Below, piece after piece: positions 1 to 64,000 of a DNA stretch of 64,000 bases. The notes beneath the pieces are model-generated. The model searched no databases. It saw only the letters and a list, made by a program, of their open reading frames with translations, and was not told the DNA's origin. Position numbers and translations under genes: made by a program. Within the stretch, counting starts at the first letter, position 1. Each line of letters starts with the position of its first letter. Source of the DNA: Desulfomonile tiedjei. GTDB lineage: Bacteria; Desulfobacterota; Desulfomonilia; Desulfomonilales; Desulfomonilaceae. Location of the stretch: the NCBI GenBank assembly GCA_016218715.1, contig JACRDG010000112.1, positions 1 through 64,000 on the forward strand, given 5' to 3'.

Positions 1-1
1 C

Positions 2-508
2 TTAATCCGCATCGACAACGATCACGTCGAGACGCCCGGGGCCGTGCATCCCTACGGTCAGGGTTTGTTCGATATCTCCGGTGCGGCTCGGCCCGGTGAT
101 GAGCGTGATGTTGGCAGGCAGAACTCCGCCGATCGAGCTTAGGTAGTCATCGAGATCTGCGAAGATCCGGTCCGCGCGTACCACCGCCACATGGCGCCGC
201 GCCAGCACGTTGGCCTGCATGGCTTTCCCGTCGGCTGAGGTGCACACGATGCTTCCTGTTTCGGCTATGGCCGCGAGCGCCTCTTCCACCGTGACCTCCG
301 CGGCGGTGTATTTGTCCACGCGCTTCTCTGGGTCAATGCTGAGGCCTTTCTCGATTTTCGTCACTGCTGCACAGTACACCGAGCGATCTTCTCGGAGGAG
401 CTCCGCGATCACCCTCCCGAGTTCCGCCATGGAACTCACTCGCGCGGGAATCGCCTTGACCGCGGTAAGATTCTTCATGAAGAGCGCCGACACCTCCTCC
501 GTGCTCAC
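2..508 (-). CDS. lutC: LutC-like LUD-domain lactate utilization protein
   Basis: This is the third protein of the LutABC iron-sulfur complex that oxidises L-lactate to pyruvate. The 168-residue product is a single LUD domain; the C-terminal half has the family pattern of a D-D-Y-L-S segment, then NITLITGPSRTGDIEQ, and ends in VIVVDAD. I place the start at a GTG whose first bases overlap the lutB stop (GTGA, 505-508), with AGGAGG about 8 nt upstream. An open frame extends further upstream to 622 but lies inside lutB. It is shorter than the ~230-residue E. coli YkgG form, yet the conserved core is intact. Translational coupling to lutB supports the same complex. Confidence 0.87.
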   Translation of the reverse strand: MSTEEVSALFMKNLTAVKAIPARVSSMAELGRVIAELLREDRSVYCAAVTKIEKGLSIDPEKRVDKYTAAEVTVEEALAAIAETGSIVCTSADGKAMQANVLARRHVAVVRADRIFADLDDYLSSIGGVLPANITLITGPSRTGDIEQTLTVGMHGPGRLDVIVVDAD

Positions 509-1869
509 GACATCCGCCTCCTGAGGCTTCTGTCGGCAGGTTGCGGGACGCGGCCCAGGATCTTTTCTCCCGAGAGCAAGACCAGTCCCGGCCACAAGCG
601 GCGCAGAGCCCGCTGTCCCCAATCGAAGGCCCTCGGAGAGTTCACCGCATGTTTGAAACCCGCCATTGCGGCTTTCTCGGACGTCGAGGTCAAACCTTCG
701 GCGATGCGGCGTTCCCGCAAGGTCGCCAGCATCTTGGTGAGTGGCACCTTTACCGGGCAGACTTCGTCACACGCGCCGCACAACGTTGTCCCGTCCAGCA
801 GCGGATACGCCTTGTCCATGCCGTCGAGAAGGACCGTCAGGATAATGCCCATGGGTCCGGGGTACGTGGAACCGTACGCGTGCCCGCCGATCGTCGCGTA
901 CACCGGGCAGGCGTTGAGGCACGCGCTGCAGCGGATGCACTTGAGGATCTCGCGGCAGTCCCCTGCAACGATTTCCGAACGCCCGTTATCCACGAGTACG
1001 ATATGGACCTCTTCGGCTCCTGTGGATTCACCCTGCTTCTTCGGGCCGGTGATGAGCGACACGTAACTCGAGAGGATCTGGCCCGAAGCGGAGCGCGGCA
1101 GGAGCCGCATAAACGTGGCAAGATCGGCGAGGGACGGGATGATCTTTTCGAGGGTCAGCACCGCGATGTGGAGACGCGGCAAGGTGGTGGCCATCCTCCC
1201 GTTCCCTTCATTGGTCACGAGGACCACCGAACCGGTATCGGCAAGCGCAAAGTTTGCGCCGGTGATCCCCGCGTCCGCGGTGAGGAAGTCCTGCCGCAGC
1301 GTGTCGCGAGCGATCTTCAGCAGCTCCAGGTGGTCCTCGGTGTACGGCACCCGGAGCTTTTCTGCAAAGAGCTTGCCTATCTGTTGCCGATTCTTGTGGA
1401 TCGCGGGCGCAAGGATGTGCGACGGCTTCTCCCCAGCCAGTTGCACGATGTACTCGCCGAGGTCGGTTTCGATGACCTGCATCCCCCGTCGATGGAGATG
1501 CTCGTTCAGGTGGATCTCCTCGGTAACCATGGATTTGGACTTTACGATCTTCGTCGCGGACCGGTCTTTGAGGATGTGGAAAATCGTTTCACGGGCCGCT
1601 GCAGCGTCTTTTGCCCGGTGCACGACGGCACCAGCTCTGGTGGCGCTCGCGGCGAAGCGGTCGACATAAGCGCCAAGATCGTCCAGCACCTGCAGCTTAA
1701 TCGCGGACGCTTGGTCGCGGAGCTCTTCCAAAGGGAGCGCCTGGACAGCTTCCCTGCGTTTCTTCTGAAAGATCCCCGTGCACTTCTTCAGCGACTGACG
1801 CAGGGACGCGTCCTTGCACGCGGCACGCGCGTTCTCGTGAAAAGTTAGACTCGTCACAGGCCCGCTCAT
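505..1869 (-). CDS. lutB: LutB-like iron-sulfur lactate oxidase subunit
   Basis: This 454-residue protein is the LutB type: an N-terminal LUD (LutB/LldF) domain of about 300 residues, then a ferredoxin-like region. It has one full CxxCxxCxxxCP set at Cys311, 314, 317 and 321 and a second cluster at Cys364, 367 and 371 (LCGACDEVCP). The motif SLITGPKKQGESTGAEE is typical of the family. The protein passes electrons from lactate within the cytoplasmic LutABC complex. Its ATG overlaps the lutA stop (ATGA, 1866-1869) and its own stop overlaps the lutC start, so the three are translated as a coupled set. The C-terminal ~70 residues beyond the second cluster carry the usual basic tail. Confidence 0.93.
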   Translation of the reverse strand: MSGPVTSLTFHENARAACKDASLRQSLKKCTGIFQKKRREAVQALPLEELRDQASAIKLQVLDDLGAYVDRFAASATRAGAVVHRAKDAAAARETIFHILKDRSATKIVKSKSMVTEEIHLNEHLHRRGMQVIETDLGEYIVQLAGEKPSHILAPAIHKNRQQIGKLFAEKLRVPYTEDHLELLKIARDTLRQDFLTADAGITGANFALADTGSVVLVTNEGNGRMATTLPRLHIAVLTLEKIIPSLADLATFMRLLPRSASGQILSSYVSLITGPKKQGESTGAEEVHIVLVDNGRSEIVAGDCREILKCIRCSACLNACPVYATIGGHAYGSTYPGPMGIILTVLLDGMDKAYPLLDGTTLCGACDEVCPVKVPLTKMLATLRERRIAEGLTSTSEKAAMAGFKHAVNSPRAFDWGQRALRRLWPGLVLLSGEKILGRVPQPADRSLRRRMS

Positions 1870-2588
1870 ATGCCCTCCGCCAGTACTTGTGCAATATGTT
1901 TCACCGAGATGTTGCTTCCAGCACGCTTCAGAGCATCACTGATGTTCATGAGGCAGCCCTGATCGCACCCGGTGACAGTGTCCGCACCGACCCCGACGAT
2001 GTTCTGAGCCTTTTCGTACGCCAGGGACATGGAGACTTCCGGCATCTTGGCCATGAATGCGCCACCGAATCCGCAGCAGCGGTCTGCTTCCGGCAAGGCA
2101 ACGTACTGCGCGCCCTCGATGGACTTAAGGAGCAGGATCGGCTCTTCTCGCACACTCAGTTCCCGGGTGAGCTGACACGAGGCGTGGTACGTGATACTCC
2201 CGCTTCCTCGAAAGCCGGTCTGGTGGGCCTTCAGGACACGAACGAGGAACTGAGTCAACTCGTACGTGCGTGACGCGGTCTGTTCGGCCTTAGCCCTGAG
2301 GCGACTGTCGTCTTTGAACAGGCCCGGATAATGGTGCTTGATCATGGACGCGCACGAACCGGAAGGCACGACAATCGGATCGGGTCCCTCGAACACCGAG
2401 AGGAAGTGCCGCGCTGCTTCCCGGGACACATCCTGGTAACCCACACTGTCCGCGGGCTTCCCGCAGCAGGTTTGTTCTCTGGGGTACGCGACGTCCACGC
2501 CGAAGTACTCGAGCAAACGGACCGTTGCTTCGCCGGTCTCGGGAAAAAACGTGTCAACGAGGCAAGTCCCGAAGAGTTGAACGCGCAT
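1866..2588 (-). CDS. lutA: LutA-like cysteine-rich (CCG-domain) lactate oxidase subunit
   Basis: This 240-residue protein has two CCG-type cysteine-rich domains, as in LutA, GlcF and heterodisulfide reductase HdrB. Visible ligands are Cys9 and Cys41-Cys42 (TCCGKP) in the first domain and Cys138 and Cys171-Cys172 (RCCGFGG) in the second, which bind a non-cubane or standard 4Fe-4S cluster. It is the first gene of lutABC, followed without a gap by lutB. A sigma-70-like promoter lies about 35-65 bp upstream, and a near-perfect palindrome sits just beyond it. No permease or LutR-type regulator is adjacent; the next gene upstream is divergent and unrelated. Confidence 0.93.
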   Translation of the reverse strand: MRVQLFGTCLVDTFFPETGEATVRLLEYFGVDVAYPREQTCCGKPADSVGYQDVSREAARHFLSVFEGPDPIVVPSGSCASMIKHHYPGLFKDDSRLRAKAEQTASRTYELTQFLVRVLKAHQTGFRGSGSITYHASCQLTRELSVREEPILLLKSIEGAQYVALPEADRCCGFGGAFMAKMPEVSMSLAYEKAQNIVGVGADTVTGCDQGCLMNISDALKRAGSNISVKHIAQVLAEGI

Positions 2589-2621
2589 CGCCCTCTACCA
2601 TTCATGGCATAGTGATCAGGC

Positions 2622-2651
2622 AATCTATGCCGGGTCGCGGCTCCGCGTCAA
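2622..2651 (-). promoter_or_regulatory. Predicted sigma-70 promoter of lutABC
   Basis: On the minus strand TTGACG (2646-2651) is followed after 18 nt by TAGATT (2622-2627). Transcription would begin about 25-30 nt before the lutA ATG. The match to consensus is good but unproven. Confidence 0.5.
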
Positions 2652-2683
2652 GCCCCTTCCCTGCCGCGACGAGGGCAGCTCCC

Positions 2684-2702
2684 TCAAATAGGGCCTATTT
2701 GA
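2684..2702. promoter_or_regulatory. Operator-like palindrome between lutA and the GT2 gene
   Basis: TCAAATAGGGCCTATTTGA is a 9-bp inverted repeat around one central base. It sits about 33 bp upstream of the lut -35 box and overlaps a TTGACA (2699-2704) that could be the -35 of the divergent plus-strand gene, whose -10 is weak (ATAGCA around 2722). Its shape and place suggest a dimeric repressor site. No regulator gene for it is in view. Confidence 0.45.
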
Positions 2703-2772
2703 CACCCCGGGTCGTCTTGTGATAGCAAGATGCGAGAACCAGAGCAAACGTTGCGCAAGAAGAGAAGCCCGC

Positions 2773-4383
2773 GTGAGCCACCATCACCATGAAGTGGAAA
2801 GGGCCCTCGAACGTCTCTCCGCCCTGACAAGAGAGTTGGGAGATCGGGTCCCGAGTATCCTGATCGTGGTCAGCGCCTACCAGGGGGTCGCGCGGCTCGA
2901 GGCTACTCTGGCGCAGATACATCCTGACCTGTTTCCCTTGATTCGAGAAATAACCATCTTCGACGTCTTCAGCGAATTACAAGCCGAAGGGGCTTTTCTC
3001 GACCTGCGTCATACTCAGGCCTGGGAGAAGCTCAGGTACGTCCGGATACCGCGACCCTACCATTACGGCGAGAACCTGAAGAACTGCTTCGATTACGCCA
3101 TTAGCAAAGAGTTTGACTACGTAGTTATCCTCCGGGGTGATGGAACGTACGATCCCGCGTATCTGCCGCTCTTTCTGGAAGCAGCGCTCGTCGACGAGTG
3201 CGACGCGGTAATCGGCGATCGGATGGAGCATCCGGGGTCGGTGCGGTTGGCTGCCAACCGGCTCCTTTCGCTGGCGGAAGAGTTGATACTGGGGATGGGC
3301 CTCCGGGACTATCACTGCGGGTACCGTCTCATCGCGACACAGGTGCTCCGAAAGATACCCTACGGTTTGAACGTCAGCGACTATCTCTTCGACCTCCACC
3401 TGCTGATTCAGATCCGGTGCCTCGGCATACGGATCGGCACGGTACCGGTGCCGGAGTTTCACGACAAGGATGTGAGCACGGGCCAAATGATCGCTTACGC
3501 GACGCGGGCCGTTCGCATCGCGATCGGGTACCGCCTGCATCAGCTCCACATCCTCCGTCGGGCCACTTACTTCGTGGATCTCGGCGAGAATTACACACTC
3601 AAACGAAACCGGTACAGTTCGCACATGCAGATTCTCGACTCGCTCAAGCCGGGTTCCATGGTGTTGGACGTCGGATGCGGGCAGAGTCTCCTCGCGGAGG
3701 AGTACGCGCGGCGGGGCATCACAGTGGTCGGGCTGGACAGCATCCCGGCGGAAAAGGTTTCACCGTTCGTGCACCGTTACCTGCGCCACGACCTGGAGAC
3801 GCCTCCAGACCTGCCGTATGGTCGAGAGTTCGATTATATTATTCTGTCAGACGTCATAGAGCACATTGCCAACCGGGATGCGCTCATGAATTCGCTCCGG
3901 CGGCACCTGAAACTCGACGGCAGGCTGATCGCATCCACGGGGAACATCGCCATATGGTTCTACCGGCTGAGCCTTCTGCTCGGGCGCTTCGAGTACGGGC
4001 CGAGAGGGATTCTCGACCGGACACACGTGCATCTGTTTACGCTGGACTCGTTCACGCGGTTCTTCCGGCAGAAAGGGTATCGTTTGCTGGAGGTCCGGTA
4101 CACCCCGATTCCGTTCGAGCTGGTCTTTTCTTCCACCGGGAGGAGTTCGCTGGTGGAAGGGATCACCCGCTGGTATCACCGTCTCACAATGCTCTGGCCG
4201 CGAATGTTTGCCTACCAGTTCATTGTTTCGTGTACGTTCCGTTCGTACGAGTCGGCCCTGGGAGAAGAGACCTGGAAGCCTCTGGAAGAGATGGACTCTT
4301 CAGGGAAATCTCGCGAAGACTTACCAGAGGCGTCCCGCGGCTCCGTCCGGGGAGATACGACTCCCCGGGGCGGAGAAAGATGA
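2773..4383 (+). CDS. GT2 glycosyltransferase fused to a SAM-dependent methyltransferase
   Basis: This 536-residue protein has two domains. Residues about 25-240 are a GT-A family 2 glycosyltransferase: a VVSAYQG strand, an RGDG metal/nucleotide-sugar site at about 121-124, and a later conserved D-Y-H-C-G-Y-R loop, as in polyprenol-phosphate sugar transferases. Residues about 280-430 are a class I methyltransferase with motif I VLDVGCG (297-303), an acidic residue after strand 2 and an ILSDVIEHI strand. No membrane anchor is obvious. I chose the GTG at 2773, which follows a purine-rich GAAGAG; the frame stays open to 2719. It likely acts in surface-glycan synthesis. Its 3' end overlaps the convergent gene by 164 bp. 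Confidence 0.8.
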   Translation: MSHHHHEVERALERLSALTRELGDRVPSILIVVSAYQGVARLEATLAQIHPDLFPLIREITIFDVFSELQAEGAFLDLRHTQAWEKLRYVRIPRPYHYGENLKNCFDYAISKEFDYVVILRGDGTYDPAYLPLFLEAALVDECDAVIGDRMEHPGSVRLAANRLLSLAEELILGMGLRDYHCGYRLIATQVLRKIPYGLNVSDYLFDLHLLIQIRCLGIRIGTVPVPEFHDKDVSTGQMIAYATRAVRIAIGYRLHQLHILRRATYFVDLGENYTLKRNRYSSHMQILDSLKPGSMVLDVGCGQSLLAEEYARRGITVVGLDSIPAEKVSPFVHRYLRHDLETPPDLPYGREFDYIILSDVIEHIANRDALMNSLRRHLKLDGRLIASTGNIAIWFYRLSLLLGRFEYGPRGILDRTHVHLFTLDSFTRFFRQKGYRLLEVRYTPIPFELVFSSTGRSSLVEGITRWYHRLTMLWPRMFAYQFIVSCTFRSYESALGEETWKPLEEMDSSGKSREDLPEASRGSVRGDTTPRGGER

Positions 4384-6157
4384 CCATGACCTGATAGGGA
4401 CCAGCCGCGCTGAGCCTGAACGGAAGCTCCAGCCGCACGTCAACCTCCCGCGTTGTACTGAGGCCCTGAGACCTGACCAACCGATTCTCGAAGAAAATAA
4501 GCGCCTGACCGTCTTCGTGCAACGCGCGGAGACCTCGAATTTCGAGTACCGGAGGAGAGGCATCACCGCGCGCGTTCGTCGGGACGAGGTACACGACAAA
4601 GATATCCTTTCCGGCCAGCGTTCCGTCGTCGGCCCGATCGAACCCCATAGCCGCGTACGGCGGCAGACGACCCAGGTCAGCCGCGGAAAACGAACCGGAC
4701 GGCCACAGGACGCTCTGTTCGATGAACGGGGTCGTCCCTTCAGGCGACGTAATGCGAAGGCCGTTTCCCGCGTCTGCGGTCCTCAGTTCCGGCCACCAGC
4801 TCTTGAAATCGCTCACCGTTGACGGGATATGGAGCGCGAGCATCAGCACGAATATCGGCACCCCGTACCGCGGGCGGACCAGCGAAAGCAGCACCGCAAG
4901 GAACACCACGATCAAGAGATAGTAGAACTCGACGAAATATCGCAGAATCACAAAGGTCCCGAAGAGCCCCAGGACAACATTGAGATAGAGCGTTACCGCG
5001 AGAAGCGCACCAAGCCACAGAGCCAGCGCGCTGCGCGCTTTGACGGTCCGGCACAAACCCACCGGAATCAGCAGAGCGAGCGGCAAGAACTGCGGATTGA
5101 ACGAGAAGAAACTCGGTGGAAACCCTTCGTAATGAGCGAAAGAACGAGAAGCGAGCCCCAGATTTTCTGCCATCTGAGGCGACCCGTAATACGAGACCGT
5201 GTTGAACAGGACATTCCAGAGCATGGTGATCTGCGAGAAAAACAGCTTCGCATTACGGAAGTACGCATAATGCCCTGGATTCTGAAACCGCACGCCGAAA
5301 TCGAACGGCGAATCGAACCGCACGTAATTCAGCAACAGAAGTCCGCCCATGAGGGCAACCGCGAGTCCCAGCGCCAACACGCCGCCCGCCGAAGACGACC
5401 CGGTGTCGTCGGCCTTACTCCAGCGCCAGACGAGCACTCCTGCTGCCGGCAGCACTATCAGGGCAAGCGGAACCCATGTGACCCGTGTCCACGACGCCAG
5501 GACGAACAAGAGCGCGCCCAGCGCCACCGGACCGGATCGCTTCCGCTCGATGCCAGTGATAAGCAGGTACAAGGCAGGGAGCGCGAGCGCAAGACCGAAC
5601 AGGACCTGCTGCTCGTACACGGCAAACCTCCCGAAAAACCAGCCCTCGCCGTGCGGGTACGGGATGACGAAGATCAGTACCCAGGTCAGGACGAGCGCGC
5701 CGATCGGAGCTGCAACGCTCCGGCCTGTCACCTCCGGACCGCGCGATGCATCAGCAGACGCGCATTCAAGTATTCGTGCGATGATCCTTTGATAGAAGTA
5801 GGCGAACAGGAACAAAAAACCGAAAACCATCAGATAGTGACCGACGAATCTCCCGAAAATCGTGGTCAGGACGAGCAGCACCGCAGACGGGAGCAGTCCC
5901 CAGTAGAAATAGTAGTGCCCCCAATACATGAGCGCATCGTGGTAGAACCGCTCCAGCGGTCCCGGAATAATTGAGAGCCTCCCCTGCCCCAGCATGGATG
6001 CCTGAATCTCGTACACCCCGTCGACGATCCCGTTCGCGGTAAATCCGTGCGAAACGAAATAGAGCCACGCCAGCGAAACAAGCAGGGCGTTCGCCAGGAA
6101 CACGGCAGGAACGAGAAGACTGGTCGATGTCAAAGGGGTGTGGGCAGCGGGCTTCAC
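4220..6157 (-). CDS. Polytopic membrane protein, GT-C-like glycosyltransferase candidate
   Basis: This is a 645-residue integral membrane protein with roughly ten hydrophobic segments in the first ~430 residues, then a soluble C-terminal domain of ~190 residues with beta-rich character. After the first membrane span a conserved-looking acidic stretch (F-T-A-N-G-I-V-D-G-V-Y-E) and a later region with H-Y-Y-F-Y-W resemble GT-C polyprenol-dependent glycosyltransferases, but I see no signature that fixes the family. A GTG at 6157 with AGAGAG upstream is the preferred start; a TTG at 6220 is possible. It follows the isoprenylcysteine-methyltransferase-like gene closely. The last 164 bp overlap the convergent GT2-methyltransferase gene. 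Confidence 0.62.
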   Translation of the reverse strand: MKPAAHTPLTSTSLLVPAVFLANALLVSLAWLYFVSHGFTANGIVDGVYEIQASMLGQGRLSIIPGPLERFYHDALMYWGHYYFYWGLLPSAVLLVLTTIFGRFVGHYLMVFGFLFLFAYFYQRIIARILECASADASRGPEVTGRSVAAPIGALVLTWVLIFVIPYPHGEGWFFGRFAVYEQQVLFGLALALPALYLLITGIERKRSGPVALGALLFVLASWTRVTWVPLALIVLPAAGVLVWRWSKADDTGSSSAGGVLALGLAVALMGGLLLLNYVRFDSPFDFGVRFQNPGHYAYFRNAKLFFSQITMLWNVLFNTVSYYGSPQMAENLGLASRSFAHYEGFPPSFFSFNPQFLPLALLIPVGLCRTVKARSALALWLGALLAVTLYLNVVLGLFGTFVILRYFVEFYYLLIVVFLAVLLSLVRPRYGVPIFVLMLALHIPSTVSDFKSWWPELRTADAGNGLRITSPEGTTPFIEQSVLWPSGSFSAADLGRLPPYAAMGFDRADDGTLAGKDIFVVYLVPTNARGDASPPVLEIRGLRALHEDGQALIFFENRLVRSQGLSTTREVDVRLELPFRLSAAGPYQVMVIFLRPGESYLPGRSRGTPLVSLREISLKSPSLPEASRSLLPGPTRTNGTYTKQ

Positions 6158-6244
6158 CGGAAGGTTCTCTCTTCTGTCAGCGCTGTGTCGGGGAAGTGAT
6201 CCGGAGGAACTGTGGCACAAGAACGGGTCAGCCGCAACCTTTCG

Positions 6245-6745
6245 TTACTTTTTGGATTGCGACTTGGTGTCGGAAACCGCGTTCCACGGGGTTACTCGCG
6301 GCATCCAGCGCGGCACGGCCGCGGCGTATTCAGTCCACTGGGACCGGAACTGGCGAGACAGCCATGGCTCTTCGTGAGTGACGACCCTGAGGTGGAAGAA
6401 AACCGCCAGTACGGCCGTGTACACGCCAACCAGCGGCGAGCAGGTGACAAGCGCCCATCCCAAGACCAGTAAAAGAACCCCGATATACATGGGGTTGCGT
6501 ACGTGGCGGTACAAACCCACGACCACGAGACGTTTCGGCGGGTCCCACGGGGCCAGCGTGCCCTTGCCTGAGACGTAGAAATCTCGAACGCACCAGAGAA
6601 GTGCCAGCGCGCCTGCCACCAGAACCGGGTACCCTCCAGCCCACATCTGCCCGCGCCAGGGATCGAGATACGTGATAACCGGTGGAAGGAGGAACGCAAA
6701 GAGCCCTGGCAGAGCGAGAAACGCGAGAAGTGCGCGCAGAAACAT
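6245..6745 (-). CDS. Isoprenylcysteine carboxyl methyltransferase-like membrane protein
   Basis: This 166-residue protein has four to five membrane segments and the C-terminal pattern of the ICMT/PEMT group: R-H-V-R-N-P-M-Y-I-G-V-L (about residues 100-111), then an E-E-P-W-L segment and an R-V-P-R-W-style tail. In bacteria such proteins methylate lipids or unknown small acceptors in the membrane with S-adenosylmethionine. An ATG at 6745 has AGGAG 7 nt upstream, and this start places the first span right at the N-terminus. It probably leads a two-gene unit with the membrane glycosyltransferase-like gene that follows. The substrate cannot be read from sequence. Confidence 0.78.
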   Translation of the reverse strand: MFLRALLAFLALPGLFAFLLPPVITYLDPWRGQMWAGGYPVLVAGALALLWCVRDFYVSGKGTLAPWDPPKRLVVVGLYRHVRNPMYIGVLLLVLGWALVTCSPLVGVYTAVLAVFFHLRVVTHEEPWLSRQFRSQWTEYAAAVPRWMPRVTPWNAVSDTKSQSKK

Positions 6746-6831
6746 GATGGGGCTCCTAACCCCGGACAGCGCCGGCGTTGATGGCTCAGGCACTATCCGG
6801 CTGCCGTCCCCGGCCATTTCGGTTATGCGGG

Positions 6832-6861
6832 AACATACTTCTCCGAGATGCCCCCGGTCAA
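6832..6861 (-). promoter_or_regulatory. Possible sigma-70 promoter for the ICMT-like gene
   Basis: Minus-strand TTGACC (6856-6861), an 18-nt spacer and TATGTT (6832-6837) lie about 90 bp before the ATG at 6745. The spacing is right and the match moderate. Confidence 0.35.
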
Positions 6862-6927
6862 GCAGGAGTGCCGGTCAGCGGCGAAGGAAAGAGAAAACGA
6901 GCGCTCCGTCGGCATGCCCGAAAGGCA

Positions 6928-6957
6928 TTGAACCAATCGCTCGGGGAATGCTACAAG
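6928..6957 (+). promoter_or_regulatory. Possible sigma-70 promoter for the TMTC-like gene
   Basis: TTGAAC (6928-6933), 18 nt, then TACAAG (6952-6957). It lies 52 bp before the GTG at 7009 and is back to back with the minus-strand candidate. Placing transcription here rules out the upstream in-frame codons of the 7009 gene. Confidence 0.38.
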
Positions 6958-7008
6958 TGGAAGCCGGACAGGCTCTATTCCCTTAGCAGCCTTTGGAGTG
7001 CATCGATC

Positions 7009-8994
7009 GTGGAAACCGCGGCCGAAAAGCAACGGGACTCCGTGCTAACGCAGCATCAGCCCCAGCCACGCGACGCCGCGGCAGGGGAAAAACACTGGCA
7101 CTGGATCCTCCTCGGGCTGGGGGTCGCCGTCACGCTGGCGATCTACCTCGCGCATATGGGAACCACGTTTGTAGATTGGGACCTGGTCGCATACCGCGAC
7201 ATCCTCCACTCGACCGATTACCTCAAGACCACCGTGAGCCTGTTTGCCGATCTCAAGGGGAAAGTGGTCTCCGGGTACTACGCGCCGCTCTCGTCCGTGA
7301 GCCTCATGTTGGACAAGTTCTTCATCGGCTCCAACTCGCCGGTCCCCTGGTTCACGCTCTTTCTGAATATCCTCTTTCACTGCCTGAACGGGATTCTGGT
7401 CTTTCAGCTCATGCGCGCGGTCGGGGCTGAGTCGGACGTTGCCGTCCTCGCCGCTTTGATTTTCTTGCTCCATCCGGTGCAGGTCTCGTCGGTTCTCTGG
7501 TTTGCCCAACGCAAGGGGCTCATGGCCACCGCGTTCTATTTGGGGGCGTATCTGGCCTTCATCCGATTTACTCGCAGAGGCAGCGCGGCAACGTACGCGG
7601 CGGCACTCAGCCTTTTTGTTTTCGCGGTTCTCGCCAAACCCACAGTGGTGGTCTTTCCGGTGGCCCTCTGCGTCACCGCGCTCCTCGTCGCGCCACGTGT
7701 CGGTCCCTCCTTACTGGAGTTCACGCGGCATGAGCCAGCGTCCGCGCCGGGAGAGAGACCGGCTCAAGGTGTCGTGGGTGGTGGTTCTCGGGACCGGACA
7801 CCGTCGACGCTCGGGTTCCTCAAGGCAAATCTCATGCCCGTGGCACCGTTCTTCCTGGTCGCGATTCTCTCCGGACTACTCGCCATGGGGAGCGAACATC
7901 TGAGCATGGAGGCGGAGGGAATTCCGGAACTCTCCTTGACGGAGCGACCGGTAATTGCAGGCGCGACCGTCTGGTTCTATCTCGCCAAGGTTCTGTTTCC
8001 CTCCGGACTGAGTCCGATCTATCCCCGCTGGCAGGTGGACATCTCGGAAGCGCTCTGGTGGCTACCGTCCATCGCATTGGTTGGGGCCATGGTGCTTGTA
8101 TGGCTGTATCGAGCCAAAATCGGTTCCCTGTCGATCTGGTGCCTCCTCAATTTTCTCATTCCGCTCGCTCCGGTGTGCGGGTTGCTCAAATTCGCGTACC
8201 TGAGGCTCTCCTTTGTGGCTGACCATTTCCTGTATCTTCCCATGGTAGGAATGTGCGGCCTCTTGGCGATATCAGCGGGGCGAGCCCGGTCCCAGGCCCG
8301 CGGTGGAGCTCGTACGGCAGTCATCGCCGGGATACTGGCCTATCTCATCGTCTGCGCGATCCAGACGTCGCTCTACGCCAGGGCCTGGAATAATTCTATC
8401 AGCCTCTGGACGTACAACCTGCAACGCAACCCCGGAAACTGGACCGCTGCCAACTACCTCGGGCATGCCTTCATGGGAGCCGGCAAGGGTCAGGACGCGA
8501 TCGGGGCATTCCGGAACACACTGACATGGAAGCAACAATACATTGACGAACGGCTGGAGAAGGCGCTCCTCCTGGAACGAGCCGGCAACAGGGAGGCCGC
8601 GGCGAAGGAACAGGCTGAAGCAGCGCGCGTGAAGACGACCCTCGCGGTGGCACTTCACAATCTGGGCAATGCCTATCTGTTGTCCGACCTGCCCGCACAG
8701 GCGGCCGAGCAGTACACCAGGGCGGTGAAACTGGAACCCACGTTTGGCAAGGCGCTTACCAACCTCGGTGTGGCAAATATCGCGATGGGAAAATACCCGG
8801 ACGCGATCGCAATGCTCACCCGGGCCGTAGAATTGGACCCGAACAACTTCGAGGCACACTACAACCTCGGATTCGCGCTGCGTGTGTCCGGCGACCGGGC
8901 TCTTTCAGACAAGCACTTTCAGAAAGCCCGACAACTCCGCCCTCATGTTCCCCCTCCCCAGTTTCCTGCTCCTGGTACTGAAAGCGGCGAATAG
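7009..8994 (+). CDS. TMTC-like membrane protein with C-terminal TPR repeats
   Basis: This 661-residue protein has an N-terminal multi-span GT-C-like domain (about residues 25-480). The first loop after span 1 holds F-V-D-W-D, where GT-C enzymes keep a catalytic acidic residue, and then L-H-P-V-Q-V-S-S-V-L-W, a hallmark of the TMTC/YkgC-type family. Residues about 490-650 hold four to five TPR units (A-L-H-N-L-G-N-A-Y, A-L-T-N-L-G-V-A, A-H-Y-N-L-G-F-A). Eukaryotic TMTC proteins are O-mannosyltransferases; bacterial members are mostly uncharacterised. The GTG at 7009 has GGAG 10 nt upstream. Two paralogues occur at 55953-60611. It converges on the aminotransferase gene. Confidence 0.75.
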   Translation: METAAEKQRDSVLTQHQPQPRDAAAGEKHWHWILLGLGVAVTLAIYLAHMGTTFVDWDLVAYRDILHSTDYLKTTVSLFADLKGKVVSGYYAPLSSVSLMLDKFFIGSNSPVPWFTLFLNILFHCLNGILVFQLMRAVGAESDVAVLAALIFLLHPVQVSSVLWFAQRKGLMATAFYLGAYLAFIRFTRRGSAATYAAALSLFVFAVLAKPTVVVFPVALCVTALLVAPRVGPSLLEFTRHEPASAPGERPAQGVVGGGSRDRTPSTLGFLKANLMPVAPFFLVAILSGLLAMGSEHLSMEAEGIPELSLTERPVIAGATVWFYLAKVLFPSGLSPIYPRWQVDISEALWWLPSIALVGAMVLVWLYRAKIGSLSIWCLLNFLIPLAPVCGLLKFAYLRLSFVADHFLYLPMVGMCGLLAISAGRARSQARGGARTAVIAGILAYLIVCAIQTSLYARAWNNSISLWTYNLQRNPGNWTAANYLGHAFMGAGKGQDAIGAFRNTLTWKQQYIDERLEKALLLERAGNREAAAKEQAEAARVKTTLAVALHNLGNAYLLSDLPAQAAEQYTRAVKLEPTFGKALTNLGVANIAMGKYPDAIAMLTRAVELDPNNFEAHYNLGFALRVSGDRALSDKHFQKARQLRPHVPPPQFPAPGTESGE

Positions 8995-9011
8995 CGTCCC
9001 CGTGCCGCCCA

Positions 9012-10169
9012 CTAATCCAGCGCTTCCAGGGCCTTCTTCATGGCGCTGAGGAGCAGCACCACGTTTTCCGGCCGGCTGTTGTAACCCATCAGGCCGATTC
9101 GCCACACCTTGCCGGCAAGCTGTCCGAGCCCGGCCGCGATGTCGATGTTGTAATTCCGCAACAGATGGCTCGCCACTTCCTTGCTGTCGATCCCGTCCGG
9201 AACGAGAGCCGTGGTGAGACTGGCCAGTCGGTGTTCCCGCTCCACGTGGCAATCGATGCCGAGGTCTGCCAGTCCCTCCCAAAGAAGCTCCGCGTTAGTT
9301 CTGTGGCGATCCCAGCGATTTTCCAGCCCTTCCTCAGCCACAATGCGCAAGGCTTCCCTCAGAGCATAATTCATATTGATCGGCGCGGTATGATGGTAGG
9401 TGCGCTCATCGCCCCAGTACTTTCCGAGCAAGGTCATGTCGAGGTACCAGTTGGCCGGCTTGGTCTTGCGTTGGCTGAGTTTCTCCAGCGCGCGAGGCCC
9501 CAGCGTGAGCGGCGCGATCCCCGGAGGACAGCTCAGGCACTTCTGGGAACCGCTGTACGCCATGTCCACGTGCCACCGGTCGAGAAACACCGGCACACCT
9601 CCGAGGCTGGTCACCGTATCCAGGAGAAGGAGCGTATCGAACTCGCGGCACAGCTTCCCGATCCCATCCATGGGCTGAAGAGCGCCGGTCGAGGTCTCCG
9701 CGTGCACGAGGCCGAGGATCGCTGGCCGGTGGGTCTCCAGCCCGTATCCGATCTCGTTGAGGGTGAACACCTCGCCCCACGGTTTCTGGATGCGGCGCAC
9801 CTCCGCGCCGTACCGCTCGGCCATGTCGCAGAGCCGTTCACCGAAGTACCCATTGACGCCGACGAGCACCACGTCACCGGGTTCCACGCAGTTTGCCAGC
9901 GTGGCCTCCATGGCAGCGCTCCCCGTGCCGCTCACCGGAATGGTGAACGGATTGCTTGTTTGCCACACGTAACGGAGCAACTCCTGGGTCTCCTTCATCA
10001 CTTCGATGAATTTCGGGTCGAGGTGGCCGACTTCGTTCGCGGACAGGGCCTGGCGGACCCGAGGATGAAAATTGGATGGGCCGGGACCCAACAGGAGCCT
10101 CGGCGGCATGTCCAATTGGGAAACCTGTATCCGATGGGAATCGTCCGCCTTCAGGTTCAAGCTTGACAT
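9012..10169 (-). CDS. Class V aminotransferase, alanine/serine-glyoxylate aminotransferase type
   Basis: This PLP enzyme of the AGXT/SPT class, 385 residues, would transfer an amino group from alanine or serine to glyoxylate. Family marks are LLGPGPSN near the N-terminus (residues 26-33), V-S-G-T-G-S-A-A-M-E (79-88), V-H-A-E-T-S-T-G, LLLDTVTSLGG (181-191) and the Schiff-base lysine in S-G-S-Q-K-C-L (Lys210). Sequence alone does not separate alanine-glyoxylate from serine-pyruvate activity; 2-aminoethylphosphonate transaminase is less likely. An ATG at 10169 follows a GAGAGAGG run; 10211 is an alternative. It stands alone, convergent with the TMTC-like gene and divergent from the nuclease gene. 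Confidence 0.9.
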   Translation of the reverse strand: MSSLNLKADDSHRIQVSQLDMPPRLLLGPGPSNFHPRVRQALSANEVGHLDPKFIEVMKETQELLRYVWQTSNPFTIPVSGTGSAAMEATLANCVEPGDVVLVGVNGYFGERLCDMAERYGAEVRRIQKPWGEVFTLNEIGYGLETHRPAILGLVHAETSTGALQPMDGIGKLCREFDTLLLLDTVTSLGGVPVFLDRWHVDMAYSGSQKCLSCPPGIAPLTLGPRALEKLSQRKTKPANWYLDMTLLGKYWGDERTYHHTAPINMNYALREALRIVAEEGLENRWDRHRTNAELLWEGLADLGIDCHVEREHRLASLTTALVPDGIDSKEVASHLLRNYNIDIAAGLGQLAGKVWRIGLMGYNSRPENVVLLLSAMKKALEALD

Positions 10170-10314
10170 ACGACTGAGCCTCTCTCTCACTGGTATGGGT
10201 GTTCCGCTCAACGGGCGCCGAGTCGCCTCAAGTCCGGTGAACCATTACCGTATCTGTGTAGCGCTTCGGCCGGAGGTCGATGATACGCGCTTCCCGCAAA
10301 GATTTCAACTCGGC

Positions 10315-10343
10315 TTGCAGCGCTCCCGACGTGTTGGTATAGT
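10315..10343 (+). promoter_or_regulatory. Predicted sigma-70 promoter for the YprB-like/DUF169 unit
   Basis: TTGCAG (10315-10320), 17 nt, TATAGT (10338-10343). Transcription would start near 10350, leaving a leader of about 208 nt before the ATG at 10558, with strong inverted repeats inside it. The rest of the 10170-10557 gap shows no gene. Confidence 0.5.
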
Positions 10344-10377
10344 ATAGTAGTTGCCAATCTTTCTGACCGTTTCGCCA

Positions 10378-10450
10378 CGACGGCCCGAGGGACCGTCGAA
10401 CGAAGGTTTAACGGCTCTGCGTTGTCCGTAGTGAGGGGGTCCCTCGGGCC
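10378..10450. repeat. Nested inverted repeats in the leader of the YprB-like gene
   Basis: GGCCCGAGGGACC (10382-10394) is perfectly complementary to GGTCCCTCGGGCC (10438-10450), 43 nt apart. The left arm also sits in its own small hairpin, CGACGG (10378-10383) with CCGTCG (10393-10398). The two foldings are mutually exclusive in RNA, which is how leader switches work, but they may also be a DNA-level feature. No U-tract follows. Confidence 0.6.
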
Positions 10451-10557
10451 GCCGGTCGTCCAATCGGACATTATTCTTGGCAACTGCTCGTACCGAGATC
10501 ATCCACCGGACGCGCCGGACTTCGGCAATCAGCGCCTGAGAAGGGTCCAGACCAACC

Positions 10558-11400
10558 ATGTTGAGAAACACCTTTTGCCACATTCCCGGCATTGGGACGA
10601 AATCCGAGCTGAACTTGTGGGCTCAGGGAATTCTGAGCTGGGACGACATTATGAAGATCCCCTTGAGGGAGCTTTTCGGGACGAAGAACTATTTCCTTCG
10701 CTACCGGCTCCTCGAGTCCAGCGATCATCTTGCGGACCGCGATCCCAACTACTTTGCCGACCTGCTTCCGGCAAGTGAACTCTGGCGGCTGTACGGCGAG
10801 TTCAGATCAGTGTCCGCGTACCTGGATATCGAAACAAACGGCCTTGCCGCGCCGAACAACGCGATTACGACCATCGCCATGTACGACGGAAGAACGGTGT
10901 TCCACTATGTCAAAGGCCGCAACCTGGACCGGTTCGTGGAAGATATCCGCCAGTATAAGGTCATCGTTACCTACAACGGCAAGTCCTTTGACGTTCCCGT
11001 TATCGAGAACCATTTCGGCATCAAGCTGCATCAGGCCCATATCGATCTGCGGTACGTGCTGAAGAGCCTTGGCTACTCCGGAGGCTTGAAGGGCTGCGAA
11101 AAGAAGATGGGGATCGACCGCAAAGAACTAGACGGCATGGACGGGTATTTCGCCGTGTTGCTCTGGAAGGACTTTATCGCCAACCGTAACGGCATGGCCC
11201 TTCAGACGTTGCTCTCTTATAACGTGCTCGACGCGGCGAATCTGGAGATGCTCATGGTGATGGCCTACAACCTCAAGCTCAAGGAGACCCCGTTCTTCGA
11301 CACCCACGCACTGAAATTGCCGTTACCGGTGAAAAATCCTTTTGAACCCGATCTGGAGACCATCGCCCGGATCATGGGCGAGAACGACCGCTATTTCTGA
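10558..11400 (+). CDS. YprB-like ribonuclease H-fold exonuclease
   Basis: This 280-residue protein has an RNase H-like DEDD domain (the YprB/RNase_H_2 group) from about residue 85. The metal ligands are visible: Asp90 and Glu92 in YLDIETNGL, an Asp in YNGKSFDVPVIE (about residues 140-151), and an Asp in YNVLDAANL (about 222-230). The N-terminal 80 residues look like a helical extension beginning with H-I-P-G-I-G, similar to a helix-hairpin-helix. It would be a 3'-5' exonuclease on DNA or RNA. It is 51 bp from the DUF169 gene and probably co-transcribed with it, under the promoter at 10315-10343. Confidence 0.8.
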   Translation: MLRNTFCHIPGIGTKSELNLWAQGILSWDDIMKIPLRELFGTKNYFLRYRLLESSDHLADRDPNYFADLLPASELWRLYGEFRSVSAYLDIETNGLAAPNNAITTIAMYDGRTVFHYVKGRNLDRFVEDIRQYKVIVTYNGKSFDVPVIENHFGIKLHQAHIDLRYVLKSLGYSGGLKGCEKKMGIDRKELDGMDGYFAVLLWKDFIANRNGMALQTLLSYNVLDAANLEMLMVMAYNLKLKETPFFDTHALKLPLPVKNPFEPDLETIARIMGENDRYF

Positions 11401-11451
11401 GCCGTTGCGCAGGCAAAGACAACGCTTGTCGTGACGCAGAGAGGGAGCACG

Positions 11452-12294
11452 ATGGTCGCAGCCGCGGATGAGAGCGAGAATCTGAGCGGTTTTCTTGAAG
11501 CCTTGGGGTACGCCGAAGAACCCATGGGAATGTTCTATACGGACGAGGAGCCGGAAAACGGCACTACTCCCAAGCCGGGCAAACTTCCCTCCATCGAAGC
11601 CGAGGCCCGTCGGGAAGTCGATTTCAAGGAAATCTGGGGCAATTTCTCCTGCGTCATGGGCCAGCTCCTTATTGCCAGGCAACGAAAGACCGCGGCCTAT
11701 TTCGACCGGGAACGTTTCGGATGCCTCGGCGGAGCATTCTTCCTCGGATACCTGAAACCGCAACTGGAATCTATCGTGCATTACGTATCGACCGGAATAC
11801 CCGGCGTGATGGAGGGAGAACGCTATCTCGAATCGCCTGACATGACCCGAAGATTTTACGAGACTATCGACCCGAGGCCCGCGCCGAAACGTTTCTGCGT
11901 GTTCAAGCCGGTCACCCGGTTCCGCGAAGACGAAGAACCTGAAGTAGTGGTCTTCTTCGCGAGGCCGGAAGCGATTTCCGGCCTTCACCAGCTCGCGACG
12001 TTCGTCACCAACGATCTCGAAGCGGTCGCGTCCCCCTTTGGTGCCGGATGTGCCAACATCGTGACGTGGCCCATAAAGTTTTTCGAGCAAGGGCGGCTCA
12101 AGGCCGTCCTGGGCGGCTGGGATCCCTCGGAACGCCGGTACCTCAAGGCTGACGAAATCACCTTTGCCGTGCCGTGGGAGATGTACCGCCGTATGCTGCG
12201 GCGATGGTGCGAGTCGTTCCTCACCGCCGATGCCTGGAAGGTGGTTCAGAAAAGGATCGTGAGAAGCAGGAAAGCCTGGAAGGAAGAAGGGTGA
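11452..12294 (+). CDS. DUF169 family protein
   Basis: This 280-residue protein matches the DUF169 layout: the early P-M-G-M-F-Y segment, a middle C-L-G-G-A-F-F-L-G-Y region, and the late segment F-G-A-G-C-A-N-I-V. Conserved cysteines (C-L-G-G and G-A-G-C) suggest metal or cofactor binding, but no biochemical role is established. Members are common in anaerobes and archaea. The ATG at 11452 follows GGGAG; a GTG at 11431 is in frame but lacks a site. It is likely co-transcribed with the nuclease gene upstream. A GGGGAAC/GTTCCCC hairpin (12325-12354) 30 bp downstream may help end transcription, though no T-run follows. Confidence 0.82.
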   Translation: MVAAADESENLSGFLEALGYAEEPMGMFYTDEEPENGTTPKPGKLPSIEAEARREVDFKEIWGNFSCVMGQLLIARQRKTAAYFDRERFGCLGGAFFLGYLKPQLESIVHYVSTGIPGVMEGERYLESPDMTRRFYETIDPRPAPKRFCVFKPVTRFREDEEPEVVVFFARPEAISGLHQLATFVTNDLEAVASPFGAGCANIVTWPIKFFEQGRLKAVLGGWDPSERRYLKADEITFAVPWEMYRRMLRRWCESFLTADAWKVVQKRIVRSRKAWKEEG

Positions 12295-12444
12295 TACCAG
12301 GCGGCTTCCATAGAAGCAATCTGAGGGGAACCTCTCTGCACAAAGAAGTTCCCCAACAAGTTACTCCTTCGATTGCGATTTGGTATGAGTTCACTTCCGC
12401 TCAGGCGCCTGGCCGGATCGCAGCATTGGTCCTTTTGAAAAGGA

Positions 12445-14658
12445 CTACTGGCTCCTCAGAAGCCCGCGGATCGCCTTCAACAAACCGGAAACGGGCACAG
12501 GTTTCTCCAACACCAGATCCACGCAGGATTCGGCCACCAGCCCCGTTTCTTCTGACTGGTCGCCCCAACCGGTGAGAAGGATGAACGCGGGCTTGGGGCG
12601 ACCCTGTTCCTCGCAGAGGGTCGCGATTCTCTTCCCGACCTCCCACCCGCTCATTCCCGGCATGCCCAGATCGCAGATCACCACGTGGACCGGAGTCTCC
12701 CGGAAGAGCTGCAACCCGTCCTCCCCCGAGAGCGCGGTCAGAACCGTGTGACGGTGGTGCTCCAGGCCCTCTTTCAGGAACGAGACAATGGGTTCCAGGT
12801 CGTCGATCACCAGAATGCTGAGACTGGAAGGAAGATCGGGGGCGGCGGAGGAACCCTCGAGATCGTAATCCTCGCGCACGAACGGCAAACTGACCGTGAA
12901 GACCGTGCCCCCACCAGGTCTGCCTTCCGCACGGATGGCCCCCCCGTGACTCTTTGCAATGCCAAAGCTGCTGGCCAGTCCCATGCCGGCGCTGTGCGAT
13001 TGCTTGGTCGTAAAGAAGGGCTCGAACAGTCGGCCCATGTGCTCCGGACTGATCCCCACGCCGGTATCCGTCACCCGCAGCACTGCCTGGTCTCGATCGC
13101 AGAGGGTTTCGACCCTGATCTCTCCTCCCTGGGGCAGTGCTTCCGCAGCATTCTTGATGAGATTCATGGCCACTTCGAACAGTTCTTCCGCCCTTCCCCT
13201 GACTTTACAGTGATCGGTGAGCCTGGGGACGAGGCTGATGGAAAGCCCGCTCTTTTCAGGGACCGTCTTCCACCATATGGTCGTCATTTCGACCGCTTGT
13301 CTCACCACTTCGGACAAGTCGAACACTTTCCATTCGGATCGGCTCTGATCGACCCGTTTACGCGCAAAATTCTGGAGCCGCTTGATGGTGCCGGAACCGA
13401 CGGTAGAACTCCGTACAATCCGCTCGATGTTGGAGCGAACTCCGGCAGCATCTCCTTCCTCCAGGTTGGCCAGGGCAAGTTGCGCGTTGCCGATCACGAT
13501 CTGCAAGAGGTTGTTGAAGTTATGGGAAACGCCGCTGGCAAGTTCGCCCACAGCCTTGAGACGTTCCGCCTGCAGCAACGCAACTTCGGCTTTCCGGCGC
13601 TCGGCGATCTCTGCCAGGAGGCGTTCCTTGTGCCTTTGTTCCAGGGCGAGTTGCTCCTTCTCGTGGGTCAGGTCTTCGACCAGGACGAGCACACTTCTGG
13701 AGAGCCCCATGCGCACAGGCCGCAAATGTATCCGTCCCCATACTTTGCCTGTGCCGATCTCGATTTCCGCCTGGCTGCTTTCCGGTTTTCTCGTGGAGAA
13801 TACAGTCTGGACCAGCCGGTTCGCCTTTTCCACTTCCGATGCATCGGGAAAGAGGGAGGAGAAGGCCCGGCCGCGAATGCGTTTGTAGCCTTCACCAACA
13901 TTACCGCATGCGCTATTCAGGAACGTCACGTGAAACGTCGGGTCAACGAGTAGGGCCGGAATCGGCAGCGCTTGAAGCAACCTGCCGAACCATGTCTGAT
14001 TGATCCCCCTGAAATTGAAGCTCCCGGAGGAAGTGACGTCATGGGTGAACAGGGTCGCCAGGTCGACGGTTTCGGTGATTTCCTCGTCCTCGTCTTCGAA
14101 AGGATCGAGGTCGGATATGCTCCGGCCTTCCAGCGGAATGGATTGAATTGCCGCTATCAGTGCGTCCATGCTTCCAGAGAGTTCACGGATTATCTCGAAA
14201 CCGGCAGTGCACCTGCTCCCGGCTCCGTCGCGGATCATCCACCGACATCTTGCCTCGAAGGCAAGTGGTTCAATGGCAAACAGCCGGTCGGCCGGGATCG
14301 CGAGCTTCATGACCTCCCCGACCTTGGTCTCGATGTTCGTGGTTCGCAGGCCCTTTCCGCTGATCTCCTCGACAACGCCCGCAACCTCCGGACGGTCCGT
14401 CATTTGAACGGGCAGGCTAAAATGGAGCGGGACCCGCGGGACTGCGCGCGGTTCTTCCAGAACGACCGAACTCTCTTGTCCGGAATTCCTGGCACAAAGC
14501 TCGTCGGGTTGAACGATTCCAGTCGCGAGCATCTGTTTAAACAGTTTCTGCAAGCCACCCACGGAAAGCCCGTGCTTTTCCATCAATGCACTATCGGTCG
14601 CCCCTGAGCGGATGTCCCTGACGAGCTCACCGGCTTTGATCTTTCTCTGATTGGGCAT
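12445..14658 (-). CDS. Hybrid sensor histidine kinase (N-terminal repeat module, PilZ, PAS, kinase, receiver)
   Basis: This is a 737-residue cytoplasmic hybrid kinase with no membrane span. In order: residues 5-55, a small helical module (D-S-A-L-M-E-K-H-G-L-S, G-L-Q-K-L-F) also found twice in the divergent neighbour; about 70-180, PilZ-like, starting R-V-P-L-H-F-S-L-P; about 220-340, PAS; a HisKA box with His379 in SHNFNNLLQ; HATPase with N-L-I-K-N-A-A-E-A-L and D-T-G-V-G-I-S; and a C-terminal receiver with the DD pair near 622 and acceptor Asp663 in ICDLGMPG. PilZ suggests control by cyclic di-GMP, but the canonical RxxxR is not clean, so ligand binding is uncertain. Confidence 0.87.
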   Translation of the reverse strand: MPNQRKIKAGELVRDIRSGATDSALMEKHGLSVGGLQKLFKQMLATGIVQPDELCARNSGQESSVVLEEPRAVPRVPLHFSLPVQMTDRPEVAGVVEEISGKGLRTTNIETKVGEVMKLAIPADRLFAIEPLAFEARCRWMIRDGAGSRCTAGFEIIRELSGSMDALIAAIQSIPLEGRSISDLDPFEDEDEEITETVDLATLFTHDVTSSGSFNFRGINQTWFGRLLQALPIPALLVDPTFHVTFLNSACGNVGEGYKRIRGRAFSSLFPDASEVEKANRLVQTVFSTRKPESSQAEIEIGTGKVWGRIHLRPVRMGLSRSVLVLVEDLTHEKEQLALEQRHKERLLAEIAERRKAEVALLQAERLKAVGELASGVSHNFNNLLQIVIGNAQLALANLEEGDAAGVRSNIERIVRSSTVGSGTIKRLQNFARKRVDQSRSEWKVFDLSEVVRQAVEMTTIWWKTVPEKSGLSISLVPRLTDHCKVRGRAEELFEVAMNLIKNAAEALPQGGEIRVETLCDRDQAVLRVTDTGVGISPEHMGRLFEPFFTTKQSHSAGMGLASSFGIAKSHGGAIRAEGRPGGGTVFTVSLPFVREDYDLEGSSAAPDLPSSLSILVIDDLEPIVSFLKEGLEHHRHTVLTALSGEDGLQLFRETPVHVVICDLGMPGMSGWEVGKRIATLCEEQGRPKPAFILLTGWGDQSEETGLVAESCVDLVLEKPVPVSGLLKAIRGLLRSQ

Positions 14659-14839
14659 GATCTCTGCTTCCTGTCACCACAGCGCCGTGCTTCAGGAATT
14701 CGCGGCACTTTTCCAAGCGCTCCACCATAGATCCACTTCAGCCAACGTCGCGGTTATTCCCCCGTGGCCCCCCCTCCGCAGCGCGACCCACGCCCCCAGG
14801 TAACCTTCCAAGGAATTGGCATATATGGATGTAGCGGTT

Positions 14840-14868
14840 ATCTTACATCATTATGGCCGATTCGGCAA
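14840..14868 (-). promoter_or_regulatory. Possible sigma-70 promoter for the hybrid kinase
   Basis: Minus-strand TTGCCG (14863-14868), 17 nt, TAAGAT (14840-14845), giving a leader of about 175 nt to the ATG at 14658. It is back to back with the plus-strand candidate at 14922. The 14659-15052 gap is otherwise empty apart from an AT-rich patch. Confidence 0.35.
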
Positions 14869-14921
14869 TGGGCTATGCCTCTGGGAGTCGGTCGGAAATC
14901 ACCTTCGCCAAGGGAAAAATC

Positions 14922-14950
14922 TTGTCTGAAAGCATAATAACGGGTATACA
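14922..14950 (+). promoter_or_regulatory. Possible sigma-70 promoter for the zinc-ribbon repeat protein
   Basis: TTGTCT (14922-14927), 17 nt, TATACA (14945-14950) in a locally AT-rich stretch, about 100 bp before the ATG at 15053. Confidence 0.42.
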
Positions 14951-15052
14951 ATTAATGCCGACCCTGCACTGGAAAAGTCTTCCCATCCGCGGTTATCGGA
15001 ACGGAAAATTGGTTCGAAGTCGACCGGACAGTCTTAGATACGAGGAAATTCG

Positions 15053-15691
15053 ATGGCGAAACCCAAAATTGACGCAAAAGAGGCTCTTGAGTATCTCAGG
15101 GCAGGATTGGACGATTACGCCCTGATGCAAATATATAATCTCTCGGCCAAGGGTCTCCAGAGTTTGTTCCAAAAACTTGTCAGCGCGGGAGCAATCTCTC
15201 AGGCGGAACTCGATCAGCGCATGCCCAGTTTTGTAGGGACCGCGGTCTTTGCAGAGGACGAGGGCGAGCAAGGCCGGCAAGGCCCTGAACCTATTCTAGA
15301 TCAGCCGCCGCTCAAAGGAGCACGTCCCCTCCTCGATGCGCGAGAGGTGCTCATCGACATCAAGGCCGGGATGGGCGATGCGGACTTGATGGAGAAGTAC
15401 CGACTCTCCTCGAAAGGTCTGCAAAGTCTGTTCGACAAGCTCGTGGAGGCAGGAGCGATCAGGGAAGCAGACCTCGACCAGAGAATGGACGCATTTGATG
15501 CCACCGTCGACCTGCTCGAAGTGATTAGGCAGTTGGGAATCGACCAGCCGCCTCAGAATTCCACGCAGAAGCGGCAAAAGGCGCCCCGGTGCCCCGCGTG
15601 CGGAGCCCTCCAGACGATCGTCTTCGACGACGACGGATGCGCGGAGTGCGGTATCAAAATGAATCAGAGCGCGCGTCGCAACAGCGCATAA
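15053..15691 (+). CDS. Small protein with two copies of the kinase N-terminal module and a zinc ribbon
   Basis: This 212-residue protein is built from two near-identical ~45-residue helical modules. The first is residues 7-57 (core D-Y-A-L-M-Q-I-Y-N-L-S-A-K-G-L-Q-S-L-F) and the second about 98-148 (core D-A-D-L-M-E-K-Y-R-L-S-S-K-G-L-Q-S-L-F), each ending in A-G-A-I-x-x-A-x-L-D-Q-R-M. The last 25 residues form a zinc ribbon, CPAC then CAEC. The same module opens the divergent hybrid kinase. The L-S-x-K-G-L-Q pattern looks like a short helix-turn-helix, so DNA or protein binding is possible; no function is known to me. The divergent pairing implies a shared pathway. Confidence 0.72.
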   Translation: MAKPKIDAKEALEYLRAGLDDYALMQIYNLSAKGLQSLFQKLVSAGAISQAELDQRMPSFVGTAVFAEDEGEQGRQGPEPILDQPPLKGARPLLDAREVLIDIKAGMGDADLMEKYRLSSKGLQSLFDKLVEAGAIREADLDQRMDAFDATVDLLEVIRQLGIDQPPQNSTQKRQKAPRCPACGALQTIVFDDDGCAECGIKMNQSARRNSA

Positions 15692-15740
15692 CGTTCGACC
15701 AAGATCGACAGAATGTGGACCAGAAAAGGCCTCAGGGCGC

Positions 15741-15776
15741 TTAAAGTGAAGCCGGTTGTCCTTTGCTTCACCTTTA
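15741..15776. repeat. Inverted repeat downstream of the zinc-ribbon gene
   Basis: TTAAAGTGAAGC pairs with GCTTCACCTTTAA with one bulged base. It lies 50 bp after the stop at 15691. Without a T-run it is only a possible terminator. The remaining 15692-16036 gap shows no gene. Confidence 0.4.
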
Positions 15777-16036
15777 ACTGGAGCGCGGCAAGGAGACTCA
15801 TATTTGGCTTGTCTCACCATGGCGTCGCGTGTATGCTTGTTGAAGGATGGTTGAGGCCGCGCACCTCGTTGGAGCTATTGCCGGCCGGCACATCATGTGG
15901 ACACAGAATTGTTTTCAGCACCCACCGGGGGGCGAAGAGACCAACCACTAGTAGTATCCGGCCTCCAGAAGCTGCCATCGGAATGAAGTGCAGGACGGGA
16001 CGCAAGAGTGCCCGGTTCTGAAACGGGAGGGGAGCA

Positions 16037-16777
16037 GTGGTGGAATCCAGCGATCTGGTCTTGGACTTACTGATGCTCGATGCGCTGGTCATTGCAGTGG
16101 TAGTCGGCTGTTACGCCGGCTATCTCAAGGTCAGGTCCCTCTTCCGAGGATTCAGAGGCCTGAAGACGAGACGGGATATGGACCGTGCAATCAGGTGGCT
16201 TGGAATAGACTCGTACGTGCACGAGCTTTCGGAACGGAGAGCAGCGGCCATGCGGCGTCATTCCAACGTTACCCTGATGCGCGGCGGCAGCGAGCCCCAG
16301 AACCGATCGTCCGTAATCTCTTTTTGGATACCGTATCTCCGACGCAAAGGTGTGGCCGGTGCGCTGGCCAGGCGGCGCCTTGAAAGCCGCGTCCGATCGC
16401 TCCTTGCGAGATGCCCCAGGCGGGAACTGGACAAGATCGCTTTTTCCCTCACGTGTTGGAGAAACCGGGATTGCCCGGATGACGAACTGTACATCGCCCG
16501 CCCGCCTCACCACATATCGCTGCTCCCGCGGCCTCATCATTTCGACGAGAAAAAACTCAAGGACCGAAGGATAGTTGCGGCGACCCTGAAAGCCAAAGAT
16601 CGGAAAGAACTGGCGGAGGACATTGCGGCATGCTTGAGAGGCTTCAGTTCGCGAAGCCTCCAGTGGATTGCCGATTGCATCGAGAACGGGTGGGTGGAAC
16701 AAATGAGCGCAACCCGATCGAGAACCATACGGTTTACCATGCAAAGCGAACGATCCCGTCCCAATGTTCCCGCATAG
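16037..16777 (+). CDS. Uncharacterised membrane-anchored protein
   Basis: I do not recognise this 246-residue protein. It opens with one hydrophobic span (about residues 7-28), followed by a basic cytoplasmic-looking region rich in Arg and Lys with no clear catalytic motif; a C-W-R-N-R-D-C segment near residue 150 holds two close cysteines. The GTG start at 16037, or the next GTG at 16040, follows GGGAGGGGAG. It is the first gene of the one-direction run that continues to 27 kb, but a 218-bp gap with a repeat element separates it from the next gene, so membership in the cluster is doubtful. Confidence 0.5.
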   Translation: MVESSDLVLDLLMLDALVIAVVVGCYAGYLKVRSLFRGFRGLKTRRDMDRAIRWLGIDSYVHELSERRAAAMRRHSNVTLMRGGSEPQNRSSVISFWIPYLRRKGVAGALARRRLESRVRSLLARCPRRELDKIAFSLTCWRNRDCPDDELYIARPPHHISLLPRPHHFDEKKLKDRRIVAATLKAKDRKELAEDIAACLRGFSSRSLQWIADCIENGWVEQMSATRSRTIRFTMQSERSRPNVPA

Positions 16778-16787
16778 TGCTCCATTT

Positions 16788-16973
16788 CATGAATACGGTA
16801 GCGTATTCCTGTGAGACGCGGTTTCCGTCAGCTATCACGTCCTCAGTGGCTGTCTTGCCCGGACAGGCATCTTGCCTGTCATTTCCCCATGGACCGGCAA
16901 GATGCCGGCTCCACTGAACAGCCAGGCGCAGGGACCCCAAAGGAGACACCGTATTTGGGAAAAGGTGTACTAA
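16788..16973 (+). repeat. ~185-bp intergenic repeat element, copy A
   Basis: Begins CATGAATACGGT (16788-16799) and ends TTGGGAAAAGG plus GTACTAAG. A second copy is at 60609-60783 in the same orientation. Inside are two hairpins, GACAGGCATCTTGCCTGTC (16862-16880) and CCGGCAAGATGCCGG (16894-16908). AATACGGT near the left end is matched by ACCGTATT (about 16949-16956) near the right. It fills the 16778-16995 gap. No transposase frame is present, so it resembles a REP/MITE-type sequence. Confidence 0.7.
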
Positions 16974-16995
16974 GGTCGTTCGTGTAGGAGTGGCT

Positions 16996-17985
16996 ATGAT
17001 GAAAGGACGAGAAGAGAGCGGCTCTGACAACGTCCTGGCGCAAGGTGTCCCCGCGAGCAAGGATCTTATAGGCAGACTGAATGAACTCGTCTGCGTCCAC
17101 GGGAGGAAGTGGAGCGTTATCGCCAGGATCGCGGCCGAAGAAGGGTACCGGGACCAGGGGCGTCAACTCTCGGCCAACGCCCTGAGAAAGAGATTTGCCC
17201 GGTCGAACGAGAGGCCGCTGCCTCGCCGGATCGAGCGCACCCCCCCGGAAGCGGAACCGGCTGCGCGGCAAGAGCCGACCTACCGCGAACTGATGCGGAG
17301 AAACAGGGATCTTTCGCGCCAACTCAAAGAGGCCACCCGGGAAGCAGACCGACTGCGGGAACAGGCTGAGAATACCGCCCGTGAAACGACCTCACCCGCG
17401 GCCACTTGTAACGACCATCAACCTTTTACCGCCAACGACATGATCGACCTGTTTCGACGCATTGGTGAGGATTCCTCAACGGTCCCGGACGAGACCGGCA
17501 CGGTCGCCGATGAGTCGCACCGGCCCACCGCCGCGGAAATGCTCGTGCAAACAGTGCGGGAATCTCTGATCCAAAGGATCCAGGGGATTGTCGACCGACA
17601 GTTGACGGTAGCGTTGCATGAGTCCAGCGTGACGACGGCCGTCTCAAATCAGGGCGAGGGTGGTTTTCATACTCGCGCGGAACCGACGATCCCCCAGGAT
17701 CGCTTCGCGAGACGAGAGACGAGCGGCTTAGCGCCTGTTTTGCCTCAGATGAACGTTGGAGTCCACCTGGGTGTCCAGGAAGAGATCAAGAGCCTGCAGG
17801 AACTGTTTGTGACGCACTTCGCCCACACGGTGGAGCTTTCTTTGCGCATGATGAACCATACCTCGTGGCTGATGTGCGGGCTCATTTCGCTCAATACCAT
17901 GCTGACTACAGGACCGTTCTTTCTCAAGGCAGCTGAATCGTGCTGGCAGTTGAGCACACGGTATCCTGATTACCATAAGCGATAG
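16996..17985 (+). CDS. Uncharacterised coiled-coil protein with an HTH-like N-terminus
   Basis: This 329-residue protein is of unknown family. Residues about 25-75 read like a small helix-turn-helix (I-G-R-L-N-E-L-V, W-S-V-I-A-R-I-A-A-E-E-G-Y, L-S-A-N-A-L-R-K-R-F) of the Myb/SANT sort used by some phage and plasmid regulators. Residues about 95-130 form a charged coiled coil. The middle is low in structure, and the C-terminal 60 residues are helical with several Met and Trp. The ATG at 16996, or the ATG at 16999, follows AGGAG. It precedes the radical SAM gene on the same strand. The HTH guess suggests DNA binding. Confidence 0.55.
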   Translation: MMKGREESGSDNVLAQGVPASKDLIGRLNELVCVHGRKWSVIARIAAEEGYRDQGRQLSANALRKRFARSNERPLPRRIERTPPEAEPAARQEPTYRELMRRNRDLSRQLKEATREADRLREQAENTARETTSPAATCNDHQPFTANDMIDLFRRIGEDSSTVPDETGTVADESHRPTAAEMLVQTVRESLIQRIQGIVDRQLTVALHESSVTTAVSNQGEGGFHTRAEPTIPQDRFARRETSGLAPVLPQMNVGVHLGVQEEIKSLQELFVTHFAHTVELSLRMMNHTSWLMCGLISLNTMLTTGPFFLKAAESCWQLSTRYPDYHKR

Positions 17986-18067
17986 TGATACCGGCGGCGG
18001 GGTCTGAACCGCGAGACGCGCTCCGCCCGACCGAAACCGGCGGATGAAGGGGTTTCCGGCTTTGCCC

Positions 18068-18622
18068 ATGCTCAACCTCCATGCCGTGCAGTGGCATAGC
18101 CGTGCGAACGGCCCGGGAAATCGCGCAGTATTCTGGTTTCAGGGGTGTTCCTTCCGTTGCCCCGGCTGTTTCAATCCCGGGACCCATTCTCACGCTCCTC
18201 GCCTCCTGGTTCCGGTTTCGGACCTCTTGGACCGCATCGAGCAATCCCAGTCTACGCTCGAAGGCATAACCGTCAGCGGCGGCGAGCCTCTGGAACAGGC
18301 GGAAGGCCTCCTACACCTCGTCCGCGGTGTCAGAGAAATGCCCCTTCTTTCGCTCGTACTCTTTTCGGGTCTGACACGGGAACGGATTCAAGAGCTGCCG
18401 CTCGCGCAGGAAATACTGGCCTCCGTGGACGTTCTGATTGCAGGGCCGTTTGTCCGGGAACTCAGGACGGGGAAGAACCTCAGAGGATCGTCCAACCAGG
18501 AGGTCCATCTCCTGTCGAACAGATATGACGCGCTCCACATTGCCGGTACACCCGTCGGTGAGGTTCACATCGACGCCCGAGGGATGGTCTCGGTGACCGG
18601 CATCGATCCGCCGATCCTGTGA
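18068..18622 (+). CDS. NrdG-like radical SAM activating enzyme
   Basis: This 184-residue radical SAM protein is of the anaerobic ribonucleotide reductase activase (NrdG/4Fe-4S single-cluster family) type. The cluster cysteines are Cys27, Cys31 and Cys34 (CSFRCPGC), the GGE motif is T-V-S-G-G-E-P-L (about residues 66-73), and D-V-L-I-A-G-P-F lies later as in NrdG. NrdG installs a glycyl radical on NrdD, but there is no NrdD or other glycyl-radical enzyme in the window, so this copy probably serves another partner. It stands 109 bp before the AAA+ gene on the same strand. The family-like start is the ATG at 18068; 18044 is also open. Confidence 0.82.
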   Translation: MLNLHAVQWHSRANGPGNRAVFWFQGCSFRCPGCFNPGTHSHAPRLLVPVSDLLDRIEQSQSTLEGITVSGGEPLEQAEGLLHLVRGVREMPLLSLVLFSGLTRERIQELPLAQEILASVDVLIAGPFVRELRTGKNLRGSSNQEVHLLSNRYDALHIAGTPVGEVHIDARGMVSVTGIDPPIL

Positions 18623-18731
18623 GTGCGCAACGGCGTAATCTCGCGAGAACCTCTTGGAAAAAAGGTCTTTTTCCCTCATATTACCTTCCTGAACGCACGC
18701 CGGAATTTGTGTCACGAAACGGAGAGGCAGC

Positions 18732-20222
18732 ATGAACTTCCTTCAGGAGCTGGAAGTCTATCTTCGATCGCGTTTTACACTGATCTGCGTGGTATCGTTG
18801 GAGGAGGAGTGCGTCCTCGAACAGGTCAAACAACTGTGTGAAGAGACCAACCGAAGGCTCTACACGTGGGATCACGCGGATTATTTCGCGGTGATCTCTG
18901 GCGAAGGTGCTCCACCGACAGCCAAAGATCCCATAAGCGCGCTGATTCAGATCGAACACCTGGAGGACGATTCCGTCTTTGTCCTGCGTGACTTTCACCA
19001 GTGCTGGCACGGGCAGCCGAGGGTGATTCGGAAGCTCCGCACGCTCGCACAGGACTTCAAGTGCAACCGGAAGACGCTGATCGTCACCATGCCAGCGCCC
19101 AAGCTCCCCGACGAGCTGAAAGACGATGCTGTGGTCGTCGACTTTCCTCCACCCGGTTTTGACGAACTGAACGAAATCCTCTCAAGGCTTACTGCGACTC
19201 CGGGGGTGAGAGTCACTCTGACCCCTCAGGGACGTGAGAAACTAGTGCGCGCCGCGCTGGGCCTCTCGCACAATCAGGCCAGGAGGATCTTTTCCAAAGC
19301 CGTCGTCTCCAAAGGCTGCGTGGACGAACGCGACATAGATCTCGTCAACTCGGAGAAGAAGCAGGTGATCCGGGAATCGGGCGCTCTGGAGTTCTTCTCT
19401 CCTGCGGAAACAATCGGTGACGTCGGCGGTTTGGATGTGCTCAAGGAGTGGCTGCGCGTCCGGGAGACGGCATTCAGCCAGGAAGCCCGGGACTACGGCC
19501 TCCCTGCTCCCAAAGGGATCGCGCTCATCGGAATACCGGGCACGGGAAAATCGCTCACCGCAAAGATGGTGGCAGGGCTCTGGCACATGCCTCTGATCCG
19601 GCTGGACCTTGGTGCCCTCTTCGGCGGGCTGGTAGGTCAGTCCGAGGAGAACACGCGGCGGGCACTGTCCCTGGCCGAGACCATTGCACCGTGCCTACTC
19701 TGGATAGACGAGATCGAGAAGGGCCTCTCCGTGGGTGGCGGCGATGGCGGAACGTCCATGCGTGTCTTCGCCAGCCTCCTCTCGTGGATGCAGGAGAAGA
19801 CCCAACCGGTTTTTGTGGTGGCAACCGCAAACAACATCTCGCTGCTACCGCCGGAACTGCTCCGCAGGGGTCGCGTGGACGAGATTTTCTTCCTGGACCT
19901 GCCGACCGCGGAGGAGCGCCGAGAGATTTTCGAGGTTCATATCCGCAAGCGCAAGCGCCCCGTGCAGGGCTATGACCTGGCCCGGCTCGTGGACGCTTCT
20001 GCGGGGTACGTGGGCGCGGAGATCGAACAGGCCGTCATCGACGCCATGTACACCGCGTTCGGCGACCGCCGGACGCCGGGACGGGATTTCACCACGGAGG
20101 ACGTAATCGCGGCTCTGGCCAAGCAGGTGCCCATTAGCCATTCCCACCGCGAGACCATCGACGGGCTGCGGAAATGGCTGGCGGAAGGACGGGCCCAGTC
20201 CGCGTCATCCCCGATAGGGTGA
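18732..20222 (+). CDS. Ycf46-type AAA+ ATPase
   Basis: This 496-residue AAA+ protein has the architecture of cyanobacterial/plastid Ycf46: a poorly conserved N-terminal domain (about 1-220) and a single AAA domain with Walker A GIPGTGKS (267-274), Walker [11 protein letters not shown] (Asp326, Glu327), a sensor-1 Asn in V-A-T-A-N-N, and an arginine-finger-like R-R-G-R-V-D-E. The C-terminal lid ends with a short helix. The N-terminal half has its own D-x-F-H-Q-C-W strand as in family members. Function of Ycf46 is not established. The start has GGAGAGG ahead of it. It heads the AAA/HEAT-WD40/GrpE/Hsp70/DUF1257/DUF2997 run and would be its energy-coupling component. Confidence 0.86.
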
Positions 20223-20292
20223 TCCGATGGCGTTGTCAGACGAGGAATCCTGATGCCCATCCCAACTCGCTGCCAGAGAGAGCGGGAAATCA

Positions 20293-20356
20293 CCGGCAAG
20301 ATGCCGGCGCCACTGAGAGTCCCCTTCCCATGAGGAGCGGGACAGGGTGAGGGATG
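20293..20356 (+). repeat. Short palindromic repeats between the AAA+ and WD40 genes
   Basis: CCGGCAAGATGCCGG (20293-20307) is the same hairpin unit as in elements A and C. It is followed by a CCCTTCCC...GGGACAGGGTGAGGG block (20321-20354) related to the one at 45776-45867. No gene lies in 20223-20413. Confidence 0.6.
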
Positions 20357-20413
20357 CCTAAATTCACCGTCTGAGCCCGAAATCGTATCAGACGGCAAAC
20401 GAGCTACCGTCCG

Positions 20414-23011
20414 ATGGAAACCGACTGCTTGGAAGACTTCAGGAAACTCCTCCTCAGCGGTGACTCGATTCCCGACGCGGATCGAGTTCGCGCGGCGGTC
20501 GAGCACCTCGCGCGGGACGGTTCACCGGAAGCCATCGCGCTCCTCGCGGAGAATTTACGCTCACCCAACAAGAAGGAATTGCAGAACCTGGTGTTGGAAA
20601 CCGTGAGCCGGCTCGCGAACGAAGGGACGGCCGGGCCTGCTTACGAGCTGTGGCTTGCCGCTCGTCATCCGCGCTTGACAGCGAGCCTCACCGAGGAGGC
20701 GTGGCAGCCGGACTTCGGGTGGCATCTCAAGGTCTTCCACGCCCTGGAACAGGGCAGGCTCGATGAGATCGTCCGCGGCGGAGCGGAAGTGGTCGACCCG
20801 CTCGTCGCGGCTTTGCGGGACCCGTCCCGGGAAACGAGGGAACAGGCCCAGTGCTGCCTCGAACGTCTCAAGAACCCGGACGCGGTCGACGCGCTATGCT
20901 CGCGGTGGGCCACCGGCCGATCTGAACTATTGGAACGGGTGATTCGGCAGCAAGGGTACGTCGCGAGGAGACCGCCGACGGTGCGCGTGCTTAGTGCGCT
21001 TCTCTGCTTGCGTACCGACCTGATTTCCGGGGCGGGAGCCGATGCGGTCGAGCCGCTGGTCTCGGCCATCGCGGATCGGGCGGCTCCCCTCGCGAATCGT
21101 GCGCTCGCATGCCTGAGTCAGCTCGAGAACCAGGAAGCCATCGACGCCCTCGCGGACATGTGGGTCATCCGCCGAACACCCGAACTCGGCCGCGCCATCG
21201 AGCAAGCCGGTTACGTGGCGAGCCAACCGCCGTGGGTACGGGTCCTCTCTGCTTTGCAGAGCGGCCGGCTGGGCATTCTCCAAGACGACGGACTCGATCA
21301 GGCCTATTTCGTGGCCCTCGCGGCAGAGGATGCAGACCCGACAATAGCTGGCAGGGCACGGGATCTGCTCGACCGAATTCTTGACTCGGAACAGGCTCAA
21401 GATGGCCTGTGCCGTGCGGTCATCGAACTCGGCGCTCCGGTCGCTGAGCACTTGGCCAAGACGCGAGGGTTCAAGCCGCTCGACATCGGCCAGCGAGCGC
21501 TGTTCTATTTCCTCACCGAGCAGTGGGCCGACTATGAGGGCCTCGACTTCGACATGAGCCACTTGCGAGAGGCGTACGCGAGCGCGGGAAAGGACCTCCG
21601 GGGCCGCATTGGAAAACGGGCCCGCCAGGCCGGCCGACTGGAACTGGTGGAACTCGTCTCGGGGGTCCGGCACAAGCGCCAGATGGGGCAAATGACCGCG
21701 CGGGAATGGGGGGTCACACTGGGGATACTTGAGGACCGCCAGGACTGGGAAACCCTCTGGCGTCTCGCGCAGACTGCGCCTGCAGTCTGGAGCGTGCGCG
21801 CGTTGCGGAAGCTCGATGAGCAGGATTGGTCTCCTATCGAGGCGGACGCACGAACCGGCTTCCAGCAGCTCGTTCAGCTCGCGCTGAGGTGCGAATCCGA
21901 GGCCCCGATTCTCGGGATCGTAGATCGTCCCAGCGCGCGATTCCGTGCCCATGGCCGTCGTGTCACTTCCCTTTTGATTAGCTCGTTCTTCGAGAGCACG
22001 CTGGCCAGCTCGAGTTGGGACAGTACGATCCGCATCTGGAGGATGCCGGGCGGCGAGCCGCTCACCACCCTCGCCGGGCACACCCATCCAATAACCTGCC
22101 TGGCCGGAAACCCTGATGGCTCTCTGCTGGCCAGCGGATGCGGAGCGGAACGCGCGGTGGTTCTCTGGACCATGCCCAACGGCAAGCCGGACAAGCGGCT
22201 CGACGGCCACGTGCAGGGGGTCATGAGCCTGGCCGTCAGCGCGGACGGCCGACTTCTGGCTGCGGGGAGCAACGACGCAGCGTGCAGGCTGTGGCGCATA
22301 CGCGACGCAACCCTCCTGGCCACGCTCACGGGGCACACCCTGCCGATCCGCTGCATTGCGTTCAGCCCGGACGGCCGGCTGCTCGCGACAGCGGGCGAGG
22401 ACACCACGATTCGTCTCTGGAGCCTTCCCGAAGGAGAGCCGCTGGCCGTGCTGCACGGTCACAGCCGCACGGTCCGGTGCCTCGCGTTCACTCCCGATTC
22501 CACAATTCTCGCCAGCGGAGCCGCGGACGACGACGTGATCCTCTGGGCTCTGCCTCACGCCACCTTGATCAAGAGGTTGACAGGGCACAGAGACACGGTC
22601 TACGCGCTGGCGGTGAGCGGTGACGGCCGGGTGTTGGCCAGCGGGAGCTGGGACAAGACGGTGCGGCTCTGGATCATGCCGCAAGGAAAAGCATGGGGTA
22701 TGCTCCAAGAGGGCGCAGGGCCGATAACCTGTCTCGCTACCGACCCGGAGAGCCGCATGCTGGTGAGCGGGAGCCACGACAGCACGATCACGATGTGGAA
22801 TTTCCAGTCGGGAATCTTTCGGCGACCGACGACCCGGGAAGAGATGGACCGCGTCCAAGGGCTTTCCAGGAAGCCAGAAGACGCGAGCGAACGCACCTGG
22901 CTCGATTTCCTGCTTGCCCAGATGAGATGGCGCTGGCGCTTCGACATCGAGATCGATCGGACCCCGGCCCGGATTGAGGCCGGCCAATTTGACATCGAGA
23001 TTGACGGATAA
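20414..23011 (+). CDS. HEAT-repeat/WD40 beta-propeller protein
   Basis: This 865-residue soluble scaffold protein has two parts. Residues about 1-400 are alpha-helical with HEAT-like repeats (the pattern R-D-P-S-R-E-T-R-E-Q-A-Q-C-C-L-E-R-L and A-I-D-A-L-A-D-M-W recurs). Residues about 515-815 hold seven WD40 units (ending in forms such as D-S-T-I-R-I-W, D-T-T-I-R-L-W, D-K-T-V-R-L-W), enough for one closed seven-bladed propeller. No enzymatic domain is visible. The tail repeats F-D-I-E-I-D twice. It sits 191 bp after the AAA+ gene and likely serves as a substrate or partner platform for it and the downstream chaperones. Confidence 0.85.
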   Translation: METDCLEDFRKLLLSGDSIPDADRVRAAVEHLARDGSPEAIALLAENLRSPNKKELQNLVLETVSRLANEGTAGPAYELWLAARHPRLTASLTEEAWQPDFGWHLKVFHALEQGRLDEIVRGGAEVVDPLVAALRDPSRETREQAQCCLERLKNPDAVDALCSRWATGRSELLERVIRQQGYVARRPPTVRVLSALLCLRTDLISGAGADAVEPLVSAIADRAAPLANRALACLSQLENQEAIDALADMWVIRRTPELGRAIEQAGYVASQPPWVRVLSALQSGRLGILQDDGLDQAYFVALAAEDADPTIAGRARDLLDRILDSEQAQDGLCRAVIELGAPVAEHLAKTRGFKPLDIGQRALFYFLTEQWADYEGLDFDMSHLREAYASAGKDLRGRIGKRARQAGRLELVELVSGVRHKRQMGQMTAREWGVTLGILEDRQDWETLWRLAQTAPAVWSVRALRKLDEQDWSPIEADARTGFQQLVQLALRCESEAPILGIVDRPSARFRAHGRRVTSLLISSFFESTLASSSWDSTIRIWRMPGGEPLTTLAGHTHPITCLAGNPDGSLLASGCGAERAVVLWTMPNGKPDKRLDGHVQGVMSLAVSADGRLLAAGSNDAACRLWRIRDATLLATLTGHTLPIRCIAFSPDGRLLATAGEDTTIRLWSLPEGEPLAVLHGHSRTVRCLAFTPDSTILASGAADDDVILWALPHATLIKRLTGHRDTVYALAVSGDGRVLASGSWDKTVRLWIMPQGKAWGMLQEGAGPITCLATDPESRMLVSGSHDSTITMWNFQSGIFRRPTTREEMDRVQGLSRKPEDASERTWLDFLLAQMRWRWRFDIEIDRTPARIEAGQFDIEIDG

Positions 23012-23085
23012 TAGTATTTACAGGTTACCTCGAAGTAACCGTTGCGCTCTTGAAGCCAGCCACCTTGGCGGACGCCCCTACCGTT

Positions 23086-23105
23086 ATTCCGGCGGAGGCC
23101 GGAAT
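23086..23105. repeat. Short palindromic repeat (ATTCCGGC hairpin)
   Basis: ATTCCGGC and GCCGGAAT flank a 4-nt loop. It is followed by CCAGG, as in the dispersed sequences of this sort common in proteobacterial genomes. Confidence 0.6.
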
Positions 23106-23340
23106 CCAGGCTTTCTGAAATCCCGTAGAATCCGTTTTCGCCGCAGCAACGATGTGGCCTGAGCCGAAATGTTTGTTTTGTGCCAAGCCTTTGGTGTACG
23201 ATGGCGCAAATACGCGGACGCATTCGGGGACTCGGGCGTAGGTTGCGGTGACCAAAGTGAACCGCATGGTTCGAGGCTTTCTCTCGACAGATGCGGTTCA
23301 CTTCGCTCACCCCATCCTACGGGCCCTCATGGGCCAGCTC

Positions 23341-23420
23341 TTGGCTGTTCAGTGGGGCCGGCATCTTGCCGGTCCGTTAAGAAATGACAGGCAAGATGCC
23401 TGTCCCACCAAAACAGTCGG
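23341..23420 (-). repeat. Intergenic repeat element C (reverse of element A core)
   Basis: Holds CCGGCATCTTGCCGG (23358-23372) and GACAGGCAAGATGCCTGTC (23386-23404) in the same spacing but opposite orientation to copy A, with shared GGCTGTTCAGTGG and ACAGTC flanks. Confidence 0.65.
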
Positions 23421-23508
23421 TGAGGCCGCGATGACTGACGTGTCTCACAGGATTTCGCGACCGTAGTTGCGAAACGTAGTAGTTGATGCCAACAGAACCC
23501 TCGACAGG

Positions 23509-24051
23509 ATGTTTTCTTTTATGACCGTCTTTGACCGGTTCATCAACGCATGGCTGGTATTCACTGGCAAACCTTCGGCAGAAGCTCGCGCTGCAGCGGA
23601 TGAGCTGATTTCCCTCAAGAGCGAGCTTGCCCGCCTCAGGCTCGACTTGCGGGAGGCCAGACAAACCGTTAACGCACTGCGCGAAAGACTCCAGGAACTC
23701 GAATCCCACACCATTCAGCACTCGTCTGACGGTATGGACGGATTGTTCGGTACTATCGCAGCGCCGCTCTCTCAATTGAGGCTGCAGGATTCCCTGATGG
23801 AAGCGGGGAAAGAGATCTCAAGTACGAGCGTCATGACGCTCGCGAGGCACCTGATGAACGCGATCGAGACCGCGGGGCTCGAACCTATAGGTTCCTGCGG
23901 AGGAGAGATCCTTTTCGATCCCGAACAATGCGGGCCGCTCTCGACGGACTCCTCATTCTCTTCGGGTGAGCCGGTGGTGGTAAGGTTTGTCGGGTACCGG
24001 TACAACGGTCGCGTGATTCGGAAAGCCCTCGTGGAAGAGGCTCGGCGATAA
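23509..24051 (+). CDS. GrpE-like nucleotide-exchange factor homologue
   Basis: This ~180-residue protein has a coiled coil (about residues 25-75) and a C-terminal beta region resembling GrpE: G-L-E-P-I-G, then E-I-L-F-D-P-E-Q-C, and P-V-V-V-R-F-V-G-Y-R-Y-N-G-R-V-I-R-K-A, which follows the GrpE pattern of FDP and G-Y-x-x-x-x-R-V-x-R-P-A. It is divergent enough that a standard GrpE call would be unsafe. The stop (TAA, 24049-24051) overlaps the next ATG by one base, so it is translationally coupled to the Hsp70-like protein, its likely partner. The ATG at 23509 or 23521 may be the true start; a TTG at 23467 is also open. Confidence 0.65.
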   Translation: MFSFMTVFDRFINAWLVFTGKPSAEARAAADELISLKSELARLRLDLREARQTVNALRERLQELESHTIQHSSDGMDGLFGTIAAPLSQLRLQDSLMEAGKEISSTSVMTLARHLMNAIETAGLEPIGSCGGEILFDPEQCGPLSTDSSFSSGEPVVVRFVGYRYNGRVIRKALVEEARR

Positions 24052-25640
24052 TGGCAGGGCGTTTGGCAATCGATTTCGGTACGTCCAACACCCGTACCGC
24101 CGTGTGGGACGACGCGGTCGGTGAAGCCCGCTCCCTTCCCATCCCGGACGTATCGCTCAAGGCGAGACACGAGGATGCTGATCACCACGCGGTGGAAGTG
24201 CCGTACATCCCTTCCCTCATCAGCTATGCCGGAAAGCAGGTCTGGATCGGCAAGCAGGTGAAAGAAAAAGGGCTGGCTGATTCGCAATCCACGTTCCGGT
24301 GGATGAAGCGATATATCTCCAACAGACTGGAAATACCCCGGCGAATCGACGGCCGATCCGTCAAGGTATCCGAGGCAGGCGCGGATTTTCTCCTACGGGT
24401 ACTCGTGTACGCGGCTGAAGCCATTGACCTCGGTGATGAAGAGGTCGCATTCACAGTCCCGGTCGAGGCTTTCGAGCACTACCAGGACTGGCTTACCCGC
24501 GTCTGCGATCAGGCGGGCATCAAGCGGTACAGGCTTCTCGATGAGGCTTCCGCGGCGGCGCTCGGTTACGGGATACAGCTTCAGGCCGATTCGGTCTACA
24601 TGGTGTTCGATTTCGGGGGCGGCACCCTGGACGTCTCCATTGTTCGGATGGAGAAGGAGGCCCAGGGCGGAAAACGCTGCTCGGTCCTCGGCAAAGGCGG
24701 GGCCGAAGTCGGCGGAACCACCATCGATCAGTGGCTGTTCCGCGACCTGTGCGCCCGCACCGGCAGGAAACCGGATGATGTCCGGCATATCTCAGGATTG
24801 TTGCTGATGGAAGTCGAGCGCGCGAAAGAAGCCCTTACCACGGCCGACTCTGCCGAGATCACCGTCGTCGATCCCCAGAGCGGTGAGATCATGTCCGGCC
24901 GCTACAGCCGCTCGGAGTTCGAGGATCTCCTCGATGAAAACGGCCTGTTCGAAACACTCCAGGCCGCGGTGGGCCGAGCCTTGGCGAGCGCTCGGGAACG
25001 AGGCTACGAAGCAGAGCACATCGAGGCGGTGCTGCTGATCGGTGGATCGAGCCTGATCCCCAGCGTGCGGCGATCGGTCAGGCAGATGTTCGGCCGCAAG
25101 GTCAAGACTCATCGACCCCTGGACGCTGTCGTATTGGGAGCCGCGGCGTTTGTGGGCGGGGCAGCCTTCTACGACCATGTCCAGCATGAGTACGCTCTGC
25201 GGTACTACAGCCGGGAAAAAGGGGAGCACGAATATTTCACCATTGTGCAGCCTGGCACCCCTTATCCGACCGCAGGGTCGATTTGCCAGGTCACGGTCAG
25301 AGCGTCATACGACGACCAGGAATTCCTTGGACTCGAAATCTACGAGCTCGGCCGCAAGGAGTGCTTCTCCTGCGGCGACGGTCCCTTGCTGGATCTGGTG
25401 TTCGACCCGTCGGGCGCGGCACGGTTCCAGCAGCGCGAAGAACCGGAAATCATCAGCCGTTTCTGGGTGAACGAGAAATGCCCGACGTTCATCCACGCGC
25501 GGCCCAAGTCAAGGCGAGGTGAGAAACGATTCCCGGTCCAGTTCTCCGTCGACGGAAACAAGCGCCTGTGTGTAGCGGTGCGGGATCTGCTCACGGGGCA
25601 GGTGCTGATGAAGGATCATCCTTTGATCAAGCTCACGTGA
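24051..25640 (+). CDS. Hsp70/DnaK-like ATPase chaperone with a short substrate domain
   Basis: This 529-residue actin-fold ATPase carries phosphate-1 D-F-G-T-S-N-T-R (residues 8-15), phosphate-2 V-F-D-F-G-G-G-T-L-D-V-S (about 184-195) and the adenosine motif I-G-G-S-S-L-I-P (about 329-336). Residues beyond ~385 form a beta-rich substrate-binding-like domain, but there is no long helical lid, so the protein is shorter than DnaK (about 640). It lacks an EEVD-like tail. No DnaJ is present nearby. It starts inside the stop of the GrpE-like gene and is followed by the DUF1257 gene after 23 bp, so it should act on components of this cluster rather than as the general housekeeping DnaK. Confidence 0.84.
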   Translation: MAGRLAIDFGTSNTRTAVWDDAVGEARSLPIPDVSLKARHEDADHHAVEVPYIPSLISYAGKQVWIGKQVKEKGLADSQSTFRWMKRYISNRLEIPRRIDGRSVKVSEAGADFLLRVLVYAAEAIDLGDEEVAFTVPVEAFEHYQDWLTRVCDQAGIKRYRLLDEASAAALGYGIQLQADSVYMVFDFGGGTLDVSIVRMEKEAQGGKRCSVLGKGGAEVGGTTIDQWLFRDLCARTGRKPDDVRHISGLLLMEVERAKEALTTADSAEITVVDPQSGEIMSGRYSRSEFEDLLDENGLFETLQAAVGRALASARERGYEAEHIEAVLLIGGSSLIPSVRRSVRQMFGRKVKTHRPLDAVVLGAAAFVGGAAFYDHVQHEYALRYYSREKGEHEYFTIVQPGTPYPTAGSICQVTVRASYDDQEFLGLEIYELGRKECFSCGDGPLLDLVFDPSGAARFQQREEPEIISRFWVNEKCPTFIHARPKSRRGEKRFPVQFSVDGNKRLCVAVRDLLTGQVLMKDHPLIKLT

Positions 25641-25663
25641 CCTTATCGCTGAAGGGAATGGGT

Positions 25664-26047
25664 ATGTCTCACTTCACGACGCTCGCCACGCGAATCGTCT
25701 CGAAAGAGCACCTCAAGCAGGCTCTCGAAGACCTCCAGATAGCCTACGAGGAAGGCGATGTGGAGATACGCGGGTACGAAGGGATCCGCACTCCCGTTGA
25801 GTTACGGATCGCCACTTCCAACCCCGAGTACCAGATCGGGTTCCGGAAACAGGGGGAACGGTACGAGCTGGTGGCTGACTGGTACGGAATCAAGGACGTC
25901 GACCAAAGCCGGTTCCTCAACCGGATCGCCCAACGATATGCGTATCGCGTGGCTAAGGAGCAGTTGGAACAGCAAGACTTCACCGTGGTGGAAGAGGAAG
26001 TCCAGGCTGACGACACCATCCGCATCACGGTCAGGCGCATGGTGTAA
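25664..26047 (+). CDS. DUF1257 (Ycf35-like) protein
   Basis: This 127-residue protein opens M-S-H-F-T-T-L-A-T-R-I and contains G-F-R-K-Q-G-E-R-Y-E-L-V-A-D-W-Y-G and an A-Q-R-Y-A-Y stretch, which are the markers of DUF1257. Homologues are the plastid/cyanobacterial Ycf35 proteins of unknown function. I start at the ATG at 25664 with AAGGGA upstream rather than at the upstream frame, which reads into the Hsp70 gene. It lies between the Hsp70-like and DUF2997 genes in one transcription unit. Finding it with a Ycf46-type ATPase in one cluster suggests the two act together. Confidence 0.82.
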   Translation: MSHFTTLATRIVSKEHLKQALEDLQIAYEEGDVEIRGYEGIRTPVELRIATSNPEYQIGFRKQGERYELVADWYGIKDVDQSRFLNRIAQRYAYRVAKEQLEQQDFTVVEEEVQADDTIRITVRRMV

Positions 26048-26168
26048 TTCCGGACGAGCCTCTCTTCAAGATGGTCCGCCCCAGACTACTGATTTGAAAG
26101 CGAATCGGCTGCATGCCGATCTTGATGCGTGAACCCCGTAGAGGTGAACGCTCTTTTCGGAGGTGAGA

Positions 26169-26384
26169 ATGAGCGAGATCCAGGAGATCGACGTATTTTT
26201 GAAACCGGATGGGACGGTCAAGATCGAGGTGCGCGGGGTGAAAGGTGACAAATGCCTGGCTTTGACTGAGGACGTTGAAAAACTTTTGGGCGGTAAAGTG
26301 CTCGATCGAACAAAGACCGACGAGTACTACCAGACCGAGATCGAACAGACTCAAGAGGACGTCCTGAAACAAGAAATTGAGTAG
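26169..26384 (+). CDS. DUF2997 small protein
   Basis: This 71-residue acidic protein fits DUF2997: a beta strand I-D-V-F-L-K-P-D-G-T-V-K-I-E-V-R-G, then G-D-K-C-L-A-L-T-E-D-V-E-K-L-L-G-G. The single Cys in the middle and the acidic C-terminus are typical. No enzymatic residues are visible, so a binding or adaptor role is likely. The ATG at 26169 has GGAGG 7 nt ahead. DUF2997 proteins are commonly encoded beside DUF1257 proteins, which matches here (121 bp gap). Confidence 0.75.
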   Translation: MSEIQEIDVFLKPDGTVKIEVRGVKGDKCLALTEDVEKLLGGKVLDRTKTDEYYQTEIEQTQEDVLKQEIE

Positions 26385-26438
26385 AGCAGTTGCCCAAAGT
26401 CCTGTGTTTCTTGATTTGGCTTTAGGAACCTGGGGATC

Positions 26439-27092
26439 ATGGCAACCTGGTATCCTCTGTATATGTTCCTGTGGGGTTCGGCCTGTCTTGCCTCGCTGAT
26501 GCTGTATCTGAAAGAGCGCGACGCATACGCGATCTCGCACCGCACTTACTGGAAGTTCCTGCTTGCTCCCTGGAAAGCGATCACCTTCCTCATCTCAGCG
26601 ACAAGCCTGACCGTGATGGCCCCTTACACGGGCGATCCCACGTGGGATCGCTGCGACTCCATCGTCATGTCGGTCCTGACGTTTCTGACAGCTCCGTGGG
26701 TCGTAGGCATCTTGTACCGGACGGCCACGGGGAGGGTACCTCTGCGTCAGAGCTTCGTGGCAGTATGCGTGTGGATGTTCTCCGTGAGCTGGATCTTCGA
26801 CGCGTACATCCTTATAAGGGACGGCGAGTATACCCCGCTGTGGCTCCCCAACATCTTCGCCTCTTCCGCACTGTACATCTCAGCGGGGCTGCTGTGGAAT
26901 CTGGACTGGAAACCGGAGCGGGGGACGATCTTCGCATTCATGGAGCCGGACTGGCCGTCTCCCCCCACGCGGTCGGTCTTCCGCAAAGTTGCCTGGCTCG
27001 CCTTCGTGCTCATGGGTCTGGTCACGCTGCTCGTTCTGCCGTTTCTGTTCGACAGACACCTCGATTTCAGCGCATGGTTCGAACGCTGGTGA
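26439..27092 (+). CDS. Uncharacterised polytopic membrane protein
   Basis: I do not recognise this 217-residue protein. It has about six hydrophobic spans (near residues 5-25, 45-65, 78-95, 105-125, 140-158 and 185-205) with short loops and no clear motif for transport or catalysis; the loop W-D-R-C-D and an R-T-A-T-G-R stretch are noticeable. The ATG follows GGGG. It is on the same strand, 54 bp after DUF2997, and may be the last gene of the cluster, giving it a membrane component. It converges on the acyl-CoA synthetase gene with a 21-bp gap. Confidence 0.6.
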   Translation: MATWYPLYMFLWGSACLASLMLYLKERDAYAISHRTYWKFLLAPWKAITFLISATSLTVMAPYTGDPTWDRCDSIVMSVLTFLTAPWVVGILYRTATGRVPLRQSFVAVCVWMFSVSWIFDAYILIRDGEYTPLWLPNIFASSALYISAGLLWNLDWKPERGTIFAFMEPDWPSPPTRSVFRKVAWLAFVLMGLVTLLVLPFLFDRHLDFSAWFERW

Positions 27093-27113
27093 GCCGAAAG
27101 ATAGCCAGTCGCG

Positions 27114-28832
27114 TCACTCTCTCAGTTTGGACGGGTCGCCGGTGGGGAGACCCAGTTCTCGGGCTCGGAGAACCCTTCGCAGCATCTTGCCCGAGCGTGT
27201 CTTGGGGAGTTCCTCGATGAACTCGATCTCAGTCAGCGGGATATCGGTGTGGAGATTGGCCTTGACAAAGGCCCGGATCTCATGGCTCAGGCGCGCGGAT
27301 GGGACGAACCCCGGGTTGACTTTCACAAACGCCTTCACCGTGGGCTTGCCTTTGCTGGCGCCTTTCCCGATGACCGCGGCTTCGGTGACCGAGGGATGCA
27401 GGCGAATAACTTGCTCAATCTCGTACGGTCCGAGAAACTTCTGCTCGATTTTGATCAGGTCGTCGTTTCTGCCCTGGTGATAGTAGTACCCGTCTTCATC
27501 CTTTATGACCATGTCCCCGGTCAGGAACCAACCGTCGAGAAAATAGTCGGCGTATCGCTCCTCATCGCGCCAGATGCCTCTGAGCATGGAAGGCCAGCCG
27601 GTTTTCAGCGCAAGCTCGCCCAGCGTGAGGATCGGAAGGGAGTTCCCGTCGCGGTCCACGACGGCTGCCTCGATCCCCGGCACCGGCTTGCCCATGGAAC
27701 CAGGTTTGATGGGCTCTGAAGGGAAATTGGCAATGCAGATCATGCCGGTTTCCGTCATCCACCAGGTATCGTGGGGCGCGCGTGGGAAGTGCTCTCTGGC
27801 CCAGAAGAACAGATCGGGGATCAACGTGTCCCCCACGGTGGCGACGTGGCGGAGACGCGAGAAATCGTACCGTCTCGGGAGGTCGTCGCCGGCTTCCATG
27901 AGCCGCCGAAGCGTGGCCGGCGTGGTGTACCAGACTGAAACTTGATGTCTTTCCAGGGTGCGATACCAGGTCGATGCGGAAAAAGGGGCCCCCTGAACCA
28001 CCGAAGTGGCCCCGATCAACCACGGAGCAAACGCTCCGTACACGGTGCCGGTAACCCACGCGGGATCTCCGTCGGTCCAGAGCACCGAATCGCTGTTGAG
28101 GTCCAGCACGTACCGGGCGGTCATCACGTATCCCAGCATGTCTCCGTGCGCATGCACGACCCCTTTGGGCGGTCCTGTTGACCCAGAGGTGTAGAGAAGG
28201 AAGAGAGGAGTCTCGCCCGGGAATGCACGATTCGTGAATCCGGTGGGCATCCGCTCGATCACGCCTGCCAACGGGATCTCTTGCGCAAACTGACCGGTGA
28301 TGACGTCACCCGTAAGGAAGATATGATCCACTCCCTTCATTGCGTCCTGGGAGAGCCGCTCCACGAGGTCGGGGTCGGTCAACACGCCGCGGGGTTCCGC
28401 GTTGGAGAGCATCCACTCCAGCTCGTCAAAACCTTGAGTCGGAAATATGACTGAGAAAATCACTCCCAACCGAGCACAGGCCAACATCGACAGATAGATT
28501 TCCGGACAAGGGGACAGAAAGATGAACAGGCGATCTCCTGTTTCAAATCCTTTCTCTACCAGGAGGTTGGCCCAGCGACAGGACTGTTCTTTCAAGTCCA
28601 GATAGGTGAAGGTCCTGACCTTTCCTCCCCTTTCAAAGACCAACGCAGGTTGCTTCTGTTTTTCGGGATGTGCAGCCCATCGGTCCACTGCATCATTCAC
28701 AATGTTGACCTTGCCGCTGTCAGAGCGGGTCAATTCCATTTCGAAGTCAGACCAGGCGAAAGTCCGGTAGGTCTTGTAGTACTCTCTCAGGTTAGCCTGC
28801 GGGTTCTGCGGAGGAATTCTTGTCTTGATCAT
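27114..28832 (-). CDS. AMP-forming acyl-CoA synthetase (medium-chain/acetyl-CoA synthetase-like)
   Basis: This 572-residue ANL-superfamily ligase activates a carboxylic acid with ATP and CoA. Motif A3 is YTSGSTGPPKGV (about residues 215-226), the D-T-W-W-M-T-E-T core marks A5, and the catalytic Lys of A10 is in K-T-R-S-G-K-M. The sequence resembles the shorter acetyl/medium-chain group rather than canonical Acs, so the acid is not fixed. The ATG at 28832 has AGGAAA upstream; a GTG at 28859 is also open. It is the first of three such ligases in the window and lies just after the GNAT gene on the same strand. Confidence 0.88.
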   Translation of the reverse strand: MIKTRIPPQNPQANLREYYKTYRTFAWSDFEMELTRSDSGKVNIVNDAVDRWAAHPEKQKQPALVFERGGKVRTFTYLDLKEQSCRWANLLVEKGFETGDRLFIFLSPCPEIYLSMLACARLGVIFSVIFPTQGFDELEWMLSNAEPRGVLTDPDLVERLSQDAMKGVDHIFLTGDVITGQFAQEIPLAGVIERMPTGFTNRAFPGETPLFLLYTSGSTGPPKGVVHAHGDMLGYVMTARYVLDLNSDSVLWTDGDPAWVTGTVYGAFAPWLIGATSVVQGAPFSASTWYRTLERHQVSVWYTTPATLRRLMEAGDDLPRRYDFSRLRHVATVGDTLIPDLFFWAREHFPRAPHDTWWMTETGMICIANFPSEPIKPGSMGKPVPGIEAAVVDRDGNSLPILTLGELALKTGWPSMLRGIWRDEERYADYFLDGWFLTGDMVIKDEDGYYYHQGRNDDLIKIEQKFLGPYEIEQVIRLHPSVTEAAVIGKGASKGKPTVKAFVKVNPGFVPSARLSHEIRAFVKANLHTDIPLTEIEFIEELPKTRSGKMLRRVLRARELGLPTGDPSKLRE

Positions 28833-29015
28833 TGCTTTTCCTGTCATCAACCGGTTCACATGTGGGGTTTTGCCCCGCCTCTCGACATGCGGTCACACCA
28901 GGTGCCGCAAAAAAGCCGATGTTCGGAACAGCTTAGGTGATCCGAGATACGGCAAACATTCTGAATTCGACAGGCCGCCTATCGGCGCCTCTGCCGCAGG
29001 ATTCACCATCGTGCC

Positions 29016-29507
29016 TCACAAGATGAGAACCATGGTCCTCTCTCTCTCACCCTGATCGGTGAACACGAAGCCCGTCTTTCGATACAACTTGATGGCCCTG
29101 AAATTGTACGACTCTACCGTAAGCCATATTCTTACGAGACCCATGGAGCGGGCACGTTCCACCGCCATCCTCGTGAGGGCGGTGCCCAATCCCCTCTGGC
29201 GGCATGGCCGACTGACAAAGATGATGTATTCACCGTCTCGCTCTTCCGGGTCCGGAATCAGAGCCGAATGTCCTACCACCTTGTCCCCGCTCCAGATAAC
29301 GAAGTTTCTTGCCAATCGTAGGAGGCGTTCGATCCACCGGTGACGGTCGTGCTCCCCGGGCGGAGGAAGCCCTTGACTCTCCCCCTTGGGGTAAAATTCG
29401 TCGTACATTTGCTTCAGTGCGTCATAGTGCTCTTGGCCGCATTCTTCCGCCTCAAAGGTTACCCCCTTCTTGTCTACAAACTGAATGCGGTTATCAGGAC
29501 TCATCAT
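29016..29507 (-). CDS. GNAT family N-acetyltransferase
   Basis: This 163-residue protein is a single GNAT domain. The acetyl-CoA pyrophosphate loop is R-P-C-R-Q-R-G-L-G-T-A (about residues 108-118), and the late N-F-R-A-I-K-L-Y-R-K-T-G-F is the usual motif B ending. It lies between two acyl-CoA synthetase genes on the same strand, so it might acetylate and thereby inhibit one of them, as Pat does to Acs in Salmonella; this is inference from place only. The ATG pair at 29507/29504 is chosen although the nearest GAGGAG is 14 nt upstream. Confidence 0.75.
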   Translation of the reverse strand: MMSPDNRIQFVDKKGVTFEAEECGQEHYDALKQMYDEFYPKGESQGLPPPGEHDRHRWIERLLRLARNFVIWSGDKVVGHSALIPDPEERDGEYIIFVSRPCRQRGLGTALTRMAVERARSMGLVRIWLTVESYNFRAIKLYRKTGFVFTDQGERERTMVLIL

Positions 29508-29740
29508 CGCGTGCCCAGTTACTCCTCGTTCACCGTGTGACCGCCCACCCATTCCTGAGAGGACGCCAGCACGGACCTCGGGGATCGGACGAGCCGGCCT
29601 TCTTGTCGAGCGATTCCATGCACCGATGCATGCCCGAGACAGGAGTATATCAGAGGTTATCATCGCGCGCTACGGCGCGTTTGCCGGAGTCTTTCAAATT
29701 GCGGGACGAGGAATTTGGCGGTTAGATCGCGTGTGTTTAG

Positions 29741-29780
29741 GCTCGGCCTCGCGGAGCTGGGAGCCCCCGCGAGGTCGAGC
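29741..29780. repeat. Strong hairpin in the GNAT-acs intergenic region
   Basis: GCTCGGCCTCGCGG (29741-29754) and CCGCGAGGTCGAGC (29767-29780) form a 14-bp stem, with one G-T pair, around 12 nt. It lies about 80 bp downstream of the acs stop and could end that transcript, but no U-tract follows on either strand. The 29508-29860 gap otherwise shows nothing. Confidence 0.55.
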
Positions 29781-29860
29781 ACCTGGGTACAAATGAGGTT
29801 ATGGTCTAGCCGACGCCGATACGCTCCTTTATCAGCTCTCGACTGCGAACGGTAGGCGGA

Positions 29861-31828
29861 CTACCCTTTTACGGCGATTCTCTCGTCCACCAAATTCTGG
29901 ACAACAGTTGGATCGGCCAGCGTCGTCGTATCACCCAGCTCATCGATCTGGCCCGCGGCGATCTTCTTGAGAATGCGTCGCATGATCTTGCCGCTCCGGG
30001 TCTTGGGGAGACCGTCTGCCCATTGAATGACGTCAGGCGTCGCAATGGGACCGATCTGCGTTCGCACCATCTTTACCAGGTCCTTTTTCAGGTCATCGCT
30101 CTTCATGACTCCGGTGTTGAGCGTGACGAACGCGTAGATACCCGTTCCTTTGATCGGATGCGGGAAGCCGACCACTGCCGCTTCTGCGACGTCGGAATGG
30201 AGAACCAGTGCCGACTCCACTTCCGCCGTTCCAAGACGGTGTCCGGAAACATTTATGACATCGTCGATTCTTCCGATGATCCAGTAGTACCCGTCTTCAT
30301 CCTTCTTGGCGCCGTCGCCGGTGAAGTACATGCCGGGGATCCGCGAGAAATAGGTGTCGACGAACCTCTGGTGATCCCCGTAGACCGTTCTCATCATGGC
30401 AGGCCACGGTTTCTTGATGAAAAGCGCCCCTTCCTGACCGGGGAACTTTGTCGGCTCGCCCGTTTCCGGATCGAGAATGATCGGATCCACACCGAAGAAC
30501 GGGAAGGAACAGGAGCCGGGTTTGATGGGCGCGACGCCGGGGAGCGGGGTCATGAGCTGGGCCCCCGTCTCCGTCTGCCACCAGGTGTCCACAATGGGGC
30601 ACCAATCGCGGCCGACCCAATGGTGGTACCATCTCCAAGCTTCCGGGTTGATAGGCTCGCCGACCGTTCCCAGCAGCTTCAGCGAAGAGACGTCGTGCTT
30701 GATGACATACCCTTCACCCTCTTTTGCCAGGGCTCGAATCGCGGTGGGCGCGGTGTAGAATTTGTCTACCCGGCGCTTGGCCACGATTTCCCAGAATCGA
30801 CCGTAATCGGGGTAACTGGGAACCCCCTCGAACATGACACTGGTGAAACCGCAACAGAGCGGACCGTACACAATGTAGCTGTGACCGGTGACCCAGCCGA
30901 TGTCAGCAGTGCACCAGAAGGTCTCCTCGGGCTTCAGGTCGAAGACCAGCTTGGTCGTCATGGCCACTTGAAGCAAATAACCGCCCTGGGTGTGCAACAC
31001 CCCTTTGGGTTTCCCGGTGCTGCCACTGGTGTAAAGGATGAACAGCGGATCCTCCGACGACATAGGCTCCGGCTCCACATAGGATGGGAGCGACGGATCG
31101 GCCACAAGTTCATGCCACCAAAGCTCTTTTTTCGGATCGAGCTGGAGGCCCAAGTTGGCACGATTGAAGACGATCACCTTTTCCACGCTCGGGCATCGGG
31201 TCAGAGCCTCGTCGACGTTCTTCTTCAAGGCCAGAGGCTTGCCGGCCCGGTACCCCCCATCACAAGTGATCACCATCTTGGCCTCGGAGTCCTGCACTCG
31301 TCCGGCAATGGACTCTGCACTGAATCCGCCGAAAATGACGTTGTGGATCGCTCCTATGCGCGCACAGGCAAGCATCGCGACCGGCAGCTCCACGATCATG
31401 GGCAGGTAGATGACCACCCTGTCGCCCTTCTTGATCCCCTGGGCCTTGAGCACCGCCGCAAGCTTGTTGACCTCGTCATAAAGCTCTTGATAGGTCACGG
31501 TCCTCGACTGGGCCGGATCGTCTCCCTCCCAGTAATAGGCCACCTTATTCTTTAATGCGGGCAGGTGCCTGTCGAGACAATTGTAGGTCACATTCAGCTC
31601 TGCCCCACCAAACCACTCGATCTTGCCAGCCACAAAATCGTAGTTGAGCACGGAGTTCCACTTCTTGTACCAGGATACGTACTCGTCGGCCATCTCAGCC
31701 CAGAAATTGTCCGCGTCGTCAATCGACCGGCTGTACATTTCCTTGTACTGTTCCATGCTGTTGATGTACGCTATCTTTCGGTACTCCTCCAGATGAGCGT
31801 CATACCACTTCGGACCTTCTTCCATCAT
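29861..31828 (-). CDS. acs: Acetyl-CoA synthetase (AMP-forming)
   Basis: This 655-residue enzyme, the normal Acs length, converts acetate, ATP and CoA to acetyl-CoA. The N-terminal cap, the A3 motif YTSGSTGKPKGV, W-W-Q-T-E-T-G (A5) and the A10 lysine in P-K-T-R-S-G-K-I-M-R-R are all present; that lysine is the site acetylated by Pat-type enzymes. The start ATG (31828, or the next ATG) follows GGAGG. A perfect 9-bp hairpin lies 16 nt upstream of the site. Neighbours are a GNAT gene downstream and divergent cNMP/CBS/DUF294 genes upstream, an arrangement that suggests coupled acetate control. Confidence 0.95.
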   Translation of the reverse strand: MMEEGPKWYDAHLEEYRKIAYINSMEQYKEMYSRSIDDADNFWAEMADEYVSWYKKWNSVLNYDFVAGKIEWFGGAELNVTYNCLDRHLPALKNKVAYYWEGDDPAQSRTVTYQELYDEVNKLAAVLKAQGIKKGDRVVIYLPMIVELPVAMLACARIGAIHNVIFGGFSAESIAGRVQDSEAKMVITCDGGYRAGKPLALKKNVDEALTRCPSVEKVIVFNRANLGLQLDPKKELWWHELVADPSLPSYVEPEPMSSEDPLFILYTSGSTGKPKGVLHTQGGYLLQVAMTTKLVFDLKPEETFWCTADIGWVTGHSYIVYGPLCCGFTSVMFEGVPSYPDYGRFWEIVAKRRVDKFYTAPTAIRALAKEGEGYVIKHDVSSLKLLGTVGEPINPEAWRWYHHWVGRDWCPIVDTWWQTETGAQLMTPLPGVAPIKPGSCSFPFFGVDPIILDPETGEPTKFPGQEGALFIKKPWPAMMRTVYGDHQRFVDTYFSRIPGMYFTGDGAKKDEDGYYWIIGRIDDVINVSGHRLGTAEVESALVLHSDVAEAAVVGFPHPIKGTGIYAFVTLNTGVMKSDDLKKDLVKMVRTQIGPIATPDVIQWADGLPKTRSGKIMRRILKKIAAGQIDELGDTTTLADPTVVQNLVDERIAVKG

Positions 31829-31847
31829 ACGTCCCTCCTTCTCTGAT

Positions 31848-31872
31848 TTGCGAGGGCCAACCACCCTCGCAA
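31848..31872 (-). promoter_or_regulatory. Perfect 9-bp stem-loop in the acs leader
   Basis: TTGCGAGGG and CCCTCGCAA pair around a 7-nt loop (CCAACCA on the plus strand). The stem ends about 8 nt before the acs ribosome-binding site (AAGGAGGG), so it could affect translation, or be a regulator site on DNA. Confidence 0.5.
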
Positions 31873-32387
31873 GGCGATTCCCGACGTCAGGGAACTTGGA
31901 TTTCTCCCTTGCGTGCGCTGCTCGCTGCCGACGCGGATCCCGATCTCTCGGACGCGGTTGTCCGTGACCGAAGACCCGGCACCAAGCCTCACGGTGCATC
32001 CGCGCGGATCACTCGGGGCGAAAAGCGCCTATCCCAACCAAATCGAACGAATCTTAGGGTATCACGATACCGGCACCGGCCCATCGGATCCGAAGGGCTC
32101 CGATTCTCTGCACACGGTGTTGGAGTACCGTGGACCTTCCCGTCGGGCTGGCCGCGTGAGCGGCCGGCCTATGCCGATTCAGTCGCAACTGGGGCACGCC
32201 CCAGCGCGCACGTTTGCTGAACCTGATCTCTCCAGCATGATAAGGAACGAGATCACTTCTTCACAGAAGGATCAACCGCAGGCGAGAAACGCACCACCCA
32301 CTCTCCACCCGCACACCTGGATCCGCCAAAAAATCCACCGGGGCCGGAAGCGCTGTGTATGGTGTCGCCCAAACGGGAGACTCTTGC

Positions 32388-32416
32388 TTGAGCCTTGGAT
32401 GATGATGTATTACAAT
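32388..32416 (+). promoter_or_regulatory. Predicted sigma-70 promoter for the DUF294 gene pair
   Basis: TTGAGC (32388-32393), 17 nt, TACAAT (32411-32416). Transcription would begin near 32423, leaving a leader of about 275 nt before the GTG at 32698. Confidence 0.5.
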
Positions 32417-32697
32417 TCGTTGTTAACCCGGGAAGCTGACCAATGTCAAGTAAGATCTACAGGACGCGTCGCGGCAGCCATGGGGATAGGGTTCGAAAGG
32501 GCCGCTTTCGGACCGGAAGTCAATGTAGCGCGGGAGCCGGCGCATATTGATCGGTGCTCCCATACAGAGAAAGATCTGGACGAGACACGCGTGGCCGAGT
32601 TTGGTGCAACGCAACGGTTTGCGGATCGGAGCCGAAGCGGGCTCGTTCGTTGCCTGGCGCTCCCCTTCACCGCAAGCCATCGCGCAAAGGAGGCTCT

Positions 32698-34638
32698 GTG
32701 GCCTCAGGAAATAATAGCCGTGCTGTGGCGCCGACGCTGGTTCTGGATTTTTTCAGGAGAATTCTCCCCTTCAGCGAACTCAGTGCCGCAACCCTGGCCG
32801 ACCTGGCGAAACAGTGCGTTATAGCTCACTATCCCAAGGGAAGTATTATCCTGAGGCAAGACCTGACCGAGGTGACCCACCTCCATATCATCCAGAAGGG
32901 GGGAGTGAAAGAATACATTGCAAGCGACGACACCATGGTGTCGTTGAAGGACTTCAGCGGTGAAGGTGGCTCGTTCGGCGCGTTGCCCATTTTCAGCGGC
33001 AAGAGGGCCGATTTCAACGTAGAAGCCGTTGAAGACACGTTCTGCTTCCTCATTAAGAAAGAAGCATTTCTGGAGGTTGTCAGGAACAATCCTCGCTTTG
33101 GCAAATACTATCTGGAGGCGTTTTCAGAGGATACCGTCGGTGCGGTCTACTCTGAACTCAGGGAAGCGACGGTGAGAAGTCGCGGTGAAGACGCCTTCTA
33201 CCTGTTCAACCTCAGGGTCCGTGACGTGATCAACACGTTGCCGGAAACGGTGAGCGGTCGCGAGACGGTTCAGCAGGTGGGTCTTAGAATGGCTCACCTG
33301 CGCGTAGATTGGCTTCTCGTAAAGGATGAGACCGGGTCTGTGGTCGGCACCGTCGCGGACAGGGACTTACGAACCAAAGTGGTGGCTGAAGGCCTCGATT
33401 ACGACACCCCGGTAGTGGAGATCATGACCCCCTCCTTTCGGACCATTCCCGCACAGGCCACCTGTTTCGACGCGCTGCTTCGCATGATGCGGGAGCAGGT
33501 GGATCATTTGGTCGTCGAACACCGCAAGGCGATCGTCGGCGTAATCAGCGCGCATGACATCATCGTGTACCAGGGGGCCGCTTTCCTCTACCCGATCCGG
33601 GATATCGAGTCCCAGCGGAGGATATCGGGCCTCTACGCCGTCTCGCAGAGACTTCCGATGGTCGTGCGCACGCTCCTGACGGAAGGAGCCAGGGCAAATA
33701 ACGTTACGAAGGTTATCACCCTGTTCAACGACAATCTGCTCAGTCGGCTCCTGAGGCTCCTCACGGACGAAATCGGCCCTGCGCCCGTATCGTTCTGCTG
33801 GCTCAACCTCGGCAGTGAAGGGCGGAAGGAGCAAACGTTCAAGACCGATCAGGACAATGCTCTGGTGTATGAGGACCCCCAAAACGGCATCGACCCGTAC
33901 GATGTGGAGGAATACTTCAGGACGTTCGCTGATAAGGCCGTGGAACACTTGCAGGCTTGCGGCTATCCGCGGTGCAAGCAGAAGTTCATGGCCTCCAATC
34001 CCCGATGGCGCCAGTCATACTCCGTTTGGAAAGGGTACTTCGAGGAATGGCTCCTGCATCCTATTCCCCCGGAAGTCGGCTTGGCCCGAATCTTTTTTGA
34101 CCTGCGGCCCTGTCACGGGAATGCCGCGCTTGGGGAGAGTCTCCGTGAGTATATCACCGTACACGCACGCGGCAACGACCGCTTCCTCCGATATCTCGCC
34201 GGCGATTGCCTTCTCGCTTCTCCTCCGCTCTCGTTTATGGGAGACTTCATTGTGGAGAAGGACGGCAAGAAGAGTGAGGGTCTGGACCTCAAGGTACGCG
34301 GCCTCTCCCCGTTCGTGAACTTTGCCCGGGTCATGGCACTGCGGTACGGCATAAGCGAGACGGAAACCCTCGCCCGGCTGAAAGGCCTCACAGAGGACGG
34401 GCACCTGTCGCAGGCCCTGTACGCGGATGCCCGAGAGGCTTACGAGTTTCAAGTCCAACTGACTCTGGTCCATCAACTGAAAATGCTGGAAGCCGGCCTC
34501 GATCCTGACTGTTTCATCCGTCCCGTGGTGCTTTCGGACCTGGAGCGCAAGACCCTGAAAGAGACCTTTGCGGTCATAGACCGCTTGCTGGAACAGGTTC
34601 AGGAAACCTTTGGCCTCAGCTCCAATGCGTTGAGTTAA
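32698..34638 (+). CDS. cNMP-binding/CBS-pair/DUF294 nucleotidyltransferase-like signalling protein (copy 1)
   Basis: This 646-residue cytoplasmic protein has four parts: a cyclic-nucleotide-binding domain (about 20-135), a CBS pair (about 175-300), a DUF294 nucleotidyltransferase domain with G-S-E-G-R at 372-376 and metal Asp384 and Asp386 (T-D-Q-D-N), and a DUF294 C-terminal helical domain (about 490-640). The GlnD-like catalytic residues are intact. CBS pairs bind adenine nucleotides, so it may sense energy or cNMP and modify a target protein. The GTG start follows AGGAGG 4 nt away; the frame runs upstream to 32554 but without a site. Copy 2 follows after 127 bp. Confidence 0.87.
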   Translation: MASGNNSRAVAPTLVLDFFRRILPFSELSAATLADLAKQCVIAHYPKGSIILRQDLTEVTHLHIIQKGGVKEYIASDDTMVSLKDFSGEGGSFGALPIFSGKRADFNVEAVEDTFCFLIKKEAFLEVVRNNPRFGKYYLEAFSEDTVGAVYSELREATVRSRGEDAFYLFNLRVRDVINTLPETVSGRETVQQVGLRMAHLRVDWLLVKDETGSVVGTVADRDLRTKVVAEGLDYDTPVVEIMTPSFRTIPAQATCFDALLRMMREQVDHLVVEHRKAIVGVISAHDIIVYQGAAFLYPIRDIESQRRISGLYAVSQRLPMVVRTLLTEGARANNVTKVITLFNDNLLSRLLRLLTDEIGPAPVSFCWLNLGSEGRKEQTFKTDQDNALVYEDPQNGIDPYDVEEYFRTFADKAVEHLQACGYPRCKQKFMASNPRWRQSYSVWKGYFEEWLLHPIPPEVGLARIFFDLRPCHGNAALGESLREYITVHARGNDRFLRYLAGDCLLASPPLSFMGDFIVEKDGKKSEGLDLKVRGLSPFVNFARVMALRYGISETETLARLKGLTEDGHLSQALYADAREAYEFQVQLTLVHQLKMLEAGLDPDCFIRPVVLSDLERKTLKETFAVIDRLLEQVQETFGLSSNALS

Positions 34639-34765
34639 ATGCGCTCCGGCAGAGCCGAGGGCTCACCGGTCTTGGTCAACCTGAGTCGCGCGTGAACGAG
34701 CACGATGGAGACGGCACACCGAACCGTTCGAAACTCGGAATACGCTGATTGCGAGGGGAGTTTCC

Positions 34766-36697
34766 ATGGCACAGACCGACAACGTACACGCAGCGGACCC
34801 GGGTGCAGTTCTGGATTTTCTGTCGTCCGCTCATCCCTTCAAGGACCTCGATCGGGGAACTATCGAGGACCTTGCCCAGCAATTCACGATTGACTTTTTT
34901 CCCAAGGGGACGGTTATCCTTCGGCAAGACCTCAGCGACGTGGCCTATCTGTACCTCATCTCCCGGGGAGGGGTGAAAGTCTATCTCACGGATGCGGAAG
35001 ATGTGGTCACACTCAAAGACTTCCGAGGAGAAGGCGGCTACTTCGGGGCACTGGGAATCATACGAGGATCGAAGGCCAACCTCAATGTCGAGACCGTGGA
35101 GGACACCTTCTGTTATCTACTTGGCAAAGAGGTCTTCCTGGAGTTGATCCAGAACTATCCCAAGGTGGCCCACTATTTCCTCAAGAGGTTTTCCGAGGAT
35201 GTGGTAGGGATCGCTTACACTGAGCTGCGCAGTCAACGAGTGAGGCCGAAAGGACAGGAAGGGCTTTATCTTTTCAACGCACGAGTAGGAGACGTCCTCA
35301 AGCGGGGCCTCGAGGTGATCGCTGGCTCGGAAACCGTTCAAGATGCAGCTGCCAAGATGTCTCACCTCCACATTGGGTCACTGCTCGTCCAGGACCAAGC
35401 GGGGAACATCATAGGGATCACCACCGACAATGACCTGAGGAAAAAAGTGGTCGCGAAGGCCCTCGACGTCAACACCCCGGTCGAGCGCATCATGACGAGC
35501 CCTGTCAAGTCGATCTCCGCCAGCGCCGTTTGCTTCGAGGCCCTTCTCCAGATGATGAACGACCAGGTGCATCACCTCGCGGTTGAAAGCCAGGACAAGA
35601 TCGTGGGAGTGGTCACGGCCCACGACATCATGGTGCACCAGGGGACGTCGCCGATTTCCCTCTTCCGGGAAATCGGAAACCAGCCGACCATCGAGGGGCT
35701 CTATCCGCTCTCGCACAAGGTTCCGCTCATGGTGAGGACCCTCATCGAGGAAGGGGCCAAGGCCAACAACGTGACCCGCATGATTGCGGTCCTCAACGAT
35801 CACATCGTCAACCGCGTACTGATGTTGTTGGAAGAAGAACTCGGTCCCGCGCCGTACCCTTACTGCTGGCTGATGCTGGGAAGCGAAGGGCGCATGGAAC
35901 AAACGTTCAAGACCGACCAGGACAATGCCCTGCTCTACGAGACACCGCCTGAGGAGTGGGAGCAGATCAAGGTTGCGAAGCTTTATTTCCGCCGATTCGG
36001 CAATATGGCCATCAAACACTTGGAGGCTTGCGGGTATCCTCCGTGCAAAGGTGAGATGATGGCGTCCAATCCGAAGTGGCGCAAACCGTACTCGACCTGG
36101 CACAATTACTTTGAGAGATGGATGAGTGCACCGGAACCGCAGGCGGTCCTCCACGCTACGATCTTTTTTGACTTCCGACCGGGATACGGCCGGGCCGCCC
36201 TCGGCGAGCGTCTTCGCGACTATCTGGTGCGGGAAGCTCCGCAGAAGTCACTGTTCCTAATGCACCTGGCCAAAGACTGTCTTACCGGGAAATCGCCTCT
36301 CACCTTTTTCCGGAACTTCATCGTGGAGAAAGACGGAGAACACAAGAACCGCCTGGACCTCAAGACCCGCGGCCTGGTCCCCATCATCGATTTCGGCCGC
36401 GTGATGGCACTGAAATTCGGTATCCGGGAGACGAACACCTTGACGAGGCTTCAGCTCCTTGCAGACGGAGACCACATACCCCGAGAACTCTACACCGAAA
36501 CGCGAGAAGCGTACGAGTTCCAAATGCAACTCCGGCTCGTGCACCAGATGCAGATGATGGAGGCCGGCGAAACACCGAACAATTACATTGATCCGGGAGA
36601 GCTGTCGGAAGTGGAAAAACAGACGCTCAAGGAAGCCTTTGGCGTGATCAACCGCATACAGGGTTATCTGAAGACCGAACTGAGTGTCGTCGACTAA
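34766..36697 (+). CDS. cNMP-binding/CBS-pair/DUF294 nucleotidyltransferase-like signalling protein (copy 2)
   Basis: This 643-residue paralogue of the gene before it has the same four-domain order and matching residue positions: G-S-E-G-R at 372-376 and Asp384/Asp386. The two differ over the cNMP domain and the loops of the CBS pair, so each may sense a different ligand. The ATG follows GGGGAG 5 nt upstream. The exonuclease gene starts 49 bp after its stop, and the set of cNMP/CBS/DUF294 plus DEDDh exonuclease plus acetyl-CoA synthetase and an SSS-type kinase is a recurrent arrangement in related bacteria by my recollection. Confidence 0.88.
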   Translation: MAQTDNVHAADPGAVLDFLSSAHPFKDLDRGTIEDLAQQFTIDFFPKGTVILRQDLSDVAYLYLISRGGVKVYLTDAEDVVTLKDFRGEGGYFGALGIIRGSKANLNVETVEDTFCYLLGKEVFLELIQNYPKVAHYFLKRFSEDVVGIAYTELRSQRVRPKGQEGLYLFNARVGDVLKRGLEVIAGSETVQDAAAKMSHLHIGSLLVQDQAGNIIGITTDNDLRKKVVAKALDVNTPVERIMTSPVKSISASAVCFEALLQMMNDQVHHLAVESQDKIVGVVTAHDIMVHQGTSPISLFREIGNQPTIEGLYPLSHKVPLMVRTLIEEGAKANNVTRMIAVLNDHIVNRVLMLLEEELGPAPYPYCWLMLGSEGRMEQTFKTDQDNALLYETPPEEWEQIKVAKLYFRRFGNMAIKHLEACGYPPCKGEMMASNPKWRKPYSTWHNYFERWMSAPEPQAVLHATIFFDFRPGYGRAALGERLRDYLVREAPQKSLFLMHLAKDCLTGKSPLTFFRNFIVEKDGEHKNRLDLKTRGLVPIIDFGRVMALKFGIRETNTLTRLQLLADGDHIPRELYTETREAYEFQMQLRLVHQMQMMEAGETPNNYIDPGELSEVEKQTLKEAFGVINRIQGYLKTELSVVD

Positions 36698-36746
36698 CCA
36701 AGCTCATATACGCTTGCGGCTCATTGTGCCTGGATGGTGAATCCGC

Positions 36747-37448
36747 GTGAAACGACTGTGGAAGTGGCTAAGACCGGATAAACACCCCGCCATCGAGAGA
36801 AATCGAAGGCGTTTTGCGGAGTTCGATAGGGATCGGCCCATCGAGAACTGCGAGTTCGTCTCCTTGGATACGGAGCTCACCGGTTTCAACCACCGCAAGG
36901 AAGAGATCGTCTCGATCGGTGCGGTCCGCATCCGGGACCTGCAGATCGTCATCGGTGACAATTTCTTCTCGTACGTTCGCCCGACCAAGTCGATTCCAAA
37001 AGACAGCACATTAGTTCATCGCATCACCACGAGCCAGATCAAGACTGCTCCACCTCTGCAAGAAGTCCTACCGGAGTTTGTCGATTTCTGTGGGGATGCG
37101 TTATTGGTCGGTCACTACATCGCCCTGGACATGGCTTTCGTGAACAAGGCGTGCCGCAATATCCTCGGCGCGCGTATGGAGAATCCGTGTTTCGACTCCA
37201 TGAGGCTCGCGTACGCGTATCAGGAAGTTCAGCGGCGGAGTTATTACGACGCTATCGAGACACGCATGTCCTACAATCTCACCGAGCTGTCCAAGCGATA
37301 TCGCCTCCCGCTCTTTGCCAAGCACGATGCACTTGAGGATGCTCTCCAGGCGGCCTATCTCTTTCTCTTTCTCGTCAAGAGGCTCCAGGCCGCCGGTTGT
37401 GTGACCCTCCGAGATTTGGATACGGTGGGCAGCGGGTCGCCCTTCTAG
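36747..37448 (+). CDS. DEDDh 3'-5' exonuclease (DNA polymerase III epsilon-like)
   Basis: This 233-residue nuclease has the DEDDh fold of DnaQ: Asp41 and Glu43 in S-L-D-T-E-L-T-G, an acidic residue in H-Y-I-A-L-D-M-A-F (about residues 118-126), and the C-terminal His and Asp in H-D-A-L-E-D-A. It has no polymerase or helicase attached. It would proofread or trim nucleic acid, and its place after the DUF294 genes hints at a signalling rather than a replication role, perhaps on a nucleotide-linked substrate. The start is a GTG at 36747 with only a weak upstream site (GGATGG). Confidence 0.84.
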   Translation: MKRLWKWLRPDKHPAIERNRRRFAEFDRDRPIENCEFVSLDTELTGFNHRKEEIVSIGAVRIRDLQIVIGDNFFSYVRPTKSIPKDSTLVHRITTSQIKTAPPLQEVLPEFVDFCGDALLVGHYIALDMAFVNKACRNILGARMENPCFDSMRLAYAYQEVQRRSYYDAIETRMSYNLTELSKRYRLPLFAKHDALEDALQAAYLFLFLVKRLQAAGCVTLRDLDTVGSGSPF

Positions 37449-37731
37449 GAGCCGATTCAACGAGGCGATGCGCTCTCGCGGCCATTGACAACCGCGAACG
37501 GCGCCTTATCCTTTGGACAAAATCGTGAGAACCGGGCCGCTCCGAGGCTCGGGACGAGTCCGTCTCCACAGAACCGACAGCGATAGGGGGATCTATTGTG
37601 GCTGCCGCGGTTCGGCGCACGTTGACATCTGTGCAGCGGAACGAGACATGATGGAACGAATCGATCGCTCGCACTCGCTCCGACTCAGCAGCGACCAACC
37701 AACAACCTTGTTCCCGCAAGGAGGAACGGTC

Positions 37732-38034
37732 ATGGAAATCGATACCTATTGCGAAAAGGTGGCCGTAGAATTGAGCGGCTGGAAAGCGAAAATCGACGAG
37801 ATCGTGTTCAAACTTGACCAGATCTCCACCGGTGACAAGTCAGCAGTCGTCCCGCAGGTGAACGAATTGCATATGATCGTGGAAGAACTCGGCGACAGGA
37901 TCGAGAAGTTCCGTGCTGAGTGCCCCGTGGCAGCGGAAACGGAAGAGGCTGGGATTAAAATAGAGACCTTCCACGGGCAAAAACCTTGGCAGGGCGTCTG
38001 GGAGAATGTTTCTCCGGGAGAGATCGGCGGCTGA
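37732..38034 (+). CDS. Small uncharacterised helical protein
   Basis: This 100-residue protein is of no family I know. It is mostly helical with a coiled-coil-like stretch about residues 15-65 (W-K-A-K-I-D-E-I, V-N-E-L-H-M-I-V-E-E-L-G-D-R-I-E-K) and a polar tail with W-Q-G-V-W-E-N. An ideal AAGGAGG 8 nt before the ATG at 37732 makes it a real gene. The frame extends to 37513 but lacks another site. A good terminator follows 30 bp after the stop. It may be the last gene of the DUF294/exonuclease transcript; 37449-37731 holds no feature I can name. Confidence 0.72.
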   Translation: MEIDTYCEKVAVELSGWKAKIDEIVFKLDQISTGDKSAVVPQVNELHMIVEELGDRIEKFRAECPVAAETEEAGIKIETFHGQKPWQGVWENVSPGEIGG

Positions 38035-38063
38035 TCGGTCAGCCTGAATTGAGGTGAACGGAT

Positions 38064-38095
38064 CGGGAGCGGACCTGTCGCTCCCGTTTCGTTTT
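38064..38095 (+). terminator. Rho-independent terminator
   Basis: CGGGAGCG (38064-38071) and CGCTCCCG (38079-38086) form an 8-bp stem with a 7-nt loop, followed by TTTCGTTTT. It ends the plus-strand transcript of the DUF294-exonuclease-small protein group. Confidence 0.8.
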
Positions 38096-38171
38096 CCGGT
38101 CTTGCCTGTGCCCGTCACCCACATAGTCATCCGGTCGTTGCTACAATAAATCTCCGATGAGCCGGTTAGCA

Positions 38172-38239
38172 TTGGTGGGACAGTCCCGCGAGTCGCGAGG
38201 AACATCAATGAATGGCGGGCAAGGTGCCCGTCCCACCAA
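38172..38239. repeat. 68-bp palindromic repeat element E
   Basis: TTGGTGGGAC (38172-38181) and GTCCCACCAA (38230-38239) are exact inverted ends, with CGGGCAAGGTGCCCG (38216-38230) inside. It resembles the elements at 16862, 23358 and 60681. No gene lies in 38035-38325. Confidence 0.68.
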
Positions 38240-38325
38240 TCCGGTGAGAGCGCGAGGGCGCTCTCATGTTTCTTTGTAGCCTTTCGGGTACGACGCTCGA
38301 AACCATACCCCACGCCGGAGGAGGG

Positions 38326-38844
38326 CTACCCCAGCGTGTTCTTCAAGCGCGCAATAATCTCTTCCAGTTCCTTGTTGCGCGCGCGGAGTGCTTCTTCGGC
38401 AACCCGTTTCTCTTCCTTGATGCGAAGCGTCTCGAAGGCCAGTTCGACAAGTTCGATCAACTCGTCCGGTTTCACCGGTTTCCGCAGGTAGTAGAACGCC
38501 CCCTTTTCCAGCGCCATGACCGCGGAATCGACGTCAGCGTGAGCGGTCATCATGATACAGACCGTCTCGGATTTCACCCGTTTCAGTTCCGATAAGAGCG
38601 CGGTGCCGGAACCGTCCGGGAGTTTCAGATCCACGAGGGCAACCCACGGCCTGACCTCGCGCGCGGCCCTGACGGCTTGGGAGGAGGAAGCTGCGGAGAA
38701 TACTTCATATCCTTCGGCTTCCAGAATATCGGTCAGGTTGTCAGTCAGGTCGCCATCGTCATCCACGACGAGAACGCTCTTGATGCTCTCGTCCGGCGGT
38801 TGCCCCGACGGCAGCAGTTTCTTCAGGAAGCGTTTTACCTTCAT
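38326..38844 (-). CDS. Response regulator with a single receiver domain and coiled-coil tail
   Basis: This 172-residue regulator has a full receiver domain: Asp28 and Asp29, phosphoacceptor Asp72 (L-V-D-L-K-L-P-D-G), Thr100 and Lys122. After residue 140 comes an amphipathic coiled coil (E-E-K-R-V-A-E-E-A-L-R-A-R-N-K-E-L-E-E-I) in place of a DNA-binding domain, so it acts by protein contact or as a connector. The ATG at 38844 follows GGAGG 10 nt upstream. It is the last gene of the SSS-kinase/two-receiver set and probably accepts phosphate from that kinase. Confidence 0.87.
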   Translation of the reverse strand: MKVKRFLKKLLPSGQPPDESIKSVLVVDDDGDLTDNLTDILEAEGYEVFSAASSSQAVRAAREVRPWVALVDLKLPDGSGTALLSELKRVKSETVCIMMTAHADVDSAVMALEKGAFYYLRKPVKPDELIELVELAFETLRIKEEKRVAEEALRARNKELEEIIARLKNTLG

Positions 38845-38873
38845 AGGGATTCGTCCTCCGGTTCTATGCACGT

Positions 38874-39620
38874 TCAGACGCGCTCGGCGGCGCAAATACC
38901 ATCCAACAGTTCCACCAGTTGAGGGATGTCCAGCGGCTTGCTTAGCCCGGTAAGACGCACTTCCCGGGGGAGCGCCGGGGTGCCACCCTCGTCCATTTGT
39001 GAATCAGGCCCCATGATGATCGTGGCTAGAAGTTCCGGCTGTCTCGCCTTCACCTTGTGGTGAACCTCGAGCCCGGTAAGGCCGGGCAGGTTCGACTCGA
39101 GAAGGAGTATATTGAAGGCGTGCCTCTGCGCCTCCTCCAGAGCTGCAGGACCATCGTGTGCGACTACGACATGGTGGCCGTGAGCGGTCAGCACCCGTCT
39201 CAGCATGGCGCACAGCTTCCTGTCGCGGTCCGCCACGAGGATTATACTCTCAATCTTGCTCTGGAGAAGAGCGTTGTCGATGGTTCTGATGAGGAGACCC
39301 ATCTCAAAGGGTTTGTTCAGGACCGCGTGAGCCCCCAGTGCCAGTGCCTCTCTTATGAGACTTTCCACGATATACGCGGTGCACATGATGACCTTTACCG
39401 CGGGTTTTTTCTTCTTTATTTTGATGAACGCCTCGACCCCGTTGATTCCGGGCATCTTGATGTCCATGACTATTACGTGGAAGCACTCGCTCGTGCCCTT
39501 TCGAACCGCTTCTTCGCCACTGGTCGCGGTGATGACCTCGTACCCTTCGTCCTCCAGGACATCTTTGGTGCTATCGAGAAAGTCCGCGTTGTCATCCACC
39601 AGCAGAATTCGCCCCTTCAC
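38874..39620 (-). CDS. Two-receiver response regulator with a degenerate second receiver
   Basis: This 248-residue protein has two receiver domains and nothing else. The first has all conserved residues: Asp9/Asp10, acceptor Asp53 (V-M-D-I-K-M-P-G), and Lys103 (L-N-K-P-F). In the second, the acceptor position is Glu175 (L-L-L-E-S-N-L-P-G) where the family has Asp, though Lys228 is kept; a Glu there often mimics constitutive phosphorylation or abolishes it. The GTG start at 39620 follows AAGGAG and lies 12 nt after the kinase stop, so this gene is likely coupled to the kinase and acts as its cognate regulator. Confidence 0.85.
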   Translation of the reverse strand: MKGRILLVDDNADFLDSTKDVLEDEGYEVITATSGEEAVRKGTSECFHVIVMDIKMPGINGVEAFIKIKKKKPAVKVIMCTAYIVESLIREALALGAHAVLNKPFEMGLLIRTIDNALLQSKIESIILVADRDRKLCAMLRRVLTAHGHHVVVAHDGPAALEEAQRHAFNILLLESNLPGLTGLEVHHKVKARQPELLATIIMGPDSQMDEGGTPALPREVRLTGLSKPLDIPQLVELLDGICAAERV

Positions 39621-39631
39621 GATCGACTCCT

Positions 39632-42439
39632 TTATTGCGGAACCGTATCCCGTGCGGCCACGGGAAGAGGTGGCGGTTGGAGTGGTATCACCACGGTAAC
39701 GCTGGTTCCTCGATTGGGCTCGCTGTTGAGCGAGACCAACCCCCCATGTTCCAGGACGATCTTGCGGACAATGGCCAGACCGAGGCCGGTCCCGCGCGCC
39801 CGCGTGGTGAACAGGGGCTCGAAGGCATGGCCCGCGGTTTCCTGGCTCATGCCGCTGCCGTTGTCTTCCAGTCGGATGAGGATTCCCTCGTAGGTTGCTG
39901 CGGTTTGTATCCGTATCCAAGGCCGGTACGAGTTGTCAGACTCCTCCGCCTGTCGTGCCAGGACTGCCTGGAGCGCGTTTTCAAACAGGTTGACCACCAC
40001 GCGTCTCATCTTTTCCGCGTCGAAGTAAGCGGGCGGCACGTCGCGTGCCAGATCGCGCTCCACCCATACCTCCGGCGGCGCGGCAAGCTGATCCAGGACT
40101 TCCTCCAGCCACGGATTAATCTCCCCCTGCACAGCGGTGGATCGTCTCCCGCGCGTGTACTCCAGGAGTTCGCCGATTATCGAGTCACAGATTGCGACCT
40201 GCTGTTCTATACGATCCAGATGCTTGCGGGTCTTTTCGTCCACTTGACTCATCTTGCGATTGACGTAGTACACGGACGACCGGATCACGCCCAAAGGGTT
40301 GCGTAACTCGTGGCTCACGATGGCGGTGAGCTGGCCGAGGACCGAGAGCTTTTCTCTCTTGATCAACTCTTCCTGCGCGGCCTCGAGATCGCGGGTTCGT
40401 TCCTTGACCTTTTGTTCGAGTTCTGCCGCATGGTGGGTGAGTAATGCCTCTCGCTCCTGGTAATAGTCTATCTTTCGTTTGAGTTCCTCGGGGGTCACCT
40501 TGAGGCTGGCGAGAATTTCCGCGTAGACTTCGGAAAGCTCTCGTGCCTCGCTCGGCATGAATATTCCGGCCTGTGCGAGGGCCTTGTGAGCGACTGCAGC
40601 ACCCACGGACCCGGCAAGGAGCTTTTCTACCTCACTGTGGAGTTCCGCCAGGTCCACGATGGATATCCGCGGCCTCCCTTCGAGACCGGCCGCGTTGAGA
40701 CACTTCTGGCCCATGGCAGCGGCCTCGGACTCGGTGAAGTACTGCCCGAGAAGTTCCTCGATCCTCCGGGTTTTCCCCGCGAGGTCGATGGTCGATTCCC
40801 GGTGACTGGTAGGGCCGAGGGTCGGAGCGACGGTGAGGGCACCCACGAAATCTTTGGCAAGGCTCTGTTCTTCCTCGCTCTGCTGGGAATAGAGGGACCC
40901 GATGAAGTAGAGCCCCACATTGAACAGCATGGACCAGAGCACCGTGTGGGTGAGATTATCCAGGGTCGACACACCGAAAAGCCGTTCCGGATGCAAGAAA
41001 CCGATCCCCCAGGGGCCGTTTTGGAGTAACGTGTCATGGATCCAGCCGCTCCTCACGAACGCGGGAAGTAGCAACGTGTACGACCAGACGAGAAACCCGG
41101 CGCCCAGACCGAGCAAAGCTCCGGTCTCATTCCCTCGCCGCCAGAAGATCCCCCCCAGGCATGCTGGAGCGAACTGCAGTACAGCGGCAAAGGAAATCAT
41201 GCCGATGTTGACCAGCATGTGCGATTCGCCGACCTGCCGCTCAAACCAGTACCCGATGGTTATGACCCCTGCGACCGCCACCCAGCGACACTTCAGCAGT
41301 TGTTTCCGCAGGAATCCAAGCTGCGGGACCCATCCCACTACCGGCAGGAGCAAGTGGTTCGTGATCATGGTCGAAACGGTTATGGAGCTGATAATGATCA
41401 TGCCCGTCGCTGCTGACCCTCCCCCCAGAAATACGAGCAGGGAGAGCCACTTCTGTCCCGTGTGCATCGGCAACCCCAGCACGAAAGTGTCCGCCTCAGC
41501 GAGCGGGTACCCTTTCACCAACCCCGCGATAGCGATCGGGAAGACGAAGATGTTGATCAGCAACATGTACAGAGGGAACATCCACATCGCTGTGCGTATG
41601 TGCTTTTCGTCGAAGTTTTCCACCACGGTTACATGGAATTGCCGCGGGAGAAACATGATCGCCGCCATGCCCAGAACCATGTACGTCGTCCAGGTGACGG
41701 GAGAGGACTGGTCCGAGACCCAGCCGGCAAGCACGTGAGCCGGCAACTCGTCGGGAACTCTGCTCAGGATGTCTCCGAATCCGTCGAACATGAAGTACGT
41801 GACGAATATTCCTGCCGCGAGAAACGCTAGAAGCTTGACCAAGCATTCCACAGCGATCGCCGCGATAAGCCCGGGATGGCGCTCGGTGGGATCGAGGCGT
41901 CTGATGCCGAGAATGATTGTGAACACGCACATCAACACCGCAACCACGGGGCCGATGTTTGCAGCCATCCACGGCGACGCACCCTCGCCGTGAGTCGTAA
42001 TGATCGAATACGTGGAGATAACAGCTTTGAACTGGAGCCCGATATACGGCATCGCAGCAAACAGGGCGATGAGCGTTGCCAAGGCCGCGACACTCTGAGA
42101 CTTGTTGTACCGGGCGGAGATGAAATCCGCGATGCTCGTGATGTGATGGGTCGTCTTAATCCGGACCATCTTTCGCAGGACTACCCACCAGAGCACGATC
42201 GCGATCGTCGGCCCGAGATAGATGGGGAGAAACAACAACCCCGAGGTAGCAGCCTTCCCCACACTCCCGTAGTACGTCCACCCCGTGCAGTACACCGCCA
42301 GGGACAGTGAATACACAAAGGGGTTGTTTACCAGGCTCTTCCCCCCCTCGCGCGACCTCCGTTCCACCCACAGGGCGGTCAGAAACAGGATGCTCATGTA
42401 GAGGCACAGGATGTATAGGACCGCAAAGGAGTCGAGCAC
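39632..42439 (-). CDS. Sodium/solute symporter fused to a sensor histidine kinase (CbrA-like)
   Basis: This ~935-residue protein joins an N-terminal SSS (sodium:solute symporter) domain of about 12-13 spans (residues 1-500) to a cytoplasmic linker (about 530-640), a coiled coil (about 640-690), and HisKA/HATPase. The H-box is A-I-V-S-H-E-L-R-N-P with His710; the N-box is V-N-L-F-E-N-A-L-Q-A, and G-T-G-L-G-L-A follows. CbrA-type kinases of this architecture sense a transported metabolite, here most plausibly acetate or another short acid given its genetic neighbours. A GTG at 42439 follows AGGGG; a TTG at 42445 is also open. Two response regulators follow. Confidence 0.9.
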   Translation of the reverse strand: MLDSFAVLYILCLYMSILFLTALWVERRSREGGKSLVNNPFVYSLSLAVYCTGWTYYGSVGKAATSGLLFLPIYLGPTIAIVLWWVVLRKMVRIKTTHHITSIADFISARYNKSQSVAALATLIALFAAMPYIGLQFKAVISTYSIITTHGEGASPWMAANIGPVVAVLMCVFTIILGIRRLDPTERHPGLIAAIAVECLVKLLAFLAAGIFVTYFMFDGFGDILSRVPDELPAHVLAGWVSDQSSPVTWTTYMVLGMAAIMFLPRQFHVTVVENFDEKHIRTAMWMFPLYMLLINIFVFPIAIAGLVKGYPLAEADTFVLGLPMHTGQKWLSLLVFLGGGSAATGMIIISSITVSTMITNHLLLPVVGWVPQLGFLRKQLLKCRWVAVAGVITIGYWFERQVGESHMLVNIGMISFAAVLQFAPACLGGIFWRRGNETGALLGLGAGFLVWSYTLLLPAFVRSGWIHDTLLQNGPWGIGFLHPERLFGVSTLDNLTHTVLWSMLFNVGLYFIGSLYSQQSEEEQSLAKDFVGALTVAPTLGPTSHRESTIDLAGKTRRIEELLGQYFTESEAAAMGQKCLNAAGLEGRPRISIVDLAELHSEVEKLLAGSVGAAVAHKALAQAGIFMPSEARELSEVYAEILASLKVTPEELKRKIDYYQEREALLTHHAAELEQKVKERTRDLEAAQEELIKREKLSVLGQLTAIVSHELRNPLGVIRSSVYYVNRKMSQVDEKTRKHLDRIEQQVAICDSIIGELLEYTRGRRSTAVQGEINPWLEEVLDQLAAPPEVWVERDLARDVPPAYFDAEKMRRVVVNLFENALQAVLARQAEESDNSYRPWIRIQTAATYEGILIRLEDNGSGMSQETAGHAFEPLFTTRARGTGLGLAIVRKIVLEHGGLVSLNSEPNRGTSVTVVIPLQPPPLPVAARDTVPQ

Positions 42440-42448
42440 GGGCAACCC

Positions 42449-42682
42449 CTATTTATCGCCGTTTTGAAGATCCTCGGATGGAGAGGGCTCGGCCAGGCTT
42501 CGGCTTACGAGGAACAGCAGGCCGATGACAATAGCCCAAGCCAAGATCAGGTACACGAACATGGTTTTCACTCGGTTAATGTCCTGAAAGGTCACCAGGG
42601 GCCAACCGAAGAGAACGAGGCTGACGTGGAAGAGGAGCAACTGAAACTCCCACCTGCCCAGGACCTTCTTTATTCGCGCCAT
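42449..42682 (-). CDS. Small two-span membrane protein accompanying the symporter-kinase
   Basis: This 77-residue protein has two hydrophobic spans (about residues 11-30 and 40-62) with a short basic N-terminus. Proteins of this size precede SSS-type symporters as DUF4212/DUF485-like accessory subunits; its sequence is too short for me to assign it to one of those families. The ATG at 42682 follows GGAGG about 6 nt away. It sits 9 nt upstream of the symporter-kinase, so a shared transcript and a subunit role are likely. Confidence 0.7.
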   Translation of the reverse strand: MARIKKVLGRWEFQLLLFHVSLVLFGWPLVTFQDINRVKTMFVYLILAWAIVIGLLFLVSRSLAEPSPSEDLQNGDK

Positions 42683-43200
42683 GACAGGCCTCCCAGGTTA
42701 GGAAACGGTGGTGGAGACCAGCCGCTTTCACAGTCGGCCGGACCCGAGGAGTGGCGTTCGGACAGGAGCGGGCACCCGGAATTCGGGCGACGGATTCGCC
42801 CGTGCGAGCAGGTTCCCGAGCAGGTGCCCTTACTCTCGTCACCGGCCATCGCAGGAGGCCCCGTCTGCTGAGGGCTACCTGCTGGAGTGAAGAATCGGCC
42901 TGCTGCCGGTGCCGCAAGCAGGTCGCCCGGCACAGGTCTCAGACGCCACGGCCATTGAAACTTTCATGCCACGTTGAGGCGTTTTCCGCCATGAAAGTAA
43001 TGCTGAAGCGCATTGAGAAGGATCTTAGTCGCCATGACACTCCAGCCTGAGTCGACCGGGAGACTGGTATCGGAACAATGCGTTGGATACAGAACCGGAT
43101 CGCCCGATCCCGCGGCGTTTGTCGGAGGTTCCATAAAGTTCAATATGATATGAGTAGTCAGTCTTTTCAGTCTATTCGAGCTTCGTTCATTACTGCGGAC

Positions 43201-43229
43201 ATTGTAGGATCGAGGTAGCTCGGGGTCAA
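43201..43229 (-). promoter_or_regulatory. Predicted sigma-70 promoter of the symporter-kinase operon
   Basis: Minus-strand TTGACC (43224-43229), 17 nt, TACAAT (43201-43206): near consensus. The same two boxes and spacing occur at 53805-53833. Confidence 0.6.
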
Positions 43230-43330
43230 CCAAGAAATTGGATGGGTCGCCGGGCTGCCTTGTCATGAAAGGGGTCTCCCTTCGCGCGAGGAAGGAAGAA
43301 CGCGTGGGGGCTCTGTTTGCTGCGCCCGTG

Positions 43331-43360
43331 CCCCTTTCCCCTGACGACGGGGGAAATGGG
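43331..43360. repeat. Hairpin downstream of the propionyl-CoA synthetase gene
   Basis: CCCCTTTCCCC and GGGGGAAATGGG pair with one mismatch. It lies 36 bp downstream of the synthetase stop and may be its terminator; no T-run follows on the minus strand. Confidence 0.4.
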
Positions 43361-43395
43361 ACGAGGACGCCGGGTAGGTCACCCAAGTAATTCCG

Positions 43396-45291
43396 TTACT
43401 TCTTGGCGTATCCAATAGTCGTCAACGCGGCCTCTATCTCTGGTAGCACTGTCGGATCATCGATGGTCGACGGCGTCGTATATGCCTCTCCGTCAGCGAT
43501 CTTCCGCATGGTGCCTCGCAGGACCTTGCCGGACCTCGTCTTGGGGAGCCGGCTCACCACAACTGCTTTCTTGAACGACGCGATCGGCCCTACCTCGTCT
43601 CGGACCATCTTGACGACCTGGTTCACGATCTCCTCGTGAGGCTGGGTGACCCCTGCTTTGAGCACGCACAACCCCACCGGGACCTGTCCCTTGAGGTCGT
43701 CCGCCACACCGATGACCGCACATTCGGCGACACTGGGATGTGTGGCCAGCACTTCCTCCATGCCGCCCGTGGAGAGCCGGTGGCCTGCGACGTTGATGAC
43801 GTCGTCCACGCGGCCCATGACGAAGACATATCCCTCTTCGTCCATGTACCCGCCGTCTCCGGTGAGGTAGTAACCCGGATACGGGTTCATGTACGACTCG
43901 AGGAATCTCTGGTCATCCTGCCACAGGGTCACGAAATTCGCAGGGGGCAGCGGCAGCTTGACTGCGATAACTCCGTTCTCTTTGGGGCCCAGTTCCTGGC
44001 CGGTCCCCGAGTCGAGGATTTTGACGTCGTATCCGGGCATCGGTTTGGTGGCCGAGCCGGGTTTGGTCTGGAAGAATTCGAGCCCCTTGAAGTTACCGGC
44101 AATCGCCCACGCAGTCTCCGTCTGCCACCAGTGATCGATCACCGGCTTCTGGAGCAGTTCCGTTGCCCAGAAGTACGTGTCGGGATCGAGTCGCTCGCCG
44201 GCAAGGAACAGGCACTCGAAGCAAGACAGGTCATATTTCTTGAGATACTGACCCGTCGGATCTTCCCTCTTGATGGCCCGAATGGCTGTGGGCGCGGTAA
44301 AGAGCGCTTTCACCTTGTGTTCGGAAATCACTCTCCAGAATGCGCCGGGGTCGGGAGTTCCCACCGGCTTCCCTTCGAAAACGATCGTCGTGGCGCCTAT
44401 CAGGAGCGGTGCGTACACGATGTACGAGTGCCCCACGACCCATCCGACGTCGGACGCAGCCCAATAAACATCTCCTGGACCGATGTTGTAGATGTGTTTC
44501 ATCGTCCAGTACAGGGCCACCGCGTGCCCGCCGTTGTCTCGGAGCACCCCTTTGGGTTTGCCGGTTGTGCCGGAGGTGTAAAGAATGTACAGCGGATCGG
44601 TCGCAGCCAACATCACGTACGTTTCCGGTTGGGCTTTGGCTTCCAATTCGGCCCAATCAAAATCGTAGCCGTCTTTCAGCTCCGCGGCGACCTGCGGCCT
44701 TTGGAGGATTACGCACTTCTCCGGCTTGTGCGCTGAAATCTTGATGGCTTCGTCGAGGAGCGGCTTGTACGGAATAACCTTCTGCACTTCGATCCCGCAG
44801 GATGCCGTCATAATTACTCGAGGCTTTGCGTCTTCGATGCGCACCGCCAACTCGCGAGGGGCAAAGCCTCCGAACACCACGGAGTGGATAGCTCCCAGCC
44901 TCGCACAAGCGAGCATCGCCATCACCGCATCCGGGACCATGGGCATGTAGATGATCACCGTGTCCCCTCGCTGCACTCCGAGGGATTTCAGGAAACCGGC
45001 GATTTTGGAGACTCTCTCCAGCAACTCGGAATACGTGAACTTCTTCACGGTGCCCGTAACCGGGCTGTCGTAGATAATGGCGGTCTGGTCGCCCCGTCCT
45101 GCTTCAACGTGTCGGTCTACGGCGTTGTAACAGGTATTGAGCACCCCGCCCGAGAACCACCTGTAGAATGGCGCATTGGAGCTGTCCAGGACCGAGTCCC
45201 ACTTCCGCCCCCAGGAGATCTGCTCAGCCGCGCGGCTCCAAAACGCTCCCGGATTCTCCAGGGATTCTCTGAAAGCTTCCTGATACTTCAT
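43396..45291 (-). CDS. prpE: Propionyl-CoA/acetyl-CoA synthetase (PrpE-like)
   Basis: This 631-residue AMP-forming ligase matches PrpE in length and opening (M-K-Y-Q-E-A-F-R-E-S-L). Motif A3 is YTSGTTGKPKGV, A5 is W-W-Q-T-E-T-A-W, and the A10 Lys is in K-T-R-S-G-K-V-L-R. The T-A-W after the A5 motif in place of the T-G of Acs suggests a propionate-type pocket, but the substrate needs testing. Start at the ATG at 45291; 45306 also has an ATG, and the upstream frame reaches 45591. It stands alone between two long gaps and is the third ligase here. Confidence 0.85.
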   Translation of the reverse strand: MKYQEAFRESLENPGAFWSRAAEQISWGRKWDSVLDSSNAPFYRWFSGGVLNTCYNAVDRHVEAGRGDQTAIIYDSPVTGTVKKFTYSELLERVSKIAGFLKSLGVQRGDTVIIYMPMVPDAVMAMLACARLGAIHSVVFGGFAPRELAVRIEDAKPRVIMTASCGIEVQKVIPYKPLLDEAIKISAHKPEKCVILQRPQVAAELKDGYDFDWAELEAKAQPETYVMLAATDPLYILYTSGTTGKPKGVLRDNGGHAVALYWTMKHIYNIGPGDVYWAASDVGWVVGHSYIVYAPLLIGATTIVFEGKPVGTPDPGAFWRVISEHKVKALFTAPTAIRAIKREDPTGQYLKKYDLSCFECLFLAGERLDPDTYFWATELLQKPVIDHWWQTETAWAIAGNFKGLEFFQTKPGSATKPMPGYDVKILDSGTGQELGPKENGVIAVKLPLPPANFVTLWQDDQRFLESYMNPYPGYYLTGDGGYMDEEGYVFVMGRVDDVINVAGHRLSTGGMEEVLATHPSVAECAVIGVADDLKGQVPVGLCVLKAGVTQPHEEIVNQVVKMVRDEVGPIASFKKAVVVSRLPKTRSGKVLRGTMRKIADGEAYTTPSTIDDPTVLPEIEAALTTIGYAKK

Positions 45292-45895
45292 GCTTACCCC
45301 CGACATCTCTCTTTGATATTGCTTCCGATCATCCGGCTGCAGAGAACCGGATGAAAATCGCCGCTTCCGCACCCCTTCAGGTCCCCTGCCACAGGAGATT
45401 CCGGGGCAACTGCCAAGCCATAACTCCGCGCCTTGAAATGGGCGGTGCCGTTCAGCTGGAATGCCAATGAGCTTCAGGATGGTGGAATGCCGGCGGCACA
45501 CAGGTGAGCCTCGGCGTACTCTAACAGATATACGACCGACCCGCTCTTCTCGCGGGCCTCCACTAGAACGGTAGCTTCCTCGGTATATCATGCAGTGGTG
45601 CGGTCATCGAAGCCTCCGCACCGTTCGGGGAAAAGTCGGTCAATCATGCCAGTTTTTGCGGGGTTTGGCAAGCGGGGTTTCGCGTAGAGCGGAGTTGAGG
45701 CAATGAAGCGCGCAGTCGGCCTGTTGTCCCAGGTTCCGTACTGCAACTTCGCACTTGGGCGGTGAAGTCGGCCGACCCTCACCCTGTCCCTCTCCCAGCG
45801 GGAGAGGAGACTGTTCTCGGCTCCTGATCTACTCCCACTCCCTTTGGGAGAGAGTTGGGGTGAGCGCATCAGGGGATTGTTTGCCAGCAGAACGG
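45292..45895. other. 604-bp region upstream of the propionyl-CoA synthetase gene
   Basis: Holds the palindromic block at 45776-45867 and no believable gene. I found no strong promoter for the synthetase. The open upstream extension of the synthetase frame, 45306-45591, does not look like coding sequence of this family. Confidence 0.45.
45776..45867. repeat. Palindromic REP-like block
   Basis: CCCTCACCCTGTCCCTCTCC, then an AGCGGGAGAGG arm, then CTCCCTTTGGGAGAGAGTT and GGGGTGAG: two nested inverted parts. It is the common proteobacterial CCTCACCC type, related to the block at 20321-20354. Confidence 0.65.
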
Positions 45896-46465
45896 TCACT
45901 TCCTGGGCGGACCGCCTTGTCTTTCCACGTCCTGGATTCCAACGGTACCGGGTTCGACGATGCGTTTGCCGTAGTACTGCGAGCTGAATTTCTCCGCTTC
46001 TTCTTTCGAGGGAAACGCTATCAAATCCGGCCCCATGAACCCATTGACCGTGCTTCCCAGCACGAGAAAGGCCTTGTCGACGTCAATGAGCTTCTTGGTG
46101 TTGAAATCGGTTACATAGCGATGGACGATGTTTCCCACGTCGATGCCGAAGCGTTTGGGAATGCTGTTGTAGATAAACAGGCAGCGTGCTCCCTCGAAGC
46201 CGACGACGTGGCCGTCCTTGAACACCGCAGCCGCCGCGCCTCCGAAGCCGGACAACCGACCGTCCCGATACGCGTATGTTGCTTGACTTTCAAGGCCGCC
46301 TCCCACGATCATTCCACAAACCGGGCAAGGCTTGGCAAGATCCACCTTGGACCCGTCGGGCAACGCTAGTAAAGCGTCGCTCCAGCCCTGTGAAACACCC
46401 ATTACCACGAGCAGTACGGCGACGATCGTTGCCGCGACCCCTGTCCATGCCTTCGATCTATGCAT
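45896..46465 (-). CDS. NosL-like copper-binding protein (first of two)
   Basis: This 189-residue protein has a signal/anchor segment (residues 7-30) and the NosL copper site CPVCGM at residues 47-52 (Cys47, Cys50, Met52). NosL delivers copper in the periplasm to nitrous oxide reductase, but no nos gene is nearby, and this copy sits at the end of a copper efflux operon, so it likely handles copper there. The ATG at 46465 follows AGGAG 7 nt away. It is 29% or so like the next gene by eye and should be a paralogue. No lipobox is evident after the hydrophobic stretch. Confidence 0.8.
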   Translation of the reverse strand: MHRSKAWTGVAATIVAVLLVVMGVSQGWSDALLALPDGSKVDLAKPCPVCGMIVGGGLESQATYAYRDGRLSGFGGAAAAVFKDGHVVGFEGARCLFIYNSIPKRFGIDVGNIVHRYVTDFNTKKLIDVDKAFLVLGSTVNGFMGPDLIAFPSKEEAEKFSSQYYGKRIVEPGTVGIQDVERQGGPPRK

Positions 46466-46614
46466 AGGACACTCCTTTCGATGCCTACGAAGCATCGCGG
46501 TTTGCCGCCTAGTCGTCAAGGCCCATGGCTGCAGAAGCCACCGCACCGCACCGCCAGGGCGAGTTCCGATGCTGCCCACATGGGTTTCCCCGATGCAAGG
46601 GGCAACACTCCGGT

Positions 46615-47154
46615 CTAATGGCCGTGCCCCGAGCCTGTGCCCTCCCGCTTGATCTTCAGCATCTTCTTCTGGGACTTGACATCCTCCGCTTTGACCCCAG
46701 CGTACGCAGCCACGCTTTTCCCGTGATGATCCGTCTTGAACTTCTCCGCGGCTTCTTTGCTTCCAAACGGGATCACTTCGCTCCCCATACCGCCCGTGAG
46801 GGTGGTGCCGGTCACGAAGTACGCCTTCTTCGCATCGATGAATTTCTTGGTCTCATGATCCGTCACGTACGCTTCCTTGATCTTCGCCGCGTCGAACCCG
46901 TACTTGGACGGGTCCAGGAGGTATCGGAACAGATCCCCCGGTCCGTCGAACCCGACCACCTTGCCGTCGTCGAACACTACCGCGGCTGGACCAAGCTCTC
47001 CCCCTTTGAGGTTCATGTTGCAGACCGGGCAGATTTGGGAAAGATCCAGCTTGCTTCCATTGGGGAGATCAACCACGTCCGCGGCCCACGCGATCATGGG
47101 AACAAGCATGAGAACTCCCACGAACGATAGGGCATTCTTCGCAATTCTGGTCAT
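46615..47154 (-). CDS. NosL-like copper-binding protein (second of two)
   Basis: This 179-residue protein has a cleavable signal peptide (about residues 1-25, ending near A-W-A-A), the CPVCNM copper site at 42-47 (Cys42, Cys45, Met47), and a His-rich C-terminus (G-S-G-H-G-H) that could add metal ligands. The ATG at 47154 has AGGAGG 6 nt ahead. It lies 151 bp after the CusA stop on the same strand and precedes the other NosL-like gene by 149 bp. A role in passing copper to or from the CusAB pump is the simplest reading. Confidence 0.8.
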   Translation of the reverse strand: MTRIAKNALSFVGVLMLVPMIAWAADVVDLPNGSKLDLSQICPVCNMNLKGGELGPAAVVFDDGKVVGFDGPGDLFRYLLDPSKYGFDAAKIKEAYVTDHETKKFIDAKKAYFVTGTTLTGGMGSEVIPFGSKEAAEKFKTDHHGKSVAAYAGVKAEDVKSQKKMLKIKREGTGSGHGH

Positions 47155-47305
47155 GTCATTCCTCCTCTTTTTCAATCTTTATGCCGAGCGGGAGGCGCCT
47201 CTCGCTGCTGGTTTGTGCCTGGTACGGCTGCGGAGCTCCCGGCATGGTTCTGCTCTCCGACCACCATTAGAGCGCCCTTTCCTGGCTTCGGCATGGAGCG
47301 CGTCT

Positions 47306-50300
47306 CTATACCTTGGCCTCCTTGAGGTGGCGCTTGAATTCTATCTCCTTCACCAGGCAGTAGATGTTGGGAACGACAAAGATGGTAATGATATCGATCG
47401 TCATCCCCCCAAAGCTTGGCAACGCCATGGGAACCATTACGTCCGCACCCTTGCCCTGTGAGGTGAGAACAGGAATCAGAGCTAGGATCGTAGTTGCGGT
47501 AGTCATCAGCGCGGGCCTCACTCTCTTTGCGCCCGCCTCCACTGTTGCGTCCTTCAGTTCTTCCACCGAGGCGAACCTGTGGGTTCGGAACACCTGGTCC
47601 AGATAGGTCGAGTAGATCACGCCGTCATTTGTCGCGATCCCGAAGAGCGCGAGGAACCCAACCCACACGGCCACACTGAGATTGTACGGTCTCACCTGGA
47701 AGAGTTCTCTCATGCTTTGGCCAAAGACGTTGAAGTCCAGGAACCACGGCTGCGCGTACAGCCATAGCATGAGAAACCCGCCCGACCACGCCACTAAGAT
47801 CCCGGAAAACACATTGAGCGACGTCGGAACCGACCTGAACTGAAAATAGAGGACCAGGAATATGAGAAACAGCGTGACCGGGATAACGATTTTCAACGTC
47901 TGTTCGGACCGAACCTGGTTCTCGTACGATCCGGCGAAGACGAACGATGCACCGGCCGGGAGCTTGAACTCGCCGGTACTCATCTTGTGCTGCAAGTACC
48001 GGTTAGCATCCTCGACCACGTCCACTTCTCCCTTCCCGGCCCTCTTGTCGAAGAGGACGTAACTGACCAGAAAGGTGTCCTCACTCTTTACGGTCATGGG
48101 CCCGCGGGTGTACCGTATGGTGGCCACGAGGTTTAATGGTATTTGGACCCCCCCCTCCCCCGGGATGAGGATATTCTTGAGCGATTCCATCGAGTCGCGT
48201 AATTCTCTCTCGTACCGGACCCGAACGGGATACCGCTCCCTCCCCTCCACGGTGGTGGTAATGCGTTTCCCGCCGATGGCGATCTCAATGACGTCCTGGA
48301 CATCCTGTATCCTGATTCCGTACCTGCCGATGGCCCTTCGGTCGATATCTATTTCCAGGTAAGGATTACCAACCACGCGATCCGCAATCACCGAAGCAGG
48401 CTCGATGGACGGGACTTCTTTGAGGTATTTCTCGACCTCCATCCCGACCTGCTCGACCTCCTGGAGGTTCTTCCCGCGAATCTTCACCCCCATCGCAGCA
48501 CGCATCCCGCTCTGGAGCATCACGATCCGGGCTGCTATCGGCTGGAGCCTGGGAGCCGACGTGGTACCGGGGAGTTGCGCTGCCCTGACGATCTCCTTCC
48601 AGATGTCGCCGGGGTTCTTGATCTCGGGTCGCCAGTTTCTGATCGGCTTGCCCGTCGCGGAATCGATGATCCGTTTGCCGGTTACCGGGTCGGTCTGGTA
48701 CTCGGGCTTGTAGTTGATCACCGTCTCCACCATGGAGATAGGAGCGGGATCCAACGCACTCTCTACCCGGCCGATCTTGCCCACGACCGACTCCACCTCC
48801 GGAATGGATCTTATCGCCATGTCCTGTTTCTGGATCACGTCCAGGGCCTCGCCGATGGAGGCGTGGGGCATGGTGGTCGGCATGTACAGGAACGACCCCT
48901 CGTCGAGATCCGGCATGAACTCTTTGCCGAGACCCGGAAATGTATGAGCGAGCTTCGTCCACAGGCTCGTGCTTCTGACCGGGTCGAGCGGTGTCCCCTC
49001 CATCGGAGGCACGTCCTGTTTAGTCTGCGGCTGCTCGACGCGCTCGGCCACGACCTCCGTGCGCGGCGCGGGGAGGAACCGCTGTGCCGTCCAGGGAATG
49101 AATGAGAAGACCCGGTCGAACCCAAGCCATATGGTCAATCCCAGGAGCACGATGCACACCGGTCCGGTGAGGAAGAGCGCCTTATGATCCAGAGACCATC
49201 TCAGGATCTGCGTATAGAACGCCGTGAAGATCTTCCTGACGCCGAGTAGGAGAATGATGATCCCGGAGGCGAATACCAGATTGCGCAGGAAACCGACTTG
49301 TGGACCGAGGGGCAACCAGTGCTGGGTAAGAAGGAGCACGACCAGGCTCAGGGCCGCCATATTCAGTATCTGAGAACTCTTGTCCCCCGCGAGCCACTGC
49401 GGAGCAAACTGTGAGGCCAGCTTGAACGCTCCGACAAATGCAATGGGTCCTCCGAGCCACCAGGAGTAATAGAATCCCAATCCGATTCCGATAGCCGCGG
49501 TCAGCACGTACACGATGGTTAGCGTGCGGCCCCGCACATGCTTTCGGGACGCGAAGGTCAGATGAGCCAAAGGAGGTATGATCGCCAGAGCCAGCAGCAG
49601 CGAAGCGGCCACAGCGAAGGTCTTCGTGAACGCAACCGGCTTGAACAGCTTTCCTTCAGGCCCGGTAAGAGCGAATACCGGCAGGAACGAGATGATCGTC
49701 GTCAGCGACGACGTGATGACAGCTCCTCCCACTTCGGCCGCGGCCTCACGAACGATGGAGAGGGTTCCCTTTCCGGGCGGATCCTCCTCCATGTGTCTCA
49801 GGATATTCTCACAGAGGATGATCCCCATGTCGACCATCACCCCGATCGCAATAGCGATCCCGGACAGGGCCATGATATTGGCGTCGACCCCCACGGCCTT
49901 CATCACCACGAAGGTAAGGAGCACAGCGAGGGGGAGCACCGCTGAGATCAACGCGGAGCTGACGAGGTGATTGACCATGACGATGACGACGATGATGGTT
50001 ACCAGGATTTCTTCACTGAGAGCGTGTTTCAGCGTATTCAAGGTCTCGTAGATCAGCTCGGTCCGGTCGTAGAACGGAACGATCTTGACCTGCGCTATCC
50101 TGCCGTCCGCAAGTTTTTTCACAGGGAGCCCGGGTGAGATCTCCTTGATCTTGGCCTTGACGTTCTTGATCACCTGGAGCGGATTCTCGCCAAATCTGAC
50201 CACTACGACACCGCCCACGACCTCTGCGCCTTCCTTGTCCAGGGCGCCTCTTCGCATGGCAGGGCCCAGCGACACAGCAGCCACGTCTTTGATGAACAGC

Positions 50301-51151
50301 GGTACGTTGTCATTGACCTTGATGACGCTGTTGAGTACATCGTCCACGGAACGAATGTAACCCAGCCCACGAATCGTGTATTCCGCTCGGTTTATCTCGA
50401 TCGTCCCTGCGGCCACGTCCAAATTCGAGAGCTTCACCGCGGTAAAGACCTCAGGGAGCGTGATGTTGTGAGCCCTCATCGCATCGGGGTTGATGTCGAT
50501 CTGGTACTCCTTGACGTAACCCCCGACCGACGCAACTTCGCTGACTCCACCTGCAGACAGGAGGTAGTACCTGACGTAATAGTCTTGTATGGTCCTCAGC
50601 TCATCGAGGCCGAATCCTTCCCCCTCCACCGTGTACCAAAACACCTGTCCCAACGCGGTGGCATCCGGGCCCAATGCGGCCTGAACCCCTTCGGGCAAGG
50701 TTCCTGCGGGCAACGAATTGAGTCGTTCGAGGATCCGGGAACGAGACCAGTAGAACTCCACATCCTCTTTGAAGATCACATAGATAGTCGAGAACCCGAA
50801 GAACGAGTTGCTCCTGATCGCTTTGACTCCCGGAACACCAAGGAGAGAAACCGTGAGCGGATACGTAATCTGATCCTCGACGTCTTTCGGAGATCGTCCC
50901 TCCCACGTGGTAAACACGATCTGCTGGTTCTCTCCCACATCGGGGATGGCATCCACCGGCACCGGATATCGCGGCAACCAGGGCAGGTCCCAATCAAAGG
51001 GAGCCACCACCAGGCCGCAAAACACCGTGGCCAGAACCACCAGCACCATAAGTAGCTTCTGTTGGATCCAAAACTGCATCAACCGGGAGAAGAACGAAGG
51101 TCCCTCGCGACGCTCACCGGGATCGGTTTTCTTGTCGGCTGTACCCGTCAT
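47306..51151 (-). CDS. cusA: CusA/CzcA-type heavy-metal RND efflux pump with large insertions
   Basis: This 1281-residue inner-membrane proton-driven pump exports Cu(I)/Ag(I) or a similar metal. The start is like CusA, and the motif G-V-M-V-D-M-G-I-I-L-C-E-N is the RND span-4 charged signature. The family length is about 1050; the excess lies in one ~110-residue stretch around residues 540-650 with several hydrophobic segments between spans 6 and 7, a ~50-residue loop after it, and a loop T-D-P-V-T-G-K-R near 790. It is translationally coupled to cusB (ATGA overlap, 51148-51151). No outer-membrane CusC/TolC-type gene is nearby. Confidence 0.92.
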   Translation of the reverse strand: MTGTADKKTDPGERREGPSFFSRLMQFWIQQKLLMVLVVLATVFCGLVVAPFDWDLPWLPRYPVPVDAIPDVGENQQIVFTTWEGRSPKDVEDQITYPLTVSLLGVPGVKAIRSNSFFGFSTIYVIFKEDVEFYWSRSRILERLNSLPAGTLPEGVQAALGPDATALGQVFWYTVEGEGFGLDELRTIQDYYVRYYLLSAGGVSEVASVGGYVKEYQIDINPDAMRAHNITLPEVFTAVKLSNLDVAAGTIEINRAEYTIRGLGYIRSVDDVLNSVIKVNDNVPLFIKDVAAVSLGPAMRRGALDKEGAEVVGGVVVVRFGENPLQVIKNVKAKIKEISPGLPVKKLADGRIAQVKIVPFYDRTELIYETLNTLKHALSEEILVTIIVVIVMVNHLVSSALISAVLPLAVLLTFVVMKAVGVDANIMALSGIAIAIGVMVDMGIILCENILRHMEEDPPGKGTLSIVREAAAEVGGAVITSSLTTIISFLPVFALTGPEGKLFKPVAFTKTFAVAASLLLALAIIPPLAHLTFASRKHVRGRTLTIVYVLTAAIGIGLGFYYSWWLGGPIAFVGAFKLASQFAPQWLAGDKSSQILNMAALSLVVLLLTQHWLPLGPQVGFLRNLVFASGIIILLLGVRKIFTAFYTQILRWSLDHKALFLTGPVCIVLLGLTIWLGFDRVFSFIPWTAQRFLPAPRTEVVAERVEQPQTKQDVPPMEGTPLDPVRSTSLWTKLAHTFPGLGKEFMPDLDEGSFLYMPTTMPHASIGEALDVIQKQDMAIRSIPEVESVVGKIGRVESALDPAPISMVETVINYKPEYQTDPVTGKRIIDSATGKPIRNWRPEIKNPGDIWKEIVRAAQLPGTTSAPRLQPIAARIVMLQSGMRAAMGVKIRGKNLQEVEQVGMEVEKYLKEVPSIEPASVIADRVVGNPYLEIDIDRRAIGRYGIRIQDVQDVIEIAIGGKRITTTVEGRERYPVRVRYERELRDSMESLKNILIPGEGGVQIPLNLVATIRYTRGPMTVKSEDTFLVSYVLFDKRAGKGEVDVVEDANRYLQHKMSTGEFKLPAGASFVFAGSYENQVRSEQTLKIVIPVTLFLIFLVLYFQFRSVPTSLNVFSGILVAWSGGFLMLWLYAQPWFLDFNVFGQSMRELFQVRPYNLSVAVWVGFLALFGIATNDGVIYSTYLDQVFRTHRFASVEELKDATVEAGAKRVRPALMTTATTILALIPVLTSQGKGADVMVPMALPSFGGMTIDIITIFVVPNIYCLVKEIEFKRHLKEAKV

Positions 51152-53238
51152 TTCGCTCCCTCCGGCTGTTTTTCGCTTGGACTTGCATCCTTGGGTTGCG
51201 AACCAGCGTCCGCCTTCGCTTCAGTGCCGGCAATCGCGTCGGAGGGAATCTGTTCCACGAGTTCACCGCATTTGAGCATGTCCTGGCCTTTGAGCTGCTT
51301 GCGGCCGAAATACGGATTCGTGTAGTCACGGCTCTCTTCGATCCAGTAGGCTCCTCGCCCATCAGAAACCATGGGGCAGTGATAGAGGAATAGGGGGCCT
51401 TCAGCCAGGTGCCGGAACGTCATGAGCGCCTTTGCGAAGGCTTCGGAAAAGGAATCAAAGGCCTTTCGTGCTTCCGCAATCCCTTGCTGACTTTCCAGCG
51501 TGTTCAGCGAGGCGGTCATGGACTGGTAAAGCTCACTCCAGGCCAGCTTGCCCTTCTCGTCGAGAAAATAGCTGTTCACCCCCTTGAGCAGGTGCTTCAC
51601 GTTTCCCGCATACCGGGCTGCTTCCTCCGGTTTGTCCTCGACGAGTGCGTCTTTGAGCTTTGCGTATTCCTTCGCGACCGGGGTCAGCTCAGCGAGGAAT
51701 TCTTTCGGCACCTGGATGCGTTCGATCGCCTCTTCCTCTTTGGCGGGCTCTGCCTGGGTTTTGGCGGTTTCTTCGGGAGGGGCCATCATGCTCGGTCTGG
51801 CAAGGATCTGCATGGCGCTGTCGATCTTGAAGTTCCCGTACGTGACGACGCGCTCCCCTTCTTTCAGCCCTTCATAGACCACGTACTTGTCACCGGCCCT
51901 CGGTCCCAACACGACTTCCCGCAACTCATAGGTCGGTTGTCTCGTGCCAGGAACTTCGACGTACACGATCGAACGTTTCCCGGTGATCAACGGCGCTGAC
52001 GCGGGAATGACCAGCGGTAATTCCGGGTTGGGGTCATCTGTGTAGCCGTACGAGGTTGCAGGCTTCATGGGGAGCTTGCTCTCGGGGCAAATTCCCGGCT
52101 CGGAACTCGGTTCGTCCTTCGGATGGACCGGACAGATGTACTTGCCCGCCCACTTCCGTCTGATGACCCGGCCGGCCTTGTCCACTTCGGCCTCCAGCTC
52201 CGCAGTGACGAACATTCCAGGCTTCAAAACAAAATGGGGGTTTTCGGCCTCCGCGCGGATCTTCACGGAACGCGTCTTGGTGTCCAGCATCGGATCGATG
52301 AAGAGGACACTCCCTTTGAATGTACGACCGGGAATGGCCGGTGTACTGAAGACGATTTCCTGACCGTACCGCACCCAGGGCATGTCCGTCTCGTAGGCGT
52401 CCATCTTCACCCAGACGTGGGACAGATCGTTGATGGTGTACATGTCCTGCCCCTCTTTGACGAATTGCCCGAGAAAGGCCATCCTTTTCGTGACAACGCC
52501 GCTGATGGGGGCTTTCAGGGTGATGGAGTTGATCGGCTGCTTCTTCTGCTTAATGTCCTCGACCTGTTCCCGGGTAAGACCGTACTGGATCAGCTTCTCC
52601 TCGGCTCCTTTCAGGACTGACGGATCGAACGCGGGGCCCCGCTCGCTTTCGAACAGCTCCACCTGGGATTTGATGAGCGTTGGGCTCCATATGGTGACCA
52701 TGGGGTCCCCTTTGTTCACCCGGTCCCCCGTGAAGTTCACGAAAATCTCGTCCAAACGTCCGTCGATCCTGGCGGTCAGAGCGGCGATTCTCGTTTCATC
52801 TTCGGTCACCATACCGAACATTCTCACCTTGACTCGCACCGGTTCACGCTTTGCTTCGCTTGTGGTCACTTCCGCGAGTCTCTTCGCAGCTTCCGACATT
52901 TCGTAGCGCGTGGGACCGTGGTCGTGATCGCCGCTCTTGGCACTATCCAGCGGAATGAGGTCCATAAAGCAGATCGGGCACTTGCCCGCTTTGGGGAGCT
53001 TGATCTGCGGGTGCATCGAGCAGGTCCAGATAGTAGGGAGAGCGGCCTTTTTCACTGCATCCGATTCGAGTTGCGGTCCCTTTTCCACACTAGCCTGTGG
53101 GGGACCCGCATGCTCGGCCGGCCCCTTGTGCCCGGAAAGATAATATCCAAGAGAAAAAGACAGTAAGATAAGCGCAACGACGAGCAATCTGGAAATCGCC
53201 TGCTTGCTCAGCCGCGCTCTGCTGTAGGGTTCGTTCAT
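51148..53238 (-). CDS. cusB: CusB-like periplasmic adaptor with several metal-binding modules
   Basis: This 696-residue membrane-fusion protein has a membrane anchor (residues 16-34). A heavy-metal-binding domain follows: W-T-C-S-M-H-P (Cys73, Met75, His76) and C-P-I-C-F-M (Cys87, Cys90, Met92). Then come the hairpin and lipoyl barrel of the HlyD type, an inserted second site C-P-V-H-P-K with C-P-E-S-K-L-P-M (about residues 370-395), and a C-terminal DUF3347-like domain holding H-C-P-M-V-S-D-G-R-G-A-Y-W. It joins CusA to an outer-membrane channel. It starts with ATG at 53238 and is preceded by a small Cys-rich secreted gene 136 bp upstream. Confidence 0.92.
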   Translation of the reverse strand: MNEPYSRARLSKQAISRLLVVALILLSFSLGYYLSGHKGPAEHAGPPQASVEKGPQLESDAVKKAALPTIWTCSMHPQIKLPKAGKCPICFMDLIPLDSAKSGDHDHGPTRYEMSEAAKRLAEVTTSEAKREPVRVKVRMFGMVTEDETRIAALTARIDGRLDEIFVNFTGDRVNKGDPMVTIWSPTLIKSQVELFESERGPAFDPSVLKGAEEKLIQYGLTREQVEDIKQKKQPINSITLKAPISGVVTKRMAFLGQFVKEGQDMYTINDLSHVWVKMDAYETDMPWVRYGQEIVFSTPAIPGRTFKGSVLFIDPMLDTKTRSVKIRAEAENPHFVLKPGMFVTAELEAEVDKAGRVIRRKWAGKYICPVHPKDEPSSEPGICPESKLPMKPATSYGYTDDPNPELPLVIPASAPLITGKRSIVYVEVPGTRQPTYELREVVLGPRAGDKYVVYEGLKEGERVVTYGNFKIDSAMQILARPSMMAPPEETAKTQAEPAKEEEAIERIQVPKEFLAELTPVAKEYAKLKDALVEDKPEEAARYAGNVKHLLKGVNSYFLDEKGKLAWSELYQSMTASLNTLESQQGIAEARKAFDSFSEAFAKALMTFRHLAEGPLFLYHCPMVSDGRGAYWIEESRDYTNPYFGRKQLKGQDMLKCGELVEQIPSDAIAGTEAKADAGSQPKDASPSEKQPEGAK

Positions 53239-53373
53239 AGGTCTCCCCTCTGGTCTGCCGCTGCAATGGCGCGCGCGGCGCGGGATCGAGAGAAATGTCC
53301 CCAGTAGTACGGGATTACGAACTGCAATTCAGACACCGCATTTGGAGCGACGTCCCGCTGATTGGCGAACAAG

Positions 53374-53769
53374 TCAGGAACGAAAACAGCATTTCACCAG
53401 AAAAGCGTCCGTCCCATCCCGACCGCCGCGGTACGCATCTCGAGGCCAAGACTGAGGACGGAGAGCCAATAAGTTCGCGACAACAGGCTTGCCGGCCGGG
53501 TCGCTTTCAGGGATCTGAGTTGCCACAGGAACGGAGCGGAGTGGTGCAATCGTGAAGGGGCGTTGCAGAGAGGAACAGCCGCAGAGCAAGCCATGAGCCA
53601 TGACTGCCGATTCAGCCTGCGCGCTGTCGGGTATGGATCGGTCGCAGCAGTGACATCCGAGCGGACAATGTCTCGCCGAACCTCCATCAGAGCACAGTTC
53701 CAGCGGCACGGCCGTAAAAGGTCCGGTCATCACGGCGAGGCAGGTCATGAAAATCAAAACATGGTTCAT
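53374..53769 (-). CDS. Small Cys-rich secreted protein leading the Cus operon
   Basis: This 131-residue protein has a likely signal peptide (residues 1-20) and a mature part with paired Cys (L-C-S-D-G-G-S-A-R-H-C-P-L-G-C-H-C-C). I do not recognise a family. The Cys set and place before cusBA suggest periplasmic copper binding. The ATG at 53769 has a weak site (GAAG); a TTG at 53793 is also open. A near-consensus promoter lies about 40 bp upstream, which would also drive cusBA. The last third is low in complexity and could be non-coding, so I rate the gene as probable only. Confidence 0.5.
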   Translation of the reverse strand: MNHVLIFMTCLAVMTGPFTAVPLELCSDGGSARHCPLGCHCCDRSIPDSAQAESAVMAHGLLCGCSSLQRPFTIAPLRSVPVATQIPESDPAGKPVVANLLALRPQSWPRDAYRGGRDGTDAFLVKCCFRS

Positions 53770-53804
53770 CACTTCGGCCCGCAGGACGCACAAACTTTAG
53801 TATT

Positions 53805-53833
53805 ATTGTAAGAATTATCCTCCTCGCGGTCAA
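53805..53833 (-). promoter_or_regulatory. Near-consensus sigma-70 promoter for the Cus operon
   Basis: Minus-strand TTGACC (53828-53833), 17 nt, TACAAT (53805-53810). The transcript starts about 53798, 30 nt ahead of the Cys-rich protein. Spacing is 17, not the 19-20 of CueR/MerR promoters, so control by that route is not supported. The boxes are identical to those at 43201-43229. Confidence 0.65.
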
Positions 53834-53945
53834 GGGCCGGCGACATCTTCTCGCGTCTCACTCGATCTCTTATTCAGCGGCTCTTCACCCATCCATCGTA
53901 CCCCGCAAACGATGCCCTTACAGGAGCGCCTCTTCCGTCTTGCAG

Positions 53946-55244
53946 CTAATGATCGTGCCCGCCGTCATCCTTCCCGCCACCGAATTCGGGGACCATCAGC
54001 GGACCGGTCAGAGTCTTCAGGAAGGCCGTTAGCAAGTTCGTTTCATCTTCGGTAAGGCCGCCGTGATGAAATTCAGGATTCACATCCGGCGAGGTATTTT
54101 TCCTGCTGTAGAATCGGAGCACCTCCCACAGGGCCCAGTACTGGCCGGCATGCAAGTAAGGGCCTCTCTCTGCCACATTCCGAAGCGTCGGCACCTTGAA
54201 AGCTCCGACGTACCTGCCTGAGTCCGCGGCGAGGGCCTTCAATTTCCGGCATTCGTCTTTGCCTGCATCGCTGTATTTTCCCAGGCAGTTGAATTCGCTC
54301 GCGAGTACTTTCTGTATTCCTTCTGCACGGCCGGTATCCGGCGGGAGTTCGGCTGGCTGATATACACCCGTCCTCTTGAACTGGCCGTTGGTAAACAGTG
54401 GACCGTTGTGACACTTGACGCACTTCGCTTTGCCAATAAAGATTCTGAGGCCTCCCACCTCCGTGGCGTCGAGCGTCTCCGCCATTTTTTGCCTGTTGTC
54501 GTCCAGGAGGGCCTCCACATATCTGTCGAACCTGGCCGGTCCCGGAACAATGGCCATTTCGTACGCTGCGATGGCCTTGCCGATATTCGCATAAACCTGG
54601 GTTATTTCGTCGGCCTTCGCCGGCGATATCAGGTTCCATGCCTTGTAAGCCTCTTTATCATCGGGATCCGGCTTCGCGATGGGAGGGCAAACTTCTGAAG
54701 CCAGATCGGGCAAGGGGCCAAAAACCTCTTCGTAGTCTTTCTTGTAATGTTCGCTAACGATCTGGGCGCACAGGGTTCGCGTTATTCCGTGCTCGTTCGG
54801 ATTCTCCGGGGGCCCGAGCGCTTGGGCCCAGAGACTGTCCGCTCGGCCGTCCCAAAAGAACCAGGAAAGGTACGCCATGCCGATGATGGGTTGCGTCCTC
54901 CTGACCGTGGAGCCCATTCCGTGTGCCCTTGGCATCTCCTCGGTGAAGTTGTAGTTCTGCCGGTGGCATGTGCCGCATGATACCCTGCCGTTCTTGCTGA
55001 ACCTTTTGTCGAAAAAGATTCGAGCGCCCAACTTTGCGGCTTTCTGGTTATCACAATAGGCGTTGGAAGGATCTTTTGGTGGAGGAGGCAGCAAGCCGAT
55101 CCACAAAGAGCGCAGTGTCTCCGCTTCCTCTTTTGTCCAGGAGTGCTCCTTCCCCAGGTTGGCGTGGTCATCCCCGAACGCCGGCGTCCAGGCCAAAAGC
55201 ATGGAAAGAATGACCAGCACCGACTTAAAGGACATTTCGGCCAT
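53946..55244 (-). CDS. Di-haem cytochrome c peroxidase (MauG/CcpA type)
   Basis: This 432-residue periplasmic peroxidase has a signal peptide (residues 1-25) and two c-type haem sites: CGTCH (Cys90, Cys93, His94) in the peroxidatic half and CVKCH (Cys275, Cys278, His279) in the electron-transfer half. It reduces H2O2 with electrons from cytochrome c. The final residues are His- and Asp-rich. The start ATG follows GGGAGG. The C-terminal half has the W-A-L-W-E-V-L-R-F-Y segment of the family. It is downstream of a small Cys-rich secreted gene on the same strand; both may belong to a redox-stress unit. Confidence 0.9.
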   Translation of the reverse strand: MAEMSFKSVLVILSMLLAWTPAFGDDHANLGKEHSWTKEEAETLRSLWIGLLPPPPKDPSNAYCDNQKAAKLGARIFFDKRFSKNGRVSCGTCHRQNYNFTEEMPRAHGMGSTVRRTQPIIGMAYLSWFFWDGRADSLWAQALGPPENPNEHGITRTLCAQIVSEHYKKDYEEVFGPLPDLASEVCPPIAKPDPDDKEAYKAWNLISPAKADEITQVYANIGKAIAAYEMAIVPGPARFDRYVEALLDDNRQKMAETLDATEVGGLRIFIGKAKCVKCHNGPLFTNGQFKRTGVYQPAELPPDTGRAEGIQKVLASEFNCLGKYSDAGKDECRKLKALAADSGRYVGAFKVPTLRNVAERGPYLHAGQYWALWEVLRFYSRKNTSPDVNPEFHHGGLTEDETNLLTAFLKTLTGPLMVPEFGGGKDDGGHDH

Positions 55245-55281
55245 GTCGAGCCTCCCCCACCCGTTGTTTCGGGCCGATTAG

Positions 55282-55302
55282 GGCAGTCGCGTTGTGACTG
55301 CC
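55282..55302. repeat. Hairpin between the Cys-rich gene and the peroxidase
   Basis: GGCAGTC (55282-55288) and GACTGCC (55296-55302) around 7 nt, only 6 bp past the stop at 55308. No T-run follows, so it is a weak terminator or attenuator that could lower peroxidase expression relative to the first gene. Confidence 0.5.
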
Positions 55303-55307
55303 GACAA

Positions 55308-55640
55308 TTACTTCACGAGTCTGGCCGTCTTGACCGGTGTGCCGCAACCGCACAGATACGGGTTCTTGGCATTGAGATCGCAGGCGCAGCCCCCCCCGCA
55401 TTGGCAGAGCACTACCACATCTCCTTCAACTTTGAGCACGTGTAGCTGCTCGCTTGCCGCACCGCACTTGCACGCTTTCGGGTCTTTTGAGGCGGTCTCA
55501 ACCTTGCCGCAGTCCGTTCCAGGCTTGCAGACAGTGACAAAGTCACCCTTCTTGATCGTCTCATCCGCGGCCTGGGTCGCCATGCCGAAATATGCGACCA
55601 ACCCAAGAAGCACTGCAAAAACCAACAATCCTTTTCTCAT
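55308..55640 (-). CDS. Small Cys-rich secreted protein
   Basis: This 110-residue protein has a signal peptide (residues 1-25, cleavage after T-Q-A-A likely) and a mature region with about twelve cysteines in C-x-C, C-G-x-x-x and C-Q-C-G-G-G-C-A-C patterns, typical of a metal-binding or disulfide-rich periplasmic protein. Family unknown to me. The ATG at 55640 is immediately after an in-frame-shifted short frame that ends in an ATGA overlap. A strong promoter lies 260 bp upstream. It is followed by the peroxidase gene, so it may hold copper or another metal for it. Confidence 0.72.
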   Translation of the reverse strand: MRKGLLVFAVLLGLVAYFGMATQAADETIKKGDFVTVCKPGTDCGKVETASKDPKACKCGAASEQLHVLKVEGDVVVLCQCGGGCACDLNAKNPYLCGCGTPVKTARLVK

Positions 55641-55897
55641 AGTTCTCCCCCTTTTGTGATTGGCTTGGACCTCCTACAAATCTTGGCGCTGAATTCGCAG
55701 CCCTCCCCCATATAAGATCTCGAATCTGTACACCGGCATTCTGCGGCGATCTTGCCGCTTCGGGGTCCGTTAATTCGCAGACCGGCCGAAGGACCGTTCC
55801 CGACCCTTGCCAAACTGGCAACCTGGCGACCCTGATGACTGGACGTGGGCAAGACCGTCGCCATGTTCACCTAAGGGTCTGTCGTAGGCTCTCTATC

Positions 55898-55927
55898 ACT
55901 ATATCTCCCGGTTCGACACTCTGTCAA
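55898..55927 (-). promoter_or_regulatory. Strong sigma-70 promoter for the Cys-rich/peroxidase pair
   Basis: Minus-strand TTGACA (55922-55927), 18 nt, TATAGT (55898-55903). It gives a leader of about 250 nt, filling most of the 55641-55952 gap, with no clear gene other than a doubtful 77-codon frame ending at 55637. Confidence 0.62.
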
Positions 55928-55952
55928 TCCTTGCCATCGCTTCCAAAGGTTT

Positions 55953-58232
55953 TCAGTCATGGCGAGGCTCAACCTGATGCAAACGTTTCAGGTTCTCCAT
56001 GGCCCCCTGATGGTCGGGGTTTAGTTCCAACGCAGTCTGGAATTCTTTCATGGCCTCCGCTGTATTGCCGAGCGCGGACAACGTTATCCCGGTCCAATAG
56101 TGCAGGTCAGGATTATGCCCATCCAACTGGAGCGCCGCCTCAAATCGCTTCAGCGCTTCAACGGGGTCTCCCGACTTCAGCAAAAGCACTCCCAGATTGG
56201 CGTGAGCGGGGGCAAGTGCCGGTTTGGAGGCAATAGCTTTCCGGTAGTGCGTAATGGCCTCAGGGACGAGCCCCGAGGCCGTGAGGGCTTTGGCGAGATT
56301 GAAGTGAAATTCCGCCGATGCGGGGGCCAATTCTACCGCTCTCCGGTAGCTGCCGAGGGCCATGGTAGTGTTTCCGGTCTTTTCCCAGGCAGCACCCAGC
56401 GCATTATGAACCGCGGCATTCGTTGGTTCGAGCTTGCTTGCTTCGGAGTACTGTTCGATGGCTCCGTCAAGATCGCCTGCTCCCTTGAGGAGGTCGGCCA
56501 AATAGAGCCGAGGGGTTGTGTCGGCAGGATAGAACTTGATGGCTTTCCTCAGGCATCGAATGCCTTCCTCCTTGTTCCCGGTTCCGACAAGGGCCACGCC
56601 GAGGTTGTACCAGGCGTGCGCGCCGCGAGGCGTGACCTCGACGGCCCGGCGGAAATACTGCAAGCCTTCTTCGGCCTTGCCAAACCTCGTGAAGATCCTG
56701 CCGAGGTTTACCAGGGCCACCGTCTTCTTTTCACTCCCTGGCAGCGGATCCACGTCCACAGCTTCTTTGAGGATCTCAATGGCCGCGTCGTACCGCCCTG
56801 CCCGACTCAACTCCTCGCCGTAGCTGCCAAGGATATCGCAATAGGGAACTGTTTCCACATGCGGAGAGAACGTCGGCAGACTGTGGAACGCCTCTTCCCA
56901 CAGGGTCAAAGGCTCCCATTTCTTGGCTCGTGAGAAGGTCTGTGTGCCCCACAGGGCTGCGATCAACACGGCGGCAGCGGTGACTGCCGAGGTAACCTTC
57001 CTGCTCTCATCCTGGGCCATCAGCCACATCATGGAGTAGGCGAATCCTATCAGTACCCCGGCCATAGGCAGAATAGCCCGGTGACTCACATACAAATACT
57101 GCGGGATCAAGAGAGATTCGGGCGCGAGGGTGATGAAAAAGAAGAAGATCGCGAAGGCAATCACGGGTTTCTTCCGGCAGAGCAAGAGCCCCGTGGCCAC
57201 GAGCACGATGACCCCGCAGACGGCCGGAAATGTTGTGGGGGGATCCCAGAAGGACCTGGAAATCGTCTCAGCCTTCATCAACGGCATCGAGGAGAACGGG
57301 ACCAGTATGGTCGTAAGATAGTCGAGGACTACCCGACACTGGGTCAGGAGCACCTCCGGGACCGTGACGCCTGCCGTGCCGTAGTACAGCAGAATGCGAT
57401 GCACGAGCCCCGTCTGATCCTGTGGAGTCTCCAGGCCCTGGAACATGAAAGTGAGTGCCACTTGTATCACGACCGCGGGTACGGTGATCAGGGCGATCAC
57501 CCCGGCCCTTGCCAGCAGCTGCATGCGGGCCTGGCGAAAGAGAATCACCTCGGCCAGGAAGAGAACGACCGGAAGCGTAACGACATTCTCTTTGCTCAGC
57601 ATCCCCCCCAGGAAAAGTAGACCTGTGACCAGATACGCCAGGCGGGTTCTGTGGAACCATCCCACGCGCGTGCCGACATAGGCGGCTAAGCTCGCGTAGT
57701 AAAAGAAACAGGCCATCACGCCAAACCGCTGCCACTCATAGAGGACCACAAAGGACTGCAGGGGGTGAACCACGAACAAGAGACCTGTCACGAACGCCAC
57801 AAGCTTGGCTTTGTAACCGCGGACAGGAACGGGCGGGTCCTGGACTCCGATGACCGCGATCGTCAGGAAAGCGAGGACAGTTCCTGTTGCTGCCAGCATC
57901 ACCGCGTTGCACAATCTCAAATAATAGGAGTCAAGACCGGTCAACAGATAGTTGACGTAGAAACTGAGCATCACAACGGGGCGTTGAGGCACTATGCCGA
58001 TGACCGAACCGAGATCCTGACGGGCAAAGAAATGGGAATTGCCCAAGAGCATTGCAACTGAATCGTAGATCATCCCGAACCGAAACCCCGGATGATTGAG
58101 CCCGACCCCGACCGCGAGAAAGACAAGAAAAGAGACCGCGGAAAGCGTCAGGTATACCCTGGGCCTGTGCGCATCACGAGGTCCGGTTTCTAATGCCCTG
58201 GCTGTGGGAACCGATTGGTCAATTGCCGTCAT
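55953..58232 (-). CDS. TMTC-like membrane protein with TPR repeats (second paralogue)
   Basis: This 759-residue protein has an N-terminal multi-span domain (about 30-440) with the loop M-I-Y-D-S-V near the first span, and V-V-H-P-L-Q-S-F-V-V-L-Y-E-W in the family's signature position. Six or more TPR units follow (about 470-740: A-W-Y-N-L-G-V-A, V-H-N-A-L-G-A-A, A-H-A-N-L-G-V-L). It probably transfers or handles a sugar at the cytoplasmic membrane. The start ATG at 58232 has no strong site. It lies 48 bp after the next gene, from which it is likely a duplicate and with which it should be co-transcribed. Confidence 0.75.
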   Translation of the reverse strand: MTAIDQSVPTARALETGPRDAHRPRVYLTLSAVSFLVFLAVGVGLNHPGFRFGMIYDSVAMLLGNSHFFARQDLGSVIGIVPQRPVVMLSFYVNYLLTGLDSYYLRLCNAVMLAATGTVLAFLTIAVIGVQDPPVPVRGYKAKLVAFVTGLLFVVHPLQSFVVLYEWQRFGVMACFFYYASLAAYVGTRVGWFHRTRLAYLVTGLLFLGGMLSKENVVTLPVVLFLAEVILFRQARMQLLARAGVIALITVPAVVIQVALTFMFQGLETPQDQTGLVHRILLYYGTAGVTVPEVLLTQCRVVLDYLTTILVPFSSMPLMKAETISRSFWDPPTTFPAVCGVIVLVATGLLLCRKKPVIAFAIFFFFITLAPESLLIPQYLYVSHRAILPMAGVLIGFAYSMMWLMAQDESRKVTSAVTAAAVLIAALWGTQTFSRAKKWEPLTLWEEAFHSLPTFSPHVETVPYCDILGSYGEELSRAGRYDAAIEILKEAVDVDPLPGSEKKTVALVNLGRIFTRFGKAEEGLQYFRRAVEVTPRGAHAWYNLGVALVGTGNKEEGIRCLRKAIKFYPADTTPRLYLADLLKGAGDLDGAIEQYSEASKLEPTNAAVHNALGAAWEKTGNTTMALGSYRRAVELAPASAEFHFNLAKALTASGLVPEAITHYRKAIASKPALAPAHANLGVLLLKSGDPVEALKRFEAALQLDGHNPDLHYWTGITLSALGNTAEAMKEFQTALELNPDHQGAMENLKRLHQVEPRHD

Positions 58233-58280
58233 ATGGTGGCCGAGCCCTCAGAGAAATGGCAAAATCCAGACCCGCGACGC

Positions 58281-60611
58281 TTACTGGGTGGTTGCTCTCT
58301 CCGGCACCATCGTCGCCGAATCTGTTCCGGAGGCTGGAATGTCGCTCCCTTTCAGTTCGCCCCGGCTTTTGCCCGTTGCGATGTTCCGGAGCTGCTCGCC
58401 GGCGCCGCGGTGATCCGGTTTCAAAGCCAGGGCCTTTTCGAACTCCCCTACCGCCTCAACAGTTTCTCCCAGCGCGGCAAGGACCAGGCCCGCCTGGTAG
58501 TGGAGTTCCGCGTTGTTCGGGAACATCTGAACCGCCTTCGTCAGGGTTGTGAGTGCCTCGTGCATCCTGCCCGTTTTGAGCAGCAGCGTTCCCAGGTTCG
58601 CCGTGGCCCCTACGAAGCCGGGATTGAGTCGGATAGCCGACTGGTAGTGTTTCACGGCCTCTTGCGGGTGTCCCTCAGCAGCCAGCAGCTTGGCAAGGTT
58701 GAAGTGCAGTTCCGGTGACTCGGGCGCCAGCTCCACCGCCTGTAGGTAGAATCCCAAAGCCAGTTGCGGTTTCCCGGACCTCTCCAGCGTTGCAGCCAGG
58801 GAATTGCGGATCCAGGCCGAGCGCGGTTCCAACCTGACAGCGGCGTGATAGTGCTCGATGGCCTCGTCCAAAGCCCCCGAATCTCGAAGACAGTTCGCCA
58901 GGAGGCTCCGAGCCGCGAAGTCCTTCGGATTGAGCTTGACTGCCTCCCTGAGCCGCTGCATTCCTTCTTCCTTTTCACCTTGTCCGACGAGGGCGGCTCC
59001 CAGCTGATAACGTGCCCAGGAATCGCCGGGGTTGAGTTTGACCGCATATCTAAGAGTCCCGATTCCATCTGCCAGGTCGCCTTTGTTGATCTGCGCAAGT
59101 CCCAACTTGACCAACGCGAGAGTCTTTTTGTACTTCTGCGATTGTGCGTCAATGTCGGCAGCAGCGGACAGGACCTCAACCGCTTTTTGATAGTTGCCTG
59201 AATTGCTTAGCTCCTGGCCGTAGCTCCCCAGCACGTCCATGTAGGGTGTAATCTCCACGTCGCCCGTAAATGTAGGCAGGTGCTCGAACGCGTCCTTCCA
59301 GAGAAGAACTGGGTCCCACCGTTGCGAGCGCTGGAACGTCAGAGTTCCGAGAAAGCCGGCACCTACAAGAAGAACCGCAACCACCGCGAACGTCCGTGCA
59401 GGCCTCGGGCTTCTTGATAACGCTTCCAGGGTCACCCATCCCACGATCAGCAGGACCCCTGCCATGGGCAACACCGCCCGGTACCCGCAATAGAGATACT
59501 GCGGAATGAATGCCGATTCAGGCACGAGGCTCAGGAAAAAGAACAGCATGCCGAATGCAGGGAGCGGTTGTCTTCTGATCAGTGCGATACCTGTCGCAAT
59601 CAACGCCACGACCCCTGCCGCGGCCGCCAAGGTAATCGGAGGGTTCAAGAGTGAACGAGATACGATCTGTGGCATGACGAGCTGCATGCCCGAAAGGGAT
59701 GGTGCCAGGATCATGACAAGGTACGAGAAGAGTATCCGACATTGCGTAAGCAGCACATCTGCCGGCGTCAACCCCGATTCTTTGTAATAATCGTGGAGTC
59801 GCTCCAGGATTCCCTGGGCGAAGGCGGCATCCGGCCCGTGAAGATTGTGATTTAAGTACAGTTGCACCGAAATCGCGGGGAGTGCGATCGCCACGATCGC
59901 GGGAAGGCGTTTGAGCGTTTCTCCAAGGTTTCGGCGGAGCAGGGTCAGCTCCGCCAGGACCAGCGTCAGCGGAAAGGTGACAGCGTTTTCCTTGCTCATT
60001 AAAGCAGCAAAGAACAGCGTTCCAGTGAAGGTGTACCCGAGGATGTCATGCCGAAACCGGCCGGTCCGAACCGCAAGGTATGCAGCCAGGGCAGCCAGGT
60101 AGAAGAAGCATGCCATGATGGCTTCCCGCTGCCAGATGTACAACACGACAAAGCCTTGCACCGGATGGACCACGAACAACAGGCCGAGCATGAACGCGAC
60201 GCACCGTTTCGCGCGCGCAGTCCCCGGAACCGCTAGAGCGGGAGTCTCGAACATTGCAAGCGCTAAGAGCGTCAACGCCAGCCCCGCGAGCGCCAGAATG
60301 GCCGAGTTTCCCATACGAAACCAATACGGGTCCATCCCCGCCAGCAGGTAATTGAGTTCCAGGCTCAGCATGAACAGAGGCCTCGCCGGCACGATGCCCA
60401 TTACGGCTACAGGATCGTTGCGCGCGAAGAGATGGGCGTTCTCGAGTATGAGACCGACGGAATCGTAAATCATCCGTGCATGAAAGCCGGCGTAGTGGAG
60501 CCCCACGGAAAGGGCGAAAAAAGTCAAGAGCACCAAAAGGATTGATAACGGAGTTATGACACTCGCCCATCGCGGGGAACTGGCAGGTTTGTCCTTAATA
60601 CTCGATCTCAT
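58281..60611 (-). CDS. TMTC-like membrane protein with TPR repeats (third paralogue)
   Basis: This 776-residue paralogue has the same order: first-loop M-I-Y-D-S-V-G-L, V-V-H-P-V-Q-G-F-V-V-L-Y-I-W-Q-R, about ten spans (to residue ~450), and seven or so TPR units thereafter (A-R-Y-Q-L-G-A-A, I-R-N-S-L-A-A-T, A-T-A-N-L-G-T-L). The first codon ATG at 60611 overlaps the left end of repeat element B; an in-frame codon upstream at 60653 is in the repeat itself, so 60611 is the better start. The TPR tail may bind a partner shared with the paralogue downstream. Confidence 0.75.
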   Translation of the reverse strand: MRSSIKDKPASSPRWASVITPLSILLVLLTFFALSVGLHYAGFHARMIYDSVGLILENAHLFARNDPVAVMGIVPARPLFMLSLELNYLLAGMDPYWFRMGNSAILALAGLALTLLALAMFETPALAVPGTARAKRCVAFMLGLLFVVHPVQGFVVLYIWQREAIMACFFYLAALAAYLAVRTGRFRHDILGYTFTGTLFFAALMSKENAVTFPLTLVLAELTLLRRNLGETLKRLPAIVAIALPAISVQLYLNHNLHGPDAAFAQGILERLHDYYKESGLTPADVLLTQCRILFSYLVMILAPSLSGMQLVMPQIVSRSLLNPPITLAAAAGVVALIATGIALIRRQPLPAFGMLFFFLSLVPESAFIPQYLYCGYRAVLPMAGVLLIVGWVTLEALSRSPRPARTFAVVAVLLVGAGFLGTLTFQRSQRWDPVLLWKDAFEHLPTFTGDVEITPYMDVLGSYGQELSNSGNYQKAVEVLSAAADIDAQSQKYKKTLALVKLGLAQINKGDLADGIGTLRYAVKLNPGDSWARYQLGAALVGQGEKEEGMQRLREAVKLNPKDFAARSLLANCLRDSGALDEAIEHYHAAVRLEPRSAWIRNSLAATLERSGKPQLALGFYLQAVELAPESPELHFNLAKLLAAEGHPQEAVKHYQSAIRLNPGFVGATANLGTLLLKTGRMHEALTTLTKAVQMFPNNAELHYQAGLVLAALGETVEAVGEFEKALALKPDHRGAGEQLRNIATGKSRGELKGSDIPASGTDSATMVPERATTQ

Positions 60612-60783
60612 GAATACGGTCGCGCATTCCTTCGGCACGCGGTTTCCGTTCATCAGCGCGGCCTCACTGGCTGTAATGGTGGGACAGGCATCTTGTCTGT
60701 CATGTCTTGATGGACAGGCGAGACGTCTGTCCTACCATAGCTACCCGCCATCGGATACTGAACTTGGGAAAAGGAGTGCTTAG
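60609..60783 (+). repeat. ~175-bp intergenic repeat element, copy B
   Basis: Same ends as copy A: CATGAATACGGT (60609-60620) and TTGGGAAAAGG near 60764, ending about TGCTTAG. The middle carries GGGACAGGCATCTTGTCTGTC and GGACAGGCGAGACGTCTGTCC hairpins. It lies between the TMTC-like gene start and the methyltransferase stop, so both borders touch coding sequence. It fills the 60612-60779 gap. Confidence 0.7.
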
Positions 60784-61574
60784 TTCCGCGTTCCATGATC
60801 CAGTCTCTCCAGGACGATCCTGGCGAAAAGGGCACACGATTCGATCCACGGTTTCATGAGTCTTTCGACCCACCGTACAGGGCCGTACGCCGATCCCGGC
60901 ACGAGGGCTCGCATGGATACACCTCCTGAAAGAAGATAGCTGAAGGGCATATCCGGCTCAATGCTCTTGACCCGCCATTCGGGAAACTCCGTAGCGAATC
61001 GGGACCGATCGCGGCGGAACATGATCCATGGAAGGGCTCCATTCGCGCCGGAAAGGGGACCGGCTACGGGGGATTCCCACTGCGACGCTTCCGGCTGGAA
61101 TGGCTCGTGGTGTAGCTTCGTGTACACCAGTCGCGACCAGGTACTGACCCACGGCTCGATCATGGCGACCACGCCACCCGGCCGCACACAACGCGCCGCC
61201 TCGTGAAGGAATCGCCGTGGCTTGGGGAGGTGGTGAAGGACATCAATCATCACGATGGCACGCAGTGCCCCATCCTGTAACGGGACTTCCTGCGCGTCCA
61301 GGACGAGGGACAGGCCGGGCAACGGGAGCAGGTCCGAGGCGATCACGTCAGGGAGACGCTCTTTCAGGAAGCCGGCTCCGGTACCCAATTCCAGGACCGG
61401 CCCTCCGCCCGCAGGGAGCGCTTGAATCAACCCCTCGTACCATTCCTGATAGATGCGCCGGAGGAATGGTTTCTCCTCCAGTATGCGTTTGCGCAGGAGT
61501 GTGGTCCGCGGATCGTTCACGTCCATCTCTCGAGCGAGCGGATGGACCAACAGTTTCTTGAGCATACTCCTCAC
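60780..61574 (-). CDS. Class I SAM-dependent methyltransferase
   Basis: This 264-residue protein has the Rossmann methyltransferase pattern: motif I V-L-E-L-G-T-G-A-G-F (about residues 60-69), an acidic residue after strand 2 in A-S-D-L-L-P, and I-V-M-I-D-V-L-H-H-L-P in the motif-II position, as in UbiE/Methyltransf_11 proteins. The C-terminal region is helix-rich and could bind membrane lipid. The start may be the GTG at 61574 or the ATG at 61565; GAGGAG is too close to the latter. Substrate unknown, but its place beside TMTC-like genes fits glycan or lipid modification. Confidence 0.82.
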   Translation of the reverse strand: MRSMLKKLLVHPLAREMDVNDPRTTLLRKRILEEKPFLRRIYQEWYEGLIQALPAGGGPVLELGTGAGFLKERLPDVIASDLLPLPGLSLVLDAQEVPLQDGALRAIVMIDVLHHLPKPRRFLHEAARCVRPGGVVAMIEPWVSTWSRLVYTKLHHEPFQPEASQWESPVAGPLSGANGALPWIMFRRDRSRFATEFPEWRVKSIEPDMPFSYLLSGGVSMRALVPGSAYGPVRWVERLMKPWIESCALFARIVLERLDHGTRN

Positions 61575-61726
61575 CCCGGATCGGCCGTGCGGGAACCCCG
61601 ACCGCGGAGACAGAGGGCGTTCGAGGCTTGCACCAACATCCTATTGTTGCACAACAAGCCATTCACGCCAACCCTCGTGGCACGGGACACCATCGATCCC
61701 GCTCCCCGATTCCCGCGGGTTTGCGT

Positions 61727-61756
61727 TTGACAGGAGCCGCATAGATCGACTATCGT
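61727..61756 (+). promoter_or_regulatory. Sigma-70 promoter for the sensor kinase
   Basis: TTGACA (61727-61732), 18 nt, TATCGT (61751-61756). The transcript would start about 61763, some 60 nt before the ATG at 61823. Confidence 0.55.
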
Positions 61757-61822
61757 CAGACCGTTACACGGCCCCCTTCAATCCGCGGTACTTCCGAGCG
61801 TTCTGTTACTCAAGGCCTGAAC

Positions 61823-64000
61823 ATGCGGGACGATTTCGCCACCACCAGAGAACTCGCCGACGAATTGATGGACCTCCGCGCGCGAATAGCGGAATTGGAA
61901 GCATGGAAGGCGGAACATCGCTGGGACGCGAAGGCCCTCCGGGAATCAGAGGCCAAGTTCCGTAACCTGACCGAAAAATCGGTGGTGGGGGTCTTCCTTA
62001 TTCGCGGTGGCGTCTTCCGATATGTGAATCCCAAGATGGCCGACATATTCGGCTACACGGTAGACGAACTGATCGACACACGTGAAGTCCGGACCATCGT
62101 TTTTGGGGACGATTGGCCGCGTGTGGACCGGAGTTTGAACGACCCGGCGAGCGTGCAAGGTCGCTCGTTTAACCACCAGTTCAGGGGGATCAGAAAAGAC
62201 GGCGAGGTCGTTCACATCGAGGTTTACGCCACCGGCATGGATTACGGCGGCGAGGCTACGCTTATCGGGACTTTGGTCGACGTCACGAAGCGGGTCCGGG
62301 CCGAAGCCGATCTGGCCACCGAACTGAGAAAGTTCCAGGCCTTGTACGATCTGGCCGTGGCCATGACGTCCGAACGGAGCTTGGATGAAAATCTCTTACT
62401 GGTGGTAGAGAAGAGCAGAGTGCTGCTCCAAGGAGACTCTTCGTACATCGCCCTGTGCGACAAGACCAGGGGCGACGTGTACATGCATTCCCTCGTAGGC
62501 ATAAACACCGAAGCTTTCAAGAAAATGCGACTGCCATTCGGCGCCGGCCTCGGGGGAAAGGTCGCGGTCACCGGTAGGCCGCGCATTGTGGATAACTATT
62601 TCGAAGAGGTCGACTCGACGGTGCATCCCATCGTCCGGGCCGAAGGCCTGATCTCCGGGGTGGCAGTCCCTATTCAAATGGGCGAAACGAATCTCGGGGT
62701 GCTCTACGTGTTCAACCGGACCCGCACCACATTTACCCGGTCGGACGTCGATGCGCTCTCGCTGCTCGGAAACCTTGCCGCAGTTGAAATTGCCCGGCGG
62801 CGGACCGAAGAAGAGCTGCTCGGGGCCCGGGCCGAACTCGAAATGAGAGTTGGAGAACGCACGGCAGAATTGCGCCAGGCCAACGAACGATTGCAGATCG
62901 AAGTCGCCCAGCGAGTGCGAGCGGACCAGGAACTCCGCGAGAGCGAAGAGCGCTACCGCACCCTCGTCGAAGAGAGTTTTGATGGAATACTCGTCCACAA
63001 GGGGGGCGCGATCATTTTCGCCAATGCGAGCTTGTATCGGATGCTCGGATACGAAATCGACGAACTCCAGGGTAAAGATGCGTGGAGCATCTGCCACCCC
63101 GAAGACCGGACGATAGCGAAAAAATTGGCCCTGGCACGCATGCGGGGTGAAAAGGTCCCCGCTCAGTACGAAATGAGGCTCATCCGCCGGGACGGCTCGG
63201 TGTTCGATGTGGAGATCAACGCCAGACTCGTGGAGTTCGGCGGCGGGAGAGCCGTTCAGGTCTGCGTGCGAGACATTACCGAGCGCAAACGGGCTGCAGA
63301 AGCTTTAAGGGCCTCCGAGGAGAAATACCGGCTCGTAGTGGAGAACGCGAGCGACGCGATTCTCGTCATTCAGGACGGCATGCTCAAGTTTGTAAATCCC
63401 AAGGCAAAGGAAATTCTCGGTTATACGGAAGAAGAACTGATGTCGAGACCCTTGCAGGTCTTCCTGCACCCTGACGATCGGCAGATCGCATGGACCAGAT
63501 ACAGGAAGCGCCTGCAGGGAGAACCCGTACCACGCGATTATCCGTTGAGAATTCTTGACCGAGACGGGAATATCCGGTGGCTCGAAGTGAACGCGGTCTT
63601 GATCGACTGGGGAGGCAGACCGGCAACGCTCAATTTCGCCAGTGACATAACCGCGAAACGGAAAACCGAACAGGAACTCATAAAGATCGAGAAACTCGAA
63701 TCGCTGGGCATTCTTGCCGGTGGGATCGCTCACGACTTCAACAACATCATGACCGCGATCCTGGGCAATATTTCGGTGGCAAAGATGTGCCTGGGTGATG
63801 ACGGCAAGGTCGTCACCCGACTGTCCGATGCGGAGAAGGCATGTCTCCACGCCCAAGGTTTGACGCAACAGCTCCTCACATTCGCCAAAGGCGGCACGCC
63901 CATCAGAAAGCTGGCGACCGTCGGCGACATGATCCGTGACGCGTGCCAGTTTGCGCTCATGGGCTCGAACATCAAATGCGACTTCTCGTTCCCTGACGAC
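61823..64000 (+). CDS. Multi-PAS/GAF sensor histidine kinase (3' end cut by the window)
   Basis: This cytoplasmic kinase, 726 residues visible, has no membrane span. Domains: a coiled coil at the N-terminus (1-45), PAS (about 45-170), GAF (about 180-335, with F-G-A-G-L-G-G-K-V-A-V-T-G-R-P), a coiled coil, PAS (375-495), PAS (495-615), and HisKA with His637 in G-I-A-H-D-F-N-N-I-M. The HATPase domain and anything after it, perhaps a receiver, lie beyond the edge. PAS domains carry N-R and E-R-K-R style links. The start ATG follows AAGG. No haem or flavin site is obvious. It is divergent from the methyltransferase gene. Confidence 0.9.
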   Translation, partial: MRDDFATTRELADELMDLRARIAELEAWKAEHRWDAKALRESEAKFRNLTEKSVVGVFLIRGGVFRYVNPKMADIFGYTVDELIDTREVRTIVFGDDWPRVDRSLNDPASVQGRSFNHQFRGIRKDGEVVHIEVYATGMDYGGEATLIGTLVDVTKRVRAEADLATELRKFQALYDLAVAMTSERSLDENLLLVVEKSRVLLQGDSSYIALCDKTRGDVYMHSLVGINTEAFKKMRLPFGAGLGGKVAVTGRPRIVDNYFEEVDSTVHPIVRAEGLISGVAVPIQMGETNLGVLYVFNRTRTTFTRSDVDALSLLGNLAAVEIARRRTEEELLGARAELEMRVGERTAELRQANERLQIEVAQRVRADQELRESEERYRTLVEESFDGILVHKGGAIIFANASLYRMLGYEIDELQGKDAWSICHPEDRTIAKKLALARMRGEKVPAQYEMRLIRRDGSVFDVEINARLVEFGGGRAVQVCVRDITERKRAAEALRASEEKYRLVVENASDAILVIQDGMLKFVNPKAKEILGYTEEELMSRPLQVFLHPDDRQIAWTRYRKRLQGEPVPRDYPLRILDRDGNIRWLEVNAVLIDWGGRPATLNFASDITAKRKTEQELIKIEKLESLGILAGGIAHDFNNIMTAILGNISVAKMCLGDDGKVVTRLSDAEKACLHAQGLTQQLLTFAKGGTPIRKLATVGDMIRDACQFALMGSNIKCDFSFPDD

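Follow-up and report, generated by a model that had tools for sequence, protein, structure and literature searches.

A Ycf46-type AAA+ ATPase, a DUF1257 protein (Ycf35 family) and a DUF2997 protein form a core whose genes are nearly always found together, often with a gene for an NrdG-like radical SAM protein. Chromosomal versions commonly add to this core a lidless Hsp70 and a fast-evolving scaffold with HEAT, WD40 or FGE domains, and sometimes a GrpE-like factor. Genes for all seven proteins were found at 18068-26384 on the forward strand of the DNA analyzed here, a 64,000-nucleotide stretch from Desulfomonile tiedjei (the window). Judging from the sequences, the cluster may code for a client-specific, ATP-driven protein-remodelling machine with Fe-S input, a putative function that we regard as possible, if somewhat short of an even chance; an assembly or quality-control role would be plausible for it. 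We found no description of an AAA–Hsp70–DUF1257–radical SAM system in the literature. The original prediction of a dedicated, undescribed system gained support, since its parts recur together rather than rarely co-occurring in other genomes.

The genes follow one another in the order radical SAM protein (18068-18622), AAA (18732-20222), scaffold (20414-23011), GrpE-like nucleotide exchange factor (23509-24051), Hsp70-like chaperone (24051-25640), DUF1257 (25664-26047) and DUF2997 (26169-26384), with the starts of the radical SAM, GrpE-like, DUF1257 and DUF2997 genes (18068, 23509, 25664 and 26169) set where they best fit the family alignments. Profile scores above the cut-offs were obtained for every protein family originally named. 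Short intergenic gaps had also been described, and some are short, the GrpE-like and Hsp70 genes even overlapping by 1 bp at the Hsp70 start, but those between the radical SAM and AAA genes (109 bp), the AAA and scaffold genes (191 bp) and the scaffold and GrpE-like genes (497 bp; 23012-23508) are exceptions. Interspersed repeats occupy the 191-bp and 497-bp gaps; in the latter they lie at 23237-23321 and at 23349-23373, which pairs with 20292-20316. Because the gaps are not all short and two of them hold repeats, two or three transcription units are more likely than a single operon. The 497-bp boundary separates the two halves of the cluster, and exactly there the cluster of the closest relative is split over two contigs, its radical SAM, AAA and WD40 genes sitting on a separate contig. 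A promoter and terminator scan gave signal no stronger than in shuffled sequence. The membrane protein encoded next on the same strand (26439-27092) had been counted as a component. This was not borne out: it had no match in a Pfam search, BLAST found no relative of it in the other fetched loci, and it is thus probably outside the system.

Linkage was assessed in 77 non-redundant DUF1257 loci, taking 8 kb as the neighbourhood. The AAA gene was present in 59 and the DUF2997 gene in 68, always on the strand that encodes DUF1257, while Hsp70 was found in 42 and the radical SAM gene in 25. A GrpE-like gene was detected in five loci only; relatives of the window protein are encoded in L049, L075, L081, L088 and the Pseudanabaena plasmid L117. 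The scaffold was present in 37 of 43 loci with Hsp70 vs. 8 of 34 without. Across 247 genomes of the phylum, AAA accompanied DUF1257 in all 24 genomes that have it (p = 1e-18) and DUF2997 did so in 23 (p = 8e-26), the locus in the single DUF2997-less genome being cut by a contig end. Where AAA was not linked, it was encoded elsewhere in 11 of 13 genomes; three of these unlinked AAA genes adjoin a WD40 scaffold and two stand between a radical SAM gene and DUF2997. Such clustering is far above chance expectation. The AAA-DUF1257-DUF2997 association is therefore genuine, and the expectation that the AAA, chaperone and DUF1257/DUF2997 genes co-occur elsewhere was confirmed.

The gene set was found in bacteria, archaea, plasmids and phages. 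A minimal core of AAA, DUF1257, DUF2997 and radical SAM protein occurs on plasmids, including one from Paenibacillus where the cluster consists of just these four genes, and in phages. The basal members, from phages and plasmids, have neither Hsp70 nor scaffold. These two parts (the latter with HEAT, WD40 or FGE domains) appear to have been added onto the minimal core. The AAA is the best conserved part and the scaffold is among the least (92% vs. 57% in one example). One large Desulfobacterota clade lacks a radical SAM gene at its loci, where another Fe-S gene was not identified either.

The AAA protein (496 aa) matched PF00004 (99.5 bits, cut-off 21.2; E 3e-28) and, over its full length, phrog_8638 (2e-139). 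It has a degenerate AAA-like N-half, which aligned with its own C-half (hhalign E 1.2e-5), followed by a C-terminal AAA domain with the motifs of an active enzyme, namely an intact Walker A (267), Walker B (322) and Arg finger (378). The Ycf46-type label refers to comparisons with phrog_8638 and with cyanobacterial plasmid AAAs (61% identical across 99% of its length), a set with no Ycf46-named reference. The scaffold (865 aa) consists of a helical HEAT-like N-half and a WD40 propeller with seven repeats (PF00400, 2e-69), and its relatives bear HEAT, WD40 or FGE-sulfatase domains. The Hsp70 (529 aa; PF00012, 116 bits, cut-off 20.6; E 2e-33) belongs to the Hsp70 family, with a nucleotide-binding domain carrying the phosphate motifs and a substrate-binding beta domain. 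Its profile aligned to residues 1-415 and 431-465 of DnaK 2v7y and ended there, so the protein has no alpha-helical lid after the beta domain and is not a canonical DnaK/Hsp70. It is the third copy in a genome with two full-length DnaKs. The GrpE-like protein scored 27.9 bits with PF01025 (cut-off 25.8; E 2e-6) and fell below the NCBIfam GrpE equivalog cut-offs; in the closest relative, a search for GrpE upstream of the Hsp70 gene found none. GrpE also has a homologue in plastids, Cge1.

The radical SAM protein (about 184 aa) belongs to a family kept in DUF1257 loci. It matched Fer4_12 (PF13353; 105 bits, cut-off 22; E 4e-30) and contains the CX3CX2C motif (GCSFRCPGC), with NGPG in place of DGPG. 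It shares subfamily, size and motifs with the NrdG/PFL-activating enzymes, but has no glycyl radical enzyme partner. We rejected it as the NrdG of this genome, as it scored 100.1-100.5 bits with the NrdG model TIGR02491, under the cut-off of 126.1, and NrdD is encoded elsewhere (G000:C101:139185-140909), followed 0.9 kb downstream by an activase-like gene. The place of the radical SAM protein in the system, as originally proposed, is upheld by its recurrence at the 25 loci, on plasmids, in one viral contig and at spirochaete loci.

DUF1257 (127 aa) aligned with positions 1-102 of the 103 in PF06868 (92.9 bits, cut-off 22.2; E 6e-26) and is thus a full-length member, with a conserved MSHF N-terminus and VADW motif and no conserved Cys. 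DUF2997 (71 aa; PF11211, 54.1 bits, cut-off 24.1; E 1.5e-14) has three invariant residues, G17, C31 and T35 (P0002 numbering). Sequence-profile searches of the PDB gave no meaningful match for either protein. The AlphaFold model of DUF1257 is an alpha+beta fold (pLDDT 93). Its top PDB match in Foldseek was the AAA chaperone Bcs1 (E 0.014) with a poor superposition, and VIA-align gave middling Z scores (maximum 6.5) to KA1/TBP-like arrangements, so we claim no fold relationship and take no functional hint from the fold. The single strong viral match to this model was an unnamed protein of similar size. A fold search with the DUF2997 model (pLDDT 74) found nothing. In one clade, a 60-70 aa protein whose gene separates Hsp70 from AAA resembled a DUF2997 paralogue, but hhalign gave this no support (probability 3%).

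These features bear on a radical-activation or cofactor-maturation role, in which the NrdG-like enzyme would place a radical or a modification on DUF1257, on DUF2997 or on a client bound to the scaffold. AAA and Hsp70 would open this target and load it again, much as activase/reactivase pairs do. The radical SAM protein recurs as a specific partner, including at basal branches of the AAA tree, and keeps both CX3CX2C and a GRE-activase-like motif; the invariant Gly/Cys/Thr motif of DUF2997 would fit as well. However, all 46 loci that lack radical SAM keep the DUF2997 Cys, and one locus that has radical SAM has lost it, which argues against a radical SAM target. DUF2997 is therefore not supported as an obligate substrate, and the originally suggested activation of the DUF1257/DUF2997 core, as far as the radical SAM protein is concerned, gained no support. 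Moreover, Pfam finds no glycyl radical domain in the proteins of the window cluster, NrdD has its own activase-like gene, and a glycyl radical enzyme lies near one examined locus only (L083), again with its own activase. We consider this role unlikely.

Close parallels come from phototrophs. In cyanobacteria, fed7 is clustered with the genes for Ycf35 and DUF2997 and encodes a [4Fe-4S] ferredoxin with a DnaJ protein as binding partner (PMC4284462). This cyanobacterial cluster g (DUF2997 - ycf35 - fed7) likewise places the two small families beside an Fe-S protein, with Ycf46 encoded apart in the same organism, but has a ferredoxin where the window cluster has a radical SAM protein, and no dedicated Hsp70, GrpE or scaffold has been reported for it. 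The Ycf46 and Fed7 genes have common stress regulation, iron limitation included (PMC7496141, PMC4284462). In Chlamydomonas, Hsp70B and Cge1 are interaction partners of the DnaJ-ferredoxin proteins (PMC3564930). An Fe-S domain is thereby physically tied to Hsp70 and Cge1 in the chloroplast CDJ3/4 - Hsp70B - Cge1 complex (PMC3564930, PMC6006212), although CDJ3/4 are J-domain fusions and no AAA, DUF1257 or DUF2997 is described in that complex. This pairing of an Fe-S protein with Hsp70 could point to an Isc-like repair of Fe-S or metal sites, with Hsp70 and AAA taking a cluster or metal from DUF1257/DUF2997 and passing it into clients under iron or redox stress. The sensitivity of the Fed7 mutant to iron limitation and oxidative stress (PMC4284462), the correlation of habitat with losses of ycf35 and ycf46 in red-algal plastids (PMC5940233) and HscA as the top NCBIfam model of our Hsp70, albeit far under its cut-off, are consistent with it. 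We nevertheless find it very unlikely, given a single conserved Cys in DUF2997 and none in DUF1257, a cluster with no IscU- or HscB-like gene, and a carriage by phages and plasmids that would be odd for such a role.

That same plasmid carriage, along with a patchy distribution over phyla, suits a serious rival reading, namely a conflict system for anti-phage defence or plasmid competition, whose variable scaffold would sense an invader and whose AAA/Hsp70 machine would trigger or release a response. Candidate defence pairs of the ATPase-TOPRIM type lie within or beside the cluster in three loci; L093 has HEC-01, the Pseudanabaena plasmid cluster encloses HEC-02, and AbiL stands next to DUF1257 on a Geminocystis plasmid that also has Dnd-type and toxin-antitoxin genes, while HsdM and RadC adjoin locus L070. 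Repeat and FGE-type scaffolds, chaperone NTPases, Hsp70 and GrpE are likewise found in published NTP-dependent conflict systems (MoxR-vWA, GTPase-Hsp70-GrpE; Kaur et al., 2020; PMC7159879). In contrast to these, the window ATPase is Ycf46-type and not MoxR, no vWA, VMAP, GTPase or effector was found, and our literature search found neither DUF1257 nor DUF2997 named in that work. Against the rival, the cluster has no conserved toxic effector, phages themselves carry the core, and in cyanobacteria and plastids the homologues are ordinary residents; several loci (L056, L058, L059 and L101) sit amid housekeeping genes, with gene names assigned by eye. PADLOC scans of the window AAA, Hsp70, radical SAM protein and scaffold gave partial domain matches only, IetA matching just the AAA domain, and no model fits the core proteins scanned. 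A conflict role thus seems to us rather unlikely.

In the remodelling machine that we favour, the scaffold would select a client, the Hsp70/GrpE pair would hold or load it, and the AAA ring would remodel it with DUF1257/DUF2997 as adaptor or regulator of the ring. The Fe-S protein (here the radical SAM protein, in cyanobacteria Fed7) would contribute an electron or a radical, by which the step is gated or completed. In favour of this model are the linkage and co-occurrence figures, the retention of the parts where clusters are split, the pairing of Hsp70 with a scaffold, the strong conservation and intact motifs of the AAA, the extra Hsp70 copy, the four-gene core on the Paenibacillus plasmid and the Fe-S/Hsp70 parallels in phototrophs. 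The scarcity of GrpE-like genes, the Desulfobacterota clade without radical SAM, the basal members lacking Hsp70 and scaffold, and the uninformative DUF1257 fold count against it. More broadly, AAA, DUF1257, DUF2997 and an Fe-S protein might be an ancient, separately evolved machine of plastids, bacteria, archaea, plasmids and phages, of a kind not previously described, in which a radical SAM protein or ferredoxin gates AAA+/Hsp70 remodelling; we put this forward tentatively, as it is somewhat unlikely on balance. If the machine is indeed radical- or redox-gated, it would represent a novel control mode for a protein-remodelling ATPase, and if it is a conflict system, a new chaperone-based one. 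Ycf35, DUF2997 and Ycf46 are kept in cyanobacteria, the first and last of them in many plastids as well, with molecular roles yet to be defined. The cluster reveals that outside phototrophs they are accompanied by a dedicated Hsp70, by a scaffold of a recognition-like kind and by a radical SAM protein, so that the long-open function of Ycf35 and Ycf46 becomes directly testable, and the compact plasmid versions can be cloned whole.

On the forward strand of the window, positions 18068-26384 encode, in this order, an NrdG-like radical SAM protein, a Ycf46-type AAA+ ATPase (AAA), a HEAT-like/WD40 scaffold, a GrpE-like protein, an Hsp70-like protein, DUF1257 (Ycf35 family) and DUF2997. All seven families of the same-strand gene set claimed in the original prediction were borne out by Pfam scores, the window proteins passing the cut-offs for radical SAM, AAA, WD40, GrpE, Hsp70, DUF1257 and DUF2997. 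The membrane protein at 26439-27092 had no Pfam match and no relative among the other loci. This genome (G000) has a single DUF1257 copy, and the cluster Hsp70 is a third copy, with two full-length DnaKs encoded elsewhere. Two further members of this broad AAA family are solitary and lack DUF1257 (G000:C48:148527-149993 and G000:C78:200683-202140). The cluster's two long intergenic gaps contain interspersed inverted repeats at 20292-20316, 23237-23321 and 23349-23373.

We scanned 84,980 species genomes with patterns plus tblastn, recovering 62 DUF1257 loci across many phyla and archaeal bins, and added 7 from viral contigs and 20 regions from same-phylum genomes, found by profile rather than pattern. 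After duplicate removal, 77 loci remained, including the window; many come from metagenome bins, and gene calling simply took the longest ORF. The proposed adjacency recurred: within 8 kb of DUF1257, we observed DUF2997 at 68, AAA at 59, Hsp70 at 42, radical SAM at 25, a WD40-type scaffold at 19 and a GrpE-like gene at 5 of the 77 loci (relatedness ignored). Every linked AAA and DUF2997 gene was on the DUF1257 strand. Among 247 genomes of the phylum, AAA, searched with a profile made from the cluster members themselves, was present in 24/24 genomes with DUF1257 versus 30/223 others (Fisher p 1e-18, relatedness ignored), and DUF2997 in 23/24 versus 6/223 (p 8e-26, relatedness ignored). The closest relative, a Desulfomonilaceae bin, has radical SAM-AAA-WD40 and Hsp70-DUF1257-DUF2997 on separate contigs, the split point matching the boundary at the repeat-bearing 497-bp gap of the window (23012-23508). 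AAA was found elsewhere in 11 of the 13 genomes without AAA at the DUF1257 locus; the other two are bins of 2.6-2.9 Mb with DUF1257 on contigs of 3-4 kb. The distant AAA adjoins a WD40 scaffold in three split-cluster genomes and lies between radical SAM and DUF2997 in two spirochaetes. Because split clusters keep their parts elsewhere in the genome, the linkage is more than hitch-hiking. Only the parts list of the system and its co-inheritance are established.

The smallest versions are found on mobile elements. A Paenibacillus polymyxa plasmid carries AAA-DUF1257-DUF2997-radical SAM and nothing more of the cluster, close variants of this four-gene set occur on Rhodococcus and Bacillus plasmids, and a 171-kb viral contig contains all four genes. 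The Pseudanabaena plasmid version has scaffold, GrpE, Hsp70, DUF1257, DUF2997 and an AAA 61% identical to that of the window. In Prochlorococcus phage P-SSM2, DUF2997 is just upstream of DUF1257, between nol and gp43, with no AAA within the stretch shown; DUF1257 is also present in cyanophages of the marine virus records H31-H40. On a midpoint-rooted FastTree phylogeny of AAA, shown without support values, radical SAM occurs on basal plasmid and phage branches and in the window's clade, and Hsp70 and scaffold are almost entirely restricted to one part of the tree. The simplest reading would be that Hsp70 and scaffold joined an older core of four genes, radical SAM being later lost in one clade. 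Four loci of the same phylum (L044-L047) have a divergent AAA-DUF1257-DUF2997 set in mobile-element-like surroundings; DUF3150 was confirmed in L044, and L047 has by eye a similar gene plus ssDNA-binding-like and helicase-like genes. DUF1257 also lies within contractile-injection (phage-tail-like) gene sets, which include sheath and baseplate genes, at L090, L091, L098 (Spirochaetales) and L119/L138, the latter being Treponema succinifaciens plasmid pTRESU01, where the AAA and radical SAM genes likewise adjoin contractile-injection genes.

In the C-terminal half of AAA, the Walker A, Walker B and arginine-finger motifs are intact, and the N-terminal half aligns weakly to the AAA fold with these motifs absent (hhalign E 1.2e-5 and probability 60% in one comparison), so that a tandem degenerate-plus-active AAA is likely. 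Phage family phrog_8638 matches AAA over its full length. The Hsp70 profile tracks DnaK up to and including the substrate-binding beta domain, ending where the lid would start. An unnamed family of 60-70 aa, with a conserved ICAWGL motif, a C-terminal LCG and no Pfam or NCBIfam match, lies between Hsp70 and AAA in L030, L035, L043 and relatives. The scaffold is interchangeable between loci, combining HEAT and WD40 in the window, carrying an FGE-sulfatase domain in loci such as L028 and L055, and being HEAT-only in a large Desulfobacterota clade. It is present in 37/43 loci with Hsp70 versus 8/34 without. AAA shows the highest conservation of all parts, and the scaffold usually ranks near the bottom (92% versus 57% in one example), as would be expected for a putative recognition part.

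DUF1257 is predicted to form an alpha+beta domain (pLDDT 93), and the model had no clear relative among solved structures. Its N-terminal Met-Ser-His is nearly universal; full MSHF conservation is inflated by MSHFT being among the search patterns, and most members from the profile or plasmid search have F, Y or L after MSH. Gly17, Cys31 and Thr35 of DUF2997 are invariant across a set of 40. The cysteine is kept in 46/46 loci without radical SAM versus 21/22 with it, and therefore is not tied to radical SAM. The radical SAM protein scores below the NrdG cut-off, and another contig of the genome encodes NrdD together with an activase-like gene of its own; the cluster protein is a specific partner of the cluster, which could alternatively be read as a radical-maturation system. 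At L083:3834-7059 (a Delongbacteria bin), the cluster radical SAM is followed directly downstream by a glycyl radical enzyme together with that enzyme's own activase.

A parallel exists in phototrophs. One conserved gene cluster of Synechocystis contains DUF2997, ycf35 and the gene for the [4Fe-4S] ferredoxin Fed7, a protein that binds the DnaJ-like Sll1384 and is required when iron is limiting and under oxidative stress (PMC4284462). CDJ3/4, the DnaJ-ferredoxin proteins of Chlamydomonas, bind a [4Fe-4S] cluster and have Hsp70B and Cge1 as interaction partners (PMC3564930, PMC6006212). Loss of the ycf46 gene slr0374, which belongs to an operon responsive to iron, sulfur and oxidative stress, reduces carbonic anhydrase activity (PMC7496141). 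Thus, the combination of an Fe-S protein, Hsp70 machinery and Ycf35/Ycf46 recurs in two different builds, in which Fed7 and radical SAM may, by analogy, have equivalent roles. Fe-S repair would be another reading of the cluster. In the mechanism that we consider likeliest, the scaffold would choose a client, which Hsp70 would hold, with GrpE where present; DUF1257/DUF2997 would link it to the AAA ring for remodelling, and the Fe-S protein would gate or complete the step. A conflict system is a rival to this remodelling role: candidate ATPase-TOPRIM-type defence pairs lie in or beside the cluster at three loci (HEC-01, L093:6740-8499; HEC-02, L117:12384-13954, on the Pseudanabaena plasmid; AbiL, L118:19911-21838), whereas other loci lie among housekeeping genes.

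In a search with little subscription-journal coverage, the accessible parts of the literature naming DUF1257 or DUF2997 described no such system, and only a plastid genome report joined ycf35, ycf46 and Hsp70. We regard the cluster as a variant of an uncharacterised Ycf35-DUF2997-Fe-S set that has gained Hsp70 and scaffold, and the functional system itself may be wholly new.
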